Shown here piece by piece: positions 1-64,000 of a DNA stretch of 64,000 nucleotides (position 1 is the stretch's first letter; each line of letters begins with the position of its first letter). The position numbers were made by a program, and so were the translations under genes. Source of the DNA: Bacteroidota bacterium (GTDB lineage: Bacteria; Bacteroidota; Bacteroidia; Bacteroidales; SKPS01). The stretch is from positions 62,001 to 126,000 of the forward strand of contig JAKLII010000010.1 in the NCBI GenBank assembly GCA_022709695.1, in the 5' to 3' direction. The notes below the pieces were generated by a model, which saw nothing but the letters and a program-made list of their open reading frames with translations, had not been told where the DNA came from and did no database searches.

Positions 1-855
1 GTTTTCACTGACAGCGAAACCAGGTGGAAGGGCAGCACGAAGTTCCTGTTCGCTCCGGATGGGCTTTTTGCGGGCCAGCTCTGTAATCAGGTACGCCAGT
101 TTGGGTGAAATATACGGATGCGCAGAGAGTTCCTTCACTGTCAGACGATTGATATCCAGCCTGATGATTTCTGACTCAGAAACCGACAACCGTTTTTCAA
201 GCTTATCCACCAGCTCCGGCTGCATCCCAAACACCTCCTTTAGCTGACCTACAGAATGAAATCCTCCAAGGCTTCTGCGGTAATTCACAATTCTGCGGGC
301 CAGCACACTGCCGATTCCTGGCAGTGCCTGAAGCGCAGTGGTATCGGCAAGGTTCAGGTTCTCAGTCTGAAAATGAGGTTTATTCTGAACCATTGAGGGT
401 TGATCCGGTGATCTGGTCACCCGGGTTATCCGGATCCAGGGTTCTACCCTGGTGTAGAAATCTTCGCTGATCACGAAGCTTTTCTTTAGGTCAGACGGGA
501 CTTTAAACGGGGTACGGGAAGCTGTGAACCGGGTGATGGCTGCTGCCTGTTTCGGGGAAAGCCCCAAAAGCTCCCACTCAGCTGCCGTTATGGTATTGGG
601 ATCGAAATAAAACAGGGAATCTTTACTTTTGCGGGAACCGCCATTCCCGGATGGTTTTCCGGGGTAATTTGTCCGGGCGTCCAGTTGCTGGTCAGCCTGT
701 GCTGCCAGGCGGGTGATAGTGACAAGGTCCGGTGCTGACGGTTTCAGGGAAACGTACACATGCAGCACCGTTACCCCTGCTATCATCAGCAGGAGCAGCC
801 AGATACCACGTCGTTCGGCCTTGTTGAAAGCCAGGAGGTCTTTCCAGTTTTCCAA
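1..855 (-). CDS. Helix-hairpin-helix (ComEA-like) membrane-anchored protein, partial
   Basis: The minus-strand frame is open from 855 down to the window edge (285 codons, C-terminus missing). It begins at a TTG codon: an in-frame TAA lies 48 bases upstream and there is no ATG before the membrane segment, while TTG gives the natural start MENWKDLLAFNKAERRG followed by a hydrophobic stretch (about residues 18-36). The body holds at least two helix-hairpin-helix motifs, the clearest being TALQALPGIGSVLARRI near residue 185, and a second, more degenerate copy (LDINRLTVKELSAHPYISPK) further on. This architecture, an N-terminal anchor plus repeated HhH motifs, is that of the ComEA-like DNA-binding proteins common in Bacteroidota. 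DNA binding is inferred from the fold; a role in DNA uptake is not shown here. Confidence 0.8.
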   Translation of the reverse strand, partial: MENWKDLLAFNKAERRGIWLLLLMIAGVTVLHVYVSLKPSAPDLVTITRLAAQADQQLDARTNYPGKPSGNGGSRKSKDSLFYFDPNTITAAEWELLGLSPKQAAAITRFTASRTPFKVPSDLKKSFVISEDFYTRVEPWIRITRVTRSPDQPSMVQNKPHFQTENLNLADTTALQALPGIGSVLARRIVNYRRSLGGFHSVGQLKEVFGMQPELVDKLEKRLSVSESEIIRLDINRLTVKELSAHPYISPKLAYLITELARKKPIRSEQELRAALPPGFAVSEN

Positions 856-939
856 TAGCAGGATTTTCGGGATCGGATTACCGCAATAATTCAGATCACA
901 TTACCCTGTATAGTTGATTCAAAAGGGAAAAAAGGAGAT

Positions 940-2601
940 TTATCTGTATCTTTTGATTTCTCCTGTTTTTACCCGGTGCAGGTAGCTCTTCAGGTCGCAG
1001 TATACTTCGGGGGCGAGGATGTAGAGCCCCAGGATGTTGGGAAATGCCATCACAAAGATCATCATATCGGAAAAATCAATCACGGCGCTCATAGTGGAGG
1101 AGCACCCCACGATGATGAAGCCCAGGAAGACGACCTGGTACACATATTTGGCGATTTTCCGGCTTCCGAACACTTTTTCCGACCAGCCCCCGAAGAGGTA
1201 GTCGAAGCCTTTGAGACCGTAGTATGACCATGAGATCATGGTAGAGAATGCAAACAGGAATACTGCAACTGTAAGGAGGTATGGGAACCAGCTGATCGTA
1301 TGCTGAAAGGCATCAGAGGTGAGCTTAACACCGCCAGACGTCGATACATCACCGCCGAAGTTATGATGCTCGCCGGTAATTACGATCACCAGGGCAGTCA
1401 TGGTGCATATTACTACCGTATCGATAAATGGCTCCAGCAGGGCCACAATACCTTCGGTAATGGGCTCCTTGGTTTTAACTGCTGAGTGCGCAATAGAGGC
1501 CGAGCCAATCCCGGCTTCATTGGAGAAGGCAGCCCGCCTGAATCCCATGATAAGTACTCCGATCAACCCCCCTTTGGCGGCATCGGCATTGAAGGCGCCG
1601 TTCCAGATCTCCACAAATGCTGCCGGAATATTTGCGTAGTTGAGGGCAATTACCACGAGGGAAGCACCCACGTATAGAATCGCCATGAAAGGGACCATTT
1701 TATCCGTAACATTGGCGATACTTTTAATCCCTCCGATGATCACAACACCGGTAAGGATGGCCAGCATGATTCCGAACCAAAAACCATTTCCCTCTAGCAT
1801 GGGGATGAAGTTTGCCAGCTGGGCATAGGCCTGGTTGGCCTGGAACATATTTCCACCCCCGAAAGAACCACCAATTACCATGATGGCAAAGAAAGCGGCA
1901 AGGATTTTTCCGAACACTGCCATTCCCTTTCCCCTTTTTGCCAATCCTTTGCTCAGGTAATACATCGGGCCACCGGATACCTCTCCGTTCTTATCAATAT
2001 TACGGTATTTCACCCCCAGGGTGCATTCGGTGAATTTGGAAGCCATCCCCATCAATCCGGCAATGATCATCCATATCGTAGCCCCCGGTCCGCCTACGGC
2101 AATGGCTACTGCCACGCCGGCAATATTTCCCAAACCAACGGTCCCGGAGAGTGCCGTTGCAAGAGCCTGAAAATGGTTCACCTCACCGGCATCCTTAGGA
2201 TTATCGTATTTACCCCTGATGAGGGTAATGGCATGTCCGAAACCGCGGAAATTGATAAAACGCATGAATACTGTGAAAAACAGAGCTCCTGCAATAAGCC
2301 ACAGGATGATTATAGGGATATGATTTTCCACCGGCTGTCCATCCGCATTCAGCACGGGATTCCCCTGGTCATCCCGTATCACCGGATCATACATGCCAAA
2401 TTCCTTAAACGGATCAAAGAAAAGCACCTTATCCATGCTGCGGACCGCCGGTTCAAACCGGTCGTTGATCCGTTCGCTGATGGTTCGGGACGGGGGAGCC
2501 GGTTCAGCCAGTGTGGTGTCCGATGGATTCAGTACCGGATTTTGTGCGGTTCCGGTCGATATAACAAACAGTAAACCAATCAGAAAGGTGAAATATTTCA
2601 T
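940..2601 (-). CDS. Sodium:alanine symporter family protein (AGCS)
   Basis: A 553-residue inner-membrane transporter of the alanine or glycine:cation symporter family, importing small neutral amino acids with Na+. The chosen ATG at 2601 gives a signal-peptide-like start ([20 protein letters not shown]) and about 75 periplasmic residues before the first core helix near residue 95; this N-terminal extension is usual in Bacteroidota members. The frame stays open upstream to 2817 but that part overlaps the preceding gene's 3' end and looks non-coding. The family signature [15 protein letters not shown] lies near residue 155, followed by around ten hydrophobic segments. It lies 70 bases downstream of the DUF2851 gene on the same strand. 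Substrate (alanine) is by family; not provable here. Confidence 0.92.
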
Positions 2602-2671
2602 TTTTTGGGATGGGTTAACGTCGGAAGCGAGGACAAACCTGCAAATTTTTTCCGAGACTTCCAAGAAAAAG

Positions 2672-3976
2672 TCAGGATTCCACAGCTGTAACCGAAGCGG
2701 CTGCCGAAAGGAGGTGGTGCCCGAACCGGCATTCGAGGCAGCGTTTCTGGCGGCAATATTCGTTGAGCAGCTCAAGAAGACCCTGCGTTTCAAGGGCTGA
2801 ATCGGCGTTAATCCCAAGGCTCTCCCAGATTCTGACAGCCCGGTGTTTTTCAGGAGGAAGCTCTGCCATGAAATCCATCAACCCTGAAATAAAGGTATGG
2901 TTGCGGTAGGTTTGTCCATACCGTACAAGACTCACCATCAACCCGTTGATCACGTTCCTTTCGATGCTTTCTCTTCCAATGGCAACCGGGAGCCCGCGGC
3001 ATGATTTTCCGAAGTGATAATGCTTTTGCCAGTAGGGTGAAACTTCCTGATGCACAGCCTTTTTCATCCACATCCGTACCTCATTCAGCGACAGGGGATT
3101 CACTGCCAGAAATCCGGGCAGCAGGGCAGACAGCTGGGCGATGCGGATGGTGGGGAAATTGGCGGGGCGGGTACGCAGGAATTTCCAGTGATGGGGTTCC
3201 ATCGGTTGCATCGGGTGGGCGTACCGGATATTTTGCCATACTTCGGTCAGTTTCGTGCGATAGGCATCCGGCGGTTCTTCACCGGTCTCCTCCAGCAGGC
3301 CTGCCTGCCCCAGAAGAAGTGCTTCCAGGCTAAAAGGTTCGGAAGAGTATTTCCTGATAAGGGGGAGCGGTGTCCGCAGCGCCAGCATTTCGAAGATATC
3401 GTCGTTTACTTTATGGCCGAAGCTTCTGGCGAAGGTAATCCAGAGGAGTGCGAGCCAGTCGTTTTCAACCCTTTCCAGCAGATATGGGAGCTCAGCCGCC
3501 CTTCTGATCATCCGTTGCATACCCAGACTAACGATCCACTGGGCTGGCATGGGAGAGGGTCCGGATACCCGGAGCAGATCAGCACAGGGTACCGGGGCAG
3601 GAGATGCCATAAACTGCAGGTAACGGGTGTAGAGGGAGGAGTCAATGCGGTCCTTCAGTTCGAGCACGGCCAGGGTGGTTTGGTCGCGCATCAGGATCTC
3701 CCTGTCATGGCGAAATACCACATGCAGGATTACGGCATCATACTGCGGATCTTTATGATGGCCATGGAGAATCCAGTCGGTGGAACGGAGATGGATCTCC
3801 ACATGTCCTACCCAGAGGGTATCACCGATACGGATCCGCGCTCCCAGAAAATCGGGACCCGCATCAGTGTTGGGAATACCGGGTGAATCGACCGAAAACG
3901 GGCGGCTATCCGTTAAAGTGAAGGGGCCGCCATACAACCTGAAATGCCAGAGCCAGGCAATGAAATCTTCTTTCAT
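2672..3976 (-). CDS. DUF2851 family protein
   Basis: A 434-residue soluble protein of the DUF2851 family, nearly confined to Bacteroidota. I recognise the N-terminal family pattern: [12 protein letters not shown], then [23 protein letters not shown] and [23 protein letters not shown]. The C-terminus carries a Cys cluster and His residues ([16 protein letters not shown]), also typical and suggestive of metal binding. The start at 3976 matches the family N-terminus; an in-frame ATG 54 bases upstream would add a hydrophobic stretch not expected. Function is unknown; a nuclease-like role has been guessed for related folds but nothing here tests it. It probably shares a transcript with the alanine symporter downstream and is divergent from the zapA operon. 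Confidence 0.88.
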
Positions 3977-4043
3977 GATTCTTTTTACAGATATATGATT
4001 GAAAACCAAAAAAAGGAGATTCCGGTGCAAAAAAGATTGAGGA

Positions 4044-4076
4044 GTTGCAGAGGAAACCGATTTTTATGTATCTTTG
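4044..4076 (+). promoter_or_regulatory. Promoter of coiled-coil/zapA operon
   Basis: A perfect Bacteroidota -7 element TATCTTTG at 4069-4076 is preceded by GTTG at 4044-4047 with a 21-base spacer. Transcription would start about 4082, some 20 bases before the ATG at 4101. Confidence 0.65.
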
Positions 4077-4100
4077 TAAACCAACCTAACAGCATGCCGG

Positions 4101-4388
4101 ATGCATCCGCTCACAGCCCGAATCCTGGAATTGGAAGCCGGAATCCTAAGGCTGACAGAAGCAAACCGGAAGTTGCGGAAGCAACTGGAGATGATGCAGG
4201 AAAAGTGCGAAAGCCAGCTTTCGCAGGTACCGGAAGCCGGTGGGGAGGAGAAAAATACAGAGGATACAATACTAACCTATAAACCTGAAACGTTCATTCA
4301 ACATAAAGAAGAACAGATACAAACAAAGCAAATTATTAACGAGATGATGCGGGAGATAGACAGATGCTTGTTGTTGTTGGAAAAATAG
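4101..4388 (+). CDS. Small coiled-coil protein upstream of ZapA
   Basis: A 95-residue protein with an N-terminal heptad pattern (LTARILELEAGILRLTEANRKLRKQL, quoted in part: LELEAGILRLTEANRKL) giving a coiled coil over about residues 5-38, a polar linker, and a second helical stretch near the C-terminus (residues 65-95). It ends 21 bases before zapA and shares its promoter. A short coiled-coil partner just upstream of zapA recurs in Bacteroidota; by analogy with ZapB it could help organise the division ring, but the sequence is too simple to prove this. An overlapping frame starting at 4094 is open too but lacks any structured pattern. Confidence 0.7.
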   Translation: MHPLTARILELEAGILRLTEANRKLRKQLEMMQEKCESQLSQVPEAGGEEKNTEDTILTYKPETFIQHKEEQIQTKQIINEMMREIDRCLLLLEK

Positions 4389-4409
4389 ATCCGGAAGTGA
4401 GGATATACC

Positions 4410-4700
4410 ATGGATGAAATCCCGATAGCTATACACATTGCAGGAAGGCAGTACAGATTAAGAGCAGATGAGCAGGAGAAAGAACAGATAGAAGAAGCGG
4501 CAAGGCGTATCAACAGATCCATCAGATTGCATGCAGAGCATTTTGCTTACAAGGACAATCAGGATCTGCTGGCGATGGTAAGTCTGCAGCAAACACTGGC
4601 GATTGTGCAATGTGAACATACCCTGGATGGGGTTGAGCGCAGAACAGAGCTTCTGTTTTCAGAAGCCTGTGAACCGGAGAAAGAAGATGACAACGCATAG
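4410..4700 (+). CDS. zapA: Cell division protein ZapA
   Basis: A 96-residue ZapA-family protein. ZapA binds FtsZ and cross-links protofilaments at the division site. The N-terminal beta-strand segment IPIAIHIAGRQYRLRADEQEKEQIEEAARRINRSI (positions about 4-38; characteristic pieces GRQYRLRADEQE and AARRIN) and the following long helix (LAMVSLQQTLAIVQCE) match the family, and the length is standard. It follows the coiled-coil gene by 21 bases and precedes a structured intergenic RNA and rny. In proteobacteria zapA is classically followed by the 6S RNA gene, which makes the RNA downstream more interesting. Confidence 0.85.
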   Translation: MDEIPIAIHIAGRQYRLRADEQEKEQIEEAARRINRSIRLHAEHFAYKDNQDLLAMVSLQQTLAIVQCEHTLDGVERRTELLFSEACEPEKEDDNA

Positions 4701-4766
4701 TACGTTCTTTGAAAGATATTTACCCGCGATAATTCAATACAGTTTATAAACTCAACAGTATAAACA

Positions 4767-4867
4767 TTAGAGGAAAGCTCAGTCGTGCCGATGGAAGGCC
4801 TCAACCGTGCATGCACGGATTCACCTGAGGGTGGACAGTGGACTCCAAAGGATGAAGGCTCCTCTAA
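4767..4867 (+). ncRNA. Structured RNA candidate between zapA and rny (possible 6S-like RNA)
   Basis: The 254-base zapA-rny gap holds a long-range closing helix: TTAGAGGA at 4767-4774 pairs perfectly with TCCTCTAA at 4860-4867. Inside are a hairpin CCGTG-CATG-CACGG (4805-4818) and a hairpin CACC-TGAG-GGTG (4822-4833). A T-run at 4914-4922 follows a weak stem and could end the transcript. A TTTG (4708-4711) with 18 bases to TAATTCAA (4730-4737) is a weak upstream promoter. A closed rod with internal bulges beside zapA is what a 6S RNA would look like, but I could not match a covariance model. A leader element of rny is the alternative. Confidence 0.5.
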
Positions 4868-4954
4868 GCTGATTAATTGGGGTTTATTAAGACTCCGGAA
4901 TTATTCGCGGGTATTTTTTTTTCTCTCGCTCCATCATAACAAAATGGAGGACAA

Positions 4955-6496
4955 ATGAATACACTATGGATTGTAATTGCCCTGCTGGGGGGACTGGCAG
5001 GAGGTGGAATATCAACGGCGACCTTTCTGCGGAAGTCGGCGTTAAAGAAGAGCAAACAGATACTGAAGGAGGCCCATGCTGAGGCAGAGGTACTGAAAAA
5101 AGACAAGATACTGGAGGCCAGGGAGAAATTCCTGCAGATGAAGTCGGAGCACGACCAGTATGTAAACGAGAAGAACCTGGCAATTCAGCAGAACGAGGCA
5201 AGGCTGAAACAGAAAGAAGCCGGTTTGAACCTGCGCATCGAGGAGCTGGCGAAGAAACAGAAGGAGATCACTACCGTAAGGGAGAACCTGAACAATCAGC
5301 TTGAAGTGATTGACAAACGCCAGGCTGACCTCGAGAAACTGCACAAGCAGCAGGTGGTACAGCTGGAAACCATCAGCGGGTTGTCGGCCCAGGAGGCGAA
5401 GCAGCAGCTGGTGGATGCCCTCCAGGGTGAAGCGAAGTCGGAAGCTTCGGTACAGATCCGTGAGATCCTGGAAGAGGCCAAGATGACGGCCAACCGTGAG
5501 GCCAAGAAGATTGTAATTGAAACCATCCAGCGTACGGCTACCGAGCATGCGATCGAGAATTCGGTTTCGGTATTCAACATCGAGAACGATGAGATCAAAG
5601 GGCGTGTGATCGGGCGTGAAGGGCGTAATATCCGTGCCCTGGAGGCGGCCACGGGCATCGAGATCATAGTGGACGACACCCCCGAAGCCATCATCCTGTC
5701 GGGTTTTGATCCGGTACGCAGGGAGATTGCCCGGCTTTCGCTGCACAAACTGGTAACCGACGGCCGTATCCATCCGGCCAGGATCGAAGAGGTAGTGGCA
5801 AAGACCAAAAAGCTGGTGGAGCAGGAGATCATTGAGGCCGGCAAGCGTGCCACCATCGATCTGGGCATCCACAACATGCACCACGAGCTGATCAGGATGG
5901 TAGGGCGGATGAAGTACCGTTCCTCTTATGGCCAGAACCTTTTGCAACACTCGAAGGAGGTGGCCCGCCTCTGCGCCACCATGGCCGCGGAGCTGGGACT
6001 CAATCCCAAGCTTGCCAAGCGGGCAGGGCTGCTGCACGACATCGGCAAGGTGCCCGACAACGAGCCGGAGCTGCCGCACGCACTGCTGGGAATGAAACTG
6101 GCAGAGAAGTTCAAGGAGCATCCTGAAGTGTGCAATGCCATCGGTTCTCACCACGAAGAGGTGGAGATGAACACCCTACTGGCGCCGATTGTACAGGTAT
6201 GTGATGCCATTTCTGGGGCACGTCCGGGGGCACGGCGCGAGGTGGTGGAAGCCTATATCAACCGCCTGAAACAGCTCGAGGAACTGGCCATGCAGCACCC
6301 CGGGGTGGTAAAGACCTACGCCATCCAGGCCGGACGTGAACTGCGCGTAATCGTGGGTGCCGAAAAGGTATCGGACGACGAGGCTGCTTCGATCTCCTTG
6401 GATCTCTCGAAGAAGATCCAGGAAGAGATGACCTACCCGGGGCAGATCAAGATCACCGTGATCCGTGAAACACGGGCGGTGGCGTATGCGAAATAG
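4955..6496 (+). CDS. rny: Ribonuclease Y
   Basis: A 513-residue membrane-anchored endoribonuclease that starts turnover of many mRNAs. Order of parts: an N-terminal transmembrane helix (residues 4-25), a long charged coiled coil (about 27-190), a KH RNA-binding domain (about 206-266, with [15 protein letters not shown]) and an HD phosphohydrolase domain whose metal ligands are H361-D362 in LLHDIGKV. The length is that of the family. Unusually for this phylum the ATG is preceded by a good Shine-Dalgarno sequence (GGAGG at 4946-4950, 4 bases spacing). It lies downstream of zapA and the structured RNA candidate, and ends 3 bases from the convergent hydF stop, with no room for a separate terminator. 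Confidence 0.97.
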
Positions 6497-6499
6497 AGA

Positions 6500-7726
6500 T
6501 TACAAATAATCCTCCTGACTGACAGCGTGGCCGGTAAACGGCGCCACGGCACGGTGGAAGATGCCATGTACCCAGGCGATGGCCATGCCGTAGTTGGTTA
6601 CTGGCACGCCGGCTTCGATGGCAGGGCGGATACGCCCAAACACCTGTTTCCGGGTAAGCACACAACCCCCGCACTGCACCACGAGCGCATAATCACGGAT
6701 ATCAGCGGGCAGGTCAGACATCCCAGTAACCACTTCGAAATGAAGCTTTTTGCCGGTATATTGCGTGAGCCACCTCGGGATTTTCATCCTTCCGATGTCG
6801 TCGCAGCTCACATGGTGGGTGCATGATTCGAGGATGAGTACTTTATCACCGTCCTTCAGGGTGCCAATGGCCGGGGTACCTTTGACATAGGTATCGAAAT
6901 CCCCTTTGTGGCGTGCCAGCATGATGCTGAAGCTGGTGAGTGGTATCTCCTTCGGGATGCTGGCATCGGCCTTGAGAAACACCTGGCTGTCGGTGATCAC
7001 CAGTTTGGGCAGCGGGTTCATCTTGCGGATGAAGGCATCTGCTTCGCGCTCCTTGAGTACCACTGCAATACAGTCATTGTCGAGGATATCGCGGATGGCC
7101 TGTACCTGGGGCAGGATCATCCTCCCTTCCGGTGCCTCGATATCAATAGGGGTGATAAGGAGCACCACATCGCCGTATGAGAGAAGATCGCCCAGCAGTG
7201 AGCGGGAGCGATAGGCAGACTCGGGCATCCGGTCGCGGATCAGGCGAATCAGATCCCCCACCCCGCTTCGGTTCAGCGCTGAAAACCCCAGTACTTTTTC
7301 GCCGGTCTGTTCCAGCACCCTCTGCTGTAGAGTTTCATCGGCGGCTGCCAAATCCGATTTGTTGTGTACCACCAGAAAGGGGATCTCCTTGTCGCGAAAC
7401 TTCGCCACCAGGTCGTGTTCATGGGCCCCGAAAATGTTGTCTGCCACCACCAGAATGGCAAAGTCGATCGTGCGCAGGGTGTTGAGGGTAGCTGCCACCC
7501 GCTTCTTACCCAGTTCCCCTTCATCGTCGATGCCGGCGGTGTCCACCAGGATCACCGGTCCGATGCCGGGGATCTCCATCGATTTTTTCACAGGGTCGGT
7601 GGTGGTACCGGCATGATCTGAAACAATCGCAATCTCCTGATTTGCCAGGGCATTGATCAGGCTGCTCTTGCCGTTGTTTCTGCGGCCAAAAATCCCGATA
7701 TGGGGTTTGGTATCTTTTCCTTTCAT
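6500..7726 (-). CDS. hydF: [FeFe]-hydrogenase H-cluster maturation GTPase HydF
   Basis: A 408-residue HydF, the scaffold on which the two-iron subcluster of [FeFe] hydrogenase is built before transfer to the apo-enzyme. The GTPase domain shows the P-loop GRRNNGKSS (residues 14-22), DTAG and NKSD. The C-terminal cluster-binding domain has the three expected cysteines, C302 (in CTHHVSC), C352 and C355 (CGGC). Its ATG follows the aspA stop codon with no gap, so the two are surely co-transcribed and probably translationally coupled. HydE, HydG and the hydrogenase itself are not in this window and must lie elsewhere if the pathway is complete. Presence implies hydrogen metabolism and an anaerobic lifestyle. 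Confidence 0.95.
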   Translation of the reverse strand: MKGKDTKPHIGIFGRRNNGKSSLINALANQEIAIVSDHAGTTTDPVKKSMEIPGIGPVILVDTAGIDDEGELGKKRVAATLNTLRTIDFAILVVADNIFGAHEHDLVAKFRDKEIPFLVVHNKSDLAAADETLQQRVLEQTGEKVLGFSALNRSGVGDLIRLIRDRMPESAYRSRSLLGDLLSYGDVVLLITPIDIEAPEGRMILPQVQAIRDILDNDCIAVVLKEREADAFIRKMNPLPKLVITDSQVFLKADASIPKEIPLTSFSIMLARHKGDFDTYVKGTPAIGTLKDGDKVLILESCTHHVSCDDIGRMKIPRWLTQYTGKKLHFEVVTGMSDLPADIRDYALVVQCGGCVLTRKQVFGRIRPAIEAGVPVTNYGMAIAWVHGIFHRAVAPFTGHAVSQEDYL

Positions 7727-9172
7727 CTATTCCTTCAGGTCTTTGAGTGAAAATCCCAGTTTCAGCAATTCGCGCGGAGCCATCACCGCTTTGATCCTTT
7801 CATCGGAAACCATTTGCAGATGCTGGTTTGCTGCAAATACATCCACCTGATGTTCTTTCATCCTGCGGGCCAGTTCAGAGGCTTTATGGTAACCGATAAG
7901 GGGAATGAGGGCGGTGGTGATGGCAGCATTATGGTAAAGCTGATTTTCCGAATCCGCAACATTGATCGTGATCCCCTCCACAAGGTTTGCCCTGAGGGTA
8001 TTGCAGGCCCCTTGCAGCAACTGCAGGGAATTGAGGAGTGCATCACCGATGATGGGGAGGTATGCATTGAGTTCGAGGCAGCCCTGTGCGCTGAGGGAGG
8101 TGATGGTGCTGTCGTTGGCATACACCCGGTGAGATATACTGATCACATACTCAGGGATTACCGGGTTTATTTTTCCGGGCATGATGGAGCTTCCCACCTG
8201 ACGATGGGGGATGGAGAGCCCCCCGTGGCTGAGGTCGGAAGCCAGGAGCCGCAGGTCGCCTGCCATTTTTTCGAGGTTTACCGCGAGGGCTTTCATCACG
8301 GCGTGCACCTCCACCAGGGCATCAAGGTTGGCGGTATTGTCGGGCAGGTTTTCGGCCCGGGCCACCGGCAGGCCGGTAAGTTCCCGCAGGGTATTGACCA
8401 CCTCCATAATGAAGAATCTTGGAACAGCCATCCCCGTACCGATGGCGCCACCCCCCAGGTTCACCACTTTTATCCGCTCGAAGGATTTCGACACCCTCCA
8501 CCAGTCGCGGGAGAGGGCATCGGAAAATGTGCTGAAGAGGATCCCGAAGGAGGAGGGTACGGCGGCCTGCATCTGGGTATATCCAACCCGCAGGGCATCG
8601 CGGTATTCTTTTTCCTTCGCTTCGATGGCGAAACGGAGGCCGTTGATGGAGGCTTCAAGGGTTTCCAGTTCCCGCATCGCGGCTATCTTGAGGGCTGCAG
8701 GCACCACATCGTTGGTACTCTGATAGACATTAGCATGCTCCACCGGGTCGGGGAACGGGGCTCCCCTCCCCTGCCCTGTCAGGATCTGCCGGGCACGGTT
8801 GGCAATGATCTCATTGACATTCATGTTGATGCTGGTCCCGGCTCCTCCGCTGATGGCCGGCACGATGCAATGGGCATAATGGTCGCCTTTCGCTACCTCA
8901 CCTGCCGCGTCGCACAGGGCCGCAATCCAGTCGGCCGGCATCATCCGGTCGGCAAAAGAGGCAAATTCCACCTGCTCCAATGCCGCATTTCTGAAGGCAT
9001 CATACGTAAGGTAAGCAGCCTTTTTCACCACGCCCATTGCCTTGTACCAGGCTGGGTTAAAGGGCTGATTACAAGGGAAGTTCCCCTTAGCCCGAAGGGC
9101 ATGGATGCCATACAGGGCATCGGAAGGCACCTCCATTTCACCCAGGTAGTCTTGCTCTATTCTGAAAGTCAT
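7727..9172 (-). CDS. aspA: Aspartate ammonia-lyase-like protein of the hyd operon type
   Basis: A 481-residue member of the aspartase/fumarase superfamily, which converts aspartate to fumarate and ammonia. The superfamily signature GSSIMPGKINPVIPE is at residues 327-341; SGGAGTSINMNVNE (108-121) and QSTNDVVP (151-158) are also recognisable. Some active-site blocks drift from classic aspartase: GYTQMQAAVP replaces the usual GRTQLQDAVP, and GGAIGTGMAVP stands where GGTAIGTGLN is usual. Aspartase-like genes are commonly found with hydE/F/G in Bacteroidota and Thermotogae, and here it directly abuts hydF. It may thus have a role linked to maturation rather than, or besides, bulk aspartate breakdown. 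That link is inference. Confidence 0.85.
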   Translation of the reverse strand: MTFRIEQDYLGEMEVPSDALYGIHALRAKGNFPCNQPFNPAWYKAMGVVKKAAYLTYDAFRNAALEQVEFASFADRMMPADWIAALCDAAGEVAKGDHYAHCIVPAISGGAGTSINMNVNEIIANRARQILTGQGRGAPFPDPVEHANVYQSTNDVVPAALKIAAMRELETLEASINGLRFAIEAKEKEYRDALRVGYTQMQAAVPSSFGILFSTFSDALSRDWWRVSKSFERIKVVNLGGGAIGTGMAVPRFFIMEVVNTLRELTGLPVARAENLPDNTANLDALVEVHAVMKALAVNLEKMAGDLRLLASDLSHGGLSIPHRQVGSSIMPGKINPVIPEYVISISHRVYANDSTITSLSAQGCLELNAYLPIIGDALLNSLQLLQGACNTLRANLVEGITINVADSENQLYHNAAITTALIPLIGYHKASELARRMKEHQVDVFAANQHLQMVSDERIKAVMAPRELLKLGFSLKDLKE

Positions 9173-9188
9173 ACGTGCATATTTGTGT

Positions 9189-9220
9189 CAAAAGTACTCA
9201 AACAGACGCACTGCTGCAAC
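9189..9220 (-). promoter_or_regulatory. Promoter of aspA-hydF
   Basis: On the minus strand GTTG (complement of 9217-9220), a 20-base spacer and TACTTTTG (complement of 9189-9196), a perfect TAnnTTTG, lie 16 bases before the aspA ATG. It sits in the 93-base divergent gap with dapD. Confidence 0.7.
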
Positions 9221-9265
9221 CGGTTTTTGGTGTAACTTCGCAGGCTGATCCCGAAAAATAAACCC

Positions 9266-10081
9266 ATGGAACAGGAAAAAGTTCTGATAGAGCGGTGTTG
9301 GGAGGATCCGGCACTGATACATGAAGCTTCTGTGAAGGAGGCCATCCGGTGGACCATCGCGCAACTCGACGCCGGAAAACTGCGGGTGGCGGAGCCCACA
9401 CCGGGAGGCTGGGTGGTGCAGGAGTGGGTAAAGAAGGCGATCCTGCTGTATTTCAGAGTCTCTGAGATGAAGGTATTTCGGGCAGGAGATCTTACATTTC
9501 ACGACCGCATACCCCTCAAAGGGGATTACCAGCACCTGGGGGTGAGGGTGGTACCACATGCCGTAGCCCGTTACGGAGCCTATCTGGCACCGGGAGTAAT
9601 CATGATGCCTTCGTATGTAAACATCGGCGCCTATGTGGATGCAGGCACGATGGTCGACACCTGGGCTACCGTGGGTTCGTGTGCACAGATTGGGAAAAAC
9701 GTTCACCTGAGCGGAGGCGTGGGGATCGGCGGGGTGCTGGAGCCGTTGCAGGCAGCTCCCGTGATTGTGGAAGATAACTGCTTCATCGGCTCACGGAGCA
9801 TCATCGTGGAAGGGGCTATTGTGGAGACCGGAGCCGTGATCGGCGCCAATGTGGTGATTACGGGATCAACACGCATCATTGAGGTAACCGGAGTAAAAGA
9901 AGTGGTATATCGCGGAAGGGTACCGGCCGGCAGTGTGGTGATCCCGGGGACCTATCCGAAAAGTTTCGCTTCAGGAACGTATCAGGTAGCGTGTGCCCTG
10001 ATCATCGGAAAACGGAACCCTTCAACAGACCTGAAGACTTCTCTTAATGAGGTGCTGCGGGAATACCAGATATCCGTCTGA
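9266..10081 (+). CDS. dapD: 2,3,4,5-tetrahydropyridine-2,6-dicarboxylate N-succinyltransferase
   Basis: A 271-residue DapD, which succinylates tetrahydrodipicolinate in the succinylase branch of diaminopimelate and lysine synthesis; the product feeds peptidoglycan. The C-terminal two thirds are a left-handed beta helix built of hexapeptide repeats (about residues 100-210), including MMPSYVNIGAYVDAGTMVDT and VEDNCFIGSRSIIVEGA in part, which are hallmark DapD blocks. Length is standard. It is the first gene of a plus-strand run in which the next gene starts one base after its stop, so it is likely co-transcribed with the glycosyltransferase. Confidence 0.95.
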   Translation: MEQEKVLIERCWEDPALIHEASVKEAIRWTIAQLDAGKLRVAEPTPGGWVVQEWVKKAILLYFRVSEMKVFRAGDLTFHDRIPLKGDYQHLGVRVVPHAVARYGAYLAPGVIMMPSYVNIGAYVDAGTMVDTWATVGSCAQIGKNVHLSGGVGIGGVLEPLQAAPVIVEDNCFIGSRSIIVEGAIVETGAVIGANVVITGSTRIIEVTGVKEVVYRGRVPAGSVVIPGTYPKSFASGTYQVACALIIGKRNPSTDLKTSLNEVLREYQISV

Positions 10082-10082
10082 A

Positions 10083-11096
10083 ATGGAAAATGCCAGATTC
10101 CTTGTGATTCAGACCGCCTCCATCGGAGATGCCATACTGGTTACCCCGGTGCTGGAAGCACTCCACTCCCATTTTCCGGAAGCCTCCATCGGGATCCTGG
10201 TAAAAAGCGGGATGGAAGGACTTTTTACCGAACACCCTTATATATCCAAAATTCATATCTGGAATAAAAAGCAGCATAAATACAGGAATCTTTTCCGGTT
10301 GATCCGGGAGATCAGAAAGGAGCATTACAATCTGATTATCAATGCACAGCGTTTCTTCAGTACCGGTATGATTGCAGTGCTCTCGGGCGCGGGAGCCACG
10401 GTGGGATTCGATAAAAATCCATGGTCCAGGTTCTTTACGCGACGCATTCCCCATCAGATCGGAGACGCTGCCGTGCATGAAACCGACCGCAACTTATCCC
10501 TCATCGCCCATCTGGGCATCAAACCCATCTTTCCGGTGCGCCTGTATCCTGATAAGGCATCGGTAAAAAACACCCTTAAGTTCAAGGAGCAGCCCTACAT
10601 CACCGTTTCCCCCGCTTCGCTCTGGCCTACCAAACAGCTTCCGGAGGAGACGTGGACAGCATTTCTGCAAAAACTTTCACCCGGCTTCAGGTGTTATATC
10701 CTTGGAAGCAAAGCCGACTCTGCTTTGGCGCAGCGCATCATGAAAGGATCAGTAAACGAGGCGGTTATAGACCTCACCGGGAAGCTCTCGCTGCTGGAAT
10801 CTGCAGCCCTGATGCAGGATGCAGTGATGAATTACAGCAACGACTCAGCCCCCATGCACCTGGCATCGGCGGTGAATGCTCCCGTAACTGCCATCTTTTG
10901 TTCAACGGTACCCGCCTTCGGATTCGGGCCTCGTTCTCAGACATCTCATATTGTTGAATGTCAGGAAGATTTATCGTGCAGACCCTGTGGACTGCATGGC
11001 AGAAAGCGGTGTCCTGAAAAACATTATAAATGTGGCAAAAATATTGATCCTCAAATTCTTACAGATATTTTACACCACTATGCAGGAAGAAGTTAA
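10083..11096 (+). CDS. Glycosyltransferase family 9 (heptosyltransferase-like) protein
   Basis: A 337-residue GT-B fold transferase of the GT9 family, which includes the ADP-heptose:LPS heptosyltransferases. The N-terminus FLVIQTASIGDAILVTPVLEAL is the typical GT9 start (quoted short: TASIGDAILVTPV), and the C-terminal half has the donor-site block SNDSAPMHLASAVNAPVTAI. C-terminal cysteines (LSCRPCGLHGRKRC) also occur in the family. The ATG at 10083 is chosen because it begins one base after the dapD stop; an in-frame ATG at 10047 would overlap dapD. The last 17 bases overlap the next gene. Acceptor sugar cannot be read from sequence; a role in lipopolysaccharide core synthesis is the likely one. 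Confidence 0.88.
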   Translation: MENARFLVIQTASIGDAILVTPVLEALHSHFPEASIGILVKSGMEGLFTEHPYISKIHIWNKKQHKYRNLFRLIREIRKEHYNLIINAQRFFSTGMIAVLSGAGATVGFDKNPWSRFFTRRIPHQIGDAAVHETDRNLSLIAHLGIKPIFPVRLYPDKASVKNTLKFKEQPYITVSPASLWPTKQLPEETWTAFLQKLSPGFRCYILGSKADSALAQRIMKGSVNEAVIDLTGKLSLLESAALMQDAVMNYSNDSAPMHLASAVNAPVTAIFCSTVPAFGFGPRSQTSHIVECQEDLSCRPCGLHGRKRCPEKHYKCGKNIDPQILTDILHHYAGRS

Positions 11097-11643
11097 AAAG
11101 GCAGTTGCCGTACTGAAAAAGGGTGGGGTCATCCTGTACCCTACCGACACCATTTGGGGAATCGGCTGTGATGCCCGGAACCGCAAGGCCATTGCCAGGA
11201 TTTTTCATCTGAAGAGGCGTGATCCTTCGAAGCAGATGATTGTGCTGGCCACCTCCCTTGAGCAGGTTGCAGCCTATGTGGAGAAAATACCGGAGGTTGT
11301 TCCCGACCTGCTGCGAACCTACAACAGACCCCTTACGATCATATACCCCGGAGCAGTGAACCTGCCCGACAACCTGATCGGGCAGGACGGCACCATCGCC
11401 ATCAGGGTTGTAAGGAACACCCTCTGTGAAGCGATTATAGAATCTCTTGGAAATCCAATTGTTTCCACTTCAGCCAATCTTTCCGGAAATATTACCCCAC
11501 TTACCTTTGCGATGATCGAACCTGAGATTATCAAAGGGGTGGATTATGTGGTGCAGGTCCGGCAGGAGGAGGTCACTGAGGTGAAACCTTCCACCATTAT
11601 TAAGGTTGAAGCAAACAACCTCATCACCATTATCAGGGAATGA
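11080..11643 (+). CDS. L-threonylcarbamoyladenylate synthase (Sua5/YrdC family)
   Basis: A 187-residue YrdC-domain protein. It forms threonylcarbamoyl-AMP from threonine, bicarbonate and ATP, the first step of t6A37 modification of ANN-decoding tRNAs. Diagnostic blocks are KKGGVILYPTDTIWGIGCDA near the start, KRRDPSKQM and STSANLSGN. It is the short form, lacking the Sua5 C-terminal domain. The start at 11080 matches the family N-terminus; the frame is open further upstream but that part overlaps the glycosyltransferase by 17 bases only from this ATG. Its stop overlaps the cca start by ATGA. Confidence 0.93.
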   Translation: MQEEVKKAVAVLKKGGVILYPTDTIWGIGCDARNRKAIARIFHLKRRDPSKQMIVLATSLEQVAAYVEKIPEVVPDLLRTYNRPLTIIYPGAVNLPDNLIGQDGTIAIRVVRNTLCEAIIESLGNPIVSTSANLSGNITPLTFAMIEPEIIKGVDYVVQVRQEEVTEVKPSTIIKVEANNLITIIRE

Positions 11644-13064
11644 CTGCCGGTTTGCCACATCAGGACTTTTCAGAACACCTTGATCATGAGATATTCCGGA
11701 TCATTGCCGGGGCATCTGAGGATCTTGGGCAGAAAAGCTATGTAATCGGTGGGTTTGTGCGCGACATATTATTGTATCAGAACAGAAAGGACATTGATGT
11801 GGTGACCCTTGGGAGCGGGATTGCCCTGGCACGCAGGGTGGCAGATCTCTCCGGCAGAAAACCCAAAGTAGTTGTTTACAAGCATTTTGGCACAGCCATG
11901 CTGCGATATGATGATTTTATGGTGGAATTCGTAGGGGCACGCAGGGAGTCGTACCGCCACGACAGCCGCAAGCCGGTGGTAGAAGACGGCACCCTGGAGG
12001 AGGATCAGTTGCGGCGCGATTTTACCATCAATGCCATGGGAATCAGTCTGAACCGCGAAGACTTCGGTACCCTGAGCGATCCCTTCAACGGACTTGGGGA
12101 CCTGGAGGCAGGGCTGATCCGTACACCACGGGACCCGGAGATCACCTTTTCCGACGATCCACTGCGGATTTTCCGGGCCATCAGATTTGCCTCCCAACTG
12201 GGATTCAGCATAGAAGAGGAGACCTTCAATGCCATTGAAAATCAGCGCGAAAGGATCTCGATCCTCTCGGCTGAGCGCATTGCCGAAGAATTCAACAAAA
12301 TGATGCTCACCCCCCGCCCCTCCTTTGCCTTCAACCTCCTTGATTCTGCAGGGATCCTCGACAAGGTACTGCCGGAGCTTACCGCCATGAAAGGGGTTGA
12401 GAACGTGAATGGTATCAGGCACAAGGACAACTACCTGCACACCCTTGAGGTACTGGATAATCTGGCCATGGAGAGCGATGACCTGTGGCTGAGGTGGGCT
12501 GCCCTGCTGCATGATATTGCAAAGCCCGCCACAAAGAAATTTCAGCCCGGCACCGGATGGACGTTCCACGGGCATGAAGTGCTGGGGGTAAAAACAGCGC
12601 ACAGGATCTTCTCAAGACTCAAACTGCCGCTTAACGAACCGCTCCGGTTTGTGCAGAAAATGATCCAGCTCCACCTGAGGCCCATAGCCCTGGTGGAGAG
12701 CCATGTTACCGATTCAGCAGTGCGGCGCCTTTTGTTTGAAGCAGGTGATGATATCGACAAGCTGATGCAGTTGTGCAAAGCTGATATCACCTCGAAAAAT
12801 GAACAGAAAAGAACACGCTATACCCGTAATTTCGAGATCGTTGAGGAGAAACTGAAAGAGATTGAGGAGAAGGACCGGCTGCGCAACTGGCAGCCACCGG
12901 TGACCGGAGAGATGATCATGGAGGCATTCGGTATTGCCCCTTCGAAAGAGGTAGGAATCATAAAAACCGCCATCCGTGAAGCTATCCTCGACGGGATCAT
13001 CCCAAACCGGTTTGAGGAGGCGTATGCGCTGATGCTGGAAGAGGGTAAGAAATTGGGGTTATGA
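11640..13064 (+). CDS. cca: CCA tRNA nucleotidyltransferase with HD domain
   Basis: A 474-residue nucleotidyltransferase adding or repairing the 3' CCA of tRNAs. The N-terminal catalytic head holds GGFVRDILL and the metal-binding DID in RKDIDVVTLG (about residues 50-60), followed by RRDFTINAMG and the neck block DPLRIFRAIRFASQLGF. The C-terminal half has an HD motif (LLHDIAKPA), as in many family members. The need for CCA addition is visible in this window, since both tRNA-Leu genes lack an encoded CCA. Start and stop overlap the neighbours sua5 and miaA by four bases each (ATGA type), showing translational coupling. Poly(A) polymerase is the main alternative reading but the motif set favours CCA addition. 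Confidence 0.92.
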   Translation: MTAGLPHQDFSEHLDHEIFRIIAGASEDLGQKSYVIGGFVRDILLYQNRKDIDVVTLGSGIALARRVADLSGRKPKVVVYKHFGTAMLRYDDFMVEFVGARRESYRHDSRKPVVEDGTLEEDQLRRDFTINAMGISLNREDFGTLSDPFNGLGDLEAGLIRTPRDPEITFSDDPLRIFRAIRFASQLGFSIEEETFNAIENQRERISILSAERIAEEFNKMMLTPRPSFAFNLLDSAGILDKVLPELTAMKGVENVNGIRHKDNYLHTLEVLDNLAMESDDLWLRWAALLHDIAKPATKKFQPGTGWTFHGHEVLGVKTAHRIFSRLKLPLNEPLRFVQKMIQLHLRPIALVESHVTDSAVRRLLFEAGDDIDKLMQLCKADITSKNEQKRTRYTRNFEIVEEKLKEIEEKDRLRNWQPPVTGEMIMEAFGIAPSKEVGIIKTAIREAILDGIIPNRFEEAYALMLEEGKKLGL

Positions 13065-13978
13065 AAAAGTTCCTGGTGATGATCTGCGGGCCTACCGCGG
13101 TGGGCAAAACCGAAGTGGCCATTGAGGTGGCTAAGCATTTCGGCACGGAGATCATTTCGGCTGATTCGAGGCAGGTCTACCGGGAAATGCGGATAGGCAC
13201 CGCAGCACCTGACGCGCACCAACGGGATGCTGTTCCCCATCATCTGATCGGACACATCTCAGTAACAGATCCTTATAATGTTTCCAGATATGAGGGTGAG
13301 GTGATGTCGCTGCTGGAAGGGCTTTTTTCTACCCGGCAAATGGTTATTCTTGCAGGTGGATCAGGGCTTTATCTTGATGTGATCTCCAGGGGGATTGATG
13401 ACCTTCCGGACATTGATCCTGCATTACGGAGAAATCTGCGACAAAAATATGAGGAGCGTGGCATCGTATGGCTGCAGGAGGAGGTAGCGCGTCTGGATCC
13501 TGACTATTTCGGGCGGGTGGACCGGATGAATCCCAGCCGCCTGCTGCGGGCTCTGGAGGTTTTTGAAACCTGCGGGCAGCCTTTCAGTACATTGCGGATT
13601 TCGAAGGAGGTACAAAGGCCTTTCAGCATCATCAAAGTGGGATTAACCCTTCCGCGGGAGGTGCTGAACCAACGGATTGACATGCGGGTTGAGCGCATGA
13701 TCGGGGATGGACTGGTAGAAGAATACAGAACTCTTTTTCCTTTTCGTGAACTAAATGCGCTGAATACGGTTGGATACAAGGAGATCTTCACATTTCTTGA
13801 TGACCGGTGCACCCTGGAACAGGCCGTTGAAAAAATCAAAACCAATACCAGGCGGTATGCCAAACGGCAGATGACCTGGTTTAAAAGGGATCAGGGCATC
13901 AGATGGTTTTCTCCGGATGATACCGGCATCCTCATCAGGTACCTGACAGATCAGATTCAATGCAAAGAAAGCCAATGA
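13061..13978 (+). CDS. miaA: tRNA dimethylallyltransferase
   Basis: A 305-residue MiaA, which transfers a dimethylallyl group to A37 of tRNAs reading UNN codons. It has the P-loop GPTAVGKT (residues 10-17), SADSRQVYREM (about 34-44) and the block AGGSGLYLDVI where tRNA base and DMAPP bind. Later ALNTVGYKEI and TRRYAKRQMTWF are also family signatures. Length is standard. It overlaps cca at the start and ispH at the end, each by four bases. The pairing with ispH is metabolically sensible because IspH makes the DMAPP that MiaA uses. Confidence 0.96.
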   Translation: MKKFLVMICGPTAVGKTEVAIEVAKHFGTEIISADSRQVYREMRIGTAAPDAHQRDAVPHHLIGHISVTDPYNVSRYEGEVMSLLEGLFSTRQMVILAGGSGLYLDVISRGIDDLPDIDPALRRNLRQKYEERGIVWLQEEVARLDPDYFGRVDRMNPSRLLRALEVFETCGQPFSTLRISKEVQRPFSIIKVGLTLPREVLNQRIDMRVERMIGDGLVEEYRTLFPFRELNALNTVGYKEIFTFLDDRCTLEQAVEKIKTNTRRYAKRQMTWFKRDQGIRWFSPDDTGILIRYLTDQIQCKESQ

Positions 13979-14850
13979 TCATAGAGATAGACCACAAATC
14001 GGGATTTTGTTTCGGGGTTGTGAAAGCCATCGCGGCAGCGGAGGAGGGCATTGCCTCTGAAGAGCCCATCCAGTGTCTCGGAGATATCGTTCATAACAGC
14101 CATGAGGTTAAGAGGCTGTCCGACAGGGGATTACAGGTGATCACCCGCGATGATATGCAGAAAATGGAAGGTACCAGGGTGATGATCCGTGCGCACGGGG
14201 AACCCCCTGAAACCTACGAACTCGCCCGTAAGCAGAATATTCGTGTCATTGACGCTACCTGTCCGATTGTGCTGAAGCTCCAGCAACGGGTCAAGAAAGG
14301 GGCTCAGGAGATGCAGGAGGCTGAAGGATACGTGTATATTCTTGGAAAAGAGGGACATGCGGAAGTTGTAGGACTGATGGGCCAGACGGGCAGAAGGGCA
14401 AGGGTAATTCAGAATGTGGACGACCTGAAAGATGCCGACTTCAGCAGGCCATCGCGGTTATATGCCCAGACTACCGAGGATCCTGAGAAACTGAAAACTG
14501 TGGCTGCCTATATCGAGGATAGATACCGTGCAGCCGGATATGACCCTGCAACCATGTTCAAAGCGCATGATACGATCTGCCGTCAGGTATCGAACCGTGG
14601 TATTGAGATCAGGGAGTTTGCCGGGCGTTTTGACCTGGTGATTTTTGTAAGTGATCCGAAAAGCTCCAACGGGAAGCAGCTGTTTGAGATATGCCTGAAA
14701 ACCAATCGGCGAAGCTATTTTGTAACCGGGCCTGAAGATCTTAAGAAAGAGTGGTTTACCAATACAGAGCGGGTGGGGATCTGTGGCGCCACCTCCACCC
14801 CGCAATGGGTGATGGAAGCAGTGAGGGACCGGATCAGGGAGATGTCGTAA
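13975..14850 (+). CDS. ispH: 4-hydroxy-3-methylbut-2-enyl diphosphate reductase
   Basis: A 291-residue iron-sulfur enzyme catalysing the last step of the MEP isoprenoid pathway, giving IPP and DMAPP. The three cluster cysteines are seen in SGFCFGV (C12), DATCP and CGATSTP. HGEPPETY, SKSSNGKQL-like (SDPKSSNGKQ) and STPQWV blocks match the family. The start at 13975 is preferred over an ATG 15 bases upstream because it gives the same ATGA overlap with miaA seen at the two previous junctions. It is the last gene of the coupled run; rpsA beyond has its own promoter. Confidence 0.95.
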   Translation: MIIEIDHKSGFCFGVVKAIAAAEEGIASEEPIQCLGDIVHNSHEVKRLSDRGLQVITRDDMQKMEGTRVMIRAHGEPPETYELARKQNIRVIDATCPIVLKLQQRVKKGAQEMQEAEGYVYILGKEGHAEVVGLMGQTGRRARVIQNVDDLKDADFSRPSRLYAQTTEDPEKLKTVAAYIEDRYRAAGYDPATMFKAHDTICRQVSNRGIEIREFAGRFDLVIFVSDPKSSNGKQLFEICLKTNRRSYFVTGPEDLKKEWFTNTERVGICGATSTPQWVMEAVRDRIREMS

Positions 14851-14877
14851 TCCCGGATCCTGCTTTAAATAACAATT

Positions 14878-14904
14878 TTTGTGTCAGATAATTTCCTATC
14901 TTTG
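14878..14904 (+). promoter_or_regulatory. Promoter of rpsA
   Basis: A perfect -7 element TATCTTTG is at 14897-14904, with TTTTTG ending at 14881 upstream (spacing somewhat short, about 15-17 bases). The leader from about 14911 to 14997 includes a small hairpin, CCCC-ATTTGAA-GGGG, around 14908-14922, which could take part in S1 autoregulation; this is inference. Confidence 0.6.
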
Positions 14905-14997
14905 CACCCCCATTTGAAGGGGTAATAAAATCAGTATAAACCGCCCGGGGCAAAAAGTGCATCAGGCACCACCATCAGGGCAAAAAAAAACAAGGTT

Positions 14998-17361
14998 ATG
15001 ACAGAAGAAATGCAAAATGAGATGATTCCTGAAGAACAGGAAGTTAATCAACCGGCTGAGGAGCAGGTTGAGGAAGTTGAGAATGTTGAGAAGGTTGAGG
15101 AAGTTGAGGAAGTTGAGAGCGTTGAGGCTGAGGCAGAAGTTGAAGCTGAGGTTGAAGCCGAGATTGAAGCTGAGGTTGAAGCTGAACCGGAAGCTGAGGT
15201 TGAAGCCGAACCGGAAGTTGAGGTTGAAGCCGTTGTGGAAGAGGTAGTTGAGCCGGAAGTACAGGAGCCGGTGATTGAGAAGGCTCCGGAAGTTGTGGTA
15301 CAAGCAGCACCGGTAGCAGCAGCGCCCAAAAAGCACGTGTTGAGCGAGCCGGGAGAATTCGACTGGGATTCCGTTGACAAGCGCAAGGAGAAGTATGATG
15401 AAAGCCAGCGTAACAACCTGGAGAACCTGTATGGCAATACCCTGAAGTCCATCAATGAACAGCAGGTTATTGACGGCATCGTGGTAGCCAAGAATGCCCG
15501 CGAGGTTGTTGTGAATATCGGATACAAGTCGGATGGTGTGATCAGCCTTGCCGAATTGCGTTACCGCGATGTGATCAACCTTGGAGATGCCATTGAAGTA
15601 TATGTTGAAAACCAGGAGGACCCGAACGGTCAGCTGGTCCTTTCCCATAAAAAAGCACGTGTTCTGAGGTCATGGGAGCGTATCAACCAGGCCATGGAGC
15701 AGGATGAAATCATCAACGGATACGTGAAATGCCGCACCAAAGGTGGTCTTATTGTAGATGTATTTGGTATTGAGGCTTTCCTTCCGGGTTCGCAGATCGA
15801 TGTGAAACCCATCCGCGACTATGATATCTATGTAGGTAAGACCATGGAATTCAAGGTGGTGAAAATCAACCATGAATACAAAAACGTGGTGGTATCGCAC
15901 AAAGCCCTCATCCAGGATGAACTTGAAAAACAAAAAGCCGAAATTATTGCCAGGCTTGAGAAAGGGCAGATCCTCGAAGGTACTGTCAAGAATATCACCA
16001 CTTATGGGGTATTCATCGACCTGGGCGGCGTAGACGGACTTATCCACATCACCGACCTGAGCTGGGGCCGTATCAACCACCCTGAAGAGATTGTGACACT
16101 GGATGAGAAGATCAAGGTAGTTATCCTTGATTTCGACGACAATAAGAAACGTATTGCCCTGGGCCTCAAACAGCTCACCCCGCACCCGTGGAACAGCCTG
16201 AGCGAAGGGCTGCAGGTAGGCGACAAAGTGAAGGGCAAAGTGGTTGTGATCGCCGATTACGGCGCATTTGTGGAAATTGCCCCCGGTGTGGAAGGGCTGA
16301 TCCACGTATCGGAAATGTCATGGTCGCAGCATCTGCGCACCGCACAGGATTTCCTGAAGGTAGGTGACGAAATTGAAGCCGTAATTCTTACCCTTGACCG
16401 TGAAGAGCGTAAAATGTCGCTGGGTATCAAGCAGCTGATCCCCGATCCGTGGGAAAACATCGTTGCCAAATATCCGGTGCATTCGAAGCACCAGGCTATC
16501 GTGCGGAACTTCACCAACTTCGGTATTTTTGTGGAACTTGAAGAGGGCGTTGACGGCCTGATCCATATCTCTGACCTTTCATGGAGCAAAAAGATCAAGC
16601 ATCCGGCAGAATTCACCAAAATCGGAGAAACCCTCGAAGTACTCGTACTTGAGGTGGATCTTGAAAACCGCAGGCTCAGCCTTGGCCACAAACAACTCGA
16701 AGAGAATCCCTGGGATGTGTTCGAAACCGTTTTCACTGTTGATTCGATCCATCGTGGTACCGTGATGAGCAGCATGGAAAAGGGTGCCATCATTGCCTTA
16801 CCTTACGGTGTGGAAGGCTTTGCCCCGCTGCGCCATTTGCAGAAAGAGGACAACTCCATCGCCCGCGTGGATGAAGCCCTTGATTTCAAGGTGATTGAAT
16901 TCTCAAAGGAAAACAAGAAGATCATTGTTTCCCATTCCAAAACTTTTCAGGACAAACTGATTCAGCAGAAGGAAGAAGAAAAACAGGAAGAAGCCAAGCG
17001 TGAACAGAGCACCAGCAAGGCAGTTAAGAAAATAAAGGAAAACCTTGAAAAAACCACCCTTGGTGACCTCAGCGTTCTTGCTGACCTGAAAGAAGAGATG
17101 ATGGAAGGAGAGGTTGCTGATGCAAAAGCCAAGCTCGAGGAGATGGAAAAGAAACAAAAGGCACGTCAGACCAAACCCAAGGCAGAGAAACACACCGAAG
17201 GTGAAGAGGGAAGTGAAGAGGTAGCCGAAAAAGCTCCCAAGGCAAAAGGTGGCAAGAAGAAGAAGGAAGAAACTCCTGAAGCTGAAGCACCTAAGGCTGC
17301 TGAAGCTCCCGAAGCACCTGAAGTATCCGGTGAAACCGCTGAAGCGCAGCCGGAAGCATAA
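14998..17361 (+). CDS. rpsA: 30S ribosomal protein S1 with long acidic and basic tails
   Basis: A 787-residue S1 protein that holds mRNA at the ribosome for initiation. Six S1 (OB-fold) domains are visible at roughly residues 153-220, 235-302, 318-388, 405-473, 492-560 and 577-645; repeats such as GVFIDLGGVDGLIHITDLSW, GAFVEIAPGVEGLIHVSEMS and GIFVELEEGVDGLIHISDLS are unmistakable. Most S1 proteins have 550-600 residues. The extra length is an N-terminal Glu/Val/Ala low-complexity tail (about residues 8-100) made of short tandem codons, and a C-terminal Lys/Glu then Ala/Glu/Pro tail (about 650-787). It has its own promoter and a strong terminator. As Bacteroidota mRNAs mostly lack Shine-Dalgarno sites, S1 is expected to be central to initiation. 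Confidence 0.95.
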   Translation: MTEEMQNEMIPEEQEVNQPAEEQVEEVENVEKVEEVEEVESVEAEAEVEAEVEAEIEAEVEAEPEAEVEAEPEVEVEAVVEEVVEPEVQEPVIEKAPEVVVQAAPVAAAPKKHVLSEPGEFDWDSVDKRKEKYDESQRNNLENLYGNTLKSINEQQVIDGIVVAKNAREVVVNIGYKSDGVISLAELRYRDVINLGDAIEVYVENQEDPNGQLVLSHKKARVLRSWERINQAMEQDEIINGYVKCRTKGGLIVDVFGIEAFLPGSQIDVKPIRDYDIYVGKTMEFKVVKINHEYKNVVVSHKALIQDELEKQKAEIIARLEKGQILEGTVKNITTYGVFIDLGGVDGLIHITDLSWGRINHPEEIVTLDEKIKVVILDFDDNKKRIALGLKQLTPHPWNSLSEGLQVGDKVKGKVVVIADYGAFVEIAPGVEGLIHVSEMSWSQHLRTAQDFLKVGDEIEAVILTLDREERKMSLGIKQLIPDPWENIVAKYPVHSKHQAIVRNFTNFGIFVELEEGVDGLIHISDLSWSKKIKHPAEFTKIGETLEVLVLEVDLENRRLSLGHKQLEENPWDVFETVFTVDSIHRGTVMSSMEKGAIIALPYGVEGFAPLRHLQKEDNSIARVDEALDFKVIEFSKENKKIIVSHSKTFQDKLIQQKEEEKQEEAKREQSTSKAVKKIKENLEKTTLGDLSVLADLKEEMMEGEVADAKAKLEEMEKKQKARQTKPKAEKHTEGEEGSEEVAEKAPKAKGGKKKKEETPEAEAPKAAEAPEAPEVSGETAEAQPEA

Positions 17362-17387
17362 TCAACGGTGTAAGCATAATACAGGAA

Positions 17388-17416
17388 GGGCGTCTGGATT
17401 CAGGCGCCCGTTTTTT
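17388..17416 (+). terminator. Rho-independent terminator of rpsA
   Basis: GGGCGTCTG-GATT-CAGGCGCCC is a strong GC hairpin (one G-T wobble), followed by G and six Ts at 17411-17416, 27 bases after the rpsA stop. Confidence 0.9.
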
Positions 17417-17432
17417 ATGTTCAAGGAACTTT

Positions 17433-17541
17433 GATCAAAGATCAAAGATCAAAGATCAAAGATGTAAGTTACAGGTCCCGGATCAGAACTCACTCATCAC
17501 TAATAACTTATAACTAGCTCCTGTCCCCTGTCCCCTGTCCC
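17433..17541. repeat. Two heptamer tandem repeats
   Basis: Four perfect copies of GATCAAA (17433-17460) are followed, after about 60 bases, by three copies of CTGTCCC (17521-17541). The second array abuts the stop codon of the TPR membrane protein at 17542. Both have a 7-base unit like the GGAGTTA arrays further on. Confidence 0.85.
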
Positions 17542-19632
17542 CTACCGAAGCATTGAACCAAGCACACCGATTTGTGCGGGGGTGAAGAGATACCCCTCGC
17601 GGGTGAGTTTTTCAATGGTTTCATCGAATTTTCTGAGATCCGGATTCAGGATGTAGGTGCGGACCAGGGTTTCCTGCAGACTTTTCTGATCCCCCAGCTT
17701 CCTGTAGGTAATCAGCAGACCGAGGTTTATACTCAGATCCTCAGGCCCTTTGGCAAGAGCCTGCTTAAAAGCTGCCAGCGCTTCTGCATAAGCTCCCTGC
17801 TCCCACAACGCATAACCCAGGTTCGCAAAGGCGTTCTGATCCGGAGCAGTGATGGCAATCACCTGCCTGTACCGCTCGACCGCTTTATTGGCATTGCCAT
17901 CCATGAGGGCAGAGAGGGCTCCCATGCGCAGGTACTGTTGATTTCCGGGTTCTTTCAGCAGCAGTTCGTTGAAAATGGTTGCGGCGCGGTGATATTCCCC
18001 TGACAGCAGACTGGCCAGTCCCCACTGGAAACGGGTACGCGCCAGGGTATCCCCCAAAGAGACCAGCAGGTCAAGGTCTTTGAGGGCGGCCCTGAAATTA
18101 CCGGTTTCAGATAGGGACACTGCCCTGTACCTCAATACCATTGTATCTTTTGGAGAGATGCTGAGGCAGCTGTCGAAATCGGTAAGTGCCCTCTGATGCT
18201 CCCCCATGGAGGCCAGGGTGATGCCACGGTTCAGAATAGCTTCCCGGAGATCGGGTTTTATGGCAAGTGCCTGGTCGTAGCTTGCAACCGCCTCCTCTTT
18301 CATGCCGGCATAGAACTTAGCCCCCCCAAGGTAGGTGTGGGCAAAGGCTGAACGGGGATTGGTTTTTACGGCATACTCCCAGAATTTCAGGGGATCAGAA
18401 AAGTTCTTTGAGAATTGCACGTTGATGACCAGCCAGACAATCCCCACCATGAGCATCAGGTAGCGGAGAGGGGTGCCGAAAAGGCGCTCCTCATATCGTT
18501 TAATCATCATAAATATAAGCAGCAGAATGCCCACCAAGGGAAGGTAGCTGCGGTGAATTACATAATCGTAAATGTATCCTGACCAGTCGGGATTGTACAG
18601 CATGGCAGGCAGACTGAAAAGCAGGAACCAGGAGAAAAAAGCTACAGAGTCTATCCTGTTGATCTTCAATCTAAAGAGAAGCCAGATTATCGCCCCTAGG
18701 ATTACGATGCCCACCAGGGTAGCTATCAAATTGTAGAAAGGCAGGGCTGCCAGGGGCCATGGGATGAAGAACTTCAGCAACACCTCAGGCAACACCGGCA
18801 GGTTATGGAGCAGCCCTTTGAGGGCAAACCCCTCCCCTTTTACAGAGGCAACTGCACCGGCACGCATCACCAGAAATACTGCGGTAAGCACCACATAACC
18901 GGCCGCGGTAAGGTAGTGCCATCTCTTCAGTTTAAGCCTGCCTTCGTTTCGTATCAGCAGCAGCAGCGCTACCGGGGCAATCATCACCGCAGATTCCTTG
19001 GCCAGCAGGGCCAGAAAAAACGACAGCAGGTGCAGGATCAGGAAACGATGGCGGCGCGTGGAGAGGAAATCAAGGAAAAAGAGGAGGGAGAGAAGCGAGA
19101 AAACCGCCAGCAGCAGATCGCCGCGTGCGGGGAGCCAGCACACCGTGAAGGCGAACACCGGATGTATGGCCAGCACCAGACTGCCCAAAAGGGAGATCCG
19201 TGCCGAAAACCCCAGACGTTTCATCAGCAGGTACAACAGGAAGGAAGCCAGAAAATGCAGCAACATGCTCGTGAAATGGAACACGCCCGGATGGTCATAT
19301 CCACCCAGGGCTGCATCCATCATGAACGTCACATTCTGGAGCGGCCTGTATAGCTCCATGCTCTTTGACCTGAACTCGGCATCGCGCAGGAAAGCCTGAC
19401 CGGTATTGGAGATTTCGGATACAAAGACCTGGTTTCGGAGCAGGATGGTATCATCGTCGAACCAGGTAAAACCAAACTGAAGTGTATGGCCATACAGCAG
19501 GAGCACCACGACGGCCAGGATCAGGGCAACCCCACCGGTTCCGGGAAACCGCTTCGCTGCAGGTTCAGGTTTCTGAGGCCGGGGCTTCTTCGGGTCCGGA
19601 AGCTTTGCTGCCGGGATTTTTGGTTTATTCAT
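17542..19632 (-). CDS. TPR-repeat polytopic membrane protein, TMTC/PMT-like (GT-C fold)
   Basis: A 696-residue protein with a Pro/Lys-rich cytoplasmic N-terminus (residues 1-30), then about eleven hydrophobic segments (about 32-420) and a C-terminal block of tetratricopeptide repeats (about 430-660, e.g. AFAHTYLGGAKFYAGMKEEA, AFANLGYALWEQGAYAEALA). Between the first two helices is FTWFDDDTILLRN, whose DD resembles the metal-binding acidic pair in the first loop of GT-C glycosyltransferases. The combination fits bacterial relatives of TMTC / protein O-mannosyltransferases, which use lipid-linked sugars. O-glycosylation of exported proteins is known in Bacteroidota, but this specific activity is inference. 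A perfect -7 box lies only five bases before its ATG. Confidence 0.75.
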   Translation of the reverse strand: MNKPKIPAAKLPDPKKPRPQKPEPAAKRFPGTGGVALILAVVVLLLYGHTLQFGFTWFDDDTILLRNQVFVSEISNTGQAFLRDAEFRSKSMELYRPLQNVTFMMDAALGGYDHPGVFHFTSMLLHFLASFLLYLLMKRLGFSARISLLGSLVLAIHPVFAFTVCWLPARGDLLLAVFSLLSLLFFLDFLSTRRHRFLILHLLSFFLALLAKESAVMIAPVALLLLIRNEGRLKLKRWHYLTAAGYVVLTAVFLVMRAGAVASVKGEGFALKGLLHNLPVLPEVLLKFFIPWPLAALPFYNLIATLVGIVILGAIIWLLFRLKINRIDSVAFFSWFLLFSLPAMLYNPDWSGYIYDYVIHRSYLPLVGILLLIFMMIKRYEERLFGTPLRYLMLMVGIVWLVINVQFSKNFSDPLKFWEYAVKTNPRSAFAHTYLGGAKFYAGMKEEAVASYDQALAIKPDLREAILNRGITLASMGEHQRALTDFDSCLSISPKDTMVLRYRAVSLSETGNFRAALKDLDLLVSLGDTLARTRFQWGLASLLSGEYHRAATIFNELLLKEPGNQQYLRMGALSALMDGNANKAVERYRQVIAITAPDQNAFANLGYALWEQGAYAEALAAFKQALAKGPEDLSINLGLLITYRKLGDQKSLQETLVRTYILNPDLRKFDETIEKLTREGYLFTPAQIGVLGSMLR

Positions 19633-19637
19633 GGAAC

Positions 19638-19645
19638 CAAAAATA
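19638..19645 (-). promoter_or_regulatory. -7 box very close to the start of the TPR membrane protein
   Basis: The complement reads TATTTTTG, a perfect TAnnTTTG, ending five bases before the ATG at 19632; no good -33 TTTG is present (TTTC at about the right distance). Transcription would start at or next to the start codon. Confidence 0.5.
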
Positions 19646-19821
19646 GCGAATTACTTCCGGGGAAATAGAGGTTTTTTACCACTGAGATCATGAGGACACG
19701 GAGGAGATTTTTGCACTGCTTCCAAAATTCGACGAGCTGTTGTGAAATCGATTCCCTCGGTGTGTATTTTCTTTCTCGCAGAAATACGGTGAAATTGCTC
19801 CGATTTTATTAGTGGCCGTGT

Positions 19822-20820
19822 TTATTGGTTTATTAACACATTCAATGCTTTTAAGGTAATCCATTTGGATGATTCTCCCTTTGTCTCGATGTTTTTTATC
19901 ATCCTGCCATTGAAAGTGTTTTCCAAATTCCACCTCTTTTCTTTATTTTGTTTTGATATCAGTTTATCGATAGCATCATTCATACGTGAATCATTGATAC
20001 CAAGCTCCACCAGTATTTCCAGAATTTCCAATATATCGCTTTGATACATATGAGGAAATCCCAATCTGAGCCATCCGGGTTTTGAGATGGATTTCAGGTC
20101 ATGGCTTTTCCTGTAAATATGATGAATAAGAATGAATTCGGAAAGAGTCTCTATTTTATCTGTTACCGATTTACTCCTTTTTTCTTTGGGAATTGCAGAA
20201 AGCGCCTTTAAAGATTTGACCACCCCCATATGACATGTGTGCCTACCCCAACACATTTCGTATTTATCGTATGGCCACTCTTTGGGTGTTTCAGAAATTC
20301 CATCATCACTTCTTTGATACCTGCAAATCCATCCGATACCTTTTTGTACCCGTTCATCACTCAAATATCCAAGCTTGATCAGACTCCATAGCATATTTCC
20401 TGTTAAACATGGAATTACTTCACTATGCCGGCCACCTCCCATCTTTGAACTTCTATTCATCGAGAAACCGTAACTTTCATTATCCTGCGAATTGTCAAGG
20501 ATGAACTCACATGCTTTTTTAATACGTATATCATTTGCATCAGCCCCCATTTCTGCCAATATGATCAATTGCCAGACTGTGCCTTTATACTTATCCGGAT
20601 AGAATTTCTGAAGATCGCCCCAATATCCGGCTTCATTTTGTTTATCAAGTAATGCCGGAACAATTCCAATATGCATAATGTCTCTTCTGGCATCCAGAAC
20701 ATCATGATCGCTCTCACTCTTTTTTAAAAGCTTTGTTAAAGTAAAATACCTGATTGATGGATTTTCTTGTTCCAATAGCCATTCTATTGTATCAGCATCA
20801 ATATATTGTTCAAGTTTCAT
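19822..20820 (-). CDS. Alpha/alpha-toroid (prenyltransferase/squalene-oxidase-like repeat) protein
   Basis: A 332-residue protein, A/T-richer than its surroundings. It is all-helical by eye and starts MKLEQYIDADTIEWLLEQENPSIRYFTL (first part: MKLEQYIDADTIEWLLEQ). Repeated blocks of the type GYWG...YKGTVWQLIILAEMG and GNMLWSLIKLGY, with ICRYQRSDDGI, match the helical-repeat proteins of the terpenoid cyclase/prenyltransferase alpha-toroid clan. There are no DDxxD or DxDD catalytic motifs, so enzyme activity as a cyclase is unlikely. A cluster of Cys and His (CWGRHTCHMG) may bind a metal. Related proteins are generally uncharacterised. It lies 42 bases upstream-to-downstream after the lipoprotein gene on the same strand and may share its transcript. 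Confidence 0.6.
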   Translation of the reverse strand: MKLEQYIDADTIEWLLEQENPSIRYFTLTKLLKKSESDHDVLDARRDIMHIGIVPALLDKQNEAGYWGDLQKFYPDKYKGTVWQLIILAEMGADANDIRIKKACEFILDNSQDNESYGFSMNRSSKMGGGRHSEVIPCLTGNMLWSLIKLGYLSDERVQKGIGWICRYQRSDDGISETPKEWPYDKYEMCWGRHTCHMGVVKSLKALSAIPKEKRSKSVTDKIETLSEFILIHHIYRKSHDLKSISKPGWLRLGFPHMYQSDILEILEILVELGINDSRMNDAIDKLISKQNKEKRWNLENTFNGRMIKNIETKGESSKWITLKALNVLINQ

Positions 20821-20862
20821 GACAAGCCATTTTATATTCGTTTTTTCCGGGAATGCTTCTGT

Positions 20863-21546
20863 TTAAGGATACTCAAAACCAAATCTATATCTAACAAGTT
20901 TATCATTCCGAAATTCGTACTCCGCATAGTATGATGGATAGTTAAATCTTTGTAAGAAGGTCGAATGTTCAAAGTCGTCAATGCGATACTTGATAATTTC
21001 TTTTGTCTTGCTATTACTTACTTTTTTAAAACAGTCACCAAGGATAGAAATTACTTCTGACTTTGAAAGACCGAGTGTAATACCATTATTTGTCTGGAAG
21101 ATAGTGGCCGATAATTTGATGGCACTGTCTGAATTCGAATATTTTTTTACCTGAAATTCTGAAAATTCGTTGCGAACACCTCCATAGTGAAAAAACAAAG
21201 TCAAGGTTTGCTCTCTATCCTGTGTGCAAAAATCTTCATGTGGCAGATCAATATCATCCTCGATAGGAGAAAATTTGTCTCCGACCTGTCTTATTGAACT
21301 TTGTCTGTCGTTAAGAATAATGTCATATACAGAAGTGTCGGGGTTGGAAAGTTGGCATGGGTAAGTGCTGTCTACGGTCAAAGTGATTTTTTGAGAGATA
21401 ATTGTCTGGCTGGGAGTTGTTACAACACTGTCAAGGTGCTTTGTGATGTCATGCGGTTCTTTGTCCTTCGAAGTCTGACTTTGATAACATGAAACCAAAG
21501 TCAGACATAATAATATGAACCACTGTCTTTTTAGCATTGATGACAA
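20863..21546 (-). CDS. Putative lipoprotein of unknown function
   Basis: A 227-residue predicted lipoprotein. The N-terminus has positive residues, a hydrophobic core and the lipobox LVSC (Cys about residue 20). The start may be the second Met (MLKRQWF, 21537). The rest is polar with no domain I can name; a pattern ITLGLSKSEVISILGD near residue 153 resembles the short helix-turn repeat of SmpA/OmlA (BamE-like) proteins, a weak resemblance. Base composition is A/T-rich like the toroid gene downstream, and unlike the GC-balanced genes on either side, suggesting that the two came together by transfer. Confidence 0.6.
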   Translation of the reverse strand: MSSMLKRQWFILLCLTLVSCYQSQTSKDKEPHDITKHLDSVVTTPSQTIISQKITLTVDSTYPCQLSNPDTSVYDIILNDRQSSIRQVGDKFSPIEDDIDLPHEDFCTQDREQTLTLFFHYGGVRNEFSEFQVKKYSNSDSAIKLSATIFQTNNGITLGLSKSEVISILGDCFKKVSNSKTKEIIKYRIDDFEHSTFLQRFNYPSYYAEYEFRNDKLVRYRFGFEYP

Positions 21547-21957
21547 CTCGTTTGTATCTGTACCTCAAAACTTCCATCAGGTCATTATACTCTCCGTTCA
21601 GAAGAGCAGCCAGTCCAACTTTTGTCTGATTAACCCAACTTTAGGTGTTGTTTCATAGGTACATCCATAGGTCAAAGATACAGCATCCATCAATACTTTC
21701 ACAAGCGATTCTGAAGAAGGTTATGAAACGGGCCATTGCCTATTCTGGCAGATAGTCATACATTTGTATGATTGGAACCACAGGAAAACACATGGGAAAG
21801 CTGTTGATAGCCTTGAGCTGATCAGTTTCTCCATCAAGAGCCGAAAATTTACGTTAAAATAGGTAAGGGATGTTAATCCATAGAATATCCGGCCTGCTGA
21901 CTACCACAGAGTGAATCAGATCAGAGTATTAGCTTCATAACAGGAACAAATCATGAC
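21547..21957. other. Intergenic stretch with no gene seen
   Basis: About 410 bases between the divergent lipoprotein and the uncertain ORF. No frame of convincing length, no RNA-like helix and no consensus promoter was found. It could hold decayed coding sequence but I cannot name any. Confidence 0.4.
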
Positions 21958-22019
21958 CCCGATATCGTTTCAGAAAGAGCGCCTCACCATGGCATCAACC
22001 GGGCGGAAAAGATTCTGGC

Positions 22020-22397
22020 TTGGTGTGGTGGAGTGGGTTTCAGTCCGGGAGAACGGTTCCGCTTGACACCATCATACTTCAGAAATTGGTAATACACAAC
22101 CTAAAATCGGGACACCGGGATTATGGACAGAATTTATGCGTTCCGTTTTGTTATTACGCTACGCCCGGTTTGATCGCGGACCAGATCAGGAGGCATGTTC
22201 CGGGATCTCCTGAACGGGTTGAATTGCTGGCCATTCTGGAGGTATATCAGGAAATTCTGAAAACACCACCCTATGATTGGAAACAACGCCGTACGTATAC
22301 CCGAAGGGCTTTGCAAGAATATTCAGCAAGCAGTCATATAATTGAATTTCAGCTTAAAAACCAAGTGGAGGCGTTGCAGAAGGATTACCAGGAGTGA
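22020..22397 (+). CDS. Uncertain ORF, possibly a gene remnant
   Basis: A 125-codon frame opening with TTG-GTG and no ATG; the same frame is open back to 21957 just after a TGA. A different frame upstream (ATG at 21954, beginning MTPISFQKERLTMASTGRKR) runs 37 codons and stops inside this one, so the two could be a frameshifted pair. The 125-codon product includes PGLIADQIRRHVPGSPERVELLAILEV (quoted in part: PERVELLAILEVYQEIL) and ends with a helical, charged stretch. No family was recognised. It lies just before a REP-like palindrome cluster. Could be a decayed gene or chance. Confidence 0.3.
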   Translation: MVWWSGFQSGRTVPLDTIILQKLVIHNLKSGHRDYGQNLCVPFCYYATPGLIADQIRRHVPGSPERVELLAILEVYQEILKTPPYDWKQRRTYTRRALQEYSASSHIIEFQLKNQVEALQKDYQE

Positions 22398-22562
22398 AGC
22401 TCAGGATTGAGGATGTTGAGTTGTTTGTTCGTTTAGTTGTTTAGTCGTGTTGCCGTTTTGTTGTTTGCAATGTAGAATTTGAATGCGATCTCCGGGTGGT
22501 TTGTGCAATCAGGTTTTTGGTAAACCCATGAGAATGATGCACATGAGTAATCTACGCAATGA

Positions 22563-22594
22563 GTTGAAATAAAGTGGAATACCTTTATTCAACC
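22563..22594. repeat. Imperfect inverted repeat next to REP-like cluster
   Basis: GTTGAAATAAAG and CTTTATTCAAC are inverted copies with one bulged base, separated by an 8-base loop. It directly precedes the GC-rich palindromes. Confidence 0.5.
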
Positions 22595-22791
22595 CCTTTC
22601 GGGGTTGTCGTTAATGCCCCCCTTCATTACCCCTGGTACCACCCGGGGCTATAATTTTTGAACCCCGCAAGCGGGGTTATATACATCCACAATAACCAAA
22701 AAACCCACGAAGTGGGTTGAATAACCATAGCCCCGGATCGCATCCGGGGAGATAATGCGCTCCCATCGCCTTACAACCCACGCAGTGGGTT
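22591..22791. repeat. Cluster of REP-like palindromes
   Basis: Within 200 bases are AACCCC-TTTC-GGGGTT without the central base pair counted (22591-22606), CCCC..GGGG (22630-22648), AACCCCGC-AA-GCGGGGTT (22661-22678), AACCCAC-GAA-GTGGGTT (22702-22718), CCCCGGAT-CGC-ATCCGGGG (22731-22749) and AACCCAC-GCA-GTGGGTT (22775-22791). The fourth and sixth are near copies. Such clustered palindromes with an AACCCAC core recur between genes in Bacteroidota and behave like REP/BIME elements. No REP-associated transposase is in the window. Confidence 0.8.
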
Positions 22792-22930
22792 GAATAACAT
22801 GTCCCGTAATCGAACTACAATGTCCTTCAACAAGATATGGTAATTCAAGGAGATATTGTATCTCGATAAATCCAAAACTAAAAATGTTTTTGTTCTTGGA
22901 TTCATCGTAAAAATGAATAGCTGGGATTGC

Positions 22931-22938
22931 TACCTTTG
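22931..22938 (+). promoter_or_regulatory. -7 box very close to the kinase start
   Basis: TACCTTTG, a perfect TAnnTTTG, ends four bases before the chosen ATG at 22943. The expected start of transcription falls on or beside the ATG, suggesting a leaderless message. No good -33 element is visible. Confidence 0.45.
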
Positions 22939-22942
22939 GTCT

Positions 22943-23782
22943 ATGATTCTGATCGCTGACGCCGGAAACACCAAGACCGCCTGGGCACTGGCAGGTGCAG
23001 GGAAGCATCCCCTGTTTCACCGCTCTTCGGGCATATCCCCGTACTTTGATGCACCGGAAAAAATCACAACCCTGGCACTCGAAGCAGGGGAATCCCTCGG
23101 CTGCCCGTCCGTGGCCTCCGTGCGGTATTACGGATCAGGGTGCAGCAGGCCCGACATGCAGGGGAAGGTGGAAAAAGCGCTGAAAGCTGCATTTCCGGAC
23201 GCTGATATCCTGGTACAGGACGACCTCACCGGCGCCGGGATGGCGCTTTTCGGGCCGGGCTCCGGGATTGCCTGTATCCTGGGAACAGGCTCCAATGCAG
23301 GGGTTTACCAATCCGGAACCATCACGGAGCGGCCGGTGTCGCTGGGCTATCTCCTGGGCGATGAAGGGAGCGGCGCCCACATCGGATTCGGTTTTCTGAA
23401 GCTGCTCCTTTCCGGTGCTCTGGATCAACCCCTGTCCCAACGCTTTTACCAGCAGCACGAAACCAATCCGGATCAGCTTCTAAGCCATCTGTACCAGGCT
23501 CCCAAACCGCAGGCGTTCGCAGCCTCCGTGATACCCTTCATTGCTGGCTGCAGCGAAGTACCTGTGATCAACTCCCTGATCAGGAGATCATTCAAAGAAT
23601 TCGTGGATATAATGGTGGTCCCGCTCCTGCAAAGTCATCAGGGATTGCATGCCGGTTTCTGCGGAAGCATCCCTTCCCTTTTCCAACCGATCCTGAAGGG
23701 ATGCATGGATGAACAGGGGATCCCGCTCTCAGGCATCATCCCTGACCCCATTACAGCCCTTGCGGCACATTTCAGCCAATAA
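22943..23782 (+). CDS. BadF/BadG/BcrA/BcrD-type ATPase, N-acetylglucosamine-kinase-like
   Basis: A 279-residue member of the ASKHA (actin-like) superfamily, nearest to bacterial N-acetylglucosamine kinases of the BadF family. The phosphate-1 loop is ILIADAGNTKTAWAL (residues 2-16), the second block is ACILGTGSNAGVY and then YLLGDEGSGAHIGF. These are the usual signatures. It probably phosphorylates an amino sugar released during wall recycling. The start at 22943 places the phosphate loop right after the Met, as in the family; the frame is open 29 codons further upstream but that part is unlike the family and overlaps the promoter. It converges with the M4 peptidase gene, 11 bases between stops. 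Confidence 0.88.
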   Translation: MILIADAGNTKTAWALAGAGKHPLFHRSSGISPYFDAPEKITTLALEAGESLGCPSVASVRYYGSGCSRPDMQGKVEKALKAAFPDADILVQDDLTGAGMALFGPGSGIACILGTGSNAGVYQSGTITERPVSLGYLLGDEGSGAHIGFGFLKLLLSGALDQPLSQRFYQQHETNPDQLLSHLYQAPKPQAFAASVIPFIAGCSEVPVINSLIRRSFKEFVDIMVVPLLQSHQGLHAGFCGSIPSLFQPILKGCMDEQGIPLSGIIPDPITALAAHFSQ

Positions 23783-23793
23783 ACTGCTGAATA

Positions 23794-26700
23794 TTATTGT
23801 ATTATGACCTTTTGGGTAAAGGTCTTGTCACCGGATTGAAGCCGGAGCAGATAGATCCCTGCAGCCAGCTCGCCGGCCCGGATTTCAACCTGCCGGGAAC
23901 CTGTAACGATCTGCCGCCGGTACACTACCCTTCCCGTGAGTTCAGCAAGGGTAACCCAACCGGATTCCTCACCGGCACCTGCCGGCAGTTCTGCCACAAA
24001 GCTACCTCCTGACGGATTGGGGAAGACGCGCAAAGAACCATCGGCAGCAGCCTCATGAAGCCCGGCCATCGAAATGGTAACACTTTTGGTTACGGAATCG
24101 ATACCGCAGACATTGTCGACCTTCAGCTGAACCGGAAATATTCCTGTGGTGCTGTAGTTGTGAACCGGAGCCGGTGCTACAGAGAACATCCCGTCGCCAA
24201 AGCTCCAGAGATTGGCGCCCTTGTTTTGTGTCAGGTCACTGAAAGTCACCTTGGTATCGGAAACCACAAAGGAAAAATCGGCCACCGGGGGGGCATCGGA
24301 CACAAACACCTCCACAGGCACCTTGGGGCTGACACAGGGATAATCGCTGATTTTCCAGCTATAGAAGAAATAGTAGTAGCCGGTGGGATTGGTGGTGGCG
24401 GAGCTGCCTGTGATGGTGGCCAGGTTCCCGATCTGATAGGGATAGGTGCAACCCCCATCGTTGCGGTAGAGATTCGGGGAGGCGGGACCCACCAGACGGA
24501 ACGAATTTCCCATCGGCACATCGAAATTCAGGTTTACGGTATTGCTACCCTGCACCAGATTGACCGTAAGGGTTTTCATGACAACACCTGAGCTGTTTTG
24601 TAATTCGATGGTACGGTTTCCGGCTGCACCGGCATACATCAGCACGCTTTTGAGGATGAAAGGCTTAAGGGCATCGAACACCAGATAGTGTTTGACGGAA
24701 GCCGTAAAATAGGCGCCACCGCCGGAATTGTTGGGCTTCCCTCCGGTTAACACCGGTTTTTCCACCAGCTCTTCCACCCACCAGGTAGCTGTTTGCTGGA
24801 TCACAGGAGTGGTAAACGCAGAACCTGTAAACAAAGGGGTTGACGACGAGGGGGAATCATACCATTTAGTGATCGTGGTGGTATCGGTATTGGTCAGGAT
24901 GGCATTACCTGAAATACAAACCGCTCCATTGGCCACATCAGGCCAGGGAATTTCCACTTTTACCACGGCAAATTTCAGGATGGTATCTGTGCCGAATGCA
25001 TTGGAAGTGATCAGGGTAACATCATAGATGCCGTTTTGCTGGTAAGTATGGGTCACAACCTTGGTGTTGGCTGTATTGCCGTCGCCCAGTTGCCACAGCC
25101 AGCTGCTGGGGCCGTTGGTGGAGACATCCATAAAGGTAACCTGGCCATCACAGGTGACGGTGTCTGAGACGATAAAGTTGGCCACCGGAGCCGCGGTGGG
25201 GTAGTTGCACTGCCAGCCCAGCAGGAATCCCGGGCGCACCAGTCCCTCATCAGTCTTCTGGCGCAGGGTAATGCTTCCGGTAGTGGAGGTGATGGTGCCA
25301 CCGTTGGGGAGGCTGGTACCATCAAATTGCCCGATCAGGGGTGAAGTTATGGTACTCCCGTCATAGATATAAAGATAATCATAACCTGCTTCAAAATCAA
25401 ACATCTGGAAGTTGAGGGTAACCGACATGGCTCCCGGAGGACTGATCACAAAACGACCATCGGTATTATCCTGATAATCGCCGCTGCCACCGCTGTCCGT
25501 CAGAAAACCCTGGCAATCGGTTTTGGTGGTGGTGCCTGTGGCAGGCACATTATACACACAGGGATTGGCTGAGCTGATGGAGATATAGTTGGTTTTCACC
25601 ATGGTATCTGCACCACAGGTACCTCCGTCAACGATCAGGGTAACAGTGTAAGTTCCCATGGCATTGTAGGTAACCGTTGGATTCAGCGCTGTACTGGTAT
25701 TGCCATTCCCGAAATTCCAATGATAATTCAATCCATTGTTGCTCAGGTTTGTAAAATTCACAGTCGCCGGTGTTGCACAGAACTGCGTCATGGGAACGGA
25801 GAAATCGCTGTTGACGCCGGGCACATAGGCAGAACCCACCCCGATGGCATAGAAGGCATTGGTGGTGGAGGCTACCTTCTGGGAGCAGGGACCGAAAAGG
25901 TCAATGGCAGACTGGATCGAGAAATACCGTGCATCTGCGTAGTTGCTGTTGTTTGTCAGATACACTGTAAGGGTTCTGAAAGCAATGGCCACTGCACTGT
26001 CGGTTGAAATGGCCGTTACGCTGTAGGGATTCCCCTTGTCGTTCGTACCTGATCCTCCTACAGAGAGAAGGTAGAACCAATACGCCAGGGGTCCGCAGTT
26101 GGTATGTACACCGCCGTTGTCGCCGGTACCTGTATACCAGTATGTGCCCTGGTAGCAGTTTGGCAGACCTTTGGACTTGGGATTTGAGATGGAACGGATG
26201 GTACTTCCGATATTTTCACCCATCAGCCAGTTGGCCATGGTGGGTTTGGCAAACCATTCCACCGCGCAGCCGAAAATATCACTGTACCCTTCGCTCAGTG
26301 CGCCGGACTCATCCTGATAGGTCAGATCAGCCGTGAAGGAGGTAAGTCCATGGGTGATTTCGTGAGCCGTGATATCAAGTGCCGTGAGGGGCCCCATAGA
26401 GGAACCATTCCCGTCGCCATAGGTCATGCGCTGGCCATCCCAGAAGGCATTGGCGTAATTGTTATCGTAGTGCACATAGCTCATCAGCTTGAATCCCTGG
26501 TTGTTGATACTGTTGCGATTATGTTTCAGCCAGAAATAGTCGTAGGTGGATTCCGATCCCCAGTGGGCGTCAGTGGCCACTTCATCGAGGTTGGCGTTGG
26601 CATTGTTCCAGTAATTATCGGCATCGGTAAAATCCACGGCGCTGCCGTAGCTGGTACTTTCCTGCATATTGTAGGTCTCAATGCCGTTACCCCGGGAGGT

Positions 26701-27495
26701 TTCGCGCAGACGATAGGTGGTTCCGGTCGAGTCGGTGGTGATGGTGCGGGTTCCGCTGTATTTGGTAACCGCGGTGGCGGTGACATCGGTTTCATGGATC
26801 AGGTCATGTTCAAACAAGATCTCTCCGCTGGAGGCATCCACAAACACTTCAGCACGGTACAACGGCTTATCGGCATATACATTAAACACCCAGGTATAGC
26901 GGAAGGAACCTTCCTGACGGTCTTTCCAAATCATCACCTGACCTTTTGGAAAATAGGTGGCTTCCGGGTTTCCTGTCTGGTATTTCAGCAGTGTTTCCTC
27001 TTCGGGCATCTGCCATTTGTAACGGACCGCACCGATATGCTGCAGCGCAAACTGCAAAGCTGCTGACTCACCGAGGGCCACTCCATTTGCCACACTCACC
27101 TTCGCAGGGATCTCGCCGTTGAAGGAGTACACCATCCCCTGCCTGGTGTGAAGCACCAACACAGCCTCGAACACCGGAATGCCACCCAGGGTGAATGCCA
27201 TACGTTTATGCACATCTCCCCTGAAATCGGTTTCCTCAGAAATCAGACTTAATCCGGAGCCATTCTGCAAGCTGAACTGACGGCTGAACCATTCGCCGAA
27301 AGTGCCTTCCGGAATCTCATTGCCCGGTGCAAACTGCACATAGGATGGGTACTGAGCTCCCTCTTTTGTCCAGATTTTTGCAGCCCCATCAACGCGTGAA
27401 GATGCATTGGATCCGGAATATTCCTGTGCAGGAAGCACAAGCCAGAGCCCTGCCAGCAAAGAAAACAGAAGTCTACGGAGAAAGTTAGTGTACAT
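23794..27495 (-). CDS. Secreted M4 (thermolysin-like) metallopeptidase with PKD and CUB-like domains, T9SS cargo
   Basis: A 1233-residue secreted zinc peptidase. Order: signal peptide (residues 1-24), FTP propeptide (about 40-135), PepSY-like region, M4 catalytic domain with HEITH at 378-382 and the third zinc ligand in SEGYSD (E402), a first PKD domain (about 590-660), a CUB-like domain (about 665-790, YLYIYDG), a second PKD (about 795-870), a further Ig-like region, a third PKD, and a C-terminal T9SS sorting domain (about the last 80 residues: LRVFPNPSGGSF ... LAAGIYLLRLQSG ... KVIIQ). It would be exported through the type IX system, whose subunit PorQ is encoded 2 kb away. ATG at 27495 chosen for the signal peptide; the frame is open for 29 more codons upstream. 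Confidence 0.95.
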   Translation of the reverse strand: MYTNFLRRLLFSLLAGLWLVLPAQEYSGSNASSRVDGAAKIWTKEGAQYPSYVQFAPGNEIPEGTFGEWFSRQFSLQNGSGLSLISEETDFRGDVHKRMAFTLGGIPVFEAVLVLHTRQGMVYSFNGEIPAKVSVANGVALGESAALQFALQHIGAVRYKWQMPEEETLLKYQTGNPEATYFPKGQVMIWKDRQEGSFRYTWVFNVYADKPLYRAEVFVDASSGEILFEHDLIHETDVTATAVTKYSGTRTITTDSTGTTYRLRETSRGNGIETYNMQESTSYGSAVDFTDADNYWNNANANLDEVATDAHWGSESTYDYFWLKHNRNSINNQGFKLMSYVHYDNNYANAFWDGQRMTYGDGNGSSMGPLTALDITAHEITHGLTSFTADLTYQDESGALSEGYSDIFGCAVEWFAKPTMANWLMGENIGSTIRSISNPKSKGLPNCYQGTYWYTGTGDNGGVHTNCGPLAYWFYLLSVGGSGTNDKGNPYSVTAISTDSAVAIAFRTLTVYLTNNSNYADARYFSIQSAIDLFGPCSQKVASTTNAFYAIGVGSAYVPGVNSDFSVPMTQFCATPATVNFTNLSNNGLNYHWNFGNGNTSTALNPTVTYNAMGTYTVTLIVDGGTCGADTMVKTNYISISSANPCVYNVPATGTTTKTDCQGFLTDSGGSGDYQDNTDGRFVISPPGAMSVTLNFQMFDFEAGYDYLYIYDGSTITSPLIGQFDGTSLPNGGTITSTTGSITLRQKTDEGLVRPGFLLGWQCNYPTAAPVANFIVSDTVTCDGQVTFMDVSTNGPSSWLWQLGDGNTANTKVVTHTYQQNGIYDVTLITSNAFGTDTILKFAVVKVEIPWPDVANGAVCISGNAILTNTDTTTITKWYDSPSSSTPLFTGSAFTTPVIQQTATWWVEELVEKPVLTGGKPNNSGGGAYFTASVKHYLVFDALKPFILKSVLMYAGAAGNRTIELQNSSGVVMKTLTVNLVQGSNTVNLNFDVPMGNSFRLVGPASPNLYRNDGGCTYPYQIGNLATITGSSATTNPTGYYYFFYSWKISDYPCVSPKVPVEVFVSDAPPVADFSFVVSDTKVTFSDLTQNKGANLWSFGDGMFSVAPAPVHNYSTTGIFPVQLKVDNVCGIDSVTKSVTISMAGLHEAAADGSLRVFPNPSGGSFVAELPAGAGEESGWVTLAELTGRVVYRRQIVTGSRQVEIRAGELAAGIYLLRLQSGDKTFTQKVIIQ

Positions 27496-27519
27496 CGATT
27501 TAGGTATTTGTACAAGATA

Positions 27520-27527
27520 CAAAATTA
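27520..27527 (-). promoter_or_regulatory. -7 box of the M4 peptidase gene
   Basis: The complement reads TAATTTTG, a perfect TAnnTTTG, 24 bases before the ATG; TTTC lies 18 bases further upstream as a near-consensus -33. Confidence 0.5.
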
Positions 27528-27560
27528 GAGCATTTTTGTTTACGCGAAACAGCACAAAAT

Positions 27561-29162
27561 ATGAAACAAAATCTTTCAGCAACCGGGAGGACGAATCCGG
27601 TGCTTTTACTGGCAGTAGCTTTCATTGAAGGAGGTACGGTGATGGCAGCCGAGCTCCTCGGTGCCAAAATGCTTGCTCCGTTTTTCGGCACCACCATCTA
27701 TGCCTGGGCTGCGGTACTGGCCGTTACCCTGTCGGGGCTCGCCGCCGGGTACTATACCGGTGGATTTTTCACCCGAAAGTACCGTGCCGACAGGATCCTG
27801 AGAATCATCCTGATCATAGCCGGGCTGCTGATGATTCTGATGCCGGTTTGGGGGGTATGGATCATGACAGCCGTGACGCATATGGACCTGCTGCCCGGAC
27901 TCCTCATTTCGCTGATGCTGTTTGTTTTCCCGCCGGTATTCTTCTTCGGGATGGTGAGCCCGCTGATCGTGCACATTCTGGTGCAGCACATTGACCAGAC
28001 GGGAAGTACGGCCGGAAAGGTGTACGCCATCTCAACCGTAGGCGGAGTACTGAACACCCTGCTGCTGGGATTTTACCTCATCCCCACCTTTGGCATCAAA
28101 GGGCCCGCAATGGCCTATGGTGCCCTTGTTTTGTTGTCGGTGCTGCTGATTTTACCGAAAAAGATCAGGCCTTCGATGGTACTTCTGGTGGTGGCTGCGG
28201 CCCTGATCTCTATGGGGGCGCAGGCCGGCAAAGGGAAGGAAGATTCTGTTCGTTTCTCTGTGCTGTACGCCTCCGAAGGGATCCTGGGGCAGGTGAAAGT
28301 GGTGGATATCAAAGAGATGGCTTTGAATGGGAAGCCCATGGAACCCCGTGGCCTCCTGGTGAACAACACCTGGCAAACGCTGTTCAACAAAACCGATAAC
28401 GAAAACCTGCTCGATTATGTGTATTTCATCGAACCGATCCTGAGCAGTTTTTCGGGCAAGCAGGGAAATGCCCTGCTGGTTGGGCTTGGCGGTGGAATGC
28501 TCGCCCGAGAGATGACGAAAACCGGGATGGATGTGGAGGTGGTGGAGATCGACGGGAGGCTGAAAACCCTGGCCCGGCGGTTTTTTAGCCTCGATCCGGC
28601 AATGGAGATCATCATCGACGACGGACGGCACTACATCAACCAGACAAAAAAAGAATACCGCCTCATGGTACTGGATGCTTTCCTTGGGGAGAATGCCCCC
28701 TGGCACCTGCTCACAAAGGAGTGCTTCGAAACCATCGGAAGCAGGCTTACCCCTGACGGGATGCTGATAATCGAGTTTTTCGGGTACATCCGGGGGGAGA
28801 AGGGCCTGGGTGCAAGGTCGGTGCTTAAAACCCTGCAAAAGAGCGGGTTTCAGGTTCAGCTGATCGGCACCCGCAAAGGGGATGCCCCCGATCGCAACCT
28901 CATATTCGTGGCTACAAAAACACCCTTTCTCTTCGAAAACCTGCTGTACAAACCAAAGCCGCACTCACAGGAACCCATCAATGACCTGCGTGAATTTCTG
29001 GTGGATGTTCCCGACAGTGCGTTGCAGGATGCTGAACTGCTTACGGATAATCACCCCTCACTGGAGAAGATGCTTGGTAAGCCGGCCCTGCAATGGCGAA
29101 GGGATCTCAATGCCGTGCTGCGGGACTTGCTGATAGAGGATGAGCTTCCTATTTTTTATTAA
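27561..29162 (+). CDS. Membrane-anchored spermidine-synthase-like protein
   Basis: A 533-residue fusion of about seven transmembrane helices (residues 14-215) with a C-terminal Rossmann methyltransferase-like domain of the spermidine synthase family (about 230-480). The membrane half starts AFIEGGTVMAAELLGAKMLAPFFGT (quoted in part: EGGTVMAAELLGAKMLAPF) which is the usual beginning of this fused family; the soluble half has ALLVGLGGGMLARE for cofactor binding and VVEIDGRL and DDGRHYI. Many such fusions lack proof of polyamine synthesis. Divergent from the M4 peptidase gene (65 bases between starts) and convergent with porQ. Confidence 0.88.
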   Translation: MKQNLSATGRTNPVLLLAVAFIEGGTVMAAELLGAKMLAPFFGTTIYAWAAVLAVTLSGLAAGYYTGGFFTRKYRADRILRIILIIAGLLMILMPVWGVWIMTAVTHMDLLPGLLISLMLFVFPPVFFFGMVSPLIVHILVQHIDQTGSTAGKVYAISTVGGVLNTLLLGFYLIPTFGIKGPAMAYGALVLLSVLLILPKKIRPSMVLLVVAAALISMGAQAGKGKEDSVRFSVLYASEGILGQVKVVDIKEMALNGKPMEPRGLLVNNTWQTLFNKTDNENLLDYVYFIEPILSSFSGKQGNALLVGLGGGMLAREMTKTGMDVEVVEIDGRLKTLARRFFSLDPAMEIIIDDGRHYINQTKKEYRLMVLDAFLGENAPWHLLTKECFETIGSRLTPDGMLIIEFFGYIRGEKGLGARSVLKTLQKSGFQVQLIGTRKGDAPDRNLIFVATKTPFLFENLLYKPKPHSQEPINDLREFLVDVPDSALQDAELLTDNHPSLEKMLGKPALQWRRDLNAVLRDLLIEDELPIFY

Positions 29163-29201
29163 TGTGAAAATGTGGAAATGTGGAAATATGAAAATGTGGA
29201 A
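29162..29201. repeat. Octamer tandem repeat ATGTGGAA
   Basis: Five units of 8 bases (two variants: ATGTGAAA, ATATGAAA) immediately follow the stop codon of the spermidine-synthase-like gene. A dispersed-repeat phrase (GTTCCTCAGTGCCCTAAGTG) follows at 29210. Confidence 0.8.
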
Positions 29202-29269
29202 ATTCTAAGTGTTCCTCAGTGCCCTAAGTGCCTTTGTGGTAAAGAAGAACCTTGACCGCTACCTTGGCC

Positions 29270-30304
29270 TTAGCCTCCCAGTACTGTCCGGATACTGAAG
29301 TAGTTGGGGGCTCCGGCCAGGTGTTGTCGGCTGCGGCTGAAGTCGAACTGGTATTTTCCAAGTTTCAGTCCCAGTCCCCAGGTAAATCCGGCAAGCCCCA
29401 TTTTCGTCTGCACCCCTGATTCCTGTCGGGTGCGGTAGTCGTATCCCAGTCTGACACGGAGCAGGTTACCGGGCATCAATTCAATACCTCCGGTTACATG
29501 GCGCATGGCTTTGTCGAGAAAATCCACCGTTTTGCTCTCCTCAATCACCTTTCCGGTGATGGGATCCACCGTATAATCGGGATTCAGCGGATCGTTGTAG
29601 GTCAGGTCCCATTGATTCAGCGTATTCAGGAGGACATAGAACCGTACCGGCGCATGTTTCAGTTTACGGCTGATGCCTGCTGCTACTTCGAACGGGAGCG
29701 GCTCATTTTCATCGCCAAAGCGGATGATCTGGCGGCCCACATTCCGCACCACAAGTGAAGCGTCAAAGAGCCCCGAAGGGCTGTGGTAATGTCCTGATAC
29801 ATCAACCCCAAGGGCTACCGAAGACCACACATCGTAATCGGAAATCATCACATTGAGGGCAGCACCCATGCGGATATCCCTGAAAATGCTTCTGCCCCAC
29901 CCAGCGGTAATCACAATGTCGGATGCCGTGAAACTACCGCCGGCATTGCCGGCATCATCGGTGCGGTCGAATGTGCCATAGTTTAAGTAGCGAATCCCGC
30001 CCACAAAGCTCCCGTACCGCTCAAAAGTCCTTCCGTACACCACATTACCGGCATTGATCCCTGCGGGATAGTTGAGAAAAGTGAATCCCAGTGCATTGTG
30101 GAGATCGGTATCGATAGTGGCAGGGTTGTGCAATGCAAGAAGGACATCCTTATCCTGAAGCGGGAGAAAATTACCCCCGAAAGAGGCAACCCGTGGGGAG
30201 ACAGCGAGGTTCATCACCTGAAAAATATGATTTGAGCTGCTCTGTGCATGGAGCGTACAATTGAGGCAGAACAGGCCAGCCGCTATGATGAGGATATGCT
30301 TCAT
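29270..30304 (-). CDS. porQ: Type IX secretion system protein PorQ
   Basis: A 344-residue outer-membrane beta-barrel protein. PorQ belongs to the PorV/PorQ/PorU/PorZ attachment complex that finishes cargo processing at the cell surface. The signal peptide ends near HAQ (residue 20); the mature start SSSNHIFQVMNLAVSPRVASFGGN is the family hallmark (quoted in part: FQVMNLAVSPRVASFGG), and NPATIDTDLHNALGFTF with later GGIELMPGNLLRVRLGYDYR also fit. The length is standard. It lies among genes for T9SS cargo (M4 peptidase on one side), which supports the assignment and shows that the system is present in this organism. Confidence 0.9.
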   Translation of the reverse strand: MKHILIIAAGLFCLNCTLHAQSSSNHIFQVMNLAVSPRVASFGGNFLPLQDKDVLLALHNPATIDTDLHNALGFTFLNYPAGINAGNVVYGRTFERYGSFVGGIRYLNYGTFDRTDDAGNAGGSFTASDIVITAGWGRSIFRDIRMGAALNVMISDYDVWSSVALGVDVSGHYHSPSGLFDASLVVRNVGRQIIRFGDENEPLPFEVAAGISRKLKHAPVRFYVLLNTLNQWDLTYNDPLNPDYTVDPITGKVIEESKTVDFLDKAMRHVTGGIELMPGNLLRVRLGYDYRTRQESGVQTKMGLAGFTWGLGLKLGKYQFDFSRSRQHLAGAPNYFSIRTVLGG

Positions 30305-30400
30305 TCCTGATATGTATGAGGGCTACAACGAAGATAAAGCCGATTTATTTCAGAACGTGAATGTAAACAAATTGTTCTGGTGGTCAATTCACCTTTGCAC

Positions 30401-30433
30401 AAAAAAAATCCGGGAGAATTCCCATCCTCCCGG
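30401..30433 (-). terminator. Rho-independent terminator of gdhA
   Basis: On the minus strand CCGGGAG (complement of 30427-30433) pairs with CTCCCGG (complement of 30410-30416) over a 10-base loop and is followed by a run of eight Ts (complement of 30401-30408). It lies 50 bases after the gdhA stop. Confidence 0.9.
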
Positions 30434-30483
30434 CCACACACTATGAGTTGTTAACCTAAACTATATGGTCCTCTGTTGCTTAA

Positions 30484-31833
<1,350 letters not shown>

Positions 31834-31872
31834 TTAGTGTTTGTATAAGTGTTTGATCAAAATCGGACGATG

Positions 31873-31880
31873 CAAAAGTA
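31873..31880 (-). promoter_or_regulatory. -7 box of gdhA
   Basis: The complement reads TACTTTTG, a perfect TAnnTTTG; predicted leader about 45 bases. The -33 region is weak. Confidence 0.6.
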
Positions 31881-31988
31881 CCCCATCCCCCGAAAACCAC
31901 CATAGGATTGCACGGAGAAAAAGGACGTTTTCACGTTGATAAAAATCAACCAGACGGATGATTTTCGTCAATTTTCACCCTTCTTTGC

Positions 31989-32018
31989 TTTGTTGTCGGC
32001 GATAATAGCGTAATTTTG
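31989..32018 (+). promoter_or_regulatory. Promoter of the Crp/Fnr-type gene
   Basis: TTTG at 31989-31992, 18 bases, then TAATTTTG at 32011-32018: both elements at consensus. The transcript would begin near 32025. This decides the start codon: a TTG at 32016 lies inside the -7 element and so cannot be translated from this promoter. Confidence 0.75.
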
Positions 32019-32039
32019 GCAACCGAAAATTCAACCCGT

Positions 32040-33167
32040 ATGCGCCAGGAGAAAGAGCCTGAAAAGATTACCGACCTTATTGAATCGCTGACAGAGCGGC
32101 GCAAGGAGCTGAGCTGTATCTATCAGGTGAACGATCTGCTGCGGGATTATACGGTTGATCTGCAAGGGGTGTTTATAGAGCTCTCAAAGATTTTGCCTGA
32201 TGCCTGGAGGTATGCCGATATCTGCAGGGCTTGTGTGATGTATGAAGGTGAACAGTTTGAATATGAACCCTTTGTAAAAACCAAACTGAAACAGACAGCA
32301 CCCATTACCCTTGAAGATCATATCGTTGGAGAGATCCAGATTTACTATATCAAGCCGGTAACCAACGAAAAAGGGATTTTCCTGAAAGAGGAGCAGCGGT
32401 TGCTTAATACCGTTGCCGACAAACTCAGTGGCTTTATCCTGCTCAAACGGCTGAAAGAGACGGTCAACCGACAGCAGGAATCACCCGCTCCGGTTCCTCC
32501 TGATCAGCAGTACACCGTGAACAAATGGCTATCGGGGATCGGACTGACTGAAGATCAGATCATAAGGTGCACCCGTGTAAAGATCGACTTCCGCAAAGGG
32601 GAAACCATCTGCAAGCAGGGAGCTCTTAACGCCTACATCATGATTTTTGCCGAGGGGATGGCGAAGGCCTATCTCGAAGGCTATCAGGAGAAAGGGCTCA
32701 ATTTTAAGGTTATACAACCATTCGATTTAATAGGTCTTACCTCGGTGAAAGGTACCAACTGCTACCGGTACTCGGTATCCGGAATCACACCATGTAAAGT
32801 GTACCTGGTGGATAAAGAGGAGTTCCTTTCCATGGCCGCCTCCAATAGAGTGCTGCAGGAATATCTGCTGGAATTCTACTGCAACCTTGCAGGTGATATG
32901 CTGAACCGTTTGAATTGTGTGGCCAACAAACAGGCACCGGGCAGGGTGGCCGATGTGCTGCTGTACCTGGCGAATGATGTGTTTAAAAGCCCCTATATCC
33001 CCAACGTGATCAGCCGGAAAGACATCGCTGAGCTCGCAGGTATGTCCACGGAAAGTGCCGTAAGGATCCTCTCCGAGCTAAAAAGCGACGGTATCATCAA
33101 AATCGTGAAAGACGGCATCGAGCTGATCCGTCCCGAACTGATCCGTACGATCTCAATCGCAGGCTGA
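32040..33167 (+). CDS. Crp/Fnr family transcriptional regulator with N-terminal extension
   Basis: A 375-residue regulator. The first ~150 residues (ERRKELSCIYQVNDLLRD ... DKLSGFILLKRLKE) resemble a GAF-like sensor with flanking helices. A cyclic-nucleotide-binding fold follows (about 160-285: CTRVKIDFRKGETICKQG), then a winged helix-turn-helix (about 300-365: ISRKDIAELAGMSTESAVRI) typical of Crp/Fnr. There is no CxxC/C pattern clearly expected of a Fnr iron-sulfur cluster, though cysteines exist. An effector is therefore unknown. ATG at 32040 chosen over TTG at 32016, which lies in the promoter. Divergent from gdhA; a role in its control is possible but unproven. Its 3' end overlaps the convergent gene by 15 bases. 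Confidence 0.85.
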   Translation: MRQEKEPEKITDLIESLTERRKELSCIYQVNDLLRDYTVDLQGVFIELSKILPDAWRYADICRACVMYEGEQFEYEPFVKTKLKQTAPITLEDHIVGEIQIYYIKPVTNEKGIFLKEEQRLLNTVADKLSGFILLKRLKETVNRQQESPAPVPPDQQYTVNKWLSGIGLTEDQIIRCTRVKIDFRKGETICKQGALNAYIMIFAEGMAKAYLEGYQEKGLNFKVIQPFDLIGLTSVKGTNCYRYSVSGITPCKVYLVDKEEFLSMAASNRVLQEYLLEFYCNLAGDMLNRLNCVANKQAPGRVADVLLYLANDVFKSPYIPNVISRKDIAELAGMSTESAVRILSELKSDGIIKIVKDGIELIRPELIRTISIAG

Positions 33168-36140
33168 GCCAGGTTTGAACAACACTCCCCGGTTTCTTTT
33201 TCCGTCGATCCGTATCACAATTTCTTCGTCGAAACGGATATGGCGCAGAAATTCATCCTCGTACACCGATGGCATGGCATTGAGGAAATCCACATCATAA
33301 ACTCCTTCATTTATGTATGGGTTAATGGTAAAATACCCCACATGGAAAGAGGTAAGGTTCTGAAAAAAGTGTGTACCCTGACTGGGGTCGATGCGGTAGT
33401 TTTCAAGGCCGGATTCCACAATGAGCCTTGCTGCTGAGATCTGGGGCCATTTCACCGGGATACCAAGCCAGGGATCCGAGGAGCCCCAGCGGCCGGGTCC
33501 AACCAGCACAAAATTGAGTTTTTCATTGAGGAACTTCAGGTTCAGATCCCCTACCCTGTGGGCAATCTCCTGGGTGTTGGCGGGGTTAAAGGTCTCGGGC
33601 TTCACATACACCAGATCATGCAACCCTTTGATCTCGCCATTGCCCAAAGCCTGCTCCGACCACAGGATCACCTGATCAGCCTTTACTTCATCAAGATGGA
33701 TCCTGGAAGCGTCCTTATGCTCAACGATCGGCCTGATCTGCAGAAAGCTGAAAACCCGCGGCTGGCCTTTCGGTACATCGAGGTTCACCGCAAACTCAAT
33801 CTCTATCGGCTTATTCATGGCCCTCGACCCGGTAACCAGCAGGTCATGAAGGATCTCAGCCAAAGGGAACTGCTTGTGCTTCAGAATATTGGCATAGGTT
33901 ATTACCTTCTTACCCTTGTGATAGGTTCCCTCCTTTAACGTATTGTTCTGAAAGTCGTAGGTGGAAGACGCAAACTTCAATACCCCGTCAGGCTCAGCAT
34001 CGGCCACCGGACTTTTTATCAGGTTTACGGCATCGTTGGTGCTGGGATGGAAACTGGAGGCTTTCAGGTCGAGGGCGTAAAAGAACTTCTGGGTTTCGCG
34101 CAGGGCGGTTTGCGGATTGGTAAGCTGGATAATACGGTCGGGGTGTGCCGGTGAAAAACGCAGGGTAATGCCCCCGTCAACTATGTACTTGCCCAATCCC
34201 AGGGCGATGTCGGCAATGCCTTCTTCTGCCTTTTCGGGCGGTATGGGGTAGAAGTTGATACTCCGGGCTACCCCTGAAATAGTGGGGTAAAACCGCTCAT
34301 TGTACTGCTTACCGGTAACTTCCTGCAGCACAATCGCCATTTTTTCCTGGTCGATCACATTCCGTGTAGCCTCCATGTATGCTTTGGAATCCTTGTAAAA
34401 CACTGAGGCATACACGCATTTGATGGCATGGCTCAGCATCTCGATCATCAACCGCTCGTTCCGCTCCACCTTGGGAATCATAAAGGTGTTGTAAATACCC
34501 GCAAATGGCTGATAATGTGAATCCTCCAATAAACTTGATGAACGGATGGCTATCGGATTCTTCACCACATTGATAAAAGCCAGCAGATCCTCATGGATGC
34601 GATACGGAAGTCGTGCATCCACAAAAGCCTCCATTATCTGCTCATCCGACCGATCCGACATGGCGATATAATGGAGGTTGTTATCCTCCATAAAATCATC
34701 AAATACATCGGTACTCAGTACCACGGTACGGGGAATGGTAATAATGGTATCAGGGTACTTTTCCGTAAGATTATGGCGTTTCAGCATCGAATCCACAAAG
34801 GCAAGTCCGCGGGCCTTTCCTCCCAGCCCCCCTTCCCCGATGCGGGTGAAAATCAGGTACTCATCAAACCGGTCACGGTTGTAATCTGCAATGATGCCCC
34901 TCCCTTTGTTGCGCCTGAAATTCGCAATGGCATCAAAAAGAAACCGGCGTATTTCATCAAGGTCTTCAAAATCTTCGGAGTTGAGTTTCTTGAACAACTG
35001 GGCCAACGGAAACAATGCTCTGGCATTGAGCCACTTACTGAAGTGATTCCGCTTGATGTGGTACTCCAGCGAATCGTCGGGAATTTCAAAGAGTTTCTGC
35101 TGCAAAGTCTGCAGGTCGCTCCCCCGGTTGATCTCCTCCATAGTTGCCGGGTTCAGAAATACAAAGTCGCCAAACGCAAAGTATTTGATGATGAACTGTT
35201 TAAGGTCCTGTGAGAGGGTCTTGGAGTTTTTGTGCAGAAAGCCCACTTTCAGTTCACGGGCAATTTCTTCATTTTCAGCATCCGACGACTGAAGCAGGAT
35301 GGGCATAAACGGATCATCCCCCTTCACCTTCTGACTCAACAGAATACCGGCCTGTTTGAACTGCACCCCTCCCTTCTTGTAGGAGATATCGGAAATGATT
35401 CCCAACAGGTTATCCTTGTATTTGATGTAGTATTTCAACGCCTGTTCGTAGGTCTTTGCCAGAAGGATTTTTGGCCGGCCCCGCATCCTGAGCATCTTAA
35501 GGTGTTCATTCAGTCCCTCCTGCATGAACTCTTTGCTCTGATTGAAAATAATCTTGTAGATCGTGGGGAGGTAGCTGGAATAAAATCGTATTGAGTCTTC
35601 CACAAGAATGATCACCTGTACGCCCACCGCCTGCACATCATGTTCAACATTCATCTGATCCTCAATCAGTTTAATGATTGCCAGCAGAAGGTCTGCATTC
35701 CCAAGCCAGCAGAACACATGATCGACTCCGGTAAGATCCTCCTGATCAAGCTTTACCGATACTTCCCTCGAAAATGGGGTAAGTACAACAATGGGAATCT
35801 TTGGGTATCTGGCTTTGATGTCGCGGGTAAGCTGAAAAGGATCCAGATCCTGGATACTCAGCATATTGATTATCAGGTCGATTTGCCCTTCCGACAGAAT
35901 TTGGTATGCCTCCGTGGAAGAACTTGCCTGAACAAACTGGGGCGGGTACCGGAGGTTAAGCGAAACATACTCGTTGAAAATCTGCTCGTCAATCCTGCCA
36001 TCCTCCTCCAGCATAAAAGCATCGTAATTACTACAGAGAATCAATACGTTGTTGATCCTGCGGTTCATCAGTTTGTTGAAGGGGGTGTCAGCAAAGTAGA
36101 AGTCCTTCTTGATTTTTTGTATTCTGTCGGAATCGGGCAT
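33153..36140 (-). CDS. Two receiver-like domains fused to a PPDK-type ATP-binding domain
   Basis: A 995-residue protein. Residues about 28-160 and 170-330 look like two receiver-type (CheY-like) folds: the first has NVLILCSNYDAFMLEEDGRI ... DLIINMLSIQDLDPFQL ... IPIVVLTPFS, the second has VQVIILVEDSIRFYSSYLPTI and PKILLAKTYEQAL. The C-terminal two thirds carry the pyruvate-phosphate dikinase N-terminal (PEP/pyruvate-binding, ATP-grasp) domain: GEGGLGGKARGLAFVDSML, NPIAIRSSSLLEDSHYQPFAGIYNT and GPGRWGSSDPWLG. The swivelling phospho-His domain and the C-terminal PEP barrel of a real PEP synthase are absent, so it is not a standard PEP synthase. Its activity is unknown; a signalling or phosphotransfer role is inference. 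Confidence 0.75.
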   Translation of the reverse strand: MPDSDRIQKIKKDFYFADTPFNKLMNRRINNVLILCSNYDAFMLEEDGRIDEQIFNEYVSLNLRYPPQFVQASSSTEAYQILSEGQIDLIINMLSIQDLDPFQLTRDIKARYPKIPIVVLTPFSREVSVKLDQEDLTGVDHVFCWLGNADLLLAIIKLIEDQMNVEHDVQAVGVQVIILVEDSIRFYSSYLPTIYKIIFNQSKEFMQEGLNEHLKMLRMRGRPKILLAKTYEQALKYYIKYKDNLLGIISDISYKKGGVQFKQAGILLSQKVKGDDPFMPILLQSSDAENEEIARELKVGFLHKNSKTLSQDLKQFIIKYFAFGDFVFLNPATMEEINRGSDLQTLQQKLFEIPDDSLEYHIKRNHFSKWLNARALFPLAQLFKKLNSEDFEDLDEIRRFLFDAIANFRRNKGRGIIADYNRDRFDEYLIFTRIGEGGLGGKARGLAFVDSMLKRHNLTEKYPDTIITIPRTVVLSTDVFDDFMEDNNLHYIAMSDRSDEQIMEAFVDARLPYRIHEDLLAFINVVKNPIAIRSSSLLEDSHYQPFAGIYNTFMIPKVERNERLMIEMLSHAIKCVYASVFYKDSKAYMEATRNVIDQEKMAIVLQEVTGKQYNERFYPTISGVARSINFYPIPPEKAEEGIADIALGLGKYIVDGGITLRFSPAHPDRIIQLTNPQTALRETQKFFYALDLKASSFHPSTNDAVNLIKSPVADAEPDGVLKFASSTYDFQNNTLKEGTYHKGKKVITYANILKHKQFPLAEILHDLLVTGSRAMNKPIEIEFAVNLDVPKGQPRVFSFLQIRPIVEHKDASRIHLDEVKADQVILWSEQALGNGEIKGLHDLVYVKPETFNPANTQEIAHRVGDLNLKFLNEKLNFVLVGPGRWGSSDPWLGIPVKWPQISAARLIVESGLENYRIDPSQGTHFFQNLTSFHVGYFTINPYINEGVYDVDFLNAMPSVYEDEFLRHIRFDEEIVIRIDGKRNRGVLFKPGSACD

Positions 36141-36152
36141 TGTATTTAGTTG

Positions 36153-36185
36153 GGAGTTAGGAGTTAGGAGTTAGGAGTTAGGAGT
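36153..36185. repeat. GGAGTTA heptamer tandem repeat
   Basis: Four perfect copies of GGAGTTA plus GGAGT, starting 13 bases upstream of the start of the receiver/PPDK-type gene. The same unit is repeated nine times at 44745-44807. Confidence 0.9.
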
Positions 36186-36322
36186 ATAATTAATACATTG
36201 ATTAAATGACATTTAACTTGAATATTGATTTTTTTGAGCGCTGATGTAAATATACAGATTTCAACATAATCTCAACCAAAGATACCGTTACCTGTCCGGA
36301 AGCAGCCGATGGCAGATTGAGG

Positions 36323-36354
36323 CTTGCATCAGATTTCCTGCCGGAGTACTTTTA
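36323..36354 (+). promoter_or_regulatory. Promoter of candidate small RNA
   Basis: CTTG at 36323-36326, 20-base spacer, TACTTTTA at 36347-36354 (7 of 8 match to TAnnTTTG). Predicted start about 36361. Confidence 0.4.
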
Positions 36355-36360
36355 CCACGC

Positions 36361-36491
36361 AGCAACCTTTTCGTTCTTCACTTCATTCTTAGTTGTATGA
36401 GAGAGGGGCAGTGGCAACAAAACTCCTTTCGCAATGGTTTTTATGGTTATTCCGAACCGGGGGCGGTGCAAACTGCTCCCGGTTTTGTTTT
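36361..36491 (+). ncRNA. Candidate small regulatory RNA
   Basis: About 130 bases between a promoter-like sequence and a very strong terminator on the plus strand, with no plus-strand gene upstream to claim the terminator. An ATG-led frame at 36397 has no stop before the terminator, so the transcript does not look coding. The nearest genes on both sides are on the minus strand. It could act in trans, or, by its last bases, touch the 3' end of the VIT/vWA gene. Existence is inferred from promoter plus terminator only. Confidence 0.45.
36457..36491 (+). terminator. GCAA-loop hairpin terminator on the plus strand
   Basis: An 11-base-pair stem, CCGGGGGCGGT / ACTGCTCCCGG, closed by a GCAA tetraloop, with a TTTTGTTTT tail at 36483-36491. 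Two pairs are G-U wobbles, which exist only in plus-strand RNA; on the minus strand they are A-C mismatches and the tail is not T-rich. The orientation is therefore clear. It overlaps the last two bases of the VIT/vWA gene stop. Confidence 0.85.
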
Positions 36492-39400
36492 ACCGGAATT
36501 CAAAACTGCCCACATTGATCCGGGCGTCAACCTCATCCAGCCGGATGGTCACTACCTTTTGCCTGCCGTTCTGTTTTCCATAATGTGTATAAAAGGCCAG
36601 GTGGAGGTTCGAAGGTACCAGCTGATCCTGAGATGAGGATCCGTACCAATGGGCCTGAACCAGATAGGTTCCCTTAACGGCTTTACGGATCATAAACTCC
36701 TCAGGGCCAAAACCCTGTGTTACATCATGGGTAATTTTTCCTCCGGCAGCCGTAAGAGTATTGCTGTAGGAACAGGTTTCGCCGCGCGGATCAGTAACCC
36801 AGAGATCCATGTCGGAATCATCAAGATCCCATGAAAGGACCACCCGCACGTCAACCGGTTCCCTGCGGATAAGACGCTTGTCAATATCCCCCCGCGGGGT
36901 TTTCGGATGGACCGAAAGGATCTTGTTGATATCATTCATCACAATCAGTTTCAACGAGGCACACCTGAAATCCTCCTCCCCGGTGATGATTTTGTAAAGG
37001 GTCTTAACGGCCTCTCCGTATTTTCCTCCTGCCTCCAGTGCCAATCCGAGATCTCTGAGCGACTGAGGATCTTCTCCCCTGATATTCAGCACTTTTCTAA
37101 ACATAAAAATAGCTTCCTGAGGCTGCCGGTAGTCCAACAGTTTGTTGCCCAGGGTACGCAGCAACTCGGGTGACTCAAGGCCTATTTCCGCCAGATTGGA
37201 GATCACCCTGATTGCCAGTCCGGTCATCTTCTGCTGGTGGAAGTATTCAGCCACATCGTTATAAAAGGCAGGGGTGGCATTGTAGGTTTGCTTTAGCCGC
37301 AGATAGGTGTGGTACCTCTCCCCTGCCTTTGCACTGCGCAACTTTTTCAGATAGGGTGCATCCGGATTCCAGGGCTTAAGCTCAATGGAGGATGAAGCGA
37401 ATGCAGGAGGGTCGTCACTTGCGTCAGTTTCGGATGTAACGGAAAAAGTTCCCGTTGTAAAGGCCAGCGAATTGTCAACTGCCTGCACAGTAGCATTAGA
37501 ACTGGTATATGAATTCAGTGTAAACGGAACAGCAAAGCCAGCAGAAAGACGAAGGGTTTCATCCCTCCGGGCATTAGCATCCCATGTATAAGTGGTTGCT
37601 CCCTGCGGTGCGATCCCGGTATGCAATACCGAATCAGCAGTCCGGTGAACATCCGTATGAAGGGTATCAACTGGAGATGCAGGTTGCGGAACGGGTTCAG
37701 GTTCAGGTTCGGGGATCGGTGCCGGGTTAAATTCTTCATTCCACCATTCGGTTTGCTGGTCCATTTCCTTCACCAGGTTTTCGATCCGGTTTTTCACCGC
37801 TTCATCCTCAGCAGCTTCTCCCACCACCAGCAGCCGGAAATATTCAGCCTTATATTTCTTCGCCAGATCCGGAGGAGGTACTATTTTATACCGGATGTAA
37901 TCGGCAAGTTCCTCCAATACAATCAGCGAGGTAAAGGGAGTTACAAACCCGTATTGCTTTGCTGCCTCCACAATTTTAGTCCGGTTCGCCTCAGCATTCC
38001 ACAGCAGCTCCTTCAGCATCTTTCCGGCCCAGATCCGCTTCAGAAGCACCGGATCATCCTTCTTATCCGCATGCACGGTAATGTATTCGGTATGTTCAAC
38101 CTTGCTTCCGAATCCAAAATTCAACCTTATTTTCAGTGATTCGCCCTCCATAACTCCTGCCATCGACAAGGTGTGGTCAACAGGTGCTGAACCGGAAGGG
38201 AACAGCGACAATGCCATGCCATCCACAATTTCTGAAGAAATGAGGCGTAACACCCTGTGGGTCAGCTTCTCTACTACTTCTTCGATCCCGGCTTCCAACA
38301 GATTGCTACACGATCCTCCGGTGCCGGCAGACCATTGGTTCAACAGGGCATAGTCTGCCACTTTTGAAGCACACAGGGTATGAACCGGTACTTTAAATCC
38401 AGGGGTTCCTGCCTCCCGGAAATTGAAAATTCCGTCAGAAAACAGGAGCGCCTCATCACAATCCGGCGACAGCCATGCCGGATCAGGTGAAGCCGAAGCA
38501 CCGTCGTATTCCAGGGAGTCTATCCTTTGCAACAAAGCATCAGCACTTCCCTTTTGTATTCTGAATTGTTGCGCATCTTCCCTGAAAACATGGAATGGAA
38601 TCAGGGTAATCGTCACATCCTGGTATTGTTGTAGCAGTGATTTGAGGATCGATCTCTCCTTTGCGTGGTCCCGCTGATTTCCGGAGCCCGAAACATCCCA
38701 CAGCAATGTGATATGCTGCGGCTTCTTTGAGGCACCGGTGATCGCAGGTGCCGGCAAACTGATATAAAACCAGGCCGAATCGGAACGAGCAGTACCTGCA
38801 GTCCACGTCTGATAGGCCAACGGTTTGGTTGTACCAGTTACAGAGCGGTGATTTCCGGTATCCCGAAATTGCCACCATACCAGCGATCCTACTGATATTA
38901 CAGTGACTCCTGCCAGGGCTCCGGCAACCCATCTTCTACGACGATAAAACAAGAGGACTGCAATGCCTCCACCTCCCAATAATACAAGGCCCGGAATCCA
39001 TAATCCTGATATCCGGGATCTGCTAACCGGTTCTTTCCGGTTAATACCTTCTGCAGTTACAGCCGTGGGGTCTCTGGGAAGGATCAATGCCACCGAACGG
39101 TCCGGTACGTAATTCTTCTTGTCGATTTCGGCTACCAGCGACCCGTCAATCTGCCTGAAATCAAGCCCCTTCATTGCTTCAGGCGCATCGGCCGCAATTA
39201 CGGATCGTTTGATTACCTGAACCCTGAGTGCAAACCGTTCCACCTTATCTTTAATCTGAAGGGGGAGTGTATAGTAATCCTCATGCTTTCCGGGCGTGAG
39301 CTCCTGTTCCACAGTGATGGTGATCCGGCGTGTACCATTGGGGGGCAACGGGTAAATCCTTGCCCGGTAATTGTTACCAGCCGTTGCTTCCAGCAGGCCG

Positions 39401-39801
39401 GGATCCACCTTCCGCCTCACGATAGCCTCGAAAACAGCCCTCCCTTTCTCCTTTTCCACGATAACCCCATCGCGCATTTTCCCGTCGATATCAAGGGCAA
39501 ACCCCGCTACCGACTGCCCTTCCGCCAACGGGAATTCAAATGACCCTTCCAGAATCAACGGATTGTTGTTGACCCACTCCATATCCATGATGGTGATGGC
39601 TACCTGCCCAATAATCCGGATATCAACCGATAACTTCTTCAGCTTCATGGGGTTGATTTTCTGTCGATTCTGCTCTGTAACCCTGATTTGTGGAATTACA
39701 GGCACAACCGTCTGGGAGCGTGTGCCAAACGGAGAACACACCAGAACAAACAGAAAATACAACGCTGACCGGCTGCACAAATCGGAGGTAACTTTTCTCA
39801 T
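36490..39801 (-). CDS. VIT-domain, vWA-like, TPR and DUF2135 envelope protein
   Basis: A 1103-residue protein. Order: signal peptide (residues 1-29, ending SRSQ-like TRSQ), a VIT domain (about 35-170: NNPLILEGSFEFPLAEGQSV), a pair of basic-flanked hydrophobic segments (about 270-315), a vWA-like region (about 350-500) that begins ITLLWDVSGSGNQRD, so DxSxS is partly kept as D-V-S-G-S-G, a linker with many Pro/Glu, TPR-like repeats (about 835-960) and a C-terminal DUF2135-like beta domain (SWDLDDSDMDLWVTDPRGE, QAHWYGSSSQ). In eukaryotes VIT plus vWA is found in inter-alpha-trypsin inhibitors; in Bacteroidota these are uncharacterised exported or membrane proteins. Likely a surface or periplasmic scaffold. 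Confidence 0.75.
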   Translation of the reverse strand: MRKVTSDLCSRSALYFLFVLVCSPFGTRSQTVVPVIPQIRVTEQNRQKINPMKLKKLSVDIRIIGQVAITIMDMEWVNNNPLILEGSFEFPLAEGQSVAGFALDIDGKMRDGVIVEKEKGRAVFEAIVRRKVDPGLLEATAGNNYRARIYPLPPNGTRRITITVEQELTPGKHEDYYTLPLQIKDKVERFALRVQVIKRSVIAADAPEAMKGLDFRQIDGSLVAEIDKKNYVPDRSVALILPRDPTAVTAEGINRKEPVSRSRISGLWIPGLVLLGGGGIAVLLFYRRRRWVAGALAGVTVISVGSLVWWQFRDTGNHRSVTGTTKPLAYQTWTAGTARSDSAWFYISLPAPAITGASKKPQHITLLWDVSGSGNQRDHAKERSILKSLLQQYQDVTITLIPFHVFREDAQQFRIQKGSADALLQRIDSLEYDGASASPDPAWLSPDCDEALLFSDGIFNFREAGTPGFKVPVHTLCASKVADYALLNQWSAGTGGSCSNLLEAGIEEVVEKLTHRVLRLISSEIVDGMALSLFPSGSAPVDHTLSMAGVMEGESLKIRLNFGFGSKVEHTEYITVHADKKDDPVLLKRIWAGKMLKELLWNAEANRTKIVEAAKQYGFVTPFTSLIVLEELADYIRYKIVPPPDLAKKYKAEYFRLLVVGEAAEDEAVKNRIENLVKEMDQQTEWWNEEFNPAPIPEPEPEPVPQPASPVDTLHTDVHRTADSVLHTGIAPQGATTYTWDANARRDETLRLSAGFAVPFTLNSYTSSNATVQAVDNSLAFTTGTFSVTSETDASDDPPAFASSSIELKPWNPDAPYLKKLRSAKAGERYHTYLRLKQTYNATPAFYNDVAEYFHQQKMTGLAIRVISNLAEIGLESPELLRTLGNKLLDYRQPQEAIFMFRKVLNIRGEDPQSLRDLGLALEAGGKYGEAVKTLYKIITGEEDFRCASLKLIVMNDINKILSVHPKTPRGDIDKRLIRREPVDVRVVLSWDLDDSDMDLWVTDPRGETCSYSNTLTAAGGKITHDVTQGFGPEEFMIRKAVKGTYLVQAHWYGSSSQDQLVPSNLHLAFYTHYGKQNGRQKVVTIRLDEVDARINVGSFEFR

Positions 39802-39861
39802 AGCATTTGTAATTGGTTTAATTGAGAAATCAGTATGGGTGCAGCAACCGGTTTCCGATCA

Positions 39862-39869
39862 CAAATGTA
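39862..39869 (-). promoter_or_regulatory. -7 box of the VIT/vWA gene
   Basis: The complement reads TACATTTG, a perfect TAnnTTTG, with a leader of about 55 bases. No clear -33 element. It lies beside the phased TTTAAGAA boxes. Confidence 0.5.
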
Positions 39870-39908
39870 AGGGTGCATACAATGCATCAGGTCGTTCAAC
39901 GCCGGCTG

Positions 39909-39946
39909 TTTAAGAACTTTTAAGAAGTATTGTGAAATTTTAAGAA
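39909..39946. promoter_or_regulatory. Three helically phased TTTAAGAA direct repeats (candidate operator)
   Basis: TTTAAGAA occurs at 39909-39916, 39919-39926 and 39939-39946, with start-to-start distances of 10 and 20 bases, so all copies face the same side of the helix. They lie in the divergent gap between the VIT/vWA gene and the membrane protein at 39999. Tandem phased boxes of this sort are typical for OmpR- or LytTR-type response regulators. Confidence 0.5.
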
Positions 39947-39998
39947 GGAAAAATGGCGTACGTTTGTCAAATCATTTTGTGTCTTCAATGTATTTACT

Positions 39999-40778
39999 GT
40001 GAAAAATCTATATCTTATTATTTTTCTGATTACTACCCTTATTTCTCTGCCAGGGATAGGGGTCTCTCAGAGCTGCCCCAAAGGAGTAAGGTACAATTGT
40101 GTGTATGGCTGTGGCAGGTATACCGACAATAACGGTGACGGCTTTTGCGATTATTCATTTGTTTCGGTTCCGGAAAAGCAGGAGCCCCCAAAACCACCCG
40201 CTAAGGATTCCATTGCTTCAAAAACCATTGATACACCTGCAGTTGCCTATAAAGCAGAGGGTGCTGGCAAGGTCACGGAACAGGCTCAACCATCGGGTAG
40301 AGAAGGCACGGAACCTAAGGGGCAGTTCAGAAGCCGTGGTGGGGAGAAGCCGGCCCGATCAGCGGTTGATCCGGCCACCACGCTGCCCGGCAGCACCCAA
40401 CAGCAGGGGGTTGTGGTGTCTCCGCCACTGGTCTCGCAGTATGTCCCGGGACACCATGAGCCGGTGTACGATCTGATCTTTGTATCAGCCATCACCCTGG
40501 GGCTCTATTTCACCACCCTGATCCTGTACCGCCGCAAAGTGATCACCCGCATCCATCACCGCAAATTCTGGAACCTGATGCTGCTGCTCACATTTCTGGT
40601 AAGCTGCCTGTTCGGGTTTTTCCTGGTGATTCAAATCAACTACGATGTAGCCATGAATGCATACAAAACCCTGCTCTACTGGCATGTGGAGATCGGTATC
40701 GCCATGACCCTGGTGGCGGTGGTTCACATCCTGTGGCACCTCACCTACTTTAAGAATCTGGTAGCAAAAAAATGGTAA
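39999..40778 (+). CDS. Exported membrane protein with calcium-motif-like N-terminus and three-helix C-terminus
   Basis: A 259-residue protein using a GTG start (an ATG 11 bases upstream is out of frame). A signal peptide (residues 1-24) precedes a short Cys-rich segment with DNNGDGFCD (about residue 45), a DxNxDG calcium-loop-like motif. A Pro/Ser/Gln-rich linker runs to about residue 150. The last 100 residues form three transmembrane helices, with His residues in HHRKFW, YWHVEIG and HILWH; the pattern is like DUF4405-type or cytochrome-b-like heme-binding membrane domains. Similar DNNGDGxCD motifs occur near redox membrane proteins. A role in electron transfer is plausible but unproven. It is followed 10 bases later by the DUF456 gene. 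Confidence 0.6.
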   Translation: MKNLYLIIFLITTLISLPGIGVSQSCPKGVRYNCVYGCGRYTDNNGDGFCDYSFVSVPEKQEPPKPPAKDSIASKTIDTPAVAYKAEGAGKVTEQAQPSGREGTEPKGQFRSRGGEKPARSAVDPATTLPGSTQQQGVVVSPPLVSQYVPGHHEPVYDLIFVSAITLGLYFTTLILYRRKVITRIHHRKFWNLMLLLTFLVSCLFGFFLVIQINYDVAMNAYKTLLYWHVEIGIAMTLVAVVHILWHLTYFKNLVAKKW

Positions 40779-40788
40779 AACTGCAGAT

Positions 40789-41292
40789 ATGGAGGTCCTG
40801 TTCATCGTAATCGGTATAGTTTGTATAATTCTGGGAATTCTGGGCTGCTTTCTGCCGGTGATTCCCGGACCACCCATTGCCTGGGTGGCCATGCTGTTGC
40901 TGCAGATCACCGAAAAGGAAAACCGGCCTTTCACCATTAACACGCTGGTCATCTGGGGTGCTGTGGTCATCATTGTAACCGTACTCGACTATGTGGTTCC
41001 CATCTGGGGCACCAAAAAATTCGGCGGCAGCAAATACGGAACCTGGGGAAGCACCATTGGCCTCATTATCGGGCTTTTCTTCGCCCCATATGGTATAATC
41101 ATCGGTCCGTTTGCCGGTGCCGTGGCGGGCGAACTCATCGGTGGCATGTCATCCAAACAGGCCTTCAGGGCCGGAGTGGGCTCGTTTCTGGGTTTTCTTA
41201 CCGGCGTTTTCCTTAAGCTGGCAGTTACCGTCTGGATGGGAGTGCTGTTTTTCAGGGCAGCATGGGGGCAAATCTCAACAATGATTAATTAG
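40789..41292 (+). CDS. DUF456 domain-containing membrane protein
   Basis: A 167-residue integral membrane protein of the DUF456 family, with about five hydrophobic segments. Family pieces: GCFLPVIPGPPIAW near the start, VLDYVVPIWGTKKFGGSKYGTWGS in the middle (quoted in part: YVVPIWGTKKFGGSKYG), and GLFFAPYGIIIGPFAGAVAGEL. Glycine-rich repeats at these positions typify the family. Function is not known. It begins 10 bases after the preceding membrane-protein gene and is likely in the same transcript. Confidence 0.9.
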   Translation: MEVLFIVIGIVCIILGILGCFLPVIPGPPIAWVAMLLLQITEKENRPFTINTLVIWGAVVIIVTVLDYVVPIWGTKKFGGSKYGTWGSTIGLIIGLFFAPYGIIIGPFAGAVAGELIGGMSSKQAFRAGVGSFLGFLTGVFLKLAVTVWMGVLFFRAAWGQISTMIN

Positions 41293-41614
41293 AAATTAGA
41301 AATCAGGAGTCCCTTTCACCCGGGGAACGATGGATTGGATTCCGGATCATTGACCCGATAGGGGAAAATACGATTGCCGCCCAATCCGGCAACAATCATC
41401 AGGCAGGATGGTGAATTGGTAGCCGATGAATAAAAAAATCATCTGGAAGCCGGATTGATTCGGTGCAGGGGATGATTGCCCCTTCCGGTTGAAAAAAAAA
41501 AACTTTCCGCTTCATAGTATCACAGATCGCATTAAATTTACCGGTGCATTGTGCTACTCAAAAGCTCATTGCCGTGAAAATGATTCTATTTGTATGACAA
41601 CAACTTAGATCAAG
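41293..41614. other. Gene-free stretch with an inverted repeat
   Basis: About 320 bases. It begins with TTAGAAATTAGAAATCAGGAGT, the same tail that follows the GGAGTTA array at 44800 (quoted here at 20 bases: TTAGAAATTAGAAATCAGGA). An 8-base inverted pair AATCCGGC/GCCGGATT spans about 41384-41456, and an A-run lies near 41491. No gene, tRNA or terminator could be supported. Confidence 0.5.
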
Positions 41615-42379
41615 ATGGATGCATACATTTATTTATCGGCCACCCCTGAAGCCCTGATTGCCTCCATGCTTTCGCCTGAAGAATTCGGCGCGTACCTGTC
41701 GATGGGCACCAAAAAGAGGAACCGGGGCCAGGCAATTTTCTTTGAAGTCGATCCGCAGCAGATCAGCGGGCTGATCGACGGGGACTATATCCGGAAAAGG
41801 TGCACCGCGAAACCGGATGGAAGGCCGAAAAGCTCGGTGTACCTTTCGGTGTACCGGGTCCTGGAAGCCATCCCGGTTTCCGCGCTCAGGAGCCTGTACC
41901 TGACCACTGACAACGGCTATACGCTGGAACTCCGGCAAGCGCCATACGGTGCTGACAGGGAGCAAAAGGAAAGGCTGCACCTGTACCAGGAACTGCTGCC
42001 CGTTACACCCCTGGTGGCCTCCGGCCTTGGGCCCCCTGCATTCCTGAAAAAGCTTACCGACGGATCCATCCCCATCGTGCTCCCCAAACTGTTCTTCGTA
42101 GACCTGAAAATGGGGGAACTGGCGGCCAATCCGCTCAGGGGCTCCGCCGAACACCTTCCGTATTCCAACATCGGGCACCTGAGGGATTGCCTCGAGATCC
42201 TGAAAACCGAGGATCAAAAACAGATGAAAACCGTACGCAGGTATTTTTCGGGCTCATTGCTGTACCGGACCATCGGCCTGGGATTTTTCGTCGGCTCGGG
42301 CGACAACCTGGTCTTCTACCCTTATCCAAACATGAAGGAGCTTGAGAGCATTCATTACGATTTCTTCAGATCCATTTAA
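41615..42379 (+). CDS. Conserved-looking protein of unknown function before the pyrophosphatase
   Basis: A 254-residue soluble-looking protein with a strong coding bias. No domain was recognised. The N-terminus is MDAYIYLSATPEALIASMLSPEEFG; seen pieces include KKRNRGQAIFFEVD, YIRKRCTAKPDGRPKSSVYLSVYRVLE (in part: RKRCTAKPDGRPKSSVYLS) and LYLTTDNGYTLEL. No signal peptide or membrane segment is seen. It lies 27 bases upstream of the H+-pyrophosphatase gene on the same strand and may be co-transcribed. The first block DAYIYLSATPEALIASML and GTKKRNRGQAIFFE could be a small enzyme or regulator fold; I cannot say more. Confidence 0.65.
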   Translation: MDAYIYLSATPEALIASMLSPEEFGAYLSMGTKKRNRGQAIFFEVDPQQISGLIDGDYIRKRCTAKPDGRPKSSVYLSVYRVLEAIPVSALRSLYLTTDNGYTLELRQAPYGADREQKERLHLYQELLPVTPLVASGLGPPAFLKKLTDGSIPIVLPKLFFVDLKMGELAANPLRGSAEHLPYSNIGHLRDCLEILKTEDQKQMKTVRRYFSGSLLYRTIGLGFFVGSGDNLVFYPYPNMKELESIHYDFFRSI

Positions 42380-42406
42380 CGCTTAATCTGGTAATTATAA
42401 TTAATT

Positions 42407-44686
42407 ATGATAAGTTTACCGGGAGCTTCCCCATTTGAAGTGCTGGCAATCTGGTGTGTGCTGGTGATTGCCTTTTTCGGACTGGCCTATGCCATGCTGC
42501 TTCGCAGGCAGGTAATGGCGTGTGATAAGGGTTCTGCCAAGATGCAGGAGGTATGGAACGGCATCCGGTCAGGGGCCGATGCCTACCTGAAACGCCAGTT
42601 GAGGACCATCATCCCGTTGATCCTCGTGTTCACGGTGGTCTTGTTCTTTTCGGTGTACGTCGTCCCCCCGACAGCGGAATCAAGGCTTCGGTTTGAGGGT
42701 TATTCAGACCAGTCGCTGAAACTGATCATCGGAGCCGGAAGGGCTGTGGCCTTTATCATGGGCTCTGTTTTCTCCCTGATGGTGGGACAGTTTGGCATGC
42801 GGATGGCAGTTCAGGCCAACGTTCGGGTCGCATCGGCATCGGGGAGGAGTTTTACCGAAGCCCTTAAGATTGCCTACCGGGCCGGCACTGTGACCGGAAT
42901 GCTTACCGACGGGCTGGGTTTGCTGGGCGGAACCCTCATTTTTATCATCTTCGGCGTGGCTTCACCCGATACCCTGCTGGGGTTCGGTTTCGGGGGGACC
43001 CTGCTTGCCCTCTTCATGCGGGTGGGTGGTGGCATCTACACCAAGGCCGCCGATGTGGGCGCCGACCTGGTGGGCAAGGTGGAGGCGGGCCTGCCCGAAG
43101 ACGATGAACGGAATGCCGCTGTGGTGGCCGATCTCGTGGGCGACAACGTGGGGGATTGCGCGGGGATGGCCGCCGACATCTTCGAATCCTACGAGGTCAC
43201 CATCGTCTCCACCCTGATCCTGGGGGTGGTGCTGTTCACCCAGACCCATGAACTCTCATGGATCATTTTCCCCCTGCTGGTCAGGGGCATTGGCGTGCTG
43301 TCTTCCATCATCGGCACCTACCTGGTCAGGGGAGGACGGCAAGGGAAAAACCACAATGCCCTGAAATCTATCAACAAGGGTTTTTATTCCTCCGCAGCCA
43401 TCAGCGTTTTCTCTTTCGGGTTGATTTCGTACTTTTACCTGAATGATTGGCGTTCATTCTTCTCCGTGGTGGCAGGGATCCTGCTGGCCATCGTTCTGGA
43501 CGAGATCACCAAGCGTTTCACCGACGGCAGGTTCAGACCCGTGAAAGATATTGCCAGGAGTTCCAGGACCGGATCCGCAACCCTGATCCTGAAAGGGTTG
43601 AGTTACGGTTTTGAAGTCACCGTGTGGCAAACCCTGGTGATTGCCATAACGATCTTCCTTTCTATCCTGATCTATCATGGGCAGCCAGTCGTGTATGTCC
43701 TTTACGGAGTGGCCATGACCGGCATCGGGATGCTTACACTGACCGGGAACAATGTAGCCATGGATGCGTTTGGACCCATTGCCGACAATGCGAACGGCAT
43801 CGGTGAGTTGTCGCATCTGGACAAGGATGCCCGGAAGATCATGGATTCGCTCGATGCCACGGGCAACACTACCAAGGCGATCACCAAGGGGGTGGCCATC
43901 GGTTCGGCGGTCATCGCCGCTGTGGCGCTGTTCGGGTCCTTTATCACGGATGTGAGCAAGGTGCAGATTCAGATGGGCATAGAGCAGTCGGCTCAACTCA
44001 TCGAAACGGGCATCCGGATCTCGGTACCAGTGGTCTTCATCGGGCTGCTGATCGGTGGAACCATCCCATTCCTCTTCTCCTCCCTGACGATCAATGCCGT
44101 TACCCGGGCGGCATCCCAGATCGTGGAGGAAGTACGGAGGCAGTTCAGGATCCCCGGGATCATTGAACGCAAGGTAAAGCCCGATTACCAGAGGGCAGTG
44201 GACATCTGTACCGTGTCGGCCCAGCGCGAGCTGGTCCCGTTGGCGCTGATCTCCGTCTTGTCGCCCATCATCATCGGGAGCCTCCTGGGGGTTGAAGCGC
44301 TGGGGGGATTCCTGGCAGGGGTGATCCTTTCAGGCCAGCTGCTAGCCGTCTTTATGGCGGATGCAGGGGGTGCCTGGGACAATGCCAAGAAAACCATCGA
44401 AGACGGCCTGTACGGCGGTAAAGGCTCCGAAGCCCACCATGCCGCCGTAGTTGGCGATACGGTGGGGGATCCGCTCAAAGACACCGCAGGCCCGGCGCTG
44501 AACCCCATGATCAAGGTCATCAACCTTGTCTCGCTGCTGGCAGCCCCTGTCATCATGACGTTCCGGAAGCCCGGGCATCTTTCGGCCGGACTGGTCATTA
44601 CAGGTGTTATTTGCCTGGTCTTGGTCATTGGCGCCATTGCATATTCCAAAAGGTCATCGGAAACCAAACCGGTGCGGGAGATCTGA
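42407..44686 (+). CDS. hppA: Membrane-bound H+-translocating pyrophosphatase, K+-independent type
   Basis: A 759-residue integral membrane pump that couples pyrophosphate hydrolysis to ion export, with about 16 hydrophobic segments. The pyrophosphate-binding blocks GGIYTKAADVGADLVGKVE, DDERNAAVVADLVGDNVGDCA and late DNAKKTIEDG and VVGDTVGDPLKDTAGPA are all present. The residue pair that decides K+ need reads GNTTKAITKG, with Lys at the classic 460 position and Thr at 463, the K+-independent signature, so H+ pumping is expected rather than Na+. Length is at the long end of the family (usual 660-770). Found 27 bases after the unknown gene. It lets cells recover energy from biosynthetic PPi. Confidence 0.93.
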   Translation: MISLPGASPFEVLAIWCVLVIAFFGLAYAMLLRRQVMACDKGSAKMQEVWNGIRSGADAYLKRQLRTIIPLILVFTVVLFFSVYVVPPTAESRLRFEGYSDQSLKLIIGAGRAVAFIMGSVFSLMVGQFGMRMAVQANVRVASASGRSFTEALKIAYRAGTVTGMLTDGLGLLGGTLIFIIFGVASPDTLLGFGFGGTLLALFMRVGGGIYTKAADVGADLVGKVEAGLPEDDERNAAVVADLVGDNVGDCAGMAADIFESYEVTIVSTLILGVVLFTQTHELSWIIFPLLVRGIGVLSSIIGTYLVRGGRQGKNHNALKSINKGFYSSAAISVFSFGLISYFYLNDWRSFFSVVAGILLAIVLDEITKRFTDGRFRPVKDIARSSRTGSATLILKGLSYGFEVTVWQTLVIAITIFLSILIYHGQPVVYVLYGVAMTGIGMLTLTGNNVAMDAFGPIADNANGIGELSHLDKDARKIMDSLDATGNTTKAITKGVAIGSAVIAAVALFGSFITDVSKVQIQMGIEQSAQLIETGIRISVPVVFIGLLIGGTIPFLFSSLTINAVTRAASQIVEEVRRQFRIPGIIERKVKPDYQRAVDICTVSAQRELVPLALISVLSPIIIGSLLGVEALGGFLAGVILSGQLLAVFMADAGGAWDNAKKTIEDGLYGGKGSEAHHAAVVGDTVGDPLKDTAGPALNPMIKVINLVSLLAAPVIMTFRKPGHLSAGLVITGVICLVLVIGAIAYSKRSSETKPVREI

Positions 44687-44744
44687 ACATCCCTGAAGTC
44701 ATTTGCGTAGCCTGACCTTTACCTGATAAATAGCACAATAGTAG

Positions 44745-44807
44745 GGAGTTAGGAGTTAGGAGTTAGGAGTTAGGAGTTAGGAGTTAGGAGTTAGGAGTTG
44801 GGAGTTA
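44745..44807. repeat. GGAGTTA heptamer tandem repeat, nine units
   Basis: Seven perfect GGAGTTA copies (44745-44793), one variant GGAGTTG, then one more perfect copy ending at 44807. The same unit is found four times at 36153. Nothing coding is interrupted. Confidence 0.92.
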
Positions 44808-44831
44808 GAAATTAGAAATCAATCCTCAAGA

Positions 44832-45153
44832 TTCGTGCATTTGATGAAAAAAAATAGCACACTGATCATTCGGATTTAACTGATTTTCATTGATTGTTTT
44901 ACAACATTGGATCATAGGAACACAGGTTTTCCCTATGTGTATGGTCTCAAATGTTTCTCTGCGTTTCCTCTGCGAACCTGCGCGAAAAAAGCTCAAGGCC
45001 AAAGTAAAAAGCACAAAAGATCTGCGGAAATCTGCGAAATCCGCGGGCCAAAAAAGCACACTGATCAGACAGATTAAGATGATTTCCACTGATTTAAGAA
45101 CTATAGGAAAATCAACTCCGTGTTCCTCAGTGCCCTATGTGCCTCAGTGGTAA
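44832..45153. repeat. Degenerate dispersed repeat, copy 1
   Basis: Phrases shared in order with 47504-47640 include ATTCGTGCAT, CACTGAT..TTTAA.TGATTTT, CATAGG.ACA.AGGT.TTTC.TATGTGT. The end, TCCGTGTTCCTCAGTGCCC..GTGCCTCAGTGG, recurs at 29210-29241 and, on the minus strand, at 19674-19706. Confidence 0.6.
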
Positions 45154-45194
45154 ATAAACCTTTGATTTTCAATAAAATAATGAATCGGCACAAC

Positions 45195-47390
45195 CTACTT
45201 TAGTATAATCACTTTAACCCAAACAGCATCTTTCCCCGGAATTTCAACTCGCAGCAGATACATGCCATCGGGAAGGTCAGATAAATGAATGGCGCTGCCC
45301 GAATTCATCCATCCGCTGGTCACTATATGTCCCTGCAGATTAAGAAGTTGAAATTGAAAGAAATCCGGATTCCTATCTGAAAATACAATGCTGATCTCCT
45401 CCACAGCGGGGTTTGGATACACCAACACCCTGTCATTTGCAGCAGGCACCTCAATATGCACCGTATTCAGCGCCAGCGCAATGGCATCGGTAAGGGTAAC
45501 CTTCCCCATTCCCCAGCTTGTGCTGCCCGGCCACGTGATTACACCGGTTTTGGAATCCTGCCTTGCCGTATTCTTCAGTACCTCTTTCACCTGACTTGCG
45601 GTGAGGTTCGGATTGGCTTCGAGCACCAGGGCGGCTGCCCCTGCCACCGCCGGCGACGACATCGAGGTGCCGGAGAAGGCAGAGAAATGGTAGGTGCGCC
45701 CATTAAACTGCACCTGAGCCGAGGAGGTAAATTGAGCTGTGGTATAAGAGTTTATGGAGGATATCACGTTCACCCCGGGAGCCGAAAGATCGGGCTTCAT
45801 CCGTTCATCGTACGTGGGGCCGATGCTCGAAAAACCAGCCTTCGAACCGGGCAGTACCGTGCCACCGGTAAGCACCGTTTCCGACTGATGGGCTGACACG
45901 GTAATAACCCCTTCGGTGCAGGCAGGTTCCCCCAGGGAATATTGTGAATCCCCCGCTACGCCTCCGTTCCCGAAGGCATAAAATGGCTGTCCCCAGTTTC
46001 CCACGCCGTTGCTCAGCTCCACCACATTCCAGTAATGTACCCTGCCGGTTGGTGCGAAACTGCTCAGCACCACCCGCAGGGCACTGCTGCGGTTCTTCAC
46101 CCGGAGCTGCATGGTGGGCCTCTGGTTCAGCGGATGGGCATCGTCGATGGTGAAATTGTAAAACACCGTGTCGGTCCCAATCACCATGATGGTATCAAAA
46201 AATCCCGTATTGGCCTGGGTATGATACACATCTGAGATACCAGCCAAAGCCCCTGATGCATTATACACCTCAAGGCGCACCCCAAAGGGCTTGCCGGGCT
46301 CACCCCACATCGAGATGCACTGTCCCCACATGGCCGGGTGGAGCGAATAGCCGTAGAAAATGATGCGTGACCTGATGCTGTCGTTGCTGAAGTCCTTTTT
46401 GATGTGCAGGTTTACATCGCCGTTGTTGCCTGCGGAGGTAGCGAACACCACCCCCTGACTGCTCAGCTGGTCGATGGCCTGGCTCAGCAGCGAGGTGCCG
46501 TCCATGGTGCCCATGTAGTATAAGCCCCAGCTAGTGTTCACCACCAGCCGTTTCCCGTCGGAATCTGCGATGGACTTCATCCAGTTGAACGCATCGATCG
46601 CCGCACCTGCATCCAGCTGCTGTGAGGCAAAGAGATATCCGGCTTCAAAGGCAACCCCCCGGTATTTGGTTCCGGCACCGCTGCCTGCTGCAATGCCGGC
46701 CACATGGCTCCCGTGGGTGGCGTAATCGTAGTAGGTGCCTGCGGTATCGCACAACGCTGCGGCCAGTGCCTGCGGGGTGTTGTATTCCACGCCATAGTTC
46801 ATACCAGAAGGTGGAGTTCCTGCGATTTTAAACTGATCCCACGCTGCCCTTATCCTGCTGACCGTAAGGTTGGTATCCATAAACATCGGATGGTTGTAAT
46901 CGAAGCCCCAGTCGCTGATACCGATCAGTACCCCTTTGCCGGTGTACCCCTGCGGGAGGTCAATGCCGACCCACACGCTATCGGCACGTACATCGCCGGC
47001 AAGTTTATTCAGATGGGGCTGAATTCTCGCAGCGATTTCAAGGTATTGTACATGGGGTATCTGAAGTTCAGGATGGATTTTGTGCAGCGGGATTTTTACC
47101 GTAGCTACCTCTCCCACCCTGGATCCCAGAAACCCTGTTCCGGCAAGGTCACGCTCCGAGAAATCCTGATCCACCCGTGCAACCGCCGACAGGCAGAATT
47201 CCCCTTTCACCGGATATATGGGAAGATTTCCAAGGTTTACCGAAATCCATTCCCTGTCCGGAGTAATCCCCTTAACGGCTTCTGCAATCCGCCCGAACTG
47301 GTGGCGGGTTTCGGAGCTTGGCCGGGTTTGGGCTGTGAGACTTGAAGCAACAGCCAGATACATCACAATCAACACAATATATCTTTTCAT
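45195..47390 (-). CDS. Secreted S8 (subtilisin-like) serine peptidase, T9SS cargo
   Basis: A 731-residue secreted peptidase. Signal peptide residues 1-21; prodomain-like region to about 135; subtilase domain with the catalytic triad Asp160 (GISDWGFDYNHP), His226 (THGSHVAG) and Ser in GTSMSSPAVAG near residue 580. About 150 residues in the middle (roughly 335-480) form an insert beta domain between His and Ser, as in other large Bacteroidota subtilases. The last ~80 residues are a T9SS sorting domain (VLVYPNPAVEEISIVF ... LSDLPDGMYLLRVEIPG ... VKVIILK). Likely secreted to degrade protein outside the cell. It stands alone between two gene-free stretches that share degenerate repeats. Confidence 0.94.
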   Translation of the reverse strand: MKRYIVLIVMYLAVASSLTAQTRPSSETRHQFGRIAEAVKGITPDREWISVNLGNLPIYPVKGEFCLSAVARVDQDFSERDLAGTGFLGSRVGEVATVKIPLHKIHPELQIPHVQYLEIAARIQPHLNKLAGDVRADSVWVGIDLPQGYTGKGVLIGISDWGFDYNHPMFMDTNLTVSRIRAAWDQFKIAGTPPSGMNYGVEYNTPQALAAALCDTAGTYYDYATHGSHVAGIAAGSGAGTKYRGVAFEAGYLFASQQLDAGAAIDAFNWMKSIADSDGKRLVVNTSWGLYYMGTMDGTSLLSQAIDQLSSQGVVFATSAGNNGDVNLHIKKDFSNDSIRSRIIFYGYSLHPAMWGQCISMWGEPGKPFGVRLEVYNASGALAGISDVYHTQANTGFFDTIMVIGTDTVFYNFTIDDAHPLNQRPTMQLRVKNRSSALRVVLSSFAPTGRVHYWNVVELSNGVGNWGQPFYAFGNGGVAGDSQYSLGEPACTEGVITVSAHQSETVLTGGTVLPGSKAGFSSIGPTYDERMKPDLSAPGVNVISSINSYTTAQFTSSAQVQFNGRTYHFSAFSGTSMSSPAVAGAAALVLEANPNLTASQVKEVLKNTARQDSKTGVITWPGSTSWGMGKVTLTDAIALALNTVHIEVPAANDRVLVYPNPAVEEISIVFSDRNPDFFQFQLLNLQGHIVTSGWMNSGSAIHLSDLPDGMYLLRVEIPGKDAVWVKVIILK

Positions 47391-47503
47391 GGAATCAGAT
47401 TAAGGTGGTAAAAGTACGGTTTTAATGGCACTCATGAAACCGGCTATCTCTCAGCATTCTTAGCTCTTTTCAAGAAATAATTAAGCATTCGGAAAACATT
47501 AAT

Positions 47504-47640
47504 TCGTGCATCCGTGGCTGAATCAATAGAACGCTGATGACACTGATTTAAATGATTTTTACTGATTTTTTACCACAATAGAATTATAGGTAACATAGGT
47601 CTTTTCTATGTGTCTTTCTTCCTATGTGGTATATGCAATA
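47504..47640. repeat. Degenerate dispersed repeat, copy 2
   Basis: Same orientation and order of phrases as the copy at 44832-45153: ATTCGTGCAT, CGCTGATGACACTGATTTAA, TGATTTTTACTGATTTTTTA, ACATAGGTCTTTTCTATGTG. The two flank the S8 peptidase gene as imperfect direct repeats. Confidence 0.6.
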
Positions 47641-47663
47641 GCTGATGGAAACAGAAATCAAAC

Positions 47664-47671
47664 TATCTTTG
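47664..47671 (+). promoter_or_regulatory. -7 box of the transketolase genes
   Basis: TATCTTTG, a perfect TAnnTTTG, 81 bases before the ATG at 47753. The leader would contain both palindromes at 47694-47737. No good -33 element is visible. Confidence 0.45.
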
Positions 47672-47693
47672 GAACTGTACAGAAATCCCTGAA

Positions 47694-47737
47694 CCCGGGA
47701 CAATGTCCCGGGCAAGTATATGTTGCGCCTACGGCGC
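47694..47737. repeat. Two palindromes of REP-like type in the transketolase leader
   Basis: CCCGGGAC-AAT-GTCCCGGG (47694-47712) is an 8-base-pair perfect stem, followed by GCGCC-TAC-GGCGC (47725-47737). Both look like the REP-like elements at 22591-22791 and could fold in the RNA leader. Confidence 0.7.
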
Positions 47738-47752
47738 TTAATTGAACGATCA

Positions 47753-48577
47753 ATGAAACCGTTAAACCCATTGGAGATTCTGCAGCAAAAGGCCCTCGAC
47801 ATCCGGCGGGATGTGTTGCTGAGCCTGTCAGAGGCCGGCTCGGGGCATACCGGCGGCAGTCTGGGCATGGCCGATGTTTTTGCTATACTCTATTTTCACC
47901 AATTGAAATACAAACCCACCGAACCTCTCTGGGAGGGGCGGGACCGGCTGGTGTTGTCAATCGGTCATATTGCCCCGGTGCTCTATGCCACCCTGGCTCA
48001 TGCGGGATTTTTCCCCAAAGAGGAGCTTTGTACCTTGCGAAAGCTGGGCAGCCGGCTGCAGGGGCATCCGGGGCGTGACCACGGCCTGCCCGGACTGGAG
48101 CTCTCGGCTGGCTCCCTGGGGCAGGGACTCAGTGTGGGGGTAGGTATGGCGCTGGCAGCACGGTTAAAAAATGCCAATCATAAGGTAGTTGTGATATGCG
48201 GCGATGGCGAACTGCAGGAGGGGAGCATCTGGGAGGCAGCCATGAGTGCCGCCCACCACCGGCTCGACAACCTGGTGGTGGTGGTGGACCGGAACGGTTT
48301 GCAGATCGACGGCAAAACCGTGGATGTGATGAACCCCGAACCCCTTAAGGAGAAATGGGAAGCCTTCGGCTGGCGGGTCATGGAAACCAACGGCAACAGC
48401 ATCCCTGACCTGATGAATGCCTTTGAAGCCCTGTGGATCCCTGCAGGAAAACCTTCGTGCCTGCTGGCCCGTACCACCATGGGAAAAGGGGTTGCCTCGA
48501 TTGAAGGGGATTACCGCTGGCATGGCAAAGCCCCCGATGCACAGGAACTGGTATCATTTTTAAACCAATTGCAGTGA
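47753..48577 (+). CDS. Transketolase N-terminal subunit
   Basis: A 274-residue protein corresponding to the thiamine-diphosphate-binding (pyrophosphate) half of transketolase. Blocks: SGHTGGSLGMADVFAILYF near residue 30, GSLGQGLSVGVGMALA, and the ThDP motif GDGELQEGSIWEAAMSA followed by DRNGLQIDG. The start at 47753 is preferred to a frame-compatible codon 33 bases upstream that falls in the palindrome region. Split transketolases, each half a separate gene, are common in Bacteroidota and archaea. The stop overlaps the partner start (ATGA), ensuring equal synthesis. Confidence 0.93.
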   Translation: MKPLNPLEILQQKALDIRRDVLLSLSEAGSGHTGGSLGMADVFAILYFHQLKYKPTEPLWEGRDRLVLSIGHIAPVLYATLAHAGFFPKEELCTLRKLGSRLQGHPGRDHGLPGLELSAGSLGQGLSVGVGMALAARLKNANHKVVVICGDGELQEGSIWEAAMSAAHHRLDNLVVVVDRNGLQIDGKTVDVMNPEPLKEKWEAFGWRVMETNGNSIPDLMNAFEALWIPAGKPSCLLARTTMGKGVASIEGDYRWHGKAPDAQELVSFLNQLQ

Positions 48578-49533
48578 TGGAACCATTTTACAGCAGCCGG
48601 GGGTTCAAAGCCACCAAAGAGGGATTTGCAGAAGGACTGGAACAGATGGGCATTCTGTACCCAAAAATCGTCGGTTTGGGCGCAGATATTACAGCTTCCG
48701 TCGGAATGGACCGATTCGCCCGCAGCTTTCCGGAACGGTTCTTCAGCCTGGGGATCGCCGAGCAGAACTGCATTGGGGTGGCTGCCGGACTGGCACTCGA
48801 AGGGCTACTTCCGGTGTTCAGTACCTACGGGGTATTTTCAGCGCTCCGCACCACTGATCAGATCCGTATATCGCTCTGCTACAATAATCTGCATGTTATC
48901 ATCGGCGGGGCGCATGCGGGCATCTCGGTGGGCCCCGATGGAGCTACCCATCAGGCACTGGAGGACATCGCCGTGATGCGGGTAATGCCCAATATGACCG
49001 TGTTGTCGCCGTGCGATGCCACCCAGACCGCCCTGGCGCTAAAGGCGGCCGTGGAGCAATGCAACGGGCCGGTGTACCTCCGCTACGGACGTTCGCCGGT
49101 GCCTGATTTCACTCCTCCCGATCTTGCTTTCAGGGTGGGAAAAGGGCAGATCCTGCATGAGGGGAACGATGCCTGCATCCTCGCTACCGGCCATCTCGTG
49201 TGGGAAGCATTGCAGGCATCCTATGCGCTGGCACAGCAGAATATAGCTTGCCGGGTGGTAAACCTGCACACCATCAAGCCAATAGACACAGAACTGATAG
49301 CCGGATGCACCGCCAGATTTCCCTTCCTGGTCACCGCCGAAGAGCACCAGAGATCCGGCGGTCTCGGATCGGCTGTGGCAGAAGTGGTTACCGGATGCCC
49401 CAACCCGGTTCCGGTAGTGCGCATCGGAATGGAGGACCGTTTCGGGGAATCCGGAAGCCCCGAAGAGCTGATGGAGAAATACGGGCTAACAGCTAGGCAC
49501 CTGATACTTGCCGTGAGGAAGATGTTGAGGTAG
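48574..49533 (+). CDS. Transketolase C-terminal subunit
   Basis: A 319-residue protein corresponding to the pyrimidine-binding and C-terminal domains. GIAEQNCIGVAAGLALEGLLPVFSTYGVF (in part: GIAEQNCIGVAAGLALEG) bears the catalytic Glu contacting the thiamine ring. It overlaps the N-terminal subunit gene by four bases. The pair interconverts pentose phosphates and sugar phosphates in the non-oxidative pentose phosphate pathway and supplies ribose and erythrose units in organisms that lack the oxidative branch. The possibility of a related enzyme, such as a DXS-like or specialised transketolase for another pathway, is low given standard motifs. Confidence 0.92.
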   Translation: MMEPFYSSRGFKATKEGFAEGLEQMGILYPKIVGLGADITASVGMDRFARSFPERFFSLGIAEQNCIGVAAGLALEGLLPVFSTYGVFSALRTTDQIRISLCYNNLHVIIGGAHAGISVGPDGATHQALEDIAVMRVMPNMTVLSPCDATQTALALKAAVEQCNGPVYLRYGRSPVPDFTPPDLAFRVGKGQILHEGNDACILATGHLVWEALQASYALAQQNIACRVVNLHTIKPIDTELIAGCTARFPFLVTAEEHQRSGGLGSAVAEVVTGCPNPVPVVRIGMEDRFGESGSPEELMEKYGLTARHLILAVRKMLR

Positions 49534-49572
49534 ATAGATGTTAGCGGGCAGGAATAGAATTACGGTAAATTG

Positions 49573-49580
49573 TACCTTTG
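49573..49580 (+). promoter_or_regulatory. -7 box close to the M15 peptidase start
   Basis: TACCTTTG, perfect TAnnTTTG, ends four bases before the ATG at 49585, the same layout as the BadF-type kinase gene at 22931. Confidence 0.5.
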
Positions 49581-49584
49581 CAGT

Positions 49585-50424
49585 ATGAAATTACTGCAAT
49601 TATCACGCACCGGAAACCTGATTCTGGGCTTCTCATTTATTTTGATTTTTCTGGTACTGATCATGGTTTGCTGCGGAGGACGTCATGGCGGTGTGTCGGG
49701 GCAAACCTCAGTTGACCAGGAGCATGCGGTGCTGCTGCCCGGCGACGACCGGCATGATACCGCTCAGGTTATCGCCTACCTGATGGGAAAATTCAACCCG
49801 GCCACCCACCCTCTGTTTCAGAAGGCCGGAAAACCGCATACCAGCCTCACCGATGCCTGGCTCCGGGCAGAAACCCTGCAGGCTTTTGGCAAGATGCAGA
49901 AAGCTGCCGGAAAGGATGGCATTACCCTTTCCATTGTCTCGGCAACCCGCAATTTTGATACACAAAAAGGGATCTGGGAAGCCAAATGGAGCGGCAAACG
50001 ACTGGTGGAAGGGAAAGACCTCTCCCTGGTGACAGACCGGGTGGAGCGGGCCCGCATCATCCTGCGGTACAGCTCGATGCCCGGCACAAGCCGTCACCAT
50101 TGGGGTACAGACATAGATATCAACTCAGTAGAGCCTTCCTATTTTAAAACCCCGCTAGGAAAAAAAGTGTACAACTGGCTTGCCGCACACGGAGCCACAT
50201 ACGGTTTTTGTCAGCCCTATACCCCAAAAGGAGAGAAACGGCCCACCGGTTACGAAGAGGAGCCCTGGCACTGGTCGTACACCCCTTTGTCTTCCGTGTT
50301 TCTGGAGAAATACAGCCAGCTGATCACCCATCAGATGCTTTCGGATTTCGAAGGGCATGAGACCGCCGACTCCCTGCAGGTGATCCCAAACTATGTATAC
50401 GGCATCAATCCGGCATGCAGGTGA
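49585..50424 (+). CDS. M15 (VanY/DacB-type) D-alanyl-D-alanine carboxypeptidase-like lipoprotein
   Basis: A 279-residue exported peptidase. The N-terminus is a signal with a lipobox-like LIMVC near residue 29. The catalytic zinc domain shows SRHHWGTDIDI (SxHxxGxxxD, His and Asp ligands) and EPWHWSY with the third His, as in VanY-type M15B enzymes that cut D-Ala-D-Ala or D-Ala cross-links in peptidoglycan. It probably trims cell-wall peptides. A start two codons earlier exists but MKLLQLS is a natural signal start, and a -7 box sits just before it. It lies between the transketolase genes and ugd, with ugd having its own -7 box. Confidence 0.85.
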   Translation: MKLLQLSRTGNLILGFSFILIFLVLIMVCCGGRHGGVSGQTSVDQEHAVLLPGDDRHDTAQVIAYLMGKFNPATHPLFQKAGKPHTSLTDAWLRAETLQAFGKMQKAAGKDGITLSIVSATRNFDTQKGIWEAKWSGKRLVEGKDLSLVTDRVERARIILRYSSMPGTSRHHWGTDIDINSVEPSYFKTPLGKKVYNWLAAHGATYGFCQPYTPKGEKRPTGYEEEPWHWSYTPLSSVFLEKYSQLITHQMLSDFEGHETADSLQVIPNYVYGINPACR

Positions 50425-50435
50425 AGGAATTTTTA

Positions 50436-50443
50436 TAGCTTTG
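50436..50443 (+). promoter_or_regulatory. -7 box of ugd
   Basis: TAGCTTTG, a perfect TAnnTTTG, with a 52-base leader to the ugd ATG at 50495. The -33 element is weak. Confidence 0.5.
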
Positions 50444-50494
50444 CATCCGTTCCGAATCTTACCGGAAAAGTATAACCCATCAGGATAAAAACGC

Positions 50495-51820
50495 ATGAAG
50501 ATCGCCGTAGTTGGAACCGGATATGTAGGCCTTGTAACCGGGGCTTGTTTTGCAGAAGTAGGCATTGAGGTGATTTGTGTCGATATTGATAAAGAAAAGA
50601 TCGACAAACTCAAACATGGAATTATCCCCATCTATGAGCCGGGGCTCGATAAAATTGTAAAGAGCAACTTCGAGAAGGGCAGGCTCTCTTTCAGCACCGA
50701 TCTGGTACCCAACCTGCCAGGCTGCGAAGTGGTATTCAGCGCTGTGGGTACCCCCCCCGACGAAGACGGGAGCGCCGACCTGAGTTACGTACTTGAAGTA
50801 GCCCGGCAGGTGGGAAGGAATATGGAAGATTACCTGCTGATTGTCACCAAAAGCACCGTTCCGGTAGGTACTGCCGCCAAAGTGAAGGAAGCCATCAAAA
50901 AGGAGCTGGCACAGCGTGGAGTGGATATTCCGTTTGATATCGCTTCCAATCCCGAATTTCTGAAAGAGGGGGATGCGGTAAACGACTTCCTGAAACCGGA
51001 CAGGATCGTAGTGGGGACTGAGTCGGCAAGAGCACGGGAAATCATGGAGCGGTTGTATAAACCTTTCACCGAAAACGGCCATCCTGTGATCTTTATGGAT
51101 GTGCCTTCGGCCGAGATGACGAAATACGCTGCCAACGCCATGCTGGCTACCCGCATCAGCTTTATGAACGACCTGGCCAACCTGTGTGAACGCCTGGGAG
51201 CTGATATTAACCTCGTACGCGAAGGGATCGGAAGCGACCGGCGCATCGGAAAGAAATTCATCAATGCCGGCATCGGGTACGGGGGATCCTGCTTCCCGAA
51301 GGATGTAAAAGCACTGATACGTACTGCCGCTGAGAACCAATATGAGCTGAAAATTCTCAGGGCCGTTGAAGAGGTGAACGACCGCCAGAAATCGGTTATG
51401 TTCGATAAAATAAAGCAATATTTCGACGGAAACCTGGTAGGCAGGACCGTTGCCATGTGGGGACTGGCCTTCAAGCCGGAAACCGACGACATGCGTGAAG
51501 CCCCGTCGCTGGTGATGATCGAAAAACTGCACGAAGCCGGATGCAGGATACAGGCATACGATCCGGTGGCTTACGAAGAGGCTGGACGTAAGTTTGGCAA
51601 TATCATCCGAATCCATCATGATCCTTATGAAGCACTAGAGGGTGCCGACTGCCTGCTGATCGTAACAGAATGGAAGGAATTCAGCATTCCCAAATTCGAT
51701 GTGATCATGGAAAAATTGTCCACTCCTGCTATCTTTGACGGAAGGAACATGTATGACAAAGATGAACTAAAGGCGCTCGGATTCGATTATTTCTGCATCG
51801 GAGTAAACACAAGCAAATAA
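50495..51820 (+). CDS. ugd: UDP-glucose 6-dehydrogenase
   Basis: A 441-residue enzyme oxidising UDP-glucose to UDP-glucuronate with two NAD+. The Rossmann start AVVGTGYVGLVTGACFAEVG has the dinucleotide motif; the catalytic cysteine lies in GYGGSCFPKDVKAL; ASNPEFLKEGDA and the C-terminal block DDMREAPSL fit. The product feeds capsule or O-antigen sugars. It is the first of three genes (ugd, rfbD, pgm) spaced 4 and 17 bases apart, a coherent nucleotide-sugar module. Some UDP-N-acetyl sugar dehydrogenases are similar, but the length and motif order favour the glucose enzyme. Confidence 0.94.
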   Translation: MKIAVVGTGYVGLVTGACFAEVGIEVICVDIDKEKIDKLKHGIIPIYEPGLDKIVKSNFEKGRLSFSTDLVPNLPGCEVVFSAVGTPPDEDGSADLSYVLEVARQVGRNMEDYLLIVTKSTVPVGTAAKVKEAIKKELAQRGVDIPFDIASNPEFLKEGDAVNDFLKPDRIVVGTESARAREIMERLYKPFTENGHPVIFMDVPSAEMTKYAANAMLATRISFMNDLANLCERLGADINLVREGIGSDRRIGKKFINAGIGYGGSCFPKDVKALIRTAAENQYELKILRAVEEVNDRQKSVMFDKIKQYFDGNLVGRTVAMWGLAFKPETDDMREAPSLVMIEKLHEAGCRIQAYDPVAYEEAGRKFGNIIRIHHDPYEALEGADCLLIVTEWKEFSIPKFDVIMEKLSTPAIFDGRNMYDKDELKALGFDYFCIGVNTSK

Positions 51821-51824
51821 TCAA

Positions 51825-52688
51825 ATGGCCCGTATACTGATTACCGGAAGCAGGGGACAACTGGGGAGGGCCATACTGGACCTGGCCCACCTGCATCCCA
51901 GCCACACTTTTACCGGTGTTGACATCGGGGATTTGGATCTATGCGACGAAAAAGGGGTTGCCTTGCTGCTGAAAGCAGAAAAACCGGATGTGGTGGTGAA
52001 CTGTGCCGCCTATACAGCGGTTGATCTGGCAGAGGACGAACCTGAAAAAGCCTGGGCCATTAATGCCGAAGCCGTTAAAACCATTGCTTCACTGTCGGCA
52101 GAGACAGGTTTCTTACTGATCCACGTATCCACCGACTATGTATTCAGCGGCCTTGTGCCGGTTCCCTATCATGAGGAGGCCTCCACTTCTCCACTTTCGG
52201 TGTACGGCCAGAGTAAGCTGGAGGGCGAAATTGCCATCCTGTACGGTTGTCCCGCTGCCTACATCATACGCACCTCCTGGCTTTACTATCCTGGCGGAAA
52301 GAACTTCGTGAACACGATCATCCGGCATGCCACCCAGCGAAAGGAACTGAAGGTGGTTTACGACCAGACCGGCTCTCCTACCCATGCCGGCGATCTGGCT
52401 GCAGCCATCCTCACGATGATCAATCACCCGCGGAAGCCCGACGGGGTAGAACTGTACCATTATGCCAACCACGGCGTGCTCTCGTGGTACGATTTTGCCA
52501 AAGCCATCACCGAGGAGGCCGGACTGGAGACCACCATCGTGCCGGTTCTCACAGCCAGTCTGAATCAAAAAGCCATACGGCCGGCTTACAGTGTGCTGAA
52601 CACGGCCAAAATCAGGGAGGTCTTCGGCGTAGAGATCCCTTACTGGCGCGACAGCCTGCGGAAGTATCTGCAACCTGTAAAATCCTGA
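51825..52688 (+). CDS. rfbD: dTDP-4-dehydrorhamnose reductase
   Basis: A 287-residue short-chain dehydrogenase family enzyme, the last step of dTDP-L-rhamnose synthesis. It has ILITGSRGQLGRAI (NADPH loop) at the N-terminus, the NCAAYTAVDLAE block, DYVFSG, and the catalytic YGQSKLEGE. VVYDQTGSPTHAGDLAAAI is also usual. Spaced 4 bases after ugd. Rhamnose is a frequent component of envelope polysaccharides. The three other dTDP-rhamnose genes (rfbA, rfbB, rfbC) are not in the window. Confidence 0.93.
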   Translation: MARILITGSRGQLGRAILDLAHLHPSHTFTGVDIGDLDLCDEKGVALLLKAEKPDVVVNCAAYTAVDLAEDEPEKAWAINAEAVKTIASLSAETGFLLIHVSTDYVFSGLVPVPYHEEASTSPLSVYGQSKLEGEIAILYGCPAAYIIRTSWLYYPGGKNFVNTIIRHATQRKELKVVYDQTGSPTHAGDLAAAILTMINHPRKPDGVELYHYANHGVLSWYDFAKAITEEAGLETTIVPVLTASLNQKAIRPAYSVLNTAKIREVFGVEIPYWRDSLRKYLQPVKS

Positions 52689-52705
52689 AATCAACCTTGA
52701 ACCAC

Positions 52706-54451
52706 ATGGATACACTGCACATCGACCCTGCTATTATCGAAAAGGCAAAACGCTGGACCACAGAAGTTTTCGATCCGGAAACCCGAAGCGCAGTTCAGGC
52801 GATGCTCAATAACCCCGGTGAGGAGCTCGTGGATGCTTTTTACCAGGATCTGGAATTCGGTACCGGTGGCATGCGTGGCATTATGGGCCCGGGTACCAAC
52901 CGGATGAACCGGTACACCATCGGAATGTCGACTCAGGGACTTGCCAACTACCTGAAAATGAACTTTCCGGGAAAATCACTGAAGGTAGCGATTGCCTACG
53001 ACTGCCGGAACAATTCACCGGAATTTGCCCGGATATGTGCCAACGTGCTTACCGGAAACGGAATGGAGGTACTACTGTTCGAAAGCCTGCGCCCTACCCC
53101 GGAACTGTCGTTTGCCATCATGCATTACGGGTGCACCAGCGGCATTATGATCACCGCTTCGCACAATCCCAAAGAGTACAATGGATTTAAGGTATACTGG
53201 AACGACGGCGCCCAGCTGGTCCCCCCCCATGATGTGAAGGTGGTGGAACACGCCCGAAGCATCCGGAGTGTGGAAGAAGTGATTTGGGAAGGGGACGCTG
53301 CCAGGGTGCGCATCCTGGGGCATGAGACCGATAAAGCCTACATCGACATGGTGTGCAGTCTGGGTTTGGTGAGCCGTGCAATGATGGAACAATACGGAGA
53401 TATGCCTGTGGTGTATTCCCCCCTGCATGGTACCGGAACCCGCATTGCTCCAGAAGCCCTTCGTGCCTTTGGGTTTAAAAACATATACACCGTTGCAAGT
53501 CAGTCGGTTCCTGACGGAAATTTCCCAACCGTTGTATCGCCGAATCCCGAAGAAGGGGAAGCCCTTACCCTGGCCATTGCCCTGGCGGAAGAGAAAGGGG
53601 CCGATCTGGTACTGGCCACCGACCCCGACAGCGACCGCGTGGGGATCGCCATCCGCGATAACAGCGGAAAATTCAGGCTGATGAACGGAAACCAGACTGC
53701 GGTGATCATCCTGTATTACCTGCTGGAGCAATGGAAATCCAATGGAAAACTCAATGGAAAGCAGTATCTGGTTAAAACCATTGTTACCACTTACCTGATC
53801 GACAAGATCGCTGAATATTATGGCGTGGAGTGCTTCAATGTGCTCACCGGATTCAAATATATTGCCGAGGTGATCCGTGATCTGGAAGGAGTAAAGCAAT
53901 ATATTGCCGGAGGTGAGGAGAGCTATGGACTGATGATCGGCGATCAGGTACGCGACAAGGATGCCATCAGTGCCTGTTGCATCATTGCAGAGGCCGCCAT
54001 TTGGGCACGGAGCCGGTCGATGACCCTTTACCAGATGCTGCAGTCGGTGCATGCGAAATTTGGCCTGTTCCAGGAGCATCTGATCTCCATTACCAAAAAG
54101 GGGAAGAGCGGAGCCGATGAGATCAAAGCCATGATGGAGCGGTTCCGGAACCAACCCCCCGATAAACTGGCAGGTGCTGCAGTGGCAGAGGTGCGGGATT
54201 TCAGAACCGGCATCATCACTTCCATCGCAACAGGGGCTTCCAGACCCACAGGACTCGCCTCGTCAAATGTACTGCAACTGCAGCTTTCTGATGGATCCCT
54301 GATTACCATGCGCCCCTCGGGGACTGAACCCAAAATCAAGTTTTACTTCAGTGTGAATGGCACCTGGAATCAGCAAACCGAATCCTATGAGGATGCAGTA
54401 GCCCGGTTGAAGGATTACATAAAACAGATTATCAAAGACCTGAATATCTGA
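52706..54451 (+). CDS. Phosphoglucomutase/phosphomannomutase family protein
   Basis: A 581-residue alpha-D-phosphohexomutase, interconverting 1- and 6-phosphosugars. The phosphoserine loop is TASHNPKEYNGFKVYW (Ser in ASHNP), the metal loop is DPDSDRVG, the sugar-binding loop GGEESYG, and the phosphate-binding loop RPSGTEPKIKFY. Length is typical of the long family form (glucose-1-phosphate type). The start is ATG at 52706, after the rfbD stop; the frame is open long before that point but runs antiparallel-free through rfbD coding sequence in another frame and is not used. It completes the ugd-rfbD sugar-nucleotide module by supplying glucose-1-phosphate. Confidence 0.95.
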   Translation: MDTLHIDPAIIEKAKRWTTEVFDPETRSAVQAMLNNPGEELVDAFYQDLEFGTGGMRGIMGPGTNRMNRYTIGMSTQGLANYLKMNFPGKSLKVAIAYDCRNNSPEFARICANVLTGNGMEVLLFESLRPTPELSFAIMHYGCTSGIMITASHNPKEYNGFKVYWNDGAQLVPPHDVKVVEHARSIRSVEEVIWEGDAARVRILGHETDKAYIDMVCSLGLVSRAMMEQYGDMPVVYSPLHGTGTRIAPEALRAFGFKNIYTVASQSVPDGNFPTVVSPNPEEGEALTLAIALAEEKGADLVLATDPDSDRVGIAIRDNSGKFRLMNGNQTAVIILYYLLEQWKSNGKLNGKQYLVKTIVTTYLIDKIAEYYGVECFNVLTGFKYIAEVIRDLEGVKQYIAGGEESYGLMIGDQVRDKDAISACCIIAEAAIWARSRSMTLYQMLQSVHAKFGLFQEHLISITKKGKSGADEIKAMMERFRNQPPDKLAGAAVAEVRDFRTGIITSIATGASRPTGLASSNVLQLQLSDGSLITMRPSGTEPKIKFYFSVNGTWNQQTESYEDAVARLKDYIKQIIKDLNI

Positions 54452-54471
54452 ACCAAAAAACACAACCATCA

Positions 54472-54870
54472 TTGGACATTAAAAAAAACACAGGGATTAT
54501 GGCAATGCTGGCGATGCTCATCAGCTTTTTTGCATGCGATGAGGATATGTATTATGAGCCAAGCAACTACCCCCATAAAATGATCTTCAAAGGGGTGGTG
54601 TACAATACAGAATTCACTCCTGTGGAAGGGATCCGGATCACCTTTTCCACACCGGATAACCTGAACCACGATACCGTATATTCGGATTCGACCGGAGTCT
54701 GGTACCTTAAACGAACCCTGGAGTTTGCCGGGCCCAACAAGGTCAGGGTACGGGATATTGACCAGGGGGCGCATGGAGGCACTTTCCTTCCGCTCGACTC
54801 CACGTTTTACATCACCAAAAACCAGTACGACAGCAACCTGGTAATAATGGATTTCAAGCTGTTACAGTAA
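54472..54870 (+). CDS. Small lipoprotein with carboxypeptidase-regulatory-like fold, TTG start
   Basis: A 132-residue predicted lipoprotein. The TTG at 54472 is preferred because it gives MDIKKNTGIMAMLAMLISFFAC, a proper signal peptide (two lysines before the hydrophobic core, lipobox Cys at 22); the ATG at 54499 would drop those lysines. The body has strands of the pattern VVYNTEFTPVEGIRITFST and DSTGVWYLK, like carboxypeptidase-regulatory or Greek-key domains, and RVRDIDQGAHGGTF, which resembles DID...NGG in the radical-SAM-associated putative lipoproteins of Bacteroidota. No radical SAM gene is near. The resemblance is by eye only. Function unknown. Confidence 0.65.
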   Translation: MDIKKNTGIMAMLAMLISFFACDEDMYYEPSNYPHKMIFKGVVYNTEFTPVEGIRITFSTPDNLNHDTVYSDSTGVWYLKRTLEFAGPNKVRVRDIDQGAHGGTFLPLDSTFYITKNQYDSNLVIMDFKLLQ

Positions 54871-54883
54871 AAAGCCCTTTACC

Positions 54884-55405
54884 ATGAACCATTCAGATAC
54901 AGAGTTGACATCCACCAAGGTTCTGGAATTCCTCACCATAGCCAACGAATTTGCACGTATCACCGAAGAGGCTGCCACATACCCCGGTGAGCATGTGAAG
55001 TCGTTCCTTCAGCGGATATTACCGCTCCTGTACCTGAAGGCAAGCCTGCTGCCTGATGTGGAGCCTTCGGATCCTGAACAGAATGAGCGTTTTGTCACCG
55101 AAGAAACCTGGGAAAACTGCCTTAACCGGTACAGGGAGATCTTCGGAGAAGAGGATTCGTACTGGGATATTGAGGATTCGTGCAGTGATGAGCCTGAACC
55201 GGTAAAAAGGAGCCTGGCAGAGGATCTTGCGGATATCTACCAGGAAACCAAAGATTTTGTGCAATTGTACCAGAAACCCCTTACCGCTTCCCGTGAAAAT
55301 GCAGTAGCTTCCTGTAAATTATACTTCGAGGAGCAATGGGGCGTAAAGGCGCTGAGGGCTGCTTCCAGGATTCATCATATTTTACATTTCGTACACCACG
55401 CATAA
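54884..55405 (+). CDS. DUF5063 family protein
   Basis: A 173-residue helical, acidic, soluble protein matching the DUF5063 pattern: VLEFLTIANEFARITEEAATY near the start, then FLQRILPLLYLKASLLPDVE (quoted in part: QRILPLLYLKASLLPD), and the helical SLAEDLADIYQETKDFVQLY near residue 110. DUF5063 proteins are found mostly in Bacteroidota, with no assigned function. It starts 13 bases after the lipoprotein gene stop, so the two are likely on one transcript. Confidence 0.85.
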   Translation: MNHSDTELTSTKVLEFLTIANEFARITEEAATYPGEHVKSFLQRILPLLYLKASLLPDVEPSDPEQNERFVTEETWENCLNRYREIFGEEDSYWDIEDSCSDEPEPVKRSLAEDLADIYQETKDFVQLYQKPLTASRENAVASCKLYFEEQWGVKALRAASRIHHILHFVHHA

Positions 55406-55471
55406 ACCCGGATCATTTTCGTTAGTCAGAGGTCAAATCAGCAGAAAGAAGGATTCAAAACCCAAGGCAGT

Positions 55472-56914
55472 ATGAAACAGATTCTGATCGTTTTAACCGT
55501 ATTGATGCAGTTAAGTTTAGCCCAGTGCCAGCCATCGGGACGAAAGATTGAGATTGAGATCAAAGGAATCTCCGATACCGTTTTATACCTGGTGCATTAT
55601 TATGGCAATTCCAACAGTATTGCCGACACTGCATTCCGCGACAAGTCGGGAAAATACACTTTCGCCGGCAAAACATCCCTTGCCCAGGGGGTTTACATCG
55701 TGGTGGATGAAACCAAATCAAAGCCCTATTTCGAATTTCTGGTAGACAAGAACCAGCATTTCAAGATGAAGACCGATACAGTAGCTGCCTTTGACAACCT
55801 GGAAATTACAAATTCACCGGTGAATGAGCTGTTCAAAGCCTATTCAAATTATGTGAGGGATTCCAGAAAGGAGGCTGATGCAATCAGGGAAAAAATCAAT
55901 GCCCTGAAAGAGGAAGATGCAGAGAAAAACCATGCTGCCATAAAGGATCTGGAGTTGCAGTTCAGGGAGGTAGACAAGCGTGTCAAGGCCTACCAGCGTG
56001 AACTTGCCGATAAGGATCCCGGATCCATGCTGGCGGTTCTGCTGAACCTGCAGTGGGAACCGGAAGGGCCAAACCTTGAAAATGCCACCCGGCAGGATAG
56101 TCTGAATGCTTACTACTACACAAAATCCCATTACTGGGATAAGATCAACTTTGCAGATGACCGGTATGTCAGAACCCCGATTTTTCATGAAAAGCTAAAA
56201 ACCTTTATGACGGTACTGGTGGTGCAACACCCTGACAGTGTGATTATGGAGGGGGAAAAGATCATTGCGCAAACGGTGCCTGCACCGGAACTGTACAAAT
56301 TCGTGGTTTGGTATATGGGGAATATGACAGAACGTTCGAACGTAATGGGGATGGAAAAGGCATTTGTCCACTTTGCCAGGGAATATTACCTGAAAGGGAA
56401 GACCTGGTGGGCCAGTGAACCCGTACTCAAGAAGATGGATGAACGGGTCAGGGTACTGGAAAGGACCCTGATCGGGGTGGTAGCTCCGGAGCTGCAGATG
56501 TGGGATACCAACAAAGTGGTTACCTCACTGCAAAGGGTGAAATCGGACTTCACCATTCTCGTTTTCTGGGATTACGACTGCGGGCACTGTGCCAAAGTAA
56601 TGCCGGTACTGCGGGATTATTACCACGAAGTGAAAAAGGAGGGGGTTGAGGTATTTGCCGTATGCACCAAAACCGATCTCGACAAATGGAAGAAAGCCAT
56701 TCAGGACAAACAGCTCGACTGGATCAACGTGAACGGGGGATATTCCATAAACCGTTACGACACTCTATACGACATTATGGCCACTCCTGTGATTTTCCTG
56801 CTCGACAGGGAGAAAAAAATCCTTGCCAAGAAAATCGAGGTTGAGCAACTGAAAGAGATCCTGAAGATCGAGATGGATCGCAGGAATCAGGAGGCTGATA
56901 AACCGCGGAATTAG
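55472..56914 (+). CDS. Thioredoxin-fold lipoprotein-like protein (DUF4369/DUF5106 type)
   Basis: A 480-residue exported protein. Signal peptide or lipobox at residues 1-19 (LSLAQC). The N-terminal region has the DUF4369 pattern (EIEIKGISDTVLYLVHYYG), a long helical linker follows (about 130-185, KEADAIREKINALKEEDAEK) and the C-terminal half is a thioredoxin-like domain (about 345-470) with the redox motif DYDCGHCAKVMP, C-G-H-C rather than C-G-P-C. A cis-Pro lies in DIMATPVIFL. It probably works in periplasmic disulfide or redox housekeeping; the partner is unknown. It converges with the next gene, overlapping by four bases. Confidence 0.85.
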   Translation: MKQILIVLTVLMQLSLAQCQPSGRKIEIEIKGISDTVLYLVHYYGNSNSIADTAFRDKSGKYTFAGKTSLAQGVYIVVDETKSKPYFEFLVDKNQHFKMKTDTVAAFDNLEITNSPVNELFKAYSNYVRDSRKEADAIREKINALKEEDAEKNHAAIKDLELQFREVDKRVKAYQRELADKDPGSMLAVLLNLQWEPEGPNLENATRQDSLNAYYYTKSHYWDKINFADDRYVRTPIFHEKLKTFMTVLVVQHPDSVIMEGEKIIAQTVPAPELYKFVVWYMGNMTERSNVMGMEKAFVHFAREYYLKGKTWWASEPVLKKMDERVRVLERTLIGVVAPELQMWDTNKVVTSLQRVKSDFTILVFWDYDCGHCAKVMPVLRDYYHEVKKEGVEVFAVCTKTDLDKWKKAIQDKQLDWINVNGGYSINRYDTLYDIMATPVIFLLDREKKILAKKIEVEQLKEILKIEMDRRNQEADKPRN

Positions 56915-57297
56915 GGCTTGGTATCCTGAAAGGTATACACGTTTTCAGGCTCATTTGAAGGGGCATAGCTCATAAAATGCTCCTCGATCTTCTTGAATTT
57001 ATAGGAAAGGATGGTACCGCTGATATCCACCATCATACTGTCTCCTGAGGGGTACCACTGATAAGTGCCGCTGTAGTCGGGCATAAAGGGGTGATCTACC
57101 GTAAAAGTTCCTGTGGTTGAGTCGTTGGGAGTAAAATAGTGGTCGCCCCGCGACTGGTTCTGGTTATACCACATCTTCTTGTACAGCAGGTGGTACCGGC
57201 CCAGGGGATCATTCGTGGTGGTGTCATCATCCTTCTTACAGGTAGTAAAAACTGCCAGACTACCAAGTACCAGAAACATCCAGATCATTTTTTTCAT
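56911..57297 (-). CDS. Small putative lipoprotein of unknown function
   Basis: A 128-residue predicted lipoprotein: short basic start, hydrophobic core, and lipobox VFTTC (Cys about 20), followed by an acidic Asp/Thr run typical of Bacteroidota lipoprotein export signals (KKDDDTTTND). The rest is a beta-rich sequence with alternating Tyr, Gly and Ser, e.g. GTFTVDHPFMPDYSGTYQW and GDSMMVDISGTILSYKFKK, which looks like a lipocalin-like or META-like strand pattern. Function unknown. Its end overlaps the convergent gene by four bases. Confidence 0.65.
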   Translation of the reverse strand: MKKMIWMFLVLGSLAVFTTCKKDDDTTTNDPLGRYHLLYKKMWYNQNQSRGDHYFTPNDSTTGTFTVDHPFMPDYSGTYQWYPSGDSMMVDISGTILSYKFKKIEEHFMSYAPSNEPENVYTFQDTKP

Positions 57298-57430
57298 AGG
57301 ACAAACAGTTGATTAATTGATATTTAATAATTTATTCTTACGGATTTTCATCAGAAAAGGACCATTGAAATGATCTTTTTCCGATACAAAAATACATTTA
57401 TTACGATACGGAAGGTTAAATCCTGCCCAA

Positions 57431-58954
57431 TTATCGGGTCTGATGTTCAGGACGCAGCAGGTCGTTCACGGTTTTCACAGGATTAAAGGTTATCAGGGGC
57501 ACTTCCACAAACAGTGTAAGCCAGTTAGCCATGGCACCATTCCAGAGACCGGGCAGTTCCAGGGCTTTCAGCACTTTTCCCTGATGCGATTTGACGGAGA
57601 TAAAGGAGGTATCGGGATCCACGAAACGGGTAAGGTCGAATTTTTTCCCTTTATAATCGCGGACGCCGCATACCAGATCTACAGGATTAAAATGTGTAGC
57701 CGCCAGGGCAATCTGTTTTTGCTTCGGGTCATCCATCTGAATCTGAGCCGATTCAATAATCTGCAGGGATACTTCATCACCTTTTCTTACCCAGAAGGGT
57801 CCTCCACCCGGTTCTCCGGTATTTCTCACCATGCCACATACACGGATGGGGCGGTTCAGAAAATCCTGCAGCTTTACCAACAACTTTGGTTCTTCAGGGT
57901 TAAAGGATACCGAAAACTGTTCCCTGATAAATCCGGTGATTTCAGCAAGGGTCTTAGCCTTGACGGTTCCTTTTGAAAGCAGGGTGAGGTAGTGATGTAC
58001 CTTCTCCTGCAGCTCAATCAGCACACCTCCCAGCAGCATCCGCCATGCAACATTCTCTTTCTCAATCGGCTCGATTGCCACATTATCAATGTTTTTAATA
58101 AATATCAAATCGGCGTCGATGCTGTTAAGGTTGTGAATCAGAGCTCCGTGACCACCTGGCCTGAACAGGAAATTCCCTTTATGGTCTGTAAATGGTTCAT
58201 TTTGTTCATCCACTGCAATGGTATCGGTATGGGGGGACTGCACAGACCAGGTAATCCTGTATTCCCGGTGGTATTTGCTTCTGTACACAGGTAGCTTTTT
58301 CTTCATCAGCTTCTGGAAAGGCCCCAGATGATGCGGCGATACCGTAAAGTGGATACAGTAGGGACCGGCGGCATCGCGGGTAAGCCAGGCGATTTCGGGC
58401 AAGTGCTCCTCAAAGGCGTACCTGGTATGAAAGCCATAGTTATGGAAGGTGAGCATAGCCTTTGGAAGAGAGCCGTAGTTCAATCCGTTTGACAGAAGCA
58501 AAGACCTTACAATCTGATAGATATCAGATACTTTCCTGGGGGACTCAGCTCCCGGATGCCGGTAAGCAACCACTTCCATTAGTTCCCTGAAGAACGCAAA
58601 CCGGGAGAGGTTTGAGGCAAATTTCTTTACCGGTTCAGATAAATGCTCAAAATTGAGTTCATCAGGAGCGGTATGATCTGCAAGTTCATACAGATCCTTG
58701 AACATCCGGGTCGCTGCACCGGATGCGGGTACAAACTTCATTACCTGCTTACCGGCAACCTTTTCCAGATAGAGTTCCTGAAAATGGGCCTGCTGTACCG
58801 CATCTGTCCGGATAATACCATCATCAGCAATGGCCGGTCGATCGAGTCTGGAATATACCATTCCTGTTTTAAACCGGTCGAGTTGCTGCTCAATCTCCTT
58901 AGGGGTGATGCCCCTCTCCCTGATCTGCTGTTTCTGCCTGGTAGTGAATGACAT
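57431..58954 (-). CDS. DUF4301 family protein
   Basis: A 507-residue protein of the DUF4301 family, mostly found in Bacteroidota. The start MSFTTRQKQQIRERGITPKEIEQQLDRFKTG (quoted in part: GITPKEIEQQLDRFKTG) and VMKFVPASGAATRMFKDLYEL around residue 75-95 match the family closely; a GPGGHGAL-like RPGGHGALIHNLN block lies near 265. The family has no demonstrated function; the SGAATRMF loop resembles nucleotide-sugar-binding loops of sugar-phosphate nucleotidyltransferase-like folds. Monocistronic by position, oriented toward the lipoprotein gene. Confidence 0.88.
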   Translation of the reverse strand: MSFTTRQKQQIRERGITPKEIEQQLDRFKTGMVYSRLDRPAIADDGIIRTDAVQQAHFQELYLEKVAGKQVMKFVPASGAATRMFKDLYELADHTAPDELNFEHLSEPVKKFASNLSRFAFFRELMEVVAYRHPGAESPRKVSDIYQIVRSLLLSNGLNYGSLPKAMLTFHNYGFHTRYAFEEHLPEIAWLTRDAAGPYCIHFTVSPHHLGPFQKLMKKKLPVYRSKYHREYRITWSVQSPHTDTIAVDEQNEPFTDHKGNFLFRPGGHGALIHNLNSIDADLIFIKNIDNVAIEPIEKENVAWRMLLGGVLIELQEKVHHYLTLLSKGTVKAKTLAEITGFIREQFSVSFNPEEPKLLVKLQDFLNRPIRVCGMVRNTGEPGGGPFWVRKGDEVSLQIIESAQIQMDDPKQKQIALAATHFNPVDLVCGVRDYKGKKFDLTRFVDPDTSFISVKSHQGKVLKALELPGLWNGAMANWLTLFVEVPLITFNPVKTVNDLLRPEHQTR

Positions 58955-59063
58955 GGCAAACTGGTTTATGGTTTGAAATCCGCATCTAAGTTAACAACGT
59001 TTCGACCCTTTTGATGCACCCCCGGTAATAACTTTTTACCGAAAGGTTATTTTTTTTTGATTC

Positions 59064-59094
59064 CTTGATCATAAAAAAAATTATACTACCTTTG
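59064..59094 (+). promoter_or_regulatory. Promoter of the tRNA-Leu pair
   Basis: CTTG at 59064-59067, 19 bases, then TACCTTTG at 59087-59094: both elements near or at consensus with ideal spacing. Transcription would start about 59101, 37 bases before the first tRNA. Confidence 0.75.
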
Positions 59095-59137
59095 CGCTCC
59101 CGTTCTGTAACAGAAATGGTGTATTGAAAATTGCCAG

Positions 59138-59221
59138 GCCCAGGTGGCGGAAATGGTAGACGCGCATGGTTGAGGGCCATGTTCTCGCAAGGGAGTGCAA
59201 GTTCGATTCTTGTCCTGGGCA
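59138..59221 (+). tRNA. tRNA-Leu (anticodon GAG)
   Basis: An 84-base class II tRNA with acceptor GCCCAGG/CCTGGGC and discriminator A. The anticodon stem CATGG/CCATG encloses loop TTGAGGG, giving anticodon GAG (reads CUC and CUU). A variable arm follows and the T loop GTTCGATTC is standard. CCA is not encoded, so the Cca enzyme in this window is needed. Confidence 0.95.
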
Positions 59222-59251
59222 CTGCAACATCAACACATCATTCGACAAAAT

Positions 59252-59335
59252 GCCCAGATGGCGGAATTGGTAGACGCGCTAGTTTCAGGGACTAGTGTTC
59301 GCAAGGACGTGCAGGTTCGAGTCCTGTTCTGGGCA
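59252..59335 (+). tRNA. tRNA-Leu (anticodon CAG)
   Basis: An 84-base class II tRNA, acceptor GCCCAGA/TCTGGGC and discriminator A. The anticodon stem CTAGT/ACTAG encloses loop TTCAGGG, giving CAG (reads CUG). Its body is very like the preceding tRNA-Leu (30 bases apart), suggesting a tandem duplication followed by anticodon change. CCA is not encoded. Confidence 0.95.
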
Positions 59336-59376
59336 CAAAAAAGGAGGGTTTTCATCAGAAAGCCCTCCTTTTATCT
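59336..59376. terminator. Bidirectional terminator after the tRNA pair
   Basis: AAGGAGGG (59341-59348) and CCCTCCTT (59363-59370) form an 8-base-pair stem. T-rich sequence follows on the plus strand and an A-run precedes it, which becomes a T-run on the minus strand. It can end both the tRNA transcript and the convergent beta-helix gene, whose stop lies at 59393. Confidence 0.85.
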
Positions 59377-59392
59377 TATAACCCTGTGCCTT

Positions 59393-62300
59393 TTACTTCC
59401 TTACCACCATTTTCCGGGTAATACGCTGACCCATATATTCCAGGGTGTAGTAATATACCCCCTGCGACAGGTGGTTCACATTCAGCTCAAAGGTATGTTC
59501 TCCTGCAGGTTTCTGAAGAACCTCACGATACATAACCTTCCCGGGAAGATCGGAGATCAGAATCTGAACCTCGCCACTTTCAGGGATCATAAAAGGAATC
59601 AACGTGTTTCCGGATGCCGGGTTGGGAATATTCTGCCCAACTGCAAAGCCATTCCGATCCAACTCATCTGCCCCGATGCAGAGTACGCCGATGTAGGTCT
59701 TGCAGGCTTTGTTGTTGGAAATCATCACGTCACCGGTGAGGTTGGTTTCTACGCAAACCTGCTGTGCGCCCAGGTTGGGCGGGAACTGATCGGGCAGCAG
59801 ATAATCGGCAGAGTCACCTGAAAGCATATTGCCTGTCCATGTCCCGGTCATTACCAGACCTCCATTTAAGAAGGTATATTTCACCGGAATGCTGGTCTGG
59901 GTGTTTTGACCAAAATTCCTTATCCGCACAATCATGTCCTTCTTGTACCAGGGATGGGTGGCCGGCTCATAAAAACAGATCTGCCCCAGTGAGTCTGTCC
60001 ATGGTGCCAGAATCATTGATACCCCCACATCATGATAAGCCGGCAAGGCATTGTAGTTCTTGCATGACTGGTCGTTGGCAGGGAATGCATCACCCGGAAG
60101 CTGGGTTGCTGCACAAATGTCATAGGCAGTTCCGGGGATCGTCAGGGGCAGCACAAAGGCATAAGTGGTTGAAGCCCCTCCGGCTAAACTACCGGTCCAG
60201 GTTTCTGTTGAAACATTCACACCATTCAGCTTCAGTACCAACGGTATCATTACCTGGGCATTGGTGCCGAAGTTTTTGATCGTCACATCCACATTCACCT
60301 GGCTACCAGCCGCGGTATCATTCACAGGATGATTGATCATGGTGATTCCCACATCGTTTGGCACCGTGGGGAGGGCGACCCTGAAATCATCAATAGCCCA
60401 TCCATCATAGGTGTTCAACGACGCATTTGAATAGAACCGGAAGCGGAATTGAACCAGGTTATTCTGGTTAAACGTATTCGGATCGAGTTTGTACTTAGAA
60501 TTGACCCATCCAGTGTTTGTACTACTGAAGAAGTGGACACCGTTCTGAACTACGTTGTACCAGTTTGTCCCGTATGGATCCTGGTAAAAACCAAGATTCA
60601 CCCAGGTAGATCCGCTGTCTTTGCTGTACTGAACCTGACAATAATCTGAATTTGCCTGCACATCCACCCAGTGCCAGAATTCGATGTAAGCGGTATCGAT
60701 TCCGCTCAGGCTGCTGAAATCGAAATAGGGTGAGATCAGGAATTCATTGGCATTGTTGGGATATTGGCCGCTGAGGTTGGTGGCCCATACATTGGGAATA
60801 GAATGGGCATTGTTGATGGTGGTTGCCGTTGGTATTCCCCGCTGCCACAGGGTTCCCGGAGTAGCCCAGTAGTTGGAGGTTTGATCGAAGTTGTCGCTCC
60901 AGCCGGGTGTTACCACAGGCATCACCACATAATTCATCAGCAGGGTATCATTGGTATGGTCAGCATCCGTGGCAAGATCCACATATACCTTGATGGGATG
61001 CGTTCCGGCGGTCAGATTAACCGGAGCAGCAAACATGTACGTACCCAATGCATTGGGTGCCAGAGTACCTGACCAGGCATAGGTTACCGGGGTGCCGGTT
61101 CCAATGATGTAGCCCAGATCCATGGCAGAGATGGTATCTGCACCCAGATTTCTGAACTGCACCTCGATGTTGAACGGTGATCCGGCCGGGCCATATGACA
61201 TTGACGGGCTGATGAATGCATGCATTGCAGCGTCTTTGGCATTGGGGGCAAACTCATCAGCTCCGATATCGGGTGCTGTAGTACTGCGTGGTTCACCGTC
61301 AATATCCACCATGATGGCAGGATAGGGTTTCCCTGCTGCGTTCAGTGCCGGCGACATCACATGGAGGTTGCTGGGTGTAATGAACATCGGGTCAACTGAT
61401 ACAGAGTTGGAATCCTTTGCACTAACGGCCTGAAGTGCGGCCAGATTAGCCATATTTCCGCCCCAGTAAACAAAATTAGCCGTATTGGTGTAATAGTTAT
61501 TGTTATCGCTGGCTACAACCTGGGCCGGTGTATTGAAATAGGCTGCATACCCTCCGCCGGTGTTGACAAAAATGTTGTTATAGAATTTCTGTCCCATGGA
61601 ATTGGAGGCCGTATTGTATTGGTAAAGAGCCCGTCCCGAAGCTCCGGTTCCTGTAATGTTAAAGGTGTTGAACACATACTCGGTTCCATTGCTATAGTAT
61701 GCATACAAACCATAATTGGTACCTGAACCACCGAGGATGCTTACGAAATTGTTGGCGACAATCCCATACCCTGATGGATTTGCATTGTAGGAGTAGTAGT
61801 TGCAGTAATAATCCCTGATCCCGTATGATGCGGAGGAAGAATTCGTGGTAATTTCAACCCTGTTGCCGGTAATCCTGTATGCATTGTTACCATAATAGAA
61901 GCTGATACCGTAATTGTAATCATAGCCGGGGCCAAAAACCCTGTTGTTTACAATCTGCACGGAATCAGTGTAATAGGCATAAATAGGATAGTAATAGGTG
62001 CCACTCACCTCATTGCCGGAAATAACATTCCCTTTGATCCAGCTGGTTGAACCGCTGCCGTACACATAAATACCGTAATAACCACCCTGTACCTTGCAGT
62101 TGATCACGTCATTGTAATGATTCAGCGTACCACCTGTGATGCTGATGGAACGGATGGTGGAGGTACTTATTGCAGGTGAGGTTACTACACAATTGGTGAT
62201 CCTGTTGTACAGGGATCCGTTCATGATATTAACCCCATACGCGTTTGTGGTGCCAGTAGCATTGATGGTAAGGCTTTTGAAAGTGATATAGCTTGCCCCT

Positions 62301-64000
62301 GACAGGTTCACGGTTCCTGGATATGTGGCATCCCCAACTGCCGAAGTGATGATCACGCTCGTGCTGTCACCTGTGGCCGACTGGAATGTAATGGTATTGG
62401 CTGCTGACACACCCGGCACATAGCCCATAATGATCTTCTCGTTGTAGGTTCCCGGTGCCACATTGAATATTACCGCACTATCAACCCCACAGGATATCAA
62501 CCCATTGATGGCACTGGCAAATGAGCTGAAATCCGCCCCTGTAGCGCCGATGGTATAGATGCCTTTCAGGGCCGAAGCACAGGCAACCAGGTTTTTGGTA
62601 AGGGTATCGTTATACGGGAACATGTCAGGCTGGCCGTTTGGCAGGCTTACCCATACCTTCAGGTCCGCCGGGCCGGCGGCGAAATTGTATGACCCGATGG
62701 TAACGTTAGCTTGCGTGGTATTGGTGAGCAAACTGCCTGTCCAGCTGTAAGGGGTTTGCAACACGCCATTTACCTGCCAGTTCACCTGTGCCGACGTCAT
62801 AGTCAGCAATCCCCCGTTCTTGATGGTAACCACAACCGGATTCAGGCCAACGGTTACGGGGGAATTCGGTGCAGTGATCGCTACGAGCCCGGCATCGTTA
62901 TTCAAGGGATCAAACTCATCAGCCCCAATGTCAGGTGCGGTAGCACTTCTGGGTTGTCCGTCGAAGTCTGTGGTAACATACCCCAGCGGTTTGGCAGCAG
63001 CGTTCAGGGATACTTCTGAAGTATGAAGGTTGAAAACAGAAGGATAGCTAGGATTGACCGAAATACTGTTGGTCTCCTTGCCACTTACAATCTTCAGTGC
63101 AGCCAGATCTGCCACATTGCCCCCCCAGTATGCCAGGGTTGAAGCCGTTGAAAAGAAATTGTTATAGTCTGTGGAATCGATGGCTGTTGAGGCGGCTATA
63201 TAGTACACCACTCCGCCACCTTGCATCATAATATTGTTATTCAGGTACTTGTGTGCCCCACCTGAGGTCTGGTAAATACCACGTGAGGCGGTGCTCTGAT
63301 CAGCAATATGGATACTGTTGAATACAACTCTTACATCAGTACATGTTGTAAGATACATACCATAGGTCGTACCTGTTCCATTCTGCTTGCTGAGGAAATT
63401 GTTGGCGATCAGGCCAGGTGTACCGGAGGCAGCATTGAAATAACTGGCATACAGGCAATACCCGTAACTTGAATTGGAAAGCTGTACATCATTGGACAAC
63501 ACCTGCGACCTGTCATTATAACCGGTATAGATCCCATATGAATAGGTGTTCACTGCTGTTGCCAGATAATTACCTGAAATCACTGCTGAATCCTGGTAGT
63601 AGGAATAGATTCCATACAGGTAGAAACCTGTCAGGCGGTTTCCGGCTACTATGTTGCCCTTGGATTTGGAGGTAGAAGAGGATCCGTACACATAGATCGC
63701 CTGGTAACTGCCCTGGATGTTGTTGTTCAACACCTGGTTGTATTCACAACCGGTGTAAATGTACACTCCGTTTGCATAACTGCTGCTCACCGGATTACCG
63801 ATGATCAGACAGTTTTCAATGATATTGTTACTGGAATTGCTAAGCAGCTCAAAACCACGGCTATAGGTGGCAGTAGGTGATGACCTGATCGTCATCTTCC
63901 TGAACCTGAACCAGCTTGCACCCGTAAGTCGCACCACAAAATTATCCGTGGTTGAGGAGGCATTGTACTGCAGGGATACCTGGGTGCTGTCGTTGGCAGC
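59393..64000 (-). CDS. Giant secreted right-handed beta-helix protein with T9SS domain, partial
   Basis: At least 1535 residues are visible; the frame is open through 64000, so the N-terminus and start lie outside. Two blocks of right-handed parallel beta-helix (about residues 20-320 and 480-890 of the visible part) show the repeating NxIxNNxxxG pattern with many Tyr and Asn; each is followed by DIDG-type GADEF pieces (APDIGADEFDP, APDIGADEFAP), so the segments look like an internal duplication. Then come several CARDB/Ig-like domains (about 900-1450), and a MAM- or jelly-roll-like region (about 1060-1250). The last ~80 residues are a T9SS sorting domain ending in KMVVRK. It is probably a surface adhesin or polysaccharide-binding protein. 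Confidence 0.88.
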   Translation of the reverse strand, partial: AANDSTQVSLQYNASSTTDNFVVRLTGASWFRFRKMTIRSSPTATYSRGFELLSNSSNNIIENCLIIGNPVSSSYANGVYIYTGCEYNQVLNNNIQGSYQAIYVYGSSSTSKSKGNIVAGNRLTGFYLYGIYSYYQDSAVISGNYLATAVNTYSYGIYTGYNDRSQVLSNDVQLSNSSYGYCLYASYFNAASGTPGLIANNFLSKQNGTGTTYGMYLTTCTDVRVVFNSIHIADQSTASRGIYQTSGGAHKYLNNNIMMQGGGVVYYIAASTAIDSTDYNNFFSTASTLAYWGGNVADLAALKIVSGKETNSISVNPSYPSVFNLHTSEVSLNAAAKPLGYVTTDFDGQPRSATAPDIGADEFDPLNNDAGLVAITAPNSPVTVGLNPVVVTIKNGGLLTMTSAQVNWQVNGVLQTPYSWTGSLLTNTTQANVTIGSYNFAAGPADLKVWVSLPNGQPDMFPYNDTLTKNLVACASALKGIYTIGATGADFSSFASAINGLISCGVDSAVIFNVAPGTYNEKIIMGYVPGVSAANTITFQSATGDSTSVIITSAVGDATYPGTVNLSGASYITFKSLTINATGTTNAYGVNIMNGSLYNRITNCVVTSPAISTSTIRSISITGGTLNHYNDVINCKVQGGYYGIYVYGSGSTSWIKGNVISGNEVSGTYYYPIYAYYTDSVQIVNNRVFGPGYDYNYGISFYYGNNAYRITGNRVEITTNSSSASYGIRDYYCNYYSYNANPSGYGIVANNFVSILGGSGTNYGLYAYYSNGTEYVFNTFNITGTGASGRALYQYNTASNSMGQKFYNNIFVNTGGGYAAYFNTPAQVVASDNNNYYTNTANFVYWGGNMANLAALQAVSAKDSNSVSVDPMFITPSNLHVMSPALNAAGKPYPAIMVDIDGEPRSTTAPDIGADEFAPNAKDAAMHAFISPSMSYGPAGSPFNIEVQFRNLGADTISAMDLGYIIGTGTPVTYAWSGTLAPNALGTYMFAAPVNLTAGTHPIKVYVDLATDADHTNDTLLMNYVVMPVVTPGWSDNFDQTSNYWATPGTLWQRGIPTATTINNAHSIPNVWATNLSGQYPNNANEFLISPYFDFSSLSGIDTAYIEFWHWVDVQANSDYCQVQYSKDSGSTWVNLGFYQDPYGTNWYNVVQNGVHFFSSTNTGWVNSKYKLDPNTFNQNNLVQFRFRFYSNASLNTYDGWAIDDFRVALPTVPNDVGITMINHPVNDTAAGSQVNVDVTIKNFGTNAQVMIPLVLKLNGVNVSTETWTGSLAGGASTTYAFVLPLTIPGTAYDICAATQLPGDAFPANDQSCKNYNALPAYHDVGVSMILAPWTDSLGQICFYEPATHPWYKKDMIVRIRNFGQNTQTSIPVKYTFLNGGLVMTGTWTGNMLSGDSADYLLPDQFPPNLGAQQVCVETNLTGDVMISNNKACKTYIGVLCIGADELDRNGFAVGQNIPNPASGNTLIPFMIPESGEVQILISDLPGKVMYREVLQKPAGEHTFELNVNHLSQGVYYYTLEYMGQRITRKMVVRK

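Follow-up and report, generated by a model that had tools for sequence, protein, structure and literature searches.

The question raised by this locus is what is encoded in the 254-nt gap between zapA and rny, two genes that follow a coiled-coil open reading frame on the plus strand of a stretch of Bacteroidota DNA of 64,000 nucleotides (the window). A sequence-only reading had placed a structured RNA in this gap and offered two interpretations for it, a 6S-like RNA or a leader element controlling rny. 6S RNA blocks RNA polymerase in resting cells and represents a global brake on transcription. The names that had been given to the two flanking genes proved to be correct (Table 1). The gap harbors a structured RNA of about 195 nt that is conserved and shows covariation; it is homologous to the 6S-Flavo and Bacteroidales-1 families and independent of rny. 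With a probability of roughly 0.9, we regard it as the 6S RNA gene of this organism, situated in its original place and diverged beyond the Rfam thresholds.

The structural elements reported in the sequence-only reading are present in the DNA, i.e., the perfect 8-bp helix formed by 4767-4774 and 4860-4867, the two hairpins enclosed by it (4805-4818 and 4820-4835) and the T-run before rny at 4914-4923. Taken alone, the segment 4767-4867 is unremarkable with regard to folding (z -1.43; 19/200 shuffles were as good). The 8-bp helix belongs to the terminal part of an RNA that measures about 195 nt in total (4721-4913 and the T-run), and the full-length fold (4721-4915) is exceptional (z -4.83, 0/200 shuffles; z -4.47 for a slightly longer stretch). 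This RNA is composed of a closing helix of about 15 bp, a two-stranded central region, and the previously noticed rod as its terminal stem; it shows the architecture of the 6S class, in which a central bubble is placed between a closing and a terminal stem within about 160-200 nt. At the 3' end, GCGGG and the T-run are kept in the alignment of homologues. A scan for sigma-70-type promoters, which does not cover Bacteroidota promoters, revealed nothing above chance.

Table 1. Features of the zapA-rny region, in window coordinates
Feature	Position	Strand	Basis
Coiled-coil ORF, 95 aa, in zapB position before zapA	4101..4388	+	ORF list
zapA, cell division protein	4410..4700	+	Pfam PF05164, E 6e-12, above cut-off
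boxA-like element GTTCTTTGAAA, between zapA stop codon and RNA	4704..4714 (contig 66704-66714)	+	motif; putative function
6S-like RNA gene, closing helix to T-run end	4721..4923	+	R1 and R2 matches 4720-4918; fold z -4.83
P1 closing helix, 5' arm UACCCGCGAUAAUUC, pairs with 4898-4913	4721..4735	+	fold; double changes in 6/13 counted pairs
Hb 5' arm AAACUC, pairs with 4880-4885; proposed downstream duplex	4748..4753	+	covariation, n=36
Central bubble, 5' strand, proposed	4754..4766	+	between Hb and P2 with Hb enforced; putative assignment
P2 5' arm (8-bp helix of the sequence-only reading), pairs with 4860-4867	4767..4774	+	fold, covariation
P5 5' arm UGGA, pairs with UCCA 4844-4847	4792..4795	+	covariation, n=36
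P6 5' arm CCUC, pairs with GUGG 4838-4841 around conserved U-U	4799..4802	+	alignment columns
Two apical hairpins (4805-4818, 4820-4835)	4805..4835	+	fold
Central bubble, 3' strand, proposed	4868..4879	+	between P2 and Hb; putative assignment
Hc hairpin, 4879-4885 with 4890-4896, excludes Hb	4879..4896	+	87.6% of cells paired, n=36
P1 3' arm, then T-run, terminator-like end	4898..4923	+	sequence; fold
rny, RNase Y	4955..6496	+	TIGR03319, 647 bits, above cut-off

Relatives of the locus were fetched via the rny gene, which yielded 80 loci, and they were searched with R1, a covariance model built from the alignment A1 of zapA-rny RNAs only, the window RNA being part of the training set. In 74 of these loci, R1 matches immediately in front of rny (E <=1e-10). 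The six remaining ones comprise one locus without sequence before rny (L037), four loci with short gaps of 96-145 nt (L082, L088, L089, L092) and one with a weak R1 match of only 17.8 bits (L093). The closest relative is from the same genus, and its record is titled as a Lentimicrobiaceae MAG (L014). DNA similarity alone, which had also been tried as homologue search, found 10 of 60 relatives and was replaced by synteny and covariance models. Three of the records carry the titles Alphaproteobacteria, Ruminococcus flavefaciens and Chlorobiota (L029, L062 and L075, respectively) and contain a Bacteroidales-type rny together with the 6S-like RNA; these titles are probably wrong.

The conservation of the structure was analyzed in A1, which comprises 36 syntenic zapA-rny RNAs; the helices P1-P6 and the 3' hairpin Hc were picked manually in its columns. 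From the 48 sequences aligned, 12 divergent or odd ones were kept out of A1 and served as tests; L093 and L057 had been left out before the 48-sequence alignment, and L001, L011 and L014 were omitted as duplicates. RNAalifold applied to a plain MAFFT alignment of the 48 sequences gave weak structure only and was replaced by the hand-defined helices, and the apical hairpins, which MAFFT misaligns, did not enter the count. In A1, 88.0% of the cells are paired and double changes occur in 23 of the 41 pairs, amounting to 116 double-change cells compared to a mean of 36.6 after shuffling; the observed values were reached by 0/500 shuffles. When the partners were slid by 1-3 columns as a control, pairing was 31-53%. 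The covariation count leans towards the helices, because they were chosen on the same sequences; however, the slid controls and the independent model recoveries described below guard against this bias. P5 is the clearest helix, with 99.3% of cells paired and double changes in 3 of 4 pairs (n=36); it reads UGGA/UCCA here, and G-C, A-U and U-A interchange elsewhere. Six pairs were counted in P2, of which 86% of cells are paired and three show double changes. The sequence-only reading had named the joint absence of a model hit and of covariation as speaking against its proposal; a hit above an Rfam threshold is indeed absent, but covariation is present.

The comparison with Rfam models, which the same reading had suggested as a check, yielded a hit below the threshold only. 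RF01693 (Bacteroidales-1) aligns in full length (1-179, i.e., all 179 model positions) to the window RNA with Hb kept, and scores 19.3 bits at a cut-off of 60 (E 0.32 in a 351-base search). The locus is the best RF01693 place in its own genome, and the match alone proves nothing because its E-value amounts to 0.75 there. Neither RF00013 (6S) nor RF01685 (6S-Flavo, cut-off 85 bits) matches the RNA region up to E 10, and RF01685 has no match in the own genome. At the gathering threshold, Rfam finds two tRNAs only in the whole window. A tandem pair of tRNA-Leu genes with the anticodons GAG and CAG is situated at window positions 59138-59336.

The window RNA is located outside RF01693 and RF01685 as thresholded, yet it is homologous to RF01693, which became apparent from the use of two independently built models. 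Among 296 genomes of the phylum, R1 matched 108 at E <=0.01, and RF01685 matched 36; all of these 36 RF01685 places are contained in R1 matches of the same strand (36/36, compared by eye). When 29 R1 loci outside the own genome were fetched, rny was found within the 1.5-kb flanks in 26 cases (zapA and rny in 18, rny alone in 8, neither in 3). Moreover, R1 recovers the strong RF01693 place on the same strand in 27 of 30 loci and misses it in L102, L119 and L122. The weaker links between R1 and RF01693 rest on place and strand and not on bits, because R1 also assigns up to 34 bits to the antisense strand of genuine members. Conversely, the model R2 was built from 13 flavobacterial 6S-Flavo loci alone. 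It finds the window RNA end to end (4720-4918, 37.4 bits, E 5e-6 over 308 kb), and it matches 32/32 zapA-rny sources including the window as well as 30/30 strong RF01693 places. The 36 common places and the R2 match of the window RNA demonstrate homology to a curated 6S family. RF01685 has the same locus, and P1, the AAACUCAAC strand and Hb are common to both RNAs, whereas the Rfam model is restricted to 108 inner positions without the closing stem. From the reciprocal recovery by R1 and R2 it follows that the zapA-rny RNA, 6S-Flavo and Bacteroidales-1 are one family. Judged from these models, a single 6S family spans the Bacteroidota.

Members of this family are found both at zapA-rny and away from it. 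In 198 Bacteroidales genomes, RF01693 matched 63 at E <=0.1, and 35 of these matches are above the cut-off. None of the above-cut-off copies is situated at zapA-rny (0/35), since 30 of the loci are without zapA and rny and the other five genomes have rny on another contig or far away. Among the 28 matches below the cut-off, 22 are directly upstream of rny, the exceptions being G180, G077, G073, G176, G091 and G111. Hence, the Rfam cut-off of Bacteroidales-1 separates relocated from ancestral copies. In the 30 genomes whose relocated copies are strongest, rny still follows an ORF in zapA position, and the median of the zapA-rny gap is 102.5 nt compared to 277.5 nt in the loci fetched via rny (measured in 78 of 80). 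Two loci from genomes with a relocated copy (L127 and L134) show a gap of 211 and 214 nt before rny without R1 match, which may represent the degenerated former RNA gene. The presence of the RNA at zapA-rny in Bacteroidales as well as in Flavobacteria suggests that this is the original place in the phylum. R1 matches 152 of the 198 Bacteroidales genomes compared to 35 above the RF01693 cut-off, and both models together cover 178 (hand count from the two lists). The 6S RNA is unannotated in much of the Bacteroidales because Rfam knows only two derived ends of the family. The window RNA is almost certainly a 6S RNA, and thereby of an ordinary kind, but its form is ancestral and has gone unannotated; current RNA databases miss it in most relatives.

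Three other explanations were considered. The unremarkable folding of the short segment 4767-4867 could point to a chance fold or a feature at the DNA level without any RNA gene, an explanation that is refuted by the covariation (0/500 shuffles) and the phylum-wide conservation and has a negligible probability. A leader acting in cis on the rny mRNA, e.g., in an autoregulation of RNase Y, would read into rny and be unrelated to RNA polymerase. The RNA precedes rny by about 30 nt, has the same orientation and occupies the zapA-rny gap in 74/80 fetched loci, as expected for such a leader; however, its closing helix ends in a T-run, and the above-cut-off Bacteroidales-1 homologues are away from rny in 35/35 genomes, in which rny is retained. 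It is mainly this relocation of the RNA without rny that argues against a leader function, and the second interpretation of the sequence-only reading found no support; we regard it as very unlikely.

It has also to be considered that the 6S-Flavo/Bacteroidales-1 RNA might be a regulatory small RNA that does not act as 6S, which would mean that the Rfam label is wrong for the Bacteroidales branch. The 6S RNA of Bacteroides thetaiotaomicron may be the RF01693 RNA, as suggested by Rfam, where the entry reads '6S-Bacteroidales RNA suggested'. The function of Bacteroidales-1 is left open by Weinberg et al. 2010 (PMC2864571), which would fit such a small RNA, as does the cautious wording of the Rfam entry; the same paper names 6S-Flavo as performing the function of the validated class. 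Against this explanation, the present analysis unites 6S-Flavo and RF01693 in one family, and Flavobacterium psychrophilum has been reported to contain 6S RNA (PMC9723704), B. thetaiotaomicron 6S RNA together with two classes of pRNA (PMC7366714). The overall layout of the RNA and its alternative helices Hb and Hc are also in line with the 6S cycle, and a small RNA of another function is highly improbable.

The 6S-like interpretation of the sequence-only reading is supported by the two-way homology to 6S-Flavo and Bacteroidales-1, the stem-bubble-stem layout and a position at zapA as known for ssrS of E. coli. The RNA resembles the E. coli 6S RNA (ssrS, RF00013) in size, in the succession of closing stem, bubble and terminal stem, and in its place directly after zapA; it differs in the following gene, which is fau in E. 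coli and rny here. The E. coli ssrS region is matched neither by R1 nor by R2, the best R1 score being 14.6 bits, and this place near ssrS turned out to be an unrelated terminator-like stem. Because ssrS remains unmatched by R1, the link to the proteobacterial 6S RNA rests on architecture and synteny. According to the literature on beta- and gamma-proteobacteria, the 6S gene invariably stands behind zapA, the order being zapB-zapA-ssrS (PMC7641849). The small ORF in front of zapA in the window is not matched by the ZapB model of Pfam, and coiled-coil models match it below threshold only. Similar small ORFs precede zapA in the inspected loci of relatives. The ORF is zapB-like in place and coiled-coil character despite the missing ZapB match. 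A 6S RNA is in this way linked to zapA in two phyla.

The two helices Hb and Hc provide hints on how the RNA could work. Hb, in which AAACUC pairs with GGGUUU, is formed in 99.5% of the cells of A1 (n=36); three of its six pairs show double changes, and 0/500 shuffles reached its pairing or its covariation score; the count of further pair types is within the shuffled range (393/500). A second alignment, A2, was fitted to R1, which lacks Hb, and 6 of its 94 rows were removed as antisense before counting. In A2, each of the six Hb pairs is formed in 45-46 of 46 zapA-rny RNAs, in 18-21 relocated copies (of 19-21 with letters) and in 15-20 other Bacteroidota copies (of 20-21). Judged on an alignment not fitted to it, Hb is kept across the phylum. 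Hb and Hc are mutually exclusive because both use GGGUUU. Both are nearly equal in the window RNA, with pair probabilities of 0.49 for Hb and 0.51 for Hc and predicted energies of -66.9 kcal/mol with Hb enforced compared to -67.0 kcal/mol for the free fold; if the 5' strand is blocked, as it would be by a pRNA, Hc remains in the predicted fold.

The existence of two mutually exclusive, covarying helices suggests a pRNA-triggered release of the E. coli type. In gamma-proteobacterial 6S RNA, pRNA synthesis unwinds the downstream helix beside the bubble, a hairpin forms in the 3' strand and the polymerase is released, as described in the literature (PMC8876501). By analogy, the RNA of the window would bind the RNA polymerase holoenzyme as a mimic of an open promoter, and pRNA synthesis would start in the 5' strand of the bubble at about 4754-4766 and copy AAACUC. 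The pRNA would break the Hb duplex, whereupon the freed 3' strand GGGGUUU could fold with AAACUCC into Hc, and the formation of Hc would release the polymerase as published for the gamma-proteobacterial RNA. Hb would then occupy the place of the downstream helix, and Hc would correspond to the 3' hairpin that becomes possible only after Hb has opened. The E. coli hairpin arises when the 3' strand of the bubble pairs with that of the downstream helix (PMC8876501), whereas Hc would fold within the 3' strand below the bubble. This release mechanism may not be universal, because Hc is poorly kept in the relocated copies of A2, i.e., those above the RF01693 cut-off, by which they differ from the window RNA.

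The region in front of the RNA contains a further conserved element. In rRNA operons, boxA protects the transcription of untranslated stretches. The sequence that follows the zapA stop codon in front of the RNA is a putative boxA, as judged from its letters and its placement. Its core GTTCTTTGA is found within 80 nt before the RNA as exact copy in 31 of 46 loci and with at most one mismatch in 39 of 46, compared to 0/46 for each of the controls (windows inside zapA and the reversed motif); two of the 48 loci were dropped since they lack 300 nt of upstream sequence. A boxA-like sequence is accordingly kept in place before this untranslated RNA. The same 9-mer GTTCTTTGA is situated about 100 nt before the 16S and about 46 nt before the 23S rRNA in the own genome and is in this way common to the upstream regions of both rRNAs and the 6S-like RNA. 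A genome-wide excess of the motif was not found (5 occurrences versus 8 for the reversed control), and only its placement is special. In flavobacteria, the match is looser, because the word at the corresponding place before the 6S RNA (ACGTTCTTTACA-like) differs from that at the rRNA (GTTCATTGACATATTG). The boxA-like sequence may protect the transcription of the untranslated RNA stretch in the same way as in rRNA operons and, if functional, it would couple the synthesis of 6S RNA to the apparatus by which rRNA is controlled.

The relocated copies are mostly without the boxA-like element, and a TAnnTTTG-like word is seen shortly upstream of many of them (L094-L123; by eye, uncounted). This word presumably corresponds to the -7 element motif, and the relocated copies look as if they had gained their own promoter. 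It is tempting to combine these observations in a wider, rather doubtful scenario: the order of zapA followed by 6S might predate the split of Bacteroidota and Proteobacteria, the Bacteroidota 6S RNA might be under rRNA-type boxA antitermination and share elongation control with rRNA, and the relocated lineages might have exchanged this control for a promoter of their own.

Collectively, one model unites 6S-Flavo and Bacteroidales-1, reveals the original locus as well as the relocation, and offers a testable switch for the release of the polymerase. In our literature search, statements on the zapA-6S-rny order in Bacteroidota or on a boxA at 6S RNA were not found; Wehner 2014 and Barrick 2005 may discuss the synteny, and no priority is claimed. 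We likewise did not find it stated that one family with relocation occurs across the phylum, that the link to zapA is common with Proteobacteria, or that a boxA-like element stands in front of the RNA. Finally, two genomes of family f44, G044 (C85, C162) and G154 (C383, C197), show two strong R1 matches each, one at about 110-120 bits and one at 73 bits, which possibly represent a second 6S paralogue or contamination.

Follow-up and report, generated by a model that had tools for sequence, protein, structure and literature searches.

The question raised by this locus is whether the gap between two minus-strand genes carries a small RNA (sRNA) gene of its own on the plus strand, as an initial annotation of the whole 64,000-nucleotide stretch of DNA analysed here (the window) had proposed. 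The locus was compared with its counterpart in G001, a second species of the same genus and the only other genome of the family included in the comparison. The relevant G001 contig corresponds to SKPS01000305 in GTDB, from the metagenome-assembled genome (MAG) Lentimicrobiaceae bacterium CSSed162cmA_391.

The locus and its neighbours

The gap and its borders are organized as follows.

33153–36140, minus strand: gene for a PPDK_N/response-regulator receiver protein (PPDK-like gene), the divergent neighbour, common to the window and G001.
36246–36277, minus strand: divergent promoter-like site TTG-N18-TATATTTA (36254), 113 bases before gene 33153–36140; not reported in the initial annotation.
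36323–36491 including the promoter, plus strand: candidate sRNA gene of about 130 bases, in the gap between the two genes.
36490–39801, minus strand: gene for a VIT/DUF2135 (vWA-type) protein, whose stop codon adjoins the terminator of the candidate.

The gene map bears out that both flanking genes lie on the minus strand, which places the candidate in intergenic DNA and outside the UTR of any gene on its own strand. The accompanying statement that no plus-strand gene exists upstream is not literally correct, as there is one at 32016–33167. This gene sits beyond a 3-kb minus-strand gene and therefore cannot reasonably supply the terminator. A further proposal, that the sRNA touches the 3′ end of the VIT/vWA gene, holds for the window, where the two overlap by about 2 bases, but the contact is not conserved in the sister species. 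In G001 the VIT/vWA gene was not found, and the hairpin side is occupied by another open frame that ends about 300 bases away. Since the hairpin travels with the conserved block described below and not with the vWA gene, the contact is regarded as incidental.

Promoter, terminator, and internal parts

Between the two genes, the unit is made up of the following parts.

36323–36326, plus strand: −33 element CTTG, recognized from the sequence; its pattern is enriched in the non-coding DNA of the window.
36347–36354, plus strand: −7 box TACTTTTA, related to the Bacteroidota primary sigma consensus TAnnTTTG; the aligned box in G001 is TATTTTTG.
36359–36388, plus strand: conserved 5′ block GCAGCAACnTTnTCGTTCTTnACTTCnTT, largely unpaired according to pairing probabilities; proposed seed.
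36401–36430, plus strand: middle hairpin GAGAGGGG...CTCCTTTC; in G001, a hairpin of unrelated sequence occupies the same place.
36427–36449, plus strand: conserved linker TTTCGC...TTTTATGGTTA, just 5′ of the terminator.
36454–36491, plus strand: intrinsic terminator with a 14-pair stem, a GCAA loop, and TTTTGTTTT, recognized by folding and by compensatory pairs with G001.

The promoter CTTG-N20-TACTTTTA is present upstream, at 36323–36354, as the initial annotation had described. Its −7 box deviates by one base from TAnnTTTG, the −7 consensus of the Bacteroidota (PMC7366714; in line with PMC9723704), and the aligned G001 box matches it perfectly, so that a TAnnTTTG-type promoter is found. The −33 TTG is not evident in the G001 unit, which counts against the sRNA reading. 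Counting both strands, the window has 10 matches to TTG-N18-22-TAnnTTTR, compared with 5.1 ± 1.5 in simulated sequence, and 8 of the 10 fall in the non-coding part, which makes up 9.7% of the window. Another match, CTTG-N19-TACCTTTG at 59087, is near-identical to the sRNA promoter and lies 51 bases before a tRNA pair at 59138; a spurious frame is the sole reason that it was tallied as coding. Given the non-coding enrichment and the match at the tRNA pair, the pattern is taken to mark promoters in the source genome. The segment 59087–59335, with its canonical promoter and tRNA pair, serves as a local reference for promoter calls. Transcription of the sRNA is inferred to start at about 36358–36361.

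At the opposite end, the hairpin extends over 36454–36485 and is followed by TTTTGTTTT at 36483–36491. The initial annotation was right about the hairpin and its GCAA loop, while the 11-bp stem it described is the core of a full stem of 14 pairs; this core carries two of the three G-U pairs of the full stem, in agreement with the two wobbles counted. The assignment of the hairpin to the plus strand also holds: the plus-strand fold reaches −26.3 kcal/mol (z −5.35, 0 of 200 shuffles) against −15.2 kcal/mol for the minus strand, on which no T run follows the stem. Among 21 terminator-like sites in the surrounding 13 kb, this stem is the longest. The G001 terminator is of similar kind (−27.3 kcal/mol, z −5.05, followed by T8), and three two-sided changes between the two stems keep the pairing (C-G to G-C, G-C to C-G, and U-A to C-G). 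A rho-independent terminator thus closes the 3′ end of the candidate sRNA in both species.

Elsewhere in the window, a strong minus-strand terminator with a 10-pair stem and ATTTTTTTTG was observed at 30410–30433, downstream of the glutamate-dehydrogenase-like gene 30484–31821.

Outside the terminator, the RNA of the window folds no better than its shuffled versions (z 0.5), and the predicted middle folds of the window and G001 are only loosely alike; both points count against the sRNA reading.

Conservation in the sister species

A homologous unit is present in G001 upstream of, and divergent from, its copy of the PPDK-like gene, whose product is 80% identical at the amino-acid level. When the intergenic regions of the two genomes are aligned locally, the score is 71, whereas 1000 dinucleotide shuffles reach no more than 50; omitting the hairpin gives 63, against a shuffled maximum of 39. 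Kept in the same order in both genomes are the −7 box, GCAGCAACnTTnTCGTTCTTnACTTCnTT (25 of 30 positions identical), TTTCGC, TTTTATGGTTA (11/11), and the terminator. The pyrimidine-rich 5′ block is the most conserved part of the RNA. Between the conserved parts the sequence has changed freely, yet a middle hairpin is predicted for both RNAs. A check for loss of the hairpin and the −7 box in close relatives showed that G001 retains both, in the same order and orientation, the former with compensatory stem changes and the latter with a perfect match to the consensus. The independent sRNA proposed by the initial annotation is thus supported by order, orientation, and signals kept in one independent genome. 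Because the same arrangement has persisted in the sister species despite much sequence change, a free-standing regulatory RNA is very probable.

Distribution

The source genome holds one copy of the element. BLAST with the window element misses the homologous unit in G001. Run across 295 genomes of the order, this query returns a single 26-base match, in a coding-like region of genome G213, which was taken as chance. The reciprocal search with the G001 element gives only short low-complexity matches and misses the window copy as well, so BLAST is evidently blind at the divergence found within the genus. A covariance model was built from the two copies and run on 393 genomes of the order and 395 of the class. 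Apart from the copies already known, these genomes gave nothing credible, with scores at chance level; the best outside match (L090, E 2e-6) combines the end of a coding frame with a terminator and was rejected, and the majority of the remainder overlap open frames. An exact search for CAGCAACNTTNTCGTTCTT over the approximately 85,000 species of GTDB yielded 45 matching stretches; among the matches listed, only that of the sister species has a −7 box and a terminator. Likewise, more distant relatives show no such unit ahead of the PPDK-like gene, among the regions listed.

No Rfam family matches the sRNA locus at gathering score or at E ≤ 5. At the divergence seen within the genus, the covariance model and BLAST have little power, so their negative results outside it are to be read as not detectable rather than as shown absent. 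The unit is known from two genomes only, which counts against the sRNA reading. The description that best fits the sequence comparisons is that of a genus-restricted, intergenic sRNA.

Alternative readings

Taken together, the sequence evidence makes it likely that the locus is a standalone, non-coding sRNA gene on the plus strand with its own promoter and terminator, the RNA probably acting in trans through its 5′ block. Several other explanations must be weighed against this one. That the hairpin is simply the terminator of the vWA gene, or of background antisense transcription, with the conserved patches being regulatory DNA of the divergent PPDK-like gene, is unlikely. The hairpin does adjoin the stop codon of the vWA gene, and in G001 a short T run also follows it on the reverse strand, but in the window the T run and the G-U pairs fix it to the plus strand. 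In addition, the far-side neighbour differs in G001 while the hairpin stays with the conserved block, which argues that it is not the terminator of the vWA gene. The conserved patches are enclosed by a −7 box and a terminator, and the promoter predicted for the PPDK-like gene, at 36254, separates them from that gene. The same neighbours would be the targets if the transcript acted in cis, as an antisense RNA or a transcription-interference unit, either on the 3′ end of the vWA gene or on the divergent PPDK-like gene. Such action is considered decidedly unlikely: the sRNA touches the vWA stop codon in the window, and both species have it in the gap next to the PPDK-like gene, but the vWA overlap amounts to about 2 bases and is absent in G001, and the pairing predicted for the PPDK-like mRNA at its start region is unremarkable (−8.0 kcal/mol, with 58% of shuffles as good).

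Neither strand is regarded as coding. The ATG-led frame that the initial annotation had dismissed starts at 36398 and runs for about 78 codons through the terminator; its counterpart in G001 ends with TGA after 8 codons, and no start-to-stop frame is conserved in both species. A very small protein on either strand is rejected as very improbable. What speaks for one is a minus-strand frame of the form TIKxxAK...KN(E/D)xVAA in both genomes, together with three changes in the 5′ block that share one codon phase. Within the window, however, this frame lacks an ATG, and its end points differ between the two species. Of the three changes in its best block, two are non-synonymous, no codon phase is seen in the second conserved block, and the blocks are set off from one another by one-base gaps; a 38-aa frame in G001 matches no Pfam family. 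A different role altogether would be that of the 6S RNA of this lineage, missed by current models. In the source genome (G000, estimated 98% complete), neither the 6S model RF00013 nor the Bacteroidales-1 model RF01693 finds a match, so that the 6S RNA of the lineage is either lost or unrecognized, and the G001 fold consists of a closing stem, a large one-sided loop, and an apical hairpin. Identity with 6S is nevertheless extremely improbable, since without its terminator the RNA is only about 95 bases long whereas the models span 179–187 positions, the window sequence does not take a G001-like fold with confidence, and Rfam gives no match up to E 5. Just as improbable is the broader idea that a lineage-restricted RNA has taken a global role here, for example as the missing 6S-type RNA polymerase regulator of this Lentimicrobiaceae-related genus, with a fold unlike the 6S models.

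Proposed action and relation to known RNAs

In the preferred reading of a standalone sRNA, RNA polymerase carrying the primary sigma factor of the Bacteroidota would start at about 36358 from the promoter at 36323–36354, make about 130 bases, and stop at the intrinsic terminator at 36454–36491. The 5′ block would then most likely pair with one or more mRNAs at their start regions, altering their translation or stability. In GibS from Bacteroides thetaiotaomicron, which has the proven targets BT_0771 and BT_3893 (PMC7366714), and in FopS, a single-stranded 5′ seed pairs with mRNA start regions (PMC7366714, PMC11697453). Because the layout of the 5′ end matches this seed logic, action in trans through the unstructured 5′ end is probable. 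Target prediction on the genes of the window gave none that was significant after counting the genes tested. The best duplexes involve a spurious frame and gene 29270–30304; the start region of the G001 orthologue of the latter shows no evident match by eye. As this candidate lacks evident conservation in G001, no target is claimed.

GibS resembles the candidate in being intergenic, with its own promoter and intrinsic terminator and a conserved unpaired seed in the 5′ part (PMC7366714); no sequence relation between them was found in the Rfam searches. The FopS family of paralogous sRNAs likewise combines a canonical sigma-ABfr promoter with a single-stranded 5′ stretch followed by a terminator hairpin. 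FopS RNAs are about 65–70 nt long and multicopy (PMC11697453), whereas the candidate measures about 130 nt, has a middle hairpin, and occurs once in its genome; the locus has no Rfam match, although the Rfam copy used may not include a FopS model. Like the candidate, Rfp18 of Flavobacterium psychrophilum is a standalone sRNA with conservation across the species of its genus; it differs in its strong structure and in having a stem-loop as the site predicted to pair (PMC9723704). Bacteroidales-1 (RF01693) and 6S (RF00013) are bacterial non-coding RNAs of comparable order of size, with no match at the locus or elsewhere in the genome.

The candidate is an ordinary kind of bacterial sRNA, a fresh member of an established class, and leaves the picture of sRNA action in the Bacteroidota unchanged. 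If transcribed, it would be an undescribed sRNA from an uncultured part of the Bacteroidales for which, as far as the searches show, none is catalogued. It would also exemplify an sRNA first spotted in raw sequence from promoter and terminator signals, with later support from one sister genome.

The divergent PPDK-like gene

The fusion of PPDK_N to a response-regulator receiver (33153–36140) is widespread in the order, being present in 91 of 99 genomes. A paralogue, roughly 37% identical, occurs in many genomes including the source genome. Immediately before the start codon of the PPDK-like gene, at 36150–36186, lies a short tandem repeat of about five copies of GGAGTTA, and the corresponding gap in G001 carries another heptamer array, of the GTGAACG type (L004:162–243).
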